This document shows, piece by piece, positions 1 to 23,116 of a stretch of DNA of 23,116 nt. The notes beneath the pieces are model-generated. The model was not told where the DNA came from and did no database searches. It was given only the letters and a program-made list of their open reading frames with translations. Every line of letters starts with the position of its first letter. The stretch's first letter is position 1. Source of the DNA: a virus. The stretch is taken from IMG/VR virus record IMGVR_UViG_3300025892_000164, positions 1-23,116 of that record. The stretch is one strand, 5' to 3'. The translations under genes and the position numbers were made by a program.

Positions 1-3000
1 ACCATCAGCTTTAAGTGTTACTGCACCCGATGAAACTGTAAAGTGATCACTGCTAAATGATGCTATACCTTTATTGGATGTTGTTGCATCTTCACCTGAT
101 ATAGTACCACCTGAAACATCGATACCTTCACCAGCCGCAAGATAACTTCCAACTCTTGCATCAGTATAATAAAGATTATTACCTTCAGTTAAGTTTGTAG
201 TTGTAAATCCTGTTAAGTTGCGTGTTCCAATTACAAGTGCGTGACCCATATAACCATGAGCTGAACACTGATAATGTAGTACTGGAGGAGTAGCCTCACT
301 TACAACAATTTCTAAATATGTTGAAGTTGTTGTAACGCCACTAGTAAATGCTGTTGTTTTTGCAGCGTCATAATAAAGTCTAAATGGGTGACTTGACATA
401 TCACTTGAACTTAGAGTAAATCTGTAAGTTCTACCGATTTGTAAATGTACTATCGGTGAGAATGTGCCATCAATTAAATATCCGCTAGAACTTCCTGTTC
501 CATTATAAACATGTGAAGCTGTTTTAGATGCAACCGTTACTGCAAAATTCTTTGTAGTTGCATCGTGTTTATTTCTTTCAACTGCAGTATTTGCAGAATC
601 TTTTGCAAAGAAATAATCACTATCAAAATTGTCAGCCGTGTAAACTGATTCGACATCAAAGCTGAATTGACCAGTTCCTGAGTTATATGATAGATCACCA
701 CCAGCTGAGAATAAACCTCTTATTTCTGATGAATCAACTGAAATATTACCAGCAGCTATATCAATACCATGACCACCTGCAAAATGTGCTCTTGTTTCTG
801 AGGCACTTGGTCCTGTGTAAGTAAAAATACCAGTAGCAGAATCATATGAGAAGCTTCCATCTCCACCAGCATCTATTCCAACTAAAGCACTTCTTGCCGC
901 AGAATCTGCTCTTGCAGTAGTATAATATAAATTGCTACCTTCCGATAAGTTGGTAGTAGATTTTGCATCAAATGCAGAATCAATATCTGAATCTGTTCTT
1001 GATTTTAAATAATATAGATTAGTTTGTTCCGGAATATCAGCTGTACTTACTTGATTCGTTCCTGTACCAAAGTCAATATGAGTATCATCAATACCGTCAG
1101 TTTTAATTGTTACTGCGCCAGATGTAACTGTAAAGTGATCACTACTAAATGATGCTATACCTTTATTAGATGCAGTAGCATCTTCTGCAGATATTTCACC
1201 AGAAGATATGTCAATACCTTCACCAGCACTAAAGTGAGCTCGTGTTTCTGCTGCACTTGGCCCAGTGTAAGTAAATACGCCGGTTGAACTATTATAAGCA
1301 AAACTACCATCACCGCCTGCATCTGTGGCAGAGACATAACCTCTTATTAATGGACGATAGTATGTTGTTAATTCAGCCGAATCAATTGCTAAATCTCTTG
1401 TTGATGCAATTGTTCCACCACCCTTTAAACCAACACCTGCGGTTATAGATACTGACGTATGATCAATATGTTCATTAGCTACAAACCCTGATAAATTATC
1501 ATGCCTTATTATTGGTTCATAGTAAGTTAAAAGTTCAGCAGAATCAATAGCCAAATCTCTAGTAGATGCAATAGTGCCTCCACCTTTTAAACCAAATCCT
1601 GCAGTTATTGAAACTCCGCTGTGTGCGACATGTTCATCACCTACAAAATTAGTAAGTGCATCATGATCTATAGATGGAATATTTCCAATGTCAGCAATTA
1701 ATAATGTTGGTATTCTTGCAGAGTCAATAGTTCCTGTTAAAGATGCTGCAGGTAAATTAGTTAATGATGCACCTGATCCTGAAAATAAAGGAGCATTTAT
1801 TTCTCTATTTGAAATAAATTTAGCACCGGAATGTTGATAGTTAAATGTAGGATTATTGACAATTGCTGAATCACCCCAAGTGAATCCTGCGCCATTAAGT
1901 GCTGAACTATCTGCTGCACTATCAGCTATAACAATATTTTTATCTTTTAGTACTATTGCAGATGAATTAATAGTAGTTTGAGATCCTTCAACTTGAAGGT
2001 TACCCATAATCTTTACTGTACCAGTAGCATCACCAATTGCAGCTGGATCAATTATTAATTCAGCTGGACCTCTTAATTGTGCAAATGTTGGTGTAGCTGC
2101 TGAATCTAAAGGCTGAGGACCTCGAATATCACCTGTACTACTATTGTAAGATATGCCGTTACTTGCACTTAGATGTGCTCTAACTTCTGCAGATGACGGT
2201 CCAGTGTATGTGAATACACCTGTAGAGTTGTTATATGCAAATGATCCATCACCACCTGCATCAGTAGCACTTACAGCGTTCTTTGCATCACTGTCTGCTC
2301 TTGCTGTGGTGTAATAAAGATTGGTTTGTTCAGGAATATCAGCCGTACTTACTTGATTTGTACCTGTACCAAAATCAATATGTGTATCATCTATTCCATC
2401 GGCTTTAATGCTGACAGCACCAGATGTAACTGCAAAATGTTCAGTGTTAAATGATGCTATACCTTTATTAGATGTTGATGCATCTTCACCGGATATTTCG
2501 CCAGAAGATATATCAATACCTTCACCGGCACTAAAGTGAGCTCTTGTTTCAGATGCACTTGGACCGGTGTATGTAAGAATTCCAGTAGAATTATCATAAG
2601 CAAAACTTCCGTCTCCACCTGCATCTGTTGCTGATATGAAACCTCTAATTTGTTGTCTAAATAAACTCGTAAGTTCTGCAGAATCTATCTTAATATCACC
2701 AGAAGTAATAGCAATACCGGATCCTCCAGTAAAATGTGCTCTCACTTCACTTGCATTTGGACCTGTATAAGTAAATTTACCAGTAGCAGAATCATAACTA
2801 AATGATCCATCTCCTCCAGCGTCTATTCCAAGTAATGCACTTCTTGCTGCAGAATCAGCTCGTGCAACTGTGTAGTATAGATTATTACCTTCAGATAAAT
2901 CTGTTGTTGATCTTGCATCGAATGCAGAATCAATATCGGAGTCAACCCTCGATTTTAAGTAATATAAATTAGTGCCTTCTGGCAATTGACCAGTATTTGC

Positions 3001-3822
3001 ATCACCTAAATCAGAATCAAAATTTGTTTTAGTGTAAACTTGTTCTACATCAAATGTAAACTGACCGGTGCCAGAGTTATATGTTAAATCTCCACCAGCT
3101 GTAAAATATCCACGAATGTCTTGTTTGAAGTTTGCTTCTAATTCTGCAGAGTCGATGCTTAGCGTGTTGCTAGCATTATTGTAAGTTAAACCTACACCTT
3201 CAAGAACAGCACTATCAAGTGTTATATTGAAGTCAGAATCAAAATTTGCTTTTGTATATACTTGTTCAACATCGAATTCAAATATACCGGTGCTGGCATT
3301 ATATGAAAGATCACCGCCACTGGCAAACATATTTCTAATTTGTTGTATAGAACCTTGTAAATTAAAATTTACTGGAGCTCCAACACTGTCTGTGGCTGCA
3401 AAACCTCCACTGGAATCTTTTAAATTTATGCTACCTAAGTGTATTGTAGTTCCACTTAAATATAAATCTCTGAATTTCTTAGCACTGTCACCTAAGTCAA
3501 ATGAACTATCTAGTGTAGGAACAATGTGGCCTTTTGTTGTAAGACCTGTTACGACTGGTGTTTTATCGGAATCTATAGCAATGATTAATTTGTCATTACC
3601 GGGTGAATATTCTCTTGCTAAACCTTGACCGACATCGAATGTAAAGTTCTTAAATGCGTTTTCAGCTGAATCATAGACTAATATTTGACCATCAGATTTA
3701 GTTGCGACACTAAAGTCTGAAAAGTTATCAATGGACAATCCAGTCTGTGCAGTACTTATTGGTGTACCAACTACAATCTTTTTGATGAAAGTCTGTTGGC
3801 CTGTAACAACCTTAATTGCCAT
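1..3822 (-). CDS. Giant modular tail-fibre / virion structural protein with an embedded cupredoxin-like domain (C-terminus beyond window)
   Basis: The frame is open from ATG at 3822 to the left edge, 1274 codons without a stop, so the C-terminus is missing. A good ribosome site (GAGGAA) lies just upstream, 7 bases after the preceding stop. Residues 1-160 form a head region with DLGDSAKKFRDLYLSG, a motif I recall from marine T4-like fibres. The rest is built from repeated modules: 'DAGGDGSF.Y...TG..TYTGP' (five copies), 'AGGDLSYN.GTG.F.FDVE.VYT' (three), 'SITAG.GLKGGGTIASTRDL' (two in tandem), 'SNKGIASF...HF.V.SGAV' (three) and 'EG.NLYY...RADSAARSAL'. Around residues 600-650 is a GNLQVEGSQTTINSS unit. 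Residues about 1090-1205 form a cupredoxin-like domain. The low-complexity, beta-rich, DSA-rich make-up fits an elongated, probably trimeric fibre outside the baseplate. The fibre role is inferred from composition and position; the exact attachment site is unknown. Confidence 0.85.
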   Translation of the reverse strand, partial: MAIKVVTGQQTFIKKIVVGTPISTAQTGLSIDNFSDFSVATKSDGQILVYDSAENAFKNFTFDVGQGLAREYSPGNDKLIIAIDSDKTPVVTGLTTKGHIVPTLDSSFDLGDSAKKFRDLYLSGTTIHLGSINLKDSSGGFAATDSVGAPVNFNLQGSIQQIRNMFASGGDLSYNASTGIFEFDVEQVYTKANFDSDFNITLDSAVLEGVGLTYNNASNTLSIDSAELEANFKQDIRGYFTAGGDLTYNSGTGQFTFDVEQVYTKTNFDSDLGDANTGQLPEGTNLYYLKSRVDSDIDSAFDARSTTDLSEGNNLYYTVARADSAARSALLGIDAGGDGSFSYDSATGKFTYTGPNASEVRAHFTGGSGIAITSGDIKIDSAELTSLFRQQIRGFISATDAGGDGSFAYDNSTGILTYTGPSASETRAHFSAGEGIDISSGEISGEDASTSNKGIASFNTEHFAVTSGAVSIKADGIDDTHIDFGTGTNQVSTADIPEQTNLYYTTARADSDAKNAVSATDAGGDGSFAYNNSTGVFTYTGPSSAEVRAHLSASNGISYNSSTGDIRGPQPLDSAATPTFAQLRGPAELIIDPAAIGDATGTVKIMGNLQVEGSQTTINSSAIVLKDKNIVIADSAADSSALNGAGFTWGDSAIVNNPTFNYQHSGAKFISNREINAPLFSGSGASLTNLPAASLTGTIDSARIPTLLIADIGNIPSIDHDALTNFVGDEHVAHSGVSITAGFGLKGGGTIASTRDLAIDSAELLTYYEPIIRHDNLSGFVANEHIDHTSVSITAGVGLKGGGTIASTRDLAIDSAELTTYYRPLIRGYVSATDAGGDGSFAYNSSTGVFTYTGPSAAETRAHFSAGEGIDISSGEISAEDATASNKGIASFSSDHFTVTSGAVTIKTDGIDDTHIDFGTGTNQVSTADIPEQTNLYYLKSRTDSDIDSAFDAKSTTNLSEGSNLYYTTARADSAARSALVGIDAGGDGSFSYDSATGIFTYTGPSASETRAHFAGGHGIDIAAGNISVDSSEIRGLFSAGGDLSYNSGTGQFSFDVESVYTADNFDSDYFFAKDSANTAVERNKHDATTKNFAVTVASKTASHVYNGTGSSSGYLIDGTFSPIVHLQIGRTYRFTLSSSDMSSHPFRLYYDAAKTTAFTSGVTTTSTYLEIVVSEATPPVLHYQCSAHGYMGHALVIGTRNLTGFTTTNLTEGNNLYYTDARVGSYLAAGEGIDVSGGTISGEDATTSNKGIASFSSDHFTVSSGAVTLKADG
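215..560 (-). other. Cupredoxin-like (type-1 copper site) domain inside the giant fibre
   Basis: Translation of this stretch gives 'SSHPFRLYYD' followed about 40 residues later by 'LHYQCSAHGYMGHALV'. With the start at 3822 the putative ligands are H1145, C1186, H1189 and M1192. The arrangement His-x40-Cys-x2-His-x2-Met matches the spacing of amicyanin (H53, C92, H95, M98), a blue copper protein. The flanking strands ('RTYRFTLSSSDM', 'STYLEIVVS') fit a Greek-key beta-sandwich. From memory, similar YxCxxHxxMG segments occur in other marine phage structural proteins. Copper binding is an inference; the four ligand residues are seen directly. Confidence 0.7.
720..1040 (-). repeat. Fibre composite repeat (EG.NLYY / RADSAARSAL / GIDAGGDGSFSYDSATG), copy 2
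   Basis: Aligns without gaps to 2670-2990 at a constant offset of 1950 bases (650 codons). Both copies encode an 'LKSR.DSDIDSAFDA.STT.LSEG.NLYY' segment, then 'ARADSAARSAL.GIDAGGDGSFSYDSATG'. The block overlaps the edge of the other repeat class, so the fibre is a mosaic of nested duplications. Confidence 0.8.
1020..1347 (-). repeat. Fibre composite repeat block, copy 2 (DAGGDG module + SNKGIASF module)
   Basis: This stretch aligns without gaps to 2322-2649 at a constant offset of 1302 bases (434 codons). Both encode a 'DAGGDGSFAY..STG..TYTGPSA.ETRAHFSAGEGIDISSGEIS' type module followed by 'SNKGIASF...HF.VTSGAV.IK.DGIDDTHIDFGTGTNQV'. Many differences fall at third codon positions. A partial third copy of the second half lies at 1-145. 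Confidence 0.85.
1346..1669 (-). repeat. Two tandem 54-residue fibre repeats (GLKGGGTIASTRDLAIDSAEL)
   Basis: Two direct 162-base units, about 1508-1669 and 1346-1507. Each encodes 'H....F....H..H..VSITAG', then 'GLKGGGTIASTRDLAIDSAE', then 'TYY.P.IR'. The unit length is an exact multiple of three, so copy number can change without breaking the frame. Confidence 0.85.
2322..2649 (-). repeat. Fibre composite repeat block, copy 1 (DAGGDG module + SNKGIASF module)
   Basis: Partner of the block at 1020-1347, collinear with no indel by inspection. It precedes that copy in the protein. Protein identity is clearly higher than base identity, which suggests an old duplication kept by selection on the protein. 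Confidence 0.85.
2670..2990 (-). repeat. Fibre composite repeat (EG.NLYY / RADSAARSAL / GIDAGGDGSFSYDSATG), copy 1
   Basis: Partner of 720-1040. Its offset (1950 bases) differs from that of the neighbouring block pair (1302 bases), so the two duplications were separate events or were rearranged later. Confidence 0.8.
3005..3335 (-). repeat. Two near-tandem AGGDLSYN/FDVEQVYT fibre modules
   Basis: Modules at about 3225-3335 and 3005-3115 encode 'GGDL.YN..TG.F.FDVEQVYTK.NFDSD'. They are offset by 222 bases (74 codons). A third copy at about 610-715 lies just before the cupredoxin-like domain. Confidence 0.8.
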
Positions 3823-3829
3823 TATTTCC

Positions 3830-4183
3830 TCACTTAGTTACGGATGGAGTTACTTGTATGCGTCCTTCCATAATTCTTTCGACTATGGTGTTGCCAGTTC
3901 CACTTTCAGCATGAGATAACTCAACATCATATACGTGTCTTCCCGGCTTCAACGCATCAGTTTGTGTATTGGTAAGAGATAAAGTAGCAGTACCATCAGT
4001 ATTACTTGTTATTACTGTAGTAAAAGCTGTAGCTTCAGAACTATCTGTATTGAAAGTTTTCTTTATCTTACCAGTTACTGAATATCCTAAGAGATTCTTA
4101 GCTGCGCCGTTGATGTCGACTAAATGAAGTTCAATAGTAGTGTCAGTACCTTGATCAATGGTAAATTCGTGAAATTGGGCCAT
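3830..4183 (-). CDS. Small virion structural protein, beta-sandwich-like (117 aa)
   Basis: Starts at ATG 4183 behind a CGGAG ribosome site and is the first gene after a late promoter. It begins 'MAQFHEFTIDQGTDTTIELHL' and ends in 'VYDVELSH', 'VERIMEGRIQVTPSV'. The pattern of alternating hydrophobic and polar residues, with short Gly/Asn turns ('SNTDGTATLSL') and no helix-rich stretch, suggests an immunoglobulin-like or baseplate-upper-protein-like beta-sandwich. I recall similar short proteins beside fibre genes in marine T4-like phages, usually called only virion structural protein. It lies 7 bases before the giant fibre gene, so it may be a fibre connector or base. Function is inferred from position only. 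Confidence 0.7.
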   Translation of the reverse strand: MAQFHEFTIDQGTDTTIELHLVDINGAAKNLLGYSVTGKIKKTFNTDSSEATAFTTVITSNTDGTATLSLTNTQTDALKPGRHVYDVELSHAESGTGNTIVERIMEGRIQVTPSVTK

Positions 4184-4209
4184 GAAATACTCCGGTTGAT
4201 TTCTTTGTC

Positions 4210-4223
4210 GGACGCTAACGCCC
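4210..4223 (-). other. GC-rich hairpin in the 5' leader of the distal fibre transcript
   Basis: On the minus strand this reads GGGCGTTAGCGTCC and can form a 5-bp stem (one G-U pair) with a TTAG loop. It stands out in an AT-rich region and lies between the late promoter and the start at 4183, so it would sit near the mRNA 5' end. No T-run follows it, so it does not look like a terminator. Confidence 0.35.
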
Positions 4224-4236
4224 CTGCCTTTAAGTC

Positions 4237-4244
4237 TATTTATA
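4237..4244 (-). promoter_or_regulatory. T4-type late promoter (TATAAATA) for the distal fibre unit
   Basis: Perfect match to the T4 late promoter box on the minus strand, in the context GTATAAATAGA with a T-run just upstream. It lies in a 73-base gap and would start transcription about 6 bases downstream, giving a leader of roughly 45-50 bases to the ATG at 4183. Confidence 0.85.
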
Positions 4245-4256
4245 CAAAAACGACTC

Positions 4257-5420
4257 TTAAAAACCTTTAACCGAAGTTATTCCTGTATGTTGGCTGCTGT
4301 CGAGAAGTGCAGTGCCTTTATTTAAATCGTGAATTGCTAAAGGATTGCCACTTTCATCAGTGCTTGGTAGTGTAGATGTAATATTATATGAACCATCTTC
4401 AGAATTTCTAGTTCCAGTAAGTGATCCACTTGTTGCAACAGATGACCCGCTTAATGGATTATTTGTTCCACCCATTGTAACTGTATGATCAGTATTATTA
4501 GTGAATGTAAATTTTCTGCCAGTTTCAGTGGAAGAAACTCTTACATCTCGTATCTGACAAAATGAAGGTCTTCCATTTTCAAGTTCAACAACAGCATGCT
4601 GATTAGATGTATTTAAGTATATTGCAACACCAGTCTGGCCGGCATTACCATTATTAACACGTTGAAATGCACTAAACCATCTACAAAAACGATAAGTGTT
4701 TCCGCCAGCACTATGAGTTGTATTGTTTGTAGGAGGAAACGAACCACCGACACCAGTAATTGGACCGTCAGTACGATTGCCATCTTCTACGAATGCATGT
4801 GTGAATGTCATACTAAAATCAGATCTTATAACATTAGTCAACATTCTTCCACCAAATTTAGTTCCAGTTGAAGTGCTGTAGTACGCTTGATTTACTGCAG
4901 TACTTCCTCTATTACCTCCTCCAGAAGGAGGATAACCTACTGTAATTCGATAATTATCATTCCATGATGTACCACCACCCGATCCATAACTACTACCAGG
5001 GTCTGGTCTAATATCATTAATTTGTGTTTGAGTGTATGTATGATTTGTATCAACTACAACTTGTGTAGTATCACCTGTACCAGCGGTTGTGGTGCCAGTG
5101 TGACTTGCACTACCTTGAGTTATTGTGGTTGTTTTACCAGTGGCTCTTATCGCACCAGATCCTTTTAATTCTACTGTTGTACCTCCAGGCGTATCCATAT
5201 CTAATGGCGCATCTGAACCATTGTCAATGTTGAACCCATTTGTATCTAAGATGACTTTTTTATGATTAGTAGTTGAGTCTAATGTTAATTGACCAGACAC
5301 ATTGCCTGTCAGCTTGTATAACTGTATCGGAAGGTTTATTTTTGCACCGGCTTTTGAATTTAAACTTCCGGCAGAGTTAACCTCAGTAAAACCAAGATTT
5401 GAAATAAGTGGAGCACCCAT
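4257..5420 (-). CDS. Gly-rich fibre-tip or adhesin-like virion protein (387 aa)
   Basis: ATG at 5420, behind a TAGGTGA ribosome site, 7 bases after the 249-aa fibre gene. I do not recognise a named family. The N-terminal third is simple beta-rich sequence ('GNVSGQLTLDSTTNHKKVILD', 'VELKGSGAIRATG'). Residues about 135-260 hold long Gly/Ser/Pro/Asn loops ('GSSYGSGGGTSW', 'GYPPSGGGNRG', 'GVGGSFPPTNN') between aromatic strands. The only two cysteines ('YRFCRW', 'PSFCQIRD') lie in the middle to C-terminal part. Alternating glycine-rich loops and position at the end of a fibre operon suggest a receptor-binding tip, but this is inference. It could equally be another baseplate-associated structural protein. 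Confidence 0.7.
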   Translation of the reverse strand: MGAPLISNLGFTEVNSAGSLNSKAGAKINLPIQLYKLTGNVSGQLTLDSTTNHKKVILDTNGFNIDNGSDAPLDMDTPGGTTVELKGSGAIRATGKTTTITQGSASHTGTTTAGTGDTTQVVVDTNHTYTQTQINDIRPDPGSSYGSGGGTSWNDNYRITVGYPPSGGGNRGSTAVNQAYYSTSTGTKFGGRMLTNVIRSDFSMTFTHAFVEDGNRTDGPITGVGGSFPPTNNTTHSAGGNTYRFCRWFSAFQRVNNGNAGQTGVAIYLNTSNQHAVVELENGRPSFCQIRDVRVSSTETGRKFTFTNNTDHTVTMGGTNNPLSGSSVATSGSLTGTRNSEDGSYNITSTLPSTDESGNPLAIHDLNKGTALLDSSQHTGITSVKGF

Positions 5421-5427
5421 GTATCAC

Positions 5428-6177
5428 CTATGATTTAACTGTTTCAACAAAAGAGAATGCTGTTCCGTTATAGAATCCAACTGCAAGTTCAACCGAGTTT
5501 CCTAATGATATACCTTGAGAACTTCCGCTTGTATTCCAATTTATTGTAAGATTGTTGCCACCTGTAATTTTATCTACTACGACAGTTTGTCCTACATTCA
5601 AACTACCTTTTGCGATATTAAGTGTAATATCACCGCTCGTTGTATTTACTCTTACATATTGATCATCACTTGATGGAGGAGTGAATGTTTGTGAACTTGT
5701 AATTGTCGATGGATTAGCAACTGCACCAGGACCGGTATATGTAAATACACCTGTTGAATTATTATAAGCTAGTGATCCACTACCACCAGCATCATTAACT
5801 GAAACTAATCCTCGTATTACTGATGAATCAACCGAAAGATTACCAGCTGCAAAGTCAATACCATGACCTCCACTAATATGTGAACGTACGCTATCAGGGC
5901 TTGGTCCAGTATAAGTTATATTTCCAGTAGCTGAATCATAAACTAATCCTCCGTCACCTCCGGCATCGAGAACTTGGAATGCGCTTCTTGCTGTTGTCGT
6001 AATGTCAGCAGAATCGAGTAAATCAGTTTTTGTTTTTAATTCGTTAATAGCACCTACAATATCTGAGTCTATAGTTGTATTGAGGTTTACTAAATCACCA
6101 ATAGCGCCTGATATTTGATTAGTTTTTGTAACCCAGTTGGTTACTGTATCTGTTAGGTTAACCGTAGTTTTAGCCAT
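5428..6177 (-). CDS. Short tail-fibre protein sharing modules with the giant fibre (249 aa)
   Basis: ATG at 6177 overlaps the end of the 68-aa gene by 8 bases. The N-terminus ('TVNLTDTVTNWVTKTNQISG' and 'DIVGAINELKTKTDLL') has coiled-coil-like heptads and resembles N-termini I recall from marine T4-like fibres, probably the attachment part. Residues about 70-155 carry two copies of the 'DAGG.G.L.Y...TG..TYTGP' module and an 'SGGHGIDFAAGNLSVDSS' segment, both also found in the giant fibre. The C-terminus ('DDQYVRVNTTSGDITLNIA', then 'VVDKITGGNNLTINW', 'ELAVGFYNGTAFSFV') looks like a small beta-domain. Probably a trimeric baseplate fibre; its receptor is unknown. Confidence 0.8.
   Translation of the reverse strand: MAKTTVNLTDTVTNWVTKTNQISGAIGDLVNLNTTIDSDIVGAINELKTKTDLLDSADITTTARSAFQVLDAGGDGGLVYDSATGNITYTGPSPDSVRSHISGGHGIDFAAGNLSVDSSVIRGLVSVNDAGGSGSLAYNNSTGVFTYTGPGAVANPSTITSSQTFTPPSSDDQYVRVNTTSGDITLNIAKGSLNVGQTVVVDKITGGNNLTINWNTSGSSQGISLGNSVELAVGFYNGTAFSFVETVKS
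5780..5990 (-). repeat. Two DAGG.G/TYTGP fibre modules shared with the giant fibre
   Basis: The encoded 'DAGGDGGLVYDSATGNITYT' and 'DAGGSGSLAYNNSTGVFTYT' match the five DAGGDGSF modules of the 1-3822 fibre. The intervening 'GGHGID.AAGN.SVDSS.IRGL' also matches the copy near 720-790. Confidence 0.8.
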
Positions 6178-6376
6178 CTAATTTCTCTATAATTTGAGTT
6201 AACATTTTTTTAATATCACCAACTTCATCTTTTAAATCTTCAAACTCTTTTTCTTTTTGTCGTTTTCCAAGCTTTCTTTTCCTTGCCGCACTGATCTCAT
6301 CTTTATTTATATTCAAAATAGCTCCTGTAGATGTATCTCTTACTAAGTTGCTATGTCCTTCTACATCTTTATACAC
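6170..6376 (-). CDS. Small coiled-coil protein of the fibre operon (68 aa), GTG start
   Basis: The start is GTG at 6376, giving MYKDVEGHSNLVRDT; no in-frame ATG lies near it. It overlaps the preceding stop by 8 bases and lacks a strong ribosome site (only AAGAG about a dozen bases upstream), so translational coupling is likely. Residues 1-25 ('DTSTGAILNINKDEI') recall a short conserved phage motif. Residues 27-65 are highly charged ('ARKRKLGKRQKEKEF', 'LKDEVGDIKKMLTQIIEKL') with heptad spacing typical of a coiled coil. From memory, similar proteins occur beside structural genes in marine T4-like phages without a known job. It could be an assembly chaperone or a minor virion protein; this is unproven. 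Confidence 0.75.
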   Translation of the reverse strand: MYKDVEGHSNLVRDTSTGAILNINKDEISAARKRKLGKRQKEKEFEDLKDEVGDIKKMLTQIIEKLDG

Positions 6377-7949
6377 TTAATGCAATCACTCTTAAATTTC
6401 TTAATACTGGTACAAGGGCTTGATTTGTACTTCTAAATACTATCTTAGTTTGATATTTTTTAAATGCTGTTAAATCACCACCTAAACCTCCATGTAGAAA
6501 TGTGTACTGTCTGAATATTTTAGGATTATCATCTGAAGGTACGATTGTTTCTGCACTTAGTAAAGTAAAATTTTGTTCTCTTATATTTTCATCTGCATCA
6601 CATGTTCTGACATAAACTTGAAAGTCTGCAACGGATGGCCTATTAGCATCTATTAAAATTTTAAGACCGACTGCTTCTTCTTCAAGTACTATAGCTCTTG
6701 ACAAATGCTTAGATGCAGCACTTCCACCAATCGAAGATGTTTCATCTACAAAATTTAATGGAACGTTAAAGTCGTCAGTTACGCTTGATGCCTGCCTATC
6801 TATTATATTATTAATTAATGCCACTGAAGATCTTTGTAAATCTATCATTCCAGCATTATTAGAATCTTGATTTAATTGTATTTCCATCTCTAATGATTTA
6901 ACACCAGAACCTAATTCACTTGTTTCAGCACTGTCATGCGCAACTAAGTTCAATCTTGTAAGATTAGTGTTTTGCAATAATCTTAATGATTGAAATTCTG
7001 TGTCTTTTTGAAAAGCAGTTCCTACTCCACCATATGATTTACCAGTAGTAGTCTTTACCGTAGTGTTAATGTTTGCACCCGGTGGTACAATTGTTTGTAT
7101 GTTAGGAAATATTTTATTATATGCTATATTTTTTGTAGATTGTACTAAAGAACCTCCGCCTATAGCATCTGAATCAGCAGCTGAGTCTGCAGTGAATTGA
7201 TATCCTGTAAAATCCATTGCAGTAATATTGTATCTTTTATTTAATGTAGATGCAAATATTCCGCCAACACCTGCAGAATCTACGCCAGATATAACTACAG
7301 GTTGACCAACTTGCATACCATGATTTGGATGAAGCACTGTAACAGTTTGAGATCCAGATGTTGTTGTTATTGGATTTTTTAATAAAAGTTGTTTCGGCAC
7401 CGGTGCGTTTTTAAGTCTTACTGTAGATGATGTGGTTTTGAATTTAGCTCTGTGTATTCTAAATGTTAAATCTTGATTTTGCGCTGGTGTAAATGTTGTT
7501 GCATTTTGTGAATAAAATAAACTTCCTAAAGTTGGTTGCTTATTTATTCGTTTTTCGGTAGATCCTACTACAAATTCATTTATTTGTGCTACATACACTT
7601 CGTAATCTTTAGAGTCTGCGGTTATTACTAATGCGTAATCTCTTTGGCCTGCTAAATATAAAGGTTCATCTAATTCAAAAGAAACCGCAGTTGCTGCATC
7701 ATTAGAAACATTAGCTCCTCCTGAAAATGTACTACCCGGTAAAGCTTTAATACTACCCGGAAGAACTTCACTTGCAGAAGGAGAACCATTCGACATAGGT
7801 CTTATCTCTATTTGTATTGGCGCGCTCGTATCAGCAGATTTTAAATATAAATCTATTTTTGTGCAGTAAATGCCGCTTGGCTGTGCAACATAGAAAGATT
7901 GCGCTAATGGATGCTTTCCTACCTTATATCCTGTTGAACTTATTGCCAT
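6369..7949 (-). CDS. Virion structural protein (526 aa), tail/baseplate periphery
   Basis: ATG at 7949 with a strong TAGGAGA ribosome site. The N-terminus 'STGYKVGKHPLAQSFYV' with 'GIYCTKIDLYLKSADTSAPI' is a recognisable opening of large marine T4-like structural proteins. About residues 15-180 form a beta-sandwich-like domain ('IQIEIRPMSNGSPS', 'ALVITADSKDYEVYV'). A middle domain ('VRLKNAPVPKQLLLKNP', 'VTVLHPNHGMQVGQPVVISG') follows. The C-terminal part ('SRAIVLEEEAVGLKILIDA', 'DFQVYVRTCDADEN', 'FRQYTFLHGGLGG', 'FKKYQTKIVFRST') has the look of a beta-sandwich often placed at the end of such proteins. It follows the 1255-aa gene by 25 bases and probably works with it at the baseplate rim. The exact T4 counterpart is not clear. 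Confidence 0.75.
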   Translation of the reverse strand: MAISSTGYKVGKHPLAQSFYVAQPSGIYCTKIDLYLKSADTSAPIQIEIRPMSNGSPSASEVLPGSIKALPGSTFSGGANVSNDAATAVSFELDEPLYLAGQRDYALVITADSKDYEVYVAQINEFVVGSTEKRINKQPTLGSLFYSQNATTFTPAQNQDLTFRIHRAKFKTTSSTVRLKNAPVPKQLLLKNPITTTSGSQTVTVLHPNHGMQVGQPVVISGVDSAGVGGIFASTLNKRYNITAMDFTGYQFTADSAADSDAIGGGSLVQSTKNIAYNKIFPNIQTIVPPGANINTTVKTTTGKSYGGVGTAFQKDTEFQSLRLLQNTNLTRLNLVAHDSAETSELGSGVKSLEMEIQLNQDSNNAGMIDLQRSSVALINNIIDRQASSVTDDFNVPLNFVDETSSIGGSAASKHLSRAIVLEEEAVGLKILIDANRPSVADFQVYVRTCDADENIREQNFTLLSAETIVPSDDNPKIFRQYTFLHGGLGGDLTAFKKYQTKIVFRSTNQALVPVLRNLRVIALSV

Positions 7950-7974
7950 CTTATATTTCTCCTAAAAATTATCA

Positions 7975-10900
7975 TTATGTCCATCCACCTACATCAGCTG
8001 TAGTACTTCCGTATCCACCAGTTTCATCGTGAGAGGATGTATCAAAACCACTTGATGATGCATCCAATCCACCCGGACCACCTGTTGAGGTGTTTCCTCC
8101 AAAATCGCTGTAATTCATATTGAAATTTTTACTATAGTTATCGATATGATCTAATTCAGGCACACCTTTAGTTGTAGGCTTATTAGATACCCAGCTACCG
8201 TCGACTAATGTATAACCCCAACCTCCTATGCCGCCATCATCTCCTTGACTACCGTAATAAAAATATGGTCTATATATCAATCTACTTGATTTGTATTCAG
8301 CTTGTTTAGTATCTAAGAAACCTGAAGCAGTATATGGAGCTGATGATATAGCTGCTGCATTTTTTTCATTGTCAACACTAATATCAAGTATTTTGAATTG
8401 TCTAGTTCCTGTTCTTATTCTTGTAGTATCACTATTTGGTACAATAAATGATCCAGAAATAAATCCATCAGCGTCTGTTACTAATGTAGATGCACCATCA
8501 GGATGTGTAGTAATATTTTTTAAAGTGTTTCCAAAATCTGAATCAGTGTCAGAATAAAATTGAAATGCAGTATGGCCTCCAGCACCATTAGTTAAATTAG
8601 AAATGTTGTTTCCGTCTAAAAATGTAAATACTCTTGTGTTAGGTCTTAATCCTGTCGCCTTGAAATAAACTTTTCGAGCTCTCATAAAATGTGACAATAC
8701 GGATTCAATGACTCTATCTTCAACTAAGCTTAATATTGCTTCATTAGTAACTACTCTTTCTAATGCTTGATCTGTAGTAGTTCCACACCAATCATATACG
8801 TGATTATCATATAAATTAGCAGGTTTCCGTGAAATTGTAGTTCCACCTTGAACTACTTTATCTGGTAATCTTTCAACATCTCTCCATTCATCAGTAGATG
8901 GAGATAATGATATAGTTCCGGTGTATATTGTTACTGCAAAAGGATTAATCTTTATAGCTTTACTTGCAGTTGTTTGATCAATGAATAAAACTTCATCGTG
9001 TGTTGGATAAACGTTATCACCTTTTTTTATAGTGTTTACAGAAGCCGCTGAATCATAAATCATTCTTATTTGATCTTCGTGTGTTTGTGGACGTAAGTGT
9101 TGATTACGTAAATCAAGTGAAGCCCTATATTCATTAGAAGGGACTAACTGCGACATTGTGTGATTTTTAAAATTATCGACTAAAAATCCACTTTTTGTTC
9201 TATTATTACCTGAGGAGTCTAAAACTTCAAAGTTTTTAGTGTCTATCTCTAGTAAATTTAATGTAGTAAATTCTTCTAGCTTATCGACTCTTTTTTCAAT
9301 TTGCCCAATATCTTTCATAGTAAATCGTCTATAATTAAACCTACTTAATGATGTGTCAGAATCATTAAGTGTAGCAGGATTCATTACAACATCAAATAAT
9401 GGAAGTGTTCCTTCGAGTTTATCTGGAAAAGTAGGAGTGAATGAAGGAGCACCTTCAATAAGTGATAAGTTTGAATTACGGTCTATCACCAGTTTATTAG
9501 CAGTTCCTAAATTATAAGTCACATCTGCAGTTATCGTTGTTCCATCTTTAGGCAACTCAATCATCGTAGATCCGCTTCCACCAAAATTACCAGCTGAATC
9601 TCCAACTGATCTAAAATCAATAAAGTTTCTTAAATTTATAGTTCTTCCAGAAGGTGTTCTATAATTAGGTATTTTATCATAGTCTACTTGTCCTGCATAT
9701 GAGTTTACAGAGAAGTAATCACCAGATGTGCTTGGCTGAAAGAATTTATATTTAACAAATATGTTTCCAGCTGGTGCGGCTTGGCCAGCTGCTAATATCA
9801 ATCTACCTGGTTCGTATCTCGAAGGTCTTTGTCCATTATCTAAAATAAATCTAGATGAATAATCTACGCTGCTATCTCCAGCTTTTACTATTTGATCAAC
9901 TTCAAATATATCTGCACGTTTCATATTAATAAATTTAAAACCTGCACCATCAGATTCAACTGAATTAGTTAAATTAAAAGTAGTTAAAGTTTTAACTTTT
10001 GGTGTTGTCTGAGTTTTACTGACATATGAAGCAAGTTCTATATTAGAAGAACTTGAAATTGTTGCAACATCTGCAGCTGTTCCAAAATTTGCAGTACCGC
10101 CAGTAGCTCCGCCAGATAAAGTTATTGTAGGAGATGCAGCTGATACATCACTGTCAGCTTTTGCAAAAACAAAGTCACCTGTCTGTGTATATACTTCACC
10201 AGACGTTGTTAATCCCGTAAGTGTTACTACACCAGAACCATTTGCAGATAAACTTGAAAATTTTCTTTGAGCTGTATAAATCAAATCAGTTAAAGATTGA
10301 GGTCTTTGTCTTGGAAGCGCAAATAAACTAAAATCGTTAGTAGGTTCTTTTAAAACAGATTTTGAGTTTTCTTGTGTAATATCAAAGTAATTATTTGTAC
10401 TTGTGCCTACACTTTTTACATTACGAAAAGCTTGGCCAGAATTCATGATAATATCTGTTAAATGTATTTTTAAATTAGTACCACTTTTGGTTACAGCTTT
10501 AACTCTTGCAGTACCTATTGTGCTTCCACCATGTGTAACTGCTGTTCTTAGATTCATTAATTCAAGTTCATCAAAATTTGGAATACCTTGTGTTTTTCCT
10601 AAACCACTATGAGCTACATCTACTAAAATGTGATGGCCAAGTGCTGCGCCTGTAGGTTCATTATTAATAATAGTTCTTGCAGTTGGTTTTGCTGTCCTTA
10701 TGGTTGTTGGATATCCACGGTGTGATCTGTATCCGTCTACTACTACGGTTCCATCACTTACTTTAAGCAATAGATGAGTATTCTGAGAATCAAGTTCGAA
10801 TCTAGCATTAAACGGTTTGACAATATAATCACCAGAATTTTCTTTAATTCTAGTAGCTATTAATTTACTTGGTATGTTATAAGATGTATCGGTATCGACA

Positions 10901-11742
10901 GCTTCAAATACAGCGCCATCAACAATAGTTGCTACATGTATAAAATTTTCATTTGAAGTTATTTCACTTCGCTCTGCAATAGTAAGTTGAATTCTATATC
11001 TATCTGCGCCAGGCGCACTTACATTAGGAACTGATCCTTGATTGTCGTAAAGGGCATTGTTGTCACTTGCAGTTATTACTTCTTCAACGGCTTTAAACCC
11101 AATGTCAGTTGTTGGAGTATCAGTATATTTTGATATTATTTTGCTTTGATCTTGAGTAAATACAAAATTACCTCGAGCATAATATATACCGCTACGCAAT
11201 GTTACTTGAGTTCCTTTTCCGGTAGAAGGATCAGCCACTGTTGATAATTTAACTTTTAAGTCAGTTCCATCTGACACATCCATAACTTCATTAGTTGCCA
11301 TTCTTTGCGTTACTACATCAGTACTACCTTGAGCTGAACTTGTATTTGTGTACTTGACATACAGAGTTGCAGGATCACTTCCAGATGCAGCTACTACTTC
11401 TATTATTGTTGCAACTATAGATGAAGTTTGTCCTGTTACGGTTTTACCTACAAGAGTTGTAATATCCGTTGGTAAAACGTGAGATGGATTAGTCGTATCT
11501 AATTTAATAAATTCATATTGTGGATTTATATTAGTTCCACCGGGTTGAACAACTGCACCTTCTTTGAATACATTATTACCGAATCTTTCAATTTGTTTTT
11601 GTAGTATTGTTTGAAGTTGTGTTAGCTCTCTTGCTTGTAATCCAACACCAGTATTAAATAATATTCTATGAAAGTTATCACTATCACGAAAATCATCTTT
11701 ATACGTGGTTGATAAGCTGGTTTCTGTAAATGTTGTCGCCAT
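7975..11742 (-). CDS. Large virion structural protein, DUF4815-like (1255 aa)
   Basis: ATG at 11742 behind TAGGAT, 12 bases after gp8. The N-terminal segment ('YKDDFRDSDNFHRILFN', 'GVGLQARELTQLQTILQKQI', 'FGNNVFKEGAVVQPGG') is, from memory, the hallmark of a large structural protein family in marine T4-like phages (DUF4815-type). Near residues 690-740 lies 'DYDKIPNYRTPSGRTINLRN' with 'FIDFRSVGD'. About residues 805-835 are helical ('DIGQIEKRVDKLEEFTTL'). Near 1020 is 'MRARKVYFKATGLRPNTRV', a segment common in large phage tail proteins. The last 50 residues are a Gly/Ser/Asp-rich tail. Its place after gp8 in the operon suggests a baseplate-wedge periphery or fibre-network role, the place where T4 has gp9-gp12, but no direct match to those is visible. 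Confidence 0.75.
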   Translation of the reverse strand: MATTFTETSLSTTYKDDFRDSDNFHRILFNTGVGLQARELTQLQTILQKQIERFGNNVFKEGAVVQPGGTNINPQYEFIKLDTTNPSHVLPTDITTLVGKTVTGQTSSIVATIIEVVAASGSDPATLYVKYTNTSSAQGSTDVVTQRMATNEVMDVSDGTDLKVKLSTVADPSTGKGTQVTLRSGIYYARGNFVFTQDQSKIISKYTDTPTTDIGFKAVEEVITASDNNALYDNQGSVPNVSAPGADRYRIQLTIAERSEITSNENFIHVATIVDGAVFEAVDTDTSYNIPSKLIATRIKENSGDYIVKPFNARFELDSQNTHLLLKVSDGTVVVDGYRSHRGYPTTIRTAKPTARTIINNEPTGAALGHHILVDVAHSGLGKTQGIPNFDELELMNLRTAVTHGGSTIGTARVKAVTKSGTNLKIHLTDIIMNSGQAFRNVKSVGTSTNNYFDITQENSKSVLKEPTNDFSLFALPRQRPQSLTDLIYTAQRKFSSLSANGSGVVTLTGLTTSGEVYTQTGDFVFAKADSDVSAASPTITLSGGATGGTANFGTAADVATISSSSNIELASYVSKTQTTPKVKTLTTFNLTNSVESDGAGFKFINMKRADIFEVDQIVKAGDSSVDYSSRFILDNGQRPSRYEPGRLILAAGQAAPAGNIFVKYKFFQPSTSGDYFSVNSYAGQVDYDKIPNYRTPSGRTINLRNFIDFRSVGDSAGNFGGSGSTMIELPKDGTTITADVTYNLGTANKLVIDRNSNLSLIEGAPSFTPTFPDKLEGTLPLFDVVMNPATLNDSDTSLSRFNYRRFTMKDIGQIEKRVDKLEEFTTLNLLEIDTKNFEVLDSSGNNRTKSGFLVDNFKNHTMSQLVPSNEYRASLDLRNQHLRPQTHEDQIRMIYDSAASVNTIKKGDNVYPTHDEVLFIDQTTASKAIKINPFAVTIYTGTISLSPSTDEWRDVERLPDKVVQGGTTISRKPANLYDNHVYDWCGTTTDQALERVVTNEAILSLVEDRVIESVLSHFMRARKVYFKATGLRPNTRVFTFLDGNNISNLTNGAGGHTAFQFYSDTDSDFGNTLKNITTHPDGASTLVTDADGFISGSFIVPNSDTTRIRTGTRQFKILDISVDNEKNAAAISSAPYTASGFLDTKQAEYKSSRLIYRPYFYYGSQGDDGGIGGWGYTLVDGSWVSNKPTTKGVPELDHIDNYSKNFNMNYSDFGGNTSTGGPGGLDASSSGFDTSSHDETGGYGSTTADVGGWT

Positions 11743-11754
11743 ATTAATATCCTA

Positions 11755-13116
11755 CTAAAGTGTAACTACTACTTTTATATCTTCTGTTTGTGATGCATCT
11801 CTTATAACTGGTGCTCTATTTTCTATATATAAGATATCTCCAGAAGTATTTATGAGATCTTCTGATGCGGGAGCCACGGCAATAGTTCCTGTATTGCCTT
11901 GCTCGTCTGTTAATGTATCACCAACTCCAAAAGGTGTATATCCTGTACTATCTGTTTGATGAAAATAAACATCACTATCTGAAACTTGGTTTACGTATGC
12001 TTTTGCTGGTGGTACAGTGTTATTAAAAATTAACTCGTCAACTGCTAAGTTTCCTGCAAATGTTAAGTCAGTTTTTAAGAATCTTAAAGCTTTACCACTT
12101 GTTGCAGTTAATGTAGTGCCATTTGCTGAATCTGTTTTTGGATTCTTAATTAACATAACTTGTCTAAAATCTACATTAGTTCCTGCTAAAAAGTCTCCGC
12201 CCTCTGTTCCAGATGGTTTAGCATTAAACATTAATGAGGTTGCTTTTAACTCATCTCTTGGATCTTTACCAATTCCGTTAGGTGGACCAATGATTGCTCG
12301 AGCAATTGCACCGCTTCCGCCACCGCCTGTGATAGTTACTGTTGCGTTATCATAATTTTTACCTGATCCTGAGCTTTCATTAAGCATTTCAACCTTAACA
12401 ACCGATCCGCCAGAAACAGTTGCTGTTGCTTGTGCACTATCACCGATTGCTCTTGAATTTCCTGTGATTGTAATTGTTGGAGCCGATGAATAACCGGTTC
12501 CTCCATTAGTAACTGCAATATTAAGTATTCTGCCAGCAACTGCAGAATCCTGTACTCCTAGCTGTTGAGTCTCAATAGCGTTAGATGCAGTTCCAGCTGA
12601 ATCAATTACTTGAATAGGCACAAAGTTGGCTGATAAAAATGCACTTGCATTTGCAGCACTTAATGCATATAAAAACTTCCATGTATAACCGTCAGCCGTT
12701 GTAAATGCGTGGTTAGTTGTGCCTGTTGGTTTTACGGTTGATACGTTTGCTGCACCTGTTGCATTTTTACTTTGTTGTATACATATGTAAACTTGGTTGT
12801 CTTCAGTCAGTACGTAATAACTGTTTGTAGGTATTGCAGTAAGGTCATCATCAAAGGCATCGTATATAGAACCAGAAGACCAGTTCTTTCTTGGAATTAC
12901 GTATGATACTCCAGCAACAGCCTTTACTGATTGTAGAGCAGCTTGTGCTTGTCTTATTGTCCTAGGTGTATCTGTTGGTGTTGGTACTGTTTCAGTAGAA
13001 TTCCACTGATCATTCTTTCCAATTCCAATGTAGTATCTACCAGTAAGGTTTTCAACTTCATCAAATATATTTTGCATGAATTGTTTTTTAAATGGGTCTG
13101 TAATTATTGCTGACAT
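11755..13116 (-). CDS. 8: Baseplate wedge protein gp8
   Basis: ATG at 13116 with an AAGGAA ribosome site. Signatures of T4 gp8 are visible in order: 'YYIGIGKNDQW' (28-38, T4 has a 'GRSEPW' equivalent), 'YVIPRKNW' (72-79), 'ADGYTWKFLYAL' (141-152), 'FRQVMLIKNP' (317-326) and the C-terminal 'LYIENRAPVIRDASQTEDIK' (429-448). gp8 binds gp6, gp7 and gp10 in the baseplate wedge. The protein is 453 aa against 334 aa in T4. Much of the extra length lies at residues about 195-275, a Gly-rich insert with two 'GGTGYSSAPTITITG'-type repeats. Position in the wedge operon supports the call. Confidence 0.92.
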   Translation of the reverse strand: MSAIITDPFKKQFMQNIFDEVENLTGRYYIGIGKNDQWNSTETVPTPTDTPRTIRQAQAALQSVKAVAGVSYVIPRKNWSSGSIYDAFDDDLTAIPTNSYYVLTEDNQVYICIQQSKNATGAANVSTVKPTGTTNHAFTTADGYTWKFLYALSAANASAFLSANFVPIQVIDSAGTASNAIETQQLGVQDSAVAGRILNIAVTNGGTGYSSAPTITITGNSRAIGDSAQATATVSGGSVVKVEMLNESSGSGKNYDNATVTITGGGGSGAIARAIIGPPNGIGKDPRDELKATSLMFNAKPSGTEGGDFLAGTNVDFRQVMLIKNPKTDSANGTTLTATSGKALRFLKTDLTFAGNLAVDELIFNNTVPPAKAYVNQVSDSDVYFHQTDSTGYTPFGVGDTLTDEQGNTGTIAVAPASEDLINTSGDILYIENRAPVIRDASQTEDIKVVVTL

Positions 13117-13126
13117 ATTCTATTCC

Positions 13127-14059
13127 TTATGATACCGTTACTTCACCTTGGTTTCCTACTAAAAACCAGTTTGATCCGTCCCATATACAAGTACAACCAT
13201 CGTTCTGTGCTAGAACAAATTTAGTACCTTGTGCAAAGTTAGTTGGTGTAACGTGCATTGCACCTGCACCTTTGTTTGTAAAAATCTTGTATTCACCTAC
13301 AGTTGTTCCATCCGCTAATGATACATCTAGTTGAGAACCTTTATTTCCTATTATTAAAGTTGCTGCTGTACTTGCCGCACCATTTGCAGTTATAGTTGAA
13401 GAACTAAAAGCTGCTTTATTAAGTTCAACAGAACCTGTTCCCTTTGGTGTCATAATAATGTTTAAATTAGTTCCACCACCTGTAGCAGAAAGCGTTGGGC
13501 CCGTTGATGATGCACCATTTGCTATTGTTAATTCATTTACTGCACTTCCAGTTGCAGTTATTTTTATAACCTCATTACCAGTTGTATCATTGATAGATGT
13601 TCCTACCTTAGGAGTGTTTATAGTTGGTGATGTTAGTGTTTTATTAGTTAATGTGTCGGTTGTAGCTCTTCCTACAAGTGTATCCGTTGATGTAGGTAAA
13701 GTTAAAGTACCAGTGTTTTTAATTGATGCTATAGTTGGTACTGTTAATGTTTTATTAGTTAATGTTTGAATTGTATTATTAAGAGTAACTGTGCCAGTTG
13801 AATCTGGTAATGTTATAACATTATCTTGTGTTGCATTTGTAGATTTTAATCTTGTTTCAAAATCATTAGCCGAAGAACCTTCAAATACTACTGCATCATT
13901 TTCTAAAGTAATTTGTGATGATAGATTACTACTATCTCCTCCACCGAGTAATGCATATACTTCAGCAAAGTTTGCATTTATCTTAGTGCCAGCAGTTCGT
14001 AATGTATCTCCATTACCATCATTTGCTGAGCTACCTATGCCTATATTTTGTCTAGTCAT
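13127..14059 (-). CDS. Fibre-like virion structural protein with TLTNKTLT repeats (310 aa)
   Basis: First gene after a late promoter; ATG at 14059 with an AGGAAAG ribosome site. Residues 1-35 ('IGIGSSANDGNGDTLRTAG', 'KINANFAEVYALLG') match an opening common in marine phage fibres and baseplate-associated proteins. 'LTNKTLTVPTI' (100-110) and 'LTNKTLTSPTI' (137-147) are repeats widespread in phage fibres and probably mark strands of a triple beta-helix. The C-terminus 'FVLAQNDGCTCIWDGSNWFL' is a small Trp- and Cys-containing domain. It lies between the gp7-position gene and gp8, an unusual place for a fibre-like protein. It may be a wedge-bound short fibre or connector; this is inferred from composition. 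Confidence 0.75.
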   Translation of the reverse strand: MTRQNIGIGSSANDGNGDTLRTAGTKINANFAEVYALLGGGDSSNLSSQITLENDAVVFEGSSANDFETRLKSTNATQDNVITLPDSTGTVTLNNTIQTLTNKTLTVPTIASIKNTGTLTLPTSTDTLVGRATTDTLTNKTLTSPTINTPKVGTSINDTTGNEVIKITATGSAVNELTIANGASSTGPTLSATGGGTNLNIIMTPKGTGSVELNKAAFSSSTITANGAASTAATLIIGNKGSQLDVSLADGTTVGEYKIFTNKGAGAMHVTPTNFAQGTKFVLAQNDGCTCIWDGSNWFLVGNQGEVTVS

Positions 14060-14082
14060 TTAATCTTTCCTAATAATAGTTC

Positions 14083-14090
14083 TATTTATA
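14083..14090 (-). promoter_or_regulatory. T4-type late promoter (TATAAATA) for the gp8/fibre unit
   Basis: Perfect TATAAATA on the minus strand in the context TTTTTGGTATAAATAGA, inside the 44-base gap before the 310-aa gene. The expected transcript start about 6 bases downstream leaves a leader of roughly 20 bases that still holds the AGGAAAG ribosome site. Confidence 0.87.
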
Positions 14091-14103
14091 CCAAAAACAT
14101 TCG

Positions 14104-15072
14104 TTATGAATTAAAAGATGAATCAAATTGTTCGTTATCCATAGTTTCTAGTGCAATTGAGAAGTCTGGTCTTGCTGTTCCTGCACTGTCACCTATATCA
14201 CTATCATCAAATGTAAATGATTTAGCAGTTAATATTTCATTGATATTACCATAGATAGTATTTAATTCATTGGCAGGTATAGATTGGTATTTATCAATTG
14301 TTTGACCAAGCTGTGATCTAAACCCTCCACTGTCTATTGATAATCCTCCTGATAAAAGTGTCATTTGAGTAAATGGTGCAATAGCACTCATAACTGCAGA
14401 TGATATAACACCAGGGTTACCACTATCTGGAGATGCTAATGGTGCACTTAATGTTCCTACAGCTTCTACATCCGTTTGAACAGTACCTGCAATGTAAAAC
14501 CCCGCAGGATGCACAAACTTTTTATATAGTTCAATCCATGTAGTTTGTGCTAATGGACTTTTTATTAATATAGAATAAATCTGGTATAGCGCATTATTTC
14601 TAATAAATTTATTCGATTCAGCACCAATTCTGCTTAGCGGTCCAGCTGAATCATGACCTACTGTGAATATATCATTCTTTGGATATTCTACTTCTACATT
14701 TTGCTGATAGAAAGCTCTAAAAAATTCTTCGATAGAAAACCTACTGCCTTTAGTTCTATGCAATTCATGTATTCTTTGTGCATAAAAATTAGGATCAATG
14801 AAGTTGTCTCCAGTATTACCTGCAGCTATTTCAGATATCAATGTACTTAAAAGTTTTGAAGGTACTTCTTGAGTATCACGTGTTTGATATATTTGTCTTA
14901 GTTGATTGTCAAAAGAACTAACATCATCTGAATCTAAGTAGTCATAATACTTTTCTAAAAAAGTAACGAGCTTTGGAAAATCTTGTGTAAAAAATTCAGG
15001 TAAAGCATCACGTACTTTTCTATGAAGAAAGTTACGTGGTCTACGATTTTGATGATATTTAATTTCAGCCAT
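14104..15072 (-). CDS. Baseplate wedge structural protein in the gp7 position (322 aa)
   Basis: ATG at 15072 shares one base with the gp6 stop; with only a weak ribosome site, coupled translation with gp6 is likely. The first half is helical and charged: 'PRNFLHRKVRDALPEFFTQD', 'FPKLVTFLEKYYDYLDSDD', 'LHRTKGSRFSIEEFFRAFYQ', 'NNALYQIYSILIKSPLAQTT' and 'WIELYKKFVHPAGFYIAG'. That pattern is familiar from a conserved protein directly after gp6 in marine T4-like phages. The C-terminal third is less ordered, Ser/Asp-rich, and ends in 'FSIALETMDNEQFDSSFNS'. In T4 gene 7 follows gene 6, so this may be a much shortened wedge-scaffold counterpart (T4 gp7 is over 1000 aa), but I see no direct sequence proof. 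Confidence 0.7.
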   Translation of the reverse strand: MAEIKYHQNRRPRNFLHRKVRDALPEFFTQDFPKLVTFLEKYYDYLDSDDVSSFDNQLRQIYQTRDTQEVPSKLLSTLISEIAAGNTGDNFIDPNFYAQRIHELHRTKGSRFSIEEFFRAFYQQNVEVEYPKNDIFTVGHDSAGPLSRIGAESNKFIRNNALYQIYSILIKSPLAQTTWIELYKKFVHPAGFYIAGTVQTDVEAVGTLSAPLASPDSGNPGVISSAVMSAIAPFTQMTLLSGGLSIDSGGFRSQLGQTIDKYQSIPANELNTIYGNINEILTAKSFTFDDSDIGDSAGTARPDFSIALETMDNEQFDSSFNS

Positions 15073-16928
15073 TAATAACTCGAACTTGTTGTTGCTGAGG
15101 TTGAACCTCCACCTAGAGAAACTTGAGTTTCCTGATAATCAAGTACTGCAGATGCCTTTGAGGCTGCAATATCAACATCTAAAACAGTAGCTCTTAATGG
15201 ACGTATTGTACTTTGATTTGCAGGAACAGCTGAGAATTTAATTGCATCTCCTGAAAAACTTGTAGGATTAAATCCAACTAAATCAACTCTTCCAGCTGCA
15301 GTATCGTAAGAACCTATATTATCAACTTCTACTCCTCCACCAGTATTTACTACCTGTAAAACGTTAGTGTTTAATCTATTTTCAATTGTACATTCTTTTG
15401 AATTGAAAGTAAATCTTGAAGATGTTATAATTTTAAATGTATCATCTGATACAGCCAATGCTACAGGAAAGTTTATATTATAATTCTTGGCTATACCTAA
15501 AGACGGCACCAGCCTTTGTTGAACCTTTATTGCCATTCTTGTGTTTAATATAGCTTCGTCTATTTCATCTATAATAGTTAATAAGTTTGATCTTCTAAAA
15601 ACACTTCCAAATTTTTTCAAGTTATTTGAAAAGAATGTATTGATGTTTGTTTGTATTAAGTCCTGTGTAGCTCCTGAAGTGTTACTCGTTAAATCTGGAT
15701 CAAAGTTAAATGTAGTAGATAATTCCAAAAATGTAGTTTGTGGATCTATAAATACCGTATCGATACTCGCGACTGCAAAGTTATTTGTTAACTCACTTAT
15801 AATTCGTGATTTGACATCTAACTGAGTTGCATCATCTACATCTGATTTAAATTTTAATGACACATACACTCTACCGTAAACCGGAGGATCGTTATCTGCT
15901 CCGCCCCAAGATGTAACATCATCGATGTATGATCCGTAATTAGTTAAAATTTGTGCAGTATAGTCTTCAGCCGTAACCATTCGTCTTTGAGATGTAAAAT
16001 ACAAAGGAGCATTTTGTCTGATTGATTCTATGCCTTCTCTAAATGATCCACCTGCGGCCGTTGATGTAGTAGTACTTACAATATTAACGCCATTTACTTG
16101 TGCTGTTGTTGAAAAGATACTTGCGCCGTTAGCATCAGGTCCCTTTGTAGATAAGTAATCTATTACAATTTTATTACCTGCTTCTGGAGCTTTACCTGTA
16201 CTTATGCCATCTCCGAATATTACTTCATAATACCCGTTAGGTACTTCTTTAATTTGATAGTGTGTGGAAGCAGCAGTTATTCTAGTTGCTTCTTTAATGT
16301 TAGTGTAAGTATCAAAGGTAGAACCACCTGCATCATCAAATACTCTAACACGTATTGTAGTCGTATCCATACTTAAATCAGGTATTACATAAATTTGTGA
16401 ATCAGTTGTATCACCTACAAAGAATGTTTTTGTTTTTTCTATTCCTTCATAAATTGGAATATCTGATAAACCTTGAGATGTTTTAAATGTATATGTTCCT
16501 GACGAATTAGGCACTGCAGTGTATGCTTCTCTTGTTTGAAAAGTATAACTAACACTGTCTATTGAAGTTGTGAATTGTGTATTTCTTGGTAAAGTAATAA
16601 GGCTCGGTCTATTGTCATCTGTTATAGTGACAGTAATTGCGAGCTTGGCCAGTGATGAAGCATAAGATCTTGGAACATATCCTAAAGCTTCTGCATGAGA
16701 TATAATAGAACTTCTTAGTTGTGCGGTGTTTAAAAAACTTTCATTAAGTGCAAAGTTAGTTGTCAATCCATTAAAGTGTGTATTATAAGCTAATACATCT
16801 AGTATGTTGCTTAAACCGGAAGCTTCAAAATCATAATCAGCAAATTCATTTTGTCTTTTAAAGTAATCTTTGAGCCGTGTTTTGATGGTATCAAAATCGA
16901 GATCTGTTGATGTTATTGTTGTTGCCAT
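15072..16928 (-). CDS. 6: Baseplate wedge protein gp6
   Basis: ATG at 16928 directly follows the gp25 stop. The N-terminal region carries the gp6 / baseplate J-like pattern: 'DFDTIKTRLKDYFKRQNEFA', 'ASGLSNILDVLAYNTHFNGL', 'NFALNESFLNTAQLRSSIIS' and 'HAEALGYVPRS' (about residues 10-95). Mid-protein 'RQNAPLYFTSQRRMVTAEDY' and 'YGRVYVSLKFKS' are also typical of the family. gp6 dimers join neighbouring wedges and form the ring of the inner baseplate around the hub, so the protein is essential for assembly. The length (618 aa) is close to that of T4 gp6 (660 aa). The C-terminus is rich in Ser/Gly ('SLGGGSTSATTSSSY'). Confidence 0.93.
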   Translation of the reverse strand: MATTITSTDLDFDTIKTRLKDYFKRQNEFADYDFEASGLSNILDVLAYNTHFNGLTTNFALNESFLNTAQLRSSIISHAEALGYVPRSYASSLAKLAITVTITDDNRPSLITLPRNTQFTTSIDSVSYTFQTREAYTAVPNSSGTYTFKTSQGLSDIPIYEGIEKTKTFFVGDTTDSQIYVIPDLSMDTTTIRVRVFDDAGGSTFDTYTNIKEATRITAASTHYQIKEVPNGYYEVIFGDGISTGKAPEAGNKIVIDYLSTKGPDANGASIFSTTAQVNGVNIVSTTTSTAAGGSFREGIESIRQNAPLYFTSQRRMVTAEDYTAQILTNYGSYIDDVTSWGGADNDPPVYGRVYVSLKFKSDVDDATQLDVKSRIISELTNNFAVASIDTVFIDPQTTFLELSTTFNFDPDLTSNTSGATQDLIQTNINTFFSNNLKKFGSVFRRSNLLTIIDEIDEAILNTRMAIKVQQRLVPSLGIAKNYNINFPVALAVSDDTFKIITSSRFTFNSKECTIENRLNTNVLQVVNTGGGVEVDNIGSYDTAAGRVDLVGFNPTSFSGDAIKFSAVPANQSTIRPLRATVLDVDIAASKASAVLDYQETQVSLGGGSTSATTSSSY

Positions 16929-17402
16929 TTATCTTAACCTTGTTAAATTTAATTCTACTGAATCTTGTTGTAAAGTAGCTACTATTAAAAAATTTACTTT
17001 AACTCTTACTTCGTGTCTATCTGGGCTTACTACACTCGTAATATTTACTACTCGAGCTCTTGGTTCAAACGCTTCAATGGCGCTTGCAATATCACCTTCT
17101 AAATTTACATCATCGATTTCAGTACTCAATCTAAATAACATAGCAGAAAGGTTACCACCAAATCTATGCATAAAAGGTCTTTCAGTGAAATTAGTTAATA
17201 GTAAATTTCTTACTGCTTGTTTTACAGCAGATCCACTTGTTTTTTTAAAAACATCTGCACGTAAATTTGTTCCATCACTATCCAATCCTATAAATTTTGC
17301 AGCAAATGATAGATCAATATCCTGATCAACGCGTGTTCGTGAAACAGCTATACTGGTTTTATTTAGATTCCCATCTTCATTCGAAAAAACTCTTGTAGGC
17401 AT
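16929..17402 (-). CDS. 25: Baseplate wedge protein gp25 (GpW/gp25 family)
   Basis: ATG at 17402 with an AAGGAA ribosome site, first gene after a late promoter. The family core is clear: 'SAVKQAVRNLLLTNFTERPF' (58-77), 'FGGNLSAMLF' (81-90) and the conserved EPR motif in 'AFEPRARVVNI' (111-121), followed by a beta-hairpin ('HEVRVKVNFLIVATLQ'). gp25 sits at the sheath-contacting inner rim of the baseplate and links it to the first sheath ring. It is often called a lysozyme-like wedge component, but no catalytic site is seen. The length, 157 aa, is slightly above T4's 132 aa. In T4 gene 25 lies in a separate cluster; here it is fused to the gp6 operon. Confidence 0.93.
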   Translation of the reverse strand: MPTRVFSNEDGNLNKTSIAVSRTRVDQDIDLSFAAKFIGLDSDGTNLRADVFKKTSGSAVKQAVRNLLLTNFTERPFMHRFGGNLSAMLFRLSTEIDDVNLEGDIASAIEAFEPRARVVNITSVVSPDRHEVRVKVNFLIVATLQQDSVELNLTRLR

Positions 17403-17425
17403 TCTGTTTCCTTAAGTATATGTTC

Positions 17426-17433
17426 TATTTATA
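17426..17433 (-). promoter_or_regulatory. T4-type late promoter (TATAAATA) for the gp25-gp6 unit
   Basis: Perfect TATAAATA on the minus strand in the context TTTTTATGTATAAATAGA, within the 41-base gap before gp25. The flanks match the other two late promoters (upstream T-run, downstream GA). Confidence 0.88.
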
Positions 17434-17443
17434 CATAAAAACA

Positions 17444-18394
17444 TCAATAATTTCCTAAGCCTGCAGATGATGAGCCAGAACTAGTTCCTGAGCTTGAAGA
17501 AGCACTTACTTCATTTGAAGGATATAGCGTATATATATTTGCATTATAATTCTGAACAGCATGATTTTGATTAGACAATGGCATATAAAACTCTATTTCT
17601 GGATATTCTATAAACGTATGTTTATGAACAGAGCCACTAGCTTTAGTACTATCTAAATAGATTGGATAAAAATAACCTTTTTGGCCAGAAGTATTTCCAA
17701 AATTACTTGTACCATAAACTGCATAAGCTTTCGATTCATCTAATGGTTGTGGTGCAGATGAAGTTGTTGTTTCTTCTTCACCAACTTCTAAAAATTCACC
17801 TGTAGCTTGAACAGCATTATTAAATCTTGTTTCAATAACTTCATTATATGTTACATTCCATGGTGCTATTATTTCAGGCATGATTAATACTATATCAACA
17901 TGCAATCTACCATTCGTGTTGTAACTATCATAGTTTAATATTATCTTATCATAATCTATATTATTTTTAAGATAAACTGCAAGATCGAATGTTTTATCAA
18001 ATGCTATTTTTCCGTCATCACCAATCAATTCATACACTACAGCTCTTCCATTTGTCTTTAAATAATTTATACCATCAGTTACATCTAAATCTTCGCTCGG
18101 TCCTTCTCTATAAAACCCTTCAGATACTACTAATCTGAAATTTTCGAAACCCTTTGCACCTCGTAAACCAGGCGATGAATTTATTGACTGCATTACTTGA
18201 GCATGTAAGTAATATTGTTTAGCTAATAATAGTTTATCAGGAGTTGCTAAATGATTTAAACTATTAGGATCACTGTAACTACCTAAAAATTTAGATAGTG
18301 TAATGCTTTGTGCTAATCGTGTACGTCCTGTTATTTCAGATTGAAATGTAGGGTCGTATTGAGCGTCTGGTATTATGTCTAACGTAAGTGCCAT
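17444..18394 (-). CDS. Hub-region structural protein with a possible degenerate M15-peptidase-like region (316 aa)
   Basis: ATG at 18394 shares one base with the preceding stop; no good ribosome site is visible, so translation is probably coupled. Residues about 85-170 ('FRLVVSEGFYREGP', 'YLKTNGRAVVYELIG', 'TFDLAVYLKNNIDYDKIILN', 'NGRLHVDIVLI') recall the M15 peptidase pattern of 'SG.R', 'H..G.A.D', 'fDlv.yi..nl.ydqliLe' and 'W.H'. The SxHxxGxAxD zinc motif is altered here: 'NGRAVVY' lacks both the His and the Asp, while H165 remains. If related, it is a non-catalytic remnant. A C-terminal 'SVHKHTFIEYPEIEFYMP' segment and a Ser/Gly-rich tail follow. Position right after the spike gene points to the hub or cell-wall contact. 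The family link is tentative. Confidence 0.6.
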   Translation of the reverse strand: MALTLDIIPDAQYDPTFQSEITGRTRLAQSITLSKFLGSYSDPNSLNHLATPDKLLLAKQYYLHAQVMQSINSSPGLRGAKGFENFRLVVSEGFYREGPSEDLDVTDGINYLKTNGRAVVYELIGDDGKIAFDKTFDLAVYLKNNIDYDKIILNYDSYNTNGRLHVDIVLIMPEIIAPWNVTYNEVIETRFNNAVQATGEFLEVGEEETTTSSAPQPLDESKAYAVYGTSNFGNTSGQKGYFYPIYLDSTKASGSVHKHTFIEYPEIEFYMPLSNQNHAVQNYNANIYTLYPSNEVSASSSSGTSSGSSSAGLGNY

Positions 18395-19776
18395 TATGTT
18401 TGATATACTTTCGATTTAGGATTAGAAGGTCCCATAGGTTCACTTCCTCTTTGTGATTTATCTTTAATGCTAACTGACTTTCCAAATTGTGGAGGTATAG
18501 TGTTTGCAAAATCTTTTGAAACTAATCCTTCTGATATTACCTCACCAACAAATGTTTCATTAGCAAGAGTTTTAGGATCACGTAACTTTGATCTAGTAGA
18601 TTTTGCATTCAAATCAGTCACGGTTATTCCACCATAGTTTCTACTTCTATCAACTGTAAATTTTAAATCGTCAAACGTATCTATTTCAACTTGTCTAACA
18701 CCATATTCTGGTGATGTTATTATAGAATTTAAAACTGTAGTGTCCGGCCTGTCAGTGTTTTTATCTGTTGCAGTTGTGACAGTAGCTGGAGATTGACTAC
18801 TACCTGCACCTATTGCACCTGCAGTGCCTGCTGTAGATGCGTTACCAGATAAATTACCATTGAATGTTGGAGCTGACATTCCTCCTGTAGCTGCAAAGAA
18901 AGTTGCATGCATAGATGTAGAATTTACTCTTGGTATATGCGCGGTATGACCGTAGTAAACTATTTCGTCTCCACCGATAGTTCCGCTATCACCTGCGAGT
19001 GTAAGACTTCTAGCACTAATATTTACGTCTGGTGATGTTGCAATAAATTTCTTTTCAGTAGTCATAATAAGCGTGCCGGCTGCATCTAACTCAATAAATC
19101 CTTCAACATTTGTTTCATAGTTTCCTTTTATAATTTGGTTTTTATCACTTAAGACTGTTTGTGTATCTGTACCTAAAACTGTTTCAGCTTTGTTTTGACC
19201 TATGTCTGTAGTTTTATTTTTAGTGACGCTTTGTATTGAATTACTTTTTATGATTTCTTCTTTATCACCTACAACATTTACGTTAAAATCACCACCAACT
19301 TCTAAATCAAAATCGCCTGCAACTTTCATTTTTAAATTACCGTTGTATACTACTTCACCATCGCCTTCAACAATGACTTTTTCATTAGCCGCTACAATTC
19401 TTAATGCATTGTTTGTAGAACTATAAATTACAGTTCCGTCTGCACGCATCTCTACGCCTGAACCTGTTCTATGTCGAATCATTACTCTTTCACGGCCATT
19501 AGTATCATCATATTCTATAATATGGCCTGATGCAGTTTCTTTGACTTGATTTTCTGGATATTGCGTAGAAGGTTCATCATTTAATTCTAAATCAACACCG
19601 GGTACACTTCCGCCGATATACACATTAGCAACTCGTGTTCCACGTGCAATATTGTTTACACCAGAAACACCTACATATTCTCGTCTTGGAAATCTTTTAT
19701 CTGGATCGGATCTTCCATCATCTGGATTTGCTATCGATTCAAGTTCACTAGGATCTATATCATCAATTTCAGCCAT
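18394..19776 (-). CDS. Baseplate central spike, gp5 C-terminal beta-helix type (460 aa)
   Basis: ATG at 19776 behind AGGAG; shares one base with the preceding stop. 'DEPSTQYPENQVKETASGHI' with 'IEYDDTNGRERVMIRHRTGS' (67-106) is the characteristic entry into the gp5-type triple-stranded beta-helix. About 110-260 then show short alternating strands ('GDGEVVYNGNLKMKVAGDFD', 'LEVGGDFNVNVVGDKEEI'), the repeat style of spike needles that pierce the outer membrane. Residues 280-330 are Gly/Ala-rich ('APTFNGNLSGNASTAGTAG'). The last 120 residues are not recognised. There is no OB-fold or lysozyme domain; these lie in the gene at 21884-22735. So the T4 gp5 functions are divided over two proteins in this phage. 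Confidence 0.85.
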   Translation of the reverse strand: MAEIDDIDPSELESIANPDDGRSDPDKRFPRREYVGVSGVNNIARGTRVANVYIGGSVPGVDLELNDEPSTQYPENQVKETASGHIIEYDDTNGRERVMIRHRTGSGVEMRADGTVIYSSTNNALRIVAANEKVIVEGDGEVVYNGNLKMKVAGDFDLEVGGDFNVNVVGDKEEIIKSNSIQSVTKNKTTDIGQNKAETVLGTDTQTVLSDKNQIIKGNYETNVEGFIELDAAGTLIMTTEKKFIATSPDVNISARSLTLAGDSGTIGGDEIVYYGHTAHIPRVNSTSMHATFFAATGGMSAPTFNGNLSGNASTAGTAGAIGAGSSQSPATVTTATDKNTDRPDTTVLNSIITSPEYGVRQVEIDTFDDLKFTVDRSRNYGGITVTDLNAKSTRSKLRDPKTLANETFVGEVISEGLVSKDFANTIPPQFGKSVSIKDKSQRGSEPMGPSNPKSKVYQT

Positions 19777-21884
19777 TAAGTACTCCTATTTTGTTTTAAA
19801 GTAGACCCAAGAGTTTTAACACTGTTCGCATCTGTATTAACTTTATTAACAATATTATTAATCAACTTATTGTTTTCTTTCATTTTAGCTTGAGCTGCTT
19901 TATAATCCGTATCGAAATTTGCTTTTAAATCTCCATCAGGTAAATTTTCTGCACCAAATTTATCACTGATTGCATTTCTGCTATCACCATTTAAAGATGC
20001 TAATGCAGCACCTGCTTTCTTAAACATTCCATTAACATCATTATTAAATCTTTTACTTTCTGCAAGATCTGTGATAGTTTTGTTTGCTTCTGCATAAGAT
20101 ACTGGTTTTGATATTGTAGATGATGTTTTAGCGATAGTTGCAGGTCTTGTTACTGCTGTTTGAAGCTTTGGCGGAAATTCATCAAGATCAGTAAGATCAT
20201 CATAACGATATACAAATCTATATTTAGATTTTACATTTTGCCTTACATTAAAAGTATTTTGTACACGATCACTTGCTTCACTGCTGCCATATACACCACA
20301 ATCTGGAAATACCGTAAACCATGCTTTTAAAAATCTATCATACGTTTCAAATTGTTTAGAATTAGGAGGTGATCCACCAGAAAGTATAGTTAGCTGTACA
20401 CCAGTTTTATAAAATCTTGGATATGCTATAGGTGTACGAGTTTTATCTATAGGTCTTGCTCTTTGTAAGCTACCATCAGTTAAAATTACATAATGAGAAT
20501 TTATTCCGTATTCATTAGGTCTTATTGATATTCTTTCGAGTGCCGTTTCAGCAGCAGTTTTTCCATCAGACGCAGTATTCGTATTTTCAATTTCTCTTGT
20601 TAATACGCGTAGTTGAGCCTTTTTAACATACTCTTGCATACTTTTAGCATTAGCTTTTTCTGGAGGACCGGTGTATTTTGCAGGTTCATGAATAAATAAT
20701 CCTCCTATAAAATCATCACCATTATTCTTTGGACCTCTATTGCAACTCTTAAATTCTGTAATTAATTCTTCTACAGAACTAACAAAAGTAAATTCGTAAC
20801 TTTCAGGTGTTGCGTATCCAGAAAATGCATTTTGATCTTGCAATACATATGATATTTTCGGTGCACCTACACTTACTAAGTTTCCTCTACTCATATAATC
20901 AGCCACATTAGTTTGACCTCCACCAGATTCAATTAAATCTAAAGCGGCACCGGCAATTCCAGATATTCCATTTTTAATATCACCAAATGCACTTGATACT
21001 TTATTTAACAAACCAGCTACAAATTGTGCACCTAAATTTTGTTTACTTCTACCTAATCCAGAAAATGCTGCAAGTGGATTTAAGTTGAAGCCCGCTAAAT
21101 TCAATTTGTCTTTTAATTTATCTTTATAAATCTTTGATGAAGTTTGTACAGCAACAGTTGAAGGATTGTTTTCTGGTTTTAAAGATTCAATAGTCCTTGA
21201 TGGACTTATAGAAACATTTGATGCATATGTTCTTATTTTCTGTGGAGAAAGATTTGAAAAGTTTTTTTGCATTTGTTTAAGTAAAGATGCTGGAGATCCA
21301 CTGGTAACTATTTTTTTCAATGAACCTGAAGCTGCAGGTGCAACACCGAATATACTCGTGAGTTGAGATGCATTAGTAGTATTTAATGTTAAACTCCCAT
21401 CGCCGGCTGATCCAGTTAGTTTAACTGGCATTGCTCTTTTAGTTATTGTTTCACTTTCTTTAGCAAATGGTGTTAAAGATTTAAACCCATTGACTTCTTT
21501 TAAATTACCAATGGTTGTACCTTCGTTACTAATTTTATTTGTTTGTGTATTTTCTAATTTTGTAGAAAAGAAAGGTTGATTGTTTTTAGCCGCTTGATTG
21601 ACATCTTCTTTAGAAATCAATTGACCAAACTGATCTCTCTGTGCAAATCCAGTATCAGTGAATGAAGCTTCAACTTTATCGTATGCTTGTATTAGGTTTA
21701 TTATACCTGCAGTTTCATTATACTTATATTGTATACCTTCACTGAGAGATGTGTACTCAGGACTTTTTAAATTTAGTAGTTTTTGTTCTTCTTCAGTATA
21801 GTCAGTTCTGAGTCTTACACTATGAAGAAGAGATCCTGCAGGTATCTGAAGTTTATTAGAATTTAAAAATATTTTAGTTGCCAT
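19776..21884 (-). CDS. Baseplate hub-associated protein with a degenerate amidase-like domain (702 aa)
   Basis: ATG at 21884 shares one base with the lysozyme gene stop. Residues 1-75 form a conserved-looking head ('KLQIPAGSLLHSVRLRTDYT', 'GIQYKYNETAGIINLI'). Residues 75-370 are low-complexity, Ser/Asn/Lys-rich, with helical Ala/Leu stretches near 265-320. Residues about 370-540 resemble a type-2 N-acetylmuramoyl-L-alanine amidase (PGRP fold): 'GGLFIHEP' (H399), 'GINSHYVILTDGSLQRARPI' (460-479), 'GVQLTILSGG' (495-504) and 'FETYDRFLKAWFTVFP' (512-527) followed by 'GVYGSSEASD'. The usual second zinc His ('GAH') is absent and the final 'GH' is 'GS' (533-534), so activity is doubtful. The C-terminus (600-700) is helical. 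Location between the lysozyme and spike genes suggests a hub protein. Confidence 0.75.
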   Translation of the reverse strand: MATKIFLNSNKLQIPAGSLLHSVRLRTDYTEEEQKLLNLKSPEYTSLSEGIQYKYNETAGIINLIQAYDKVEASFTDTGFAQRDQFGQLISKEDVNQAAKNNQPFFSTKLENTQTNKISNEGTTIGNLKEVNGFKSLTPFAKESETITKRAMPVKLTGSAGDGSLTLNTTNASQLTSIFGVAPAASGSLKKIVTSGSPASLLKQMQKNFSNLSPQKIRTYASNVSISPSRTIESLKPENNPSTVAVQTSSKIYKDKLKDKLNLAGFNLNPLAAFSGLGRSKQNLGAQFVAGLLNKVSSAFGDIKNGISGIAGAALDLIESGGGQTNVADYMSRGNLVSVGAPKISYVLQDQNAFSGYATPESYEFTFVSSVEELITEFKSCNRGPKNNGDDFIGGLFIHEPAKYTGPPEKANAKSMQEYVKKAQLRVLTREIENTNTASDGKTAAETALERISIRPNEYGINSHYVILTDGSLQRARPIDKTRTPIAYPRFYKTGVQLTILSGGSPPNSKQFETYDRFLKAWFTVFPDCGVYGSSEASDRVQNTFNVRQNVKSKYRFVYRYDDLTDLDEFPPKLQTAVTRPATIAKTSSTISKPVSYAEANKTITDLAESKRFNNDVNGMFKKAGAALASLNGDSRNAISDKFGAENLPDGDLKANFDTDYKAAQAKMKENNKLINNIVNKVNTDANSVKTLGSTLKQNRST

Positions 21885-22735
21885 TATACGTTCACCAATT
21901 TATCGAATACTTCTTTTGCGTAGCTTATTCTTTTTTCTGTGTGTGCAAATTGTTTATTAGGTCTTTCATAATTATCTTGAAATAACTCAGCTGCTCTCTT
22001 GACTGTAGTTGATTTTCTTAACGGGCCATCACCTAAGTAGTTAAATGTTTCAAGTTCGTACTTAGTAAATAATAGTTGTGCACCTAGCGTTAAATGGTCT
22101 AAACCTAAGTTAGATGAATATTCTCTTAGTTGACCTAGTCTATTACCAGCTGCTTGCGCTGGATTCCATTGTGCTATTCCAACTGAACCTTCGCCTTGAA
22201 ATCCTGATACTGTTGTTGGGTCAAGTGATGGACCACATTCAACACAAAAGTTACCTATAATACCACAAGCTTGCTCTACTGTATAATCGCCACCTTCTTC
22301 TGAAACAAAAAAATTAAATGCTTTCTCAATGTTAGTGTTTCCATCTAAGTCCAAGTCTATATTTCCTATTCCAGATTTTTTATTTAATGATGGATATGAC
22401 GGATCAGCATCACCGCTTTGGTTTGCATAAGTTTCTATCTTAGGTATTGATCCTATAACTAAAGGCAATTGTGAATTTCTTCCATCTAAAAATATACCGT
22501 ATACTTGTGCTCTTGGTTTTAAACTACTATTAGCACCTAAACCTGAACTACCGCCTTCTGTTACAGGTATCGCAACTTGAGCCCAAGGTAAATCATGATT
22601 AGGTATTAATGTAGTATCTGGAGTATGTATACCTTGTATACGAACTTTAACTCTATCGAGTTTAAGTGGATCATTTACATCTATAACTAATCCTATAAAC
22701 CATCTGCTGTGATCACCATAAAAGATTTGACTCAT
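21884..22735 (-). CDS. 5: Baseplate hub OB-fold protein with tail lysozyme domain (gp5 N-terminal part type, 283 aa)
   Basis: ATG at 22735 overlaps the preceding stop as ATGA, behind an AGAGGA ribosome site. Residues 5-97 form the gp5-type OB-fold: 'SRWFIGLVIDVNDPLKLDRV', 'KVRIQGIHTPDT', 'DLPWAQVAIPV', 'AQVYGIFLDG', 'LPLVIGSIPK'. Residues about 136-283 match the phage tail lysozyme family: 'YTVEQACGIIGNFCVECGPS' (151-170, catalytic Glu probably E166), 'LDPTTVSGFQGEGSVGIAQW' (171-190), then the helical 'LGAQLLFTKYELETF'. The enzyme would cut peptidoglycan during injection. T4 gp5 also has a C-terminal beta-helix needle; this protein ends after the lysozyme. The gp5 symbol refers to the N-terminal two-thirds only. 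Confidence 0.88.
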   Translation of the reverse strand: MSQIFYGDHSRWFIGLVIDVNDPLKLDRVKVRIQGIHTPDTTLIPNHDLPWAQVAIPVTEGGSSGLGANSSLKPRAQVYGIFLDGRNSQLPLVIGSIPKIETYANQSGDADPSYPSLNKKSGIGNIDLDLDGNTNIEKAFNFFVSEEGGDYTVEQACGIIGNFCVECGPSLDPTTVSGFQGEGSVGIAQWNPAQAAGNRLGQLREYSSNLGLDHLTLGAQLLFTKYELETFNYLGDGPLRKSTTVKRAAELFQDNYERPNKQFAHTEKRISYAKEVFDKLVNV

Positions 22736-23116
22736 AATGAAAAATCCTCTTCTAACGAAGCAAGTCTACCACACAATAATGTAGTAGTGTAAAAAGATTC
22801 GAATGCGTGTTTTGCTGAAACAATTACATAATCACCTGATTTTTTAGTATCAAATTTTATTATGTCGCTCCCTTGTGCTGAGCTTTCATTATCTACAAAT
22901 AATATTCTTATAATTTTTCCTATAGTGTAGTTTTCATCTCCAGTTAAAAACTCTCGGCCTCTTACAGTTATTTCAATAGGCGATTTACTTAAAAACGATT
23001 TTAAAGCTCCTGATATTATTTTTTTTCTATGATTTCCTGCGTTGTCATCATCATGTAAACTTCTAAAATTTTGTAATCCATTTACATATGCACCTGATTG
23101 TGATATCTGTGTTATG
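22732..23116 (-). CDS. C-terminal part of a baseplate hub protein (gp27/gpD-like), partial at the right edge
   Basis: An open frame enters from the right edge (first full codon at 23115) and ends at TGA 22734-22732, 127 residues, overlapping the next ATG as ATGA. 'SPIEITVRGREFLTGDENYT' with 'IGKIIRILFVD' is followed by 'KKSGDYVIVSAKHAFESFYT' and 'TTLLCGRLAS'. The pattern SG.Y.I....H.F....Y.T.L.L.R is typical of the last domain of gp27 / phage D-type hub proteins, whose ring holds the gp5 spike. Being directly upstream of the gp5-like gene supports this. The call rests on a short C-terminal fragment, so it is moderate. Confidence 0.6.
   Translation of the reverse strand, partial: ITQISQSGAYVNGLQNFRSLHDDDNAGNHRKKIISGALKSFLSKSPIEITVRGREFLTGDENYTIGKIIRILFVDNESSAQGSDIIKFDTKKSGDYVIVSAKHAFESFYTTTLLCGRLASLEEDFSL

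Follow-up and report, generated by a model that had tools for sequence, protein, structure and literature searches.

Described cupredoxins and metal sites in phage fibres

Cupredoxins of the amicyanin, pseudoazurin, and plastocyanin type (Pfam PF00127) are small exported electron carriers whose ligands run in the order His, Cys, His, Met. In amicyanin these are H53, C92, H95, and M98, which gives H-x38-C followed by a C-x2-H-x2-M loop; rusticyanin and copper nitrite reductase have longer ligand loops. The phage domain analysed here has the same predicted fold and the same ligand order as the PF00127 proteins, but is part of a structural virion protein and has no match to PF00127. Its best fold matches are rusticyanin (1rcy, 2cal) and the cupredoxin part of Hyphomicrobium copper nitrite reductase (2dv6), redox carriers or enzymes that are 13-18% identical to it in the alignments. 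Bacterial relatives of the domain match a further family, PF25489 (At5g54830-like); these cellular proteins extend into long C-terminal parts, unlike the phage domain.

Metal in phage fibres has been described as iron bound on HxH motifs (T4 gp37 and Alteromonas phage R22Y), and an iron Trojan-horse idea has been published for such fibres (accessible part of PMC11705849). Those sites resemble ours in being metal ligands in phage fibres, with marine phages as metal carriers; unlike the cupredoxin module, they are octahedral iron sites and, as far as that part of the paper goes, involve no separate folded Cys-bearing domain. Encapsulin systems with cupredoxin-domain cargo are known (accessible part of PMC6934571). 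In the accessible text of PMC10436341, plastocyanin occurs only as petE within a gene-name list, and that of PMC9004378, on phage Melnitz, contains no cupredoxin and has copper only as electron microscopy (EM) grids. Our full-text searches, of a collection with few subscription papers and no bioRxiv preprints, listed no paper that describes such a domain in the fibre or baseplate proteins of a phage; as far as those searches show, the cupredoxin itself is known, and its recurrence in marine phages as a virion module with an apparently intact site is undescribed.

A cupredoxin-like domain inside a tail fibre

The stretch of DNA that we analysed (the window) spans an entire virus record (23,116 bases), in which a profile search found a single copy of the domain. 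This copy lies in a minus-strand tail-fibre ORF (1..3822) that has PHROG tail fibre and structural matches, comprises 1,274 amino acids in the window, and continues past window base 1; in relative L001 (G001), whose domain is 98% identical, the open frame is 1,895 amino acids long. PHROG 30742 (tail fiber protein) matches the fibre ORF with a whole-protein E of 1.1e-35 and covers the domain at residues 1086-1200. The family profile matches the window at 211-570 with E 4.3e-58, the window sequence itself being a row of the profile. Nine predicted strands, from the AlphaFold2 (AF2) model and PDB fold matches described below, place the domain core at 226..555 on the minus strand (fibre residues 1090-1199); the extent of 215-560 assigned in an earlier, sequence-only reading was therefore approximately right, the predicted strands being slightly narrower.

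Fibre repeat modules flank the domain on both sides, as that reading had claimed. Ahead of it we located DAGGDGSF...TYTGP (808..873, minus strand; residues 984-1005) and GGDLSYN at residue 1041; past it lies a stretch of modules (55..174, minus strand; residues 1217-1256) with LYYTDAR at 1217, GEGIDVSGG at 1231, and NKGIASF at 1250. With the repeats on either side, the PHROG fibre matches, and an ORF of at least 1,274 residues, the description of the domain as an insert in a structural fibre protein holds. A host plastocyanin carried as a metabolic gene was ruled out: there is no separate small gene, and the domain sits inside that long ORF.

The ORF translation has His, Cys, His, and Met at the positions claimed for them: H1145 (388..390), C1186 (265..267), H1189 (256..258), and M1192 (247..249), all on the minus strand. 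C1186 is the sole Cys among the 1,274 residues in the window. These candidate ligands follow the His...Cys-x(n)-His-x(n)-Met order of type-1 (blue) copper proteins. Their spacing, H-x40-C-x2-H-x2-M, is also as claimed, but its likeness to amicyanin is exact only in the C-x2-H-x2-M loop, which both share; the first interval is x40 in the fibre versus x38 in amicyanin. An additional His, H1104 (511..513, minus strand), is invariant in the fibre subfamily.

The surroundings are those of a T4-like baseplate cluster, with gp8, gp9/10-like, and baseplate wedge proteins and gp5-like lysozyme parts. The neighbouring minus-strand ORF at 3830..4183 is similar in sequence to tail-fibre assembly families (PHROG 1084, unknown function, E 8.8e-22; PHROG 3304, L-shaped tail fiber protein assembly, E 5.2e-15). 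The gp9/gp10-like baseplate protein (13127..14059, minus strand) aligned only to positions 1-293 of the 412 in PHROG 677, so the C-terminal cupredoxin module (about 310-409) is apparently missing; the window protein thus seems to be without the module found in its cyanophage gp9-type relatives. The gp5-like tail lysozyme looks split across 18394-19776 and 21884-22735: one ORF carries the OB part (just below cut-off) and the phage tail lysozyme domain, the second piece has a weak match to the gp5 C-terminal trimer part, and a 702-amino-acid ORF (19776-21884) sits between them. Neither this ORF nor a 316-amino-acid ORF at 17444-18394 matched any PHROG at E 0.001 or any Pfam family at E 0.01.

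Predicted fold

We modelled the window domain with AF2 from alignment A1 (the window and 64 IMG/VR relatives). The model is a beta-sandwich with a mean pLDDT of 87.3, a pTM of 0.80, and core blocks at 94-96. In a Foldseek search of the PDB, ranks 1-8 were rusticyanin (best E 6.6e-5), rank 9 was copper nitrite reductase, and amicyanin appeared at rank 16 (E 2.4e-3). Because ranks 10-12, 14, and 15 were SO1698, called an aspartic peptidase, and because query TM-scores were below 0.5 in all 50 matches listed, we did not rely on Foldseek alone. VIA-align gave Z 9.8 (rmsd 5.1, 103 aligned) against copper nitrite reductase 2dv6 and Z 8.9 (rmsd 3.2, 100 aligned) against rusticyanin 2cal, and its 50 listed matches were nitrite reductases, rusticyanins, and small two-domain laccases; since Z values of 7-8 are common even for models without a clear match, these are fair rather than overwhelming. 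The fold anticipated by the sequence-only reading is thus supported: the prediction is a beta-sandwich whose nearest solved structures are mostly cupredoxins. Judged from these structural matches, the modelled domain belongs to the cupredoxin fold superfamily, with a predicted Greek-key beta-sandwich.

Entries named 'Beta-sandwich protein' in BFVD, from Pithovirus and Marseillevirus relatives (124-425 amino acids), also match the fold of the window model, the best four with Foldseek E values of 2.3e-9 to 9.9e-9; these fold matches suggest that the domain may be present in giant viruses as well.

Sequence relationship to copper protein families

None of the curated Pfam or NCBIfam copper families was matched over its cut-off by the window domain, the A1 members, or the gp9 protein. 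The window domain had no match to PF00127 (Copper-bind) or PF13473 (Cupredoxin_1) at E up to 1, nor to PF25489 (cut-off 27 bits). Within A1, the only copper family matched was PF00394 (Cu-oxidase), by 5 of 65 members (best E 8.2e-4), and 12 of 65 weakly matched PF25489 (best E 0.0021, below cut-off); halocyanin TIGR03102 was seen in the gp9 protein at E 0.019, far below its cut-off. A single-sequence search of the PDB with the window domain yielded one match, a copper nitrite reductase at E 1. The A1 profile yielded four at E up to 10, three of them copper proteins (multicopper oxidase at 0.012, copper nitrite reductase at 0.1, and pseudoazurin at 0.26); the fourth, at 0.8, was an unrelated surface protein. 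The pseudoazurin (3tu6) alignment falls on YQC-x2-H-x2-MG; the Met aligned in 3tu6 is presumably not its axial ligand Met.

For profile comparisons we took bacterial cupredoxin sequences from 27 of 32 PF00127 loci and from 18 of 30 PF13473 loci. Against the 27 Copper-bind sequences, a broad profile (149 unique segments plus the window) scored 35.8 (probability 81%), with His, Cys, His, and Met in register, and 24.6 (probability 15%) under an alternative match-column rule; controls under the first rule reached a maximum of 23.1 in 100 column shuffles and 13.3 with the reversed profile. When the four ligand columns were masked, the Copper-bind score was 16.1 versus a shuffled maximum of 15.3. 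The narrower A1 profile scored 18.3 against the PF00127 sequences and 16.5 against the PF13473 sequences. Because the masked score lies barely above the shuffle maximum, the full score depends on the rule, and A1 scores weakly, similarity at the sequence level is modest and comes mostly from the ligands themselves, which are correctly ordered and in register.

Conservation of the ligand set

A first scan of IMG/VR, in which the best 80 of at least 162 relatives were examined and the retrieval patterns included QCSAHGYM, gave 84 domain matches, 70 of them unique; 64 of these and the window form A1 (65 rows). H1145, C1186, H1189, and M1192 are invariant in A1 and across all 71 rows (the 70 unique relatives plus the window), as is H1104. 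Since these patterns contained the ligand loop, we repeated the retrieval with A2, a query alignment that stops ahead of H1145 and is free of the four ligands. This second scan (best 80 of at least 464) produced 81 N-half domains; after removal of 12 duplicates and a single domain at a contig end, 68 unique usable relatives were left; the two sets have many contigs in common. H-x(35-48)-C-x2-H-x2-M is kept in 67 of the 68, the lone exception having C-x4-H-x2-M. The same pattern, which was picked after viewing the sequence, occurred in 0 of 20,000 composition shuffles of the ORF; on the shuffles and the conservation among relatives (71/71 and 67/68), we rejected a chance motif.

In the broader alignment, with 149 unique segments and the window as rows (profile matches of fewer than 76 positions were dropped), H1145 is present in 150 of 150, C1186 and H1189 each in 149 of 149 scorable rows, and M1192 in 148 of 149 scorable rows; the exception is bacterial paralogue L090 (Gallionellaceae), with Ala for Met. 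Residues between the ligands are variable while C, H, and M hardly change, both here and among the 68 relatives. Of the 303 unique segments overall, the four ligands are complete in 268; another 28 are without the three strong ones, one is without Met only, and six are incomplete: L166 (contig end), two S-SSM6b pieces (one split domain), and S-SZBM1, P-RSM6, and PSS2, in which the Cys loop is absent from the copies viewed. The H1104 column is variable in this wider family (H in 137 of the 268 full-ligand segments). Unique S-TIM5-like (55 of 55) and P-GSP1-like (57 of 57) relatives, from the best 80 each of at least 263 and at least 581, also carry full ligands; these counts are weaker evidence because their retrieval patterns included ligand-bearing ones.

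The first-scan relatives also bear on why the Cys is kept. Their 80 domain-bearing ORF stretches (74,496 residues; best 80 of at least 162) contain 139 Cys and 84 domains, and 46 of the 80, which may be cut at locus ends, have a single Cys; no internal disulphide partner is therefore visible in those 46, and an internal disulphide is unlikely to be the reason.

Loss of ligands in the RN05-S-like clade

In 27 of 28 unique segments from an RN05-S-like clade (L262-L303, from IMG/VR), Phe stands in place of the first His, Ala or Ser in place of the Cys, and Thr, Val, or Ile in place of the second His; the three strong ligands are thus lost together, and Met is retained. The remotest member retrieved has a complete ligand set. 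The clade model, built from 34 rows of which seven are ligand-bearing, has a mean pLDDT of 82.5 and is again a cupredoxin (Foldseek best E 2.9e-5), with VIA-align Z 10.9 to 2dv6 (rmsd 3.0, 97 aligned) and Z 9.7 to rusticyanin 2cal (rmsd 2.0, 93 aligned). Because this alignment is mostly ligand-less, the fold call is independent of a ligand-bearing query; because the fold is retained without the ligands, the site appears dispensable for folding and behaves as a unit. Ligand loss is not always joint, since the S-SZBM1 and P-RSM6 isolates have the first His and not the Cys loop.

Persistence of the fold in this clade would also suit a domain that binds no metal at all, a recycled beta-sandwich in which the four residues are kept for packing or the Cys for contact between molecules, and an intermolecular disulphide is compatible with the data. 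We consider this very improbable: a joint swap to F, A/S, and T/V/I with the fold kept is unexpected of packing residues, and packing would predict spacers as conserved as the ligands, whereas the spacers vary. H1145, C1186, H1189, and M1192 are most likely the ligands of one mononuclear type-1-like copper site. That the site binds metal is, in our judgement, highly likely, and nearly as likely is the combined proposition, setting role aside, that this is a cupredoxin domain with a real metal site. The RN05-S-like clade provides a natural apo (negative) control.

Occurrence in phages and bacteria

By tblastn against 50,697 phage records, the window domain matched 78, the ACG-2014d gp9 domain 345, and the S-TIM5 domain 276; the three sets overlap, are unmerged, and contain many near-identical isolates. 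By name, the matched phages are nearly all cyanobacterial (Synechococcus, Prochlorococcus, and others); a few are named for SAR11 or Methylophilales hosts. P-GSP1 belongs by classification to Autographiviridae, apart from the T4-like phages. The carriers are mostly annotated as tail fibre, baseplate wedge tail fibre connector (gp9), structural, or hypothetical proteins, and no annotation among the matches viewed named cupredoxin or copper. The module is found in several PHROG families, including 30742, 677, 892, 693, 9158, and 27200. It is thus not peculiar to one fibre: as judged by sequence similarity, the module recurs in virion proteins of marine phages, both fibres and gp9-like baseplate proteins.

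A full ligand set was present in 23 of 27 phage records, inspected as regions of records. The first 15, of which 12 are named phages and three are single-cell virus records, all have one or more full-set copies, as do eight of 12 further isolates; RN05-S, S-SZBM1, P-RSM6, and PSS2 are without it in the copy viewed. Two domain copies occur in 4 of the 80 ORF stretches (best 80 of at least 162), and P-SSM2 has three, one of which is a weak match (E 0.0035), spread over two fibre-type proteins. Beside gp9 in ACG-2014d, a large hypothetical protein (L185, 2241-4225) contains a YHYH domain (PF14240, E 2.6e-24), as well as a cupredoxin-like copy in which a long insertion separates the His from the Cys loop.

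Five bacterial loci (L088-L092; Gallionellaceae and Gammaproteobacteria) fall within or near PF25489, with matches up to E 1.6e-8 and three of the five above cut-off; they have export-like N-termini and the same domain fused to a long C-terminal part. The other six loci on genome contigs resemble fibre genes of phages that ended up in metagenome bins or in single-cell assemblies. A plasmid search with a bacterial relative gave no match.

Identity of the metal and possible roles

Copper is probably the natural metal, a judgement we make less firmly than that of metal binding as such. Free copper is scarce in the cytosol, where fibres are made, so another metal could occupy the site: zinc or some other ion would enter it while the fibre assembles in the host cytosol, and would then serve as a structural clamp only. 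By eye, the fibre N-terminus (MAIKVVTGQQ) has no obvious export signal, so the protein should fold inside the cell, and azurin produced in the cytosol picks up zinc. The metal discussed in print for phage fibres is, moreover, the iron on HxH motifs (accessible part of PMC11705849). Against zinc or another ion, His-Cys-His-Met with a C-x2-H-x2-M loop is the classic copper set, and zinc is not expected to need the axial Met that is kept in 148 of 149 scorable rows; we therefore think a noncopper clamp quite unlikely.

If the metal is copper, the predicted cupredoxin sandwich at residues 1090-1199, set between fibre repeat modules, would hold one copper ion at its ligand end, acquired during assembly or after lysis. 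The main effect of the bound metal would be to lock the loops there, which would keep an exposed module stable in sea water, and phages could have reused this stabilized module in fibres and in gp9-like baseplate connectors. We advance a stabilizing role only tentatively.

The site might instead act in infection, through electron transfer, as a sensor of copper state, or as copper bait for a copper receptor on the host surface. It is present in fibres and in annotated gp9-type baseplate wedge/tail fibre connectors, and such a role would be the copper counterpart of the published iron Trojan-horse idea (accessible part of PMC11705849). However, phages of Synechococcus, Prochlorococcus, SAR11, and Methylophilales all carry the module, which argues against one receptor, and the entire RN05-S-like clade does without the ligands; we regard action in infection as unlikely. 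With host surfaces so different and a clade free of ligands, stabilization fits better than a single receptor. For electron transfer, copper sensing, and a copper-receptor role, position is the sole support.

Implications for marine phages

Phage particles with such domains may, on the sequence evidence, carry bound copper. Copper could be a regular constituent of marine phage tails, both in T4-like phages and in other tailed phages that infect cyanobacteria, SAR11, and Methylophilales. Released virions would have it bound in the cupredoxin module of their fibres and gp9-like connectors, and fibre stability or adsorption would depend on it, which would make marine viruses an unrecognized pool of strong copper ligands in sea water; we offer this broader proposal as a possibility, short of an expectation. 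If copper is present, the published idea of iron in fibres would broaden to take in a second metal as well as a proper metalloprotein fold, and a conserved copper-type site in marine phage tails would tie virion structure to the trace-metal chemistry of the ocean.
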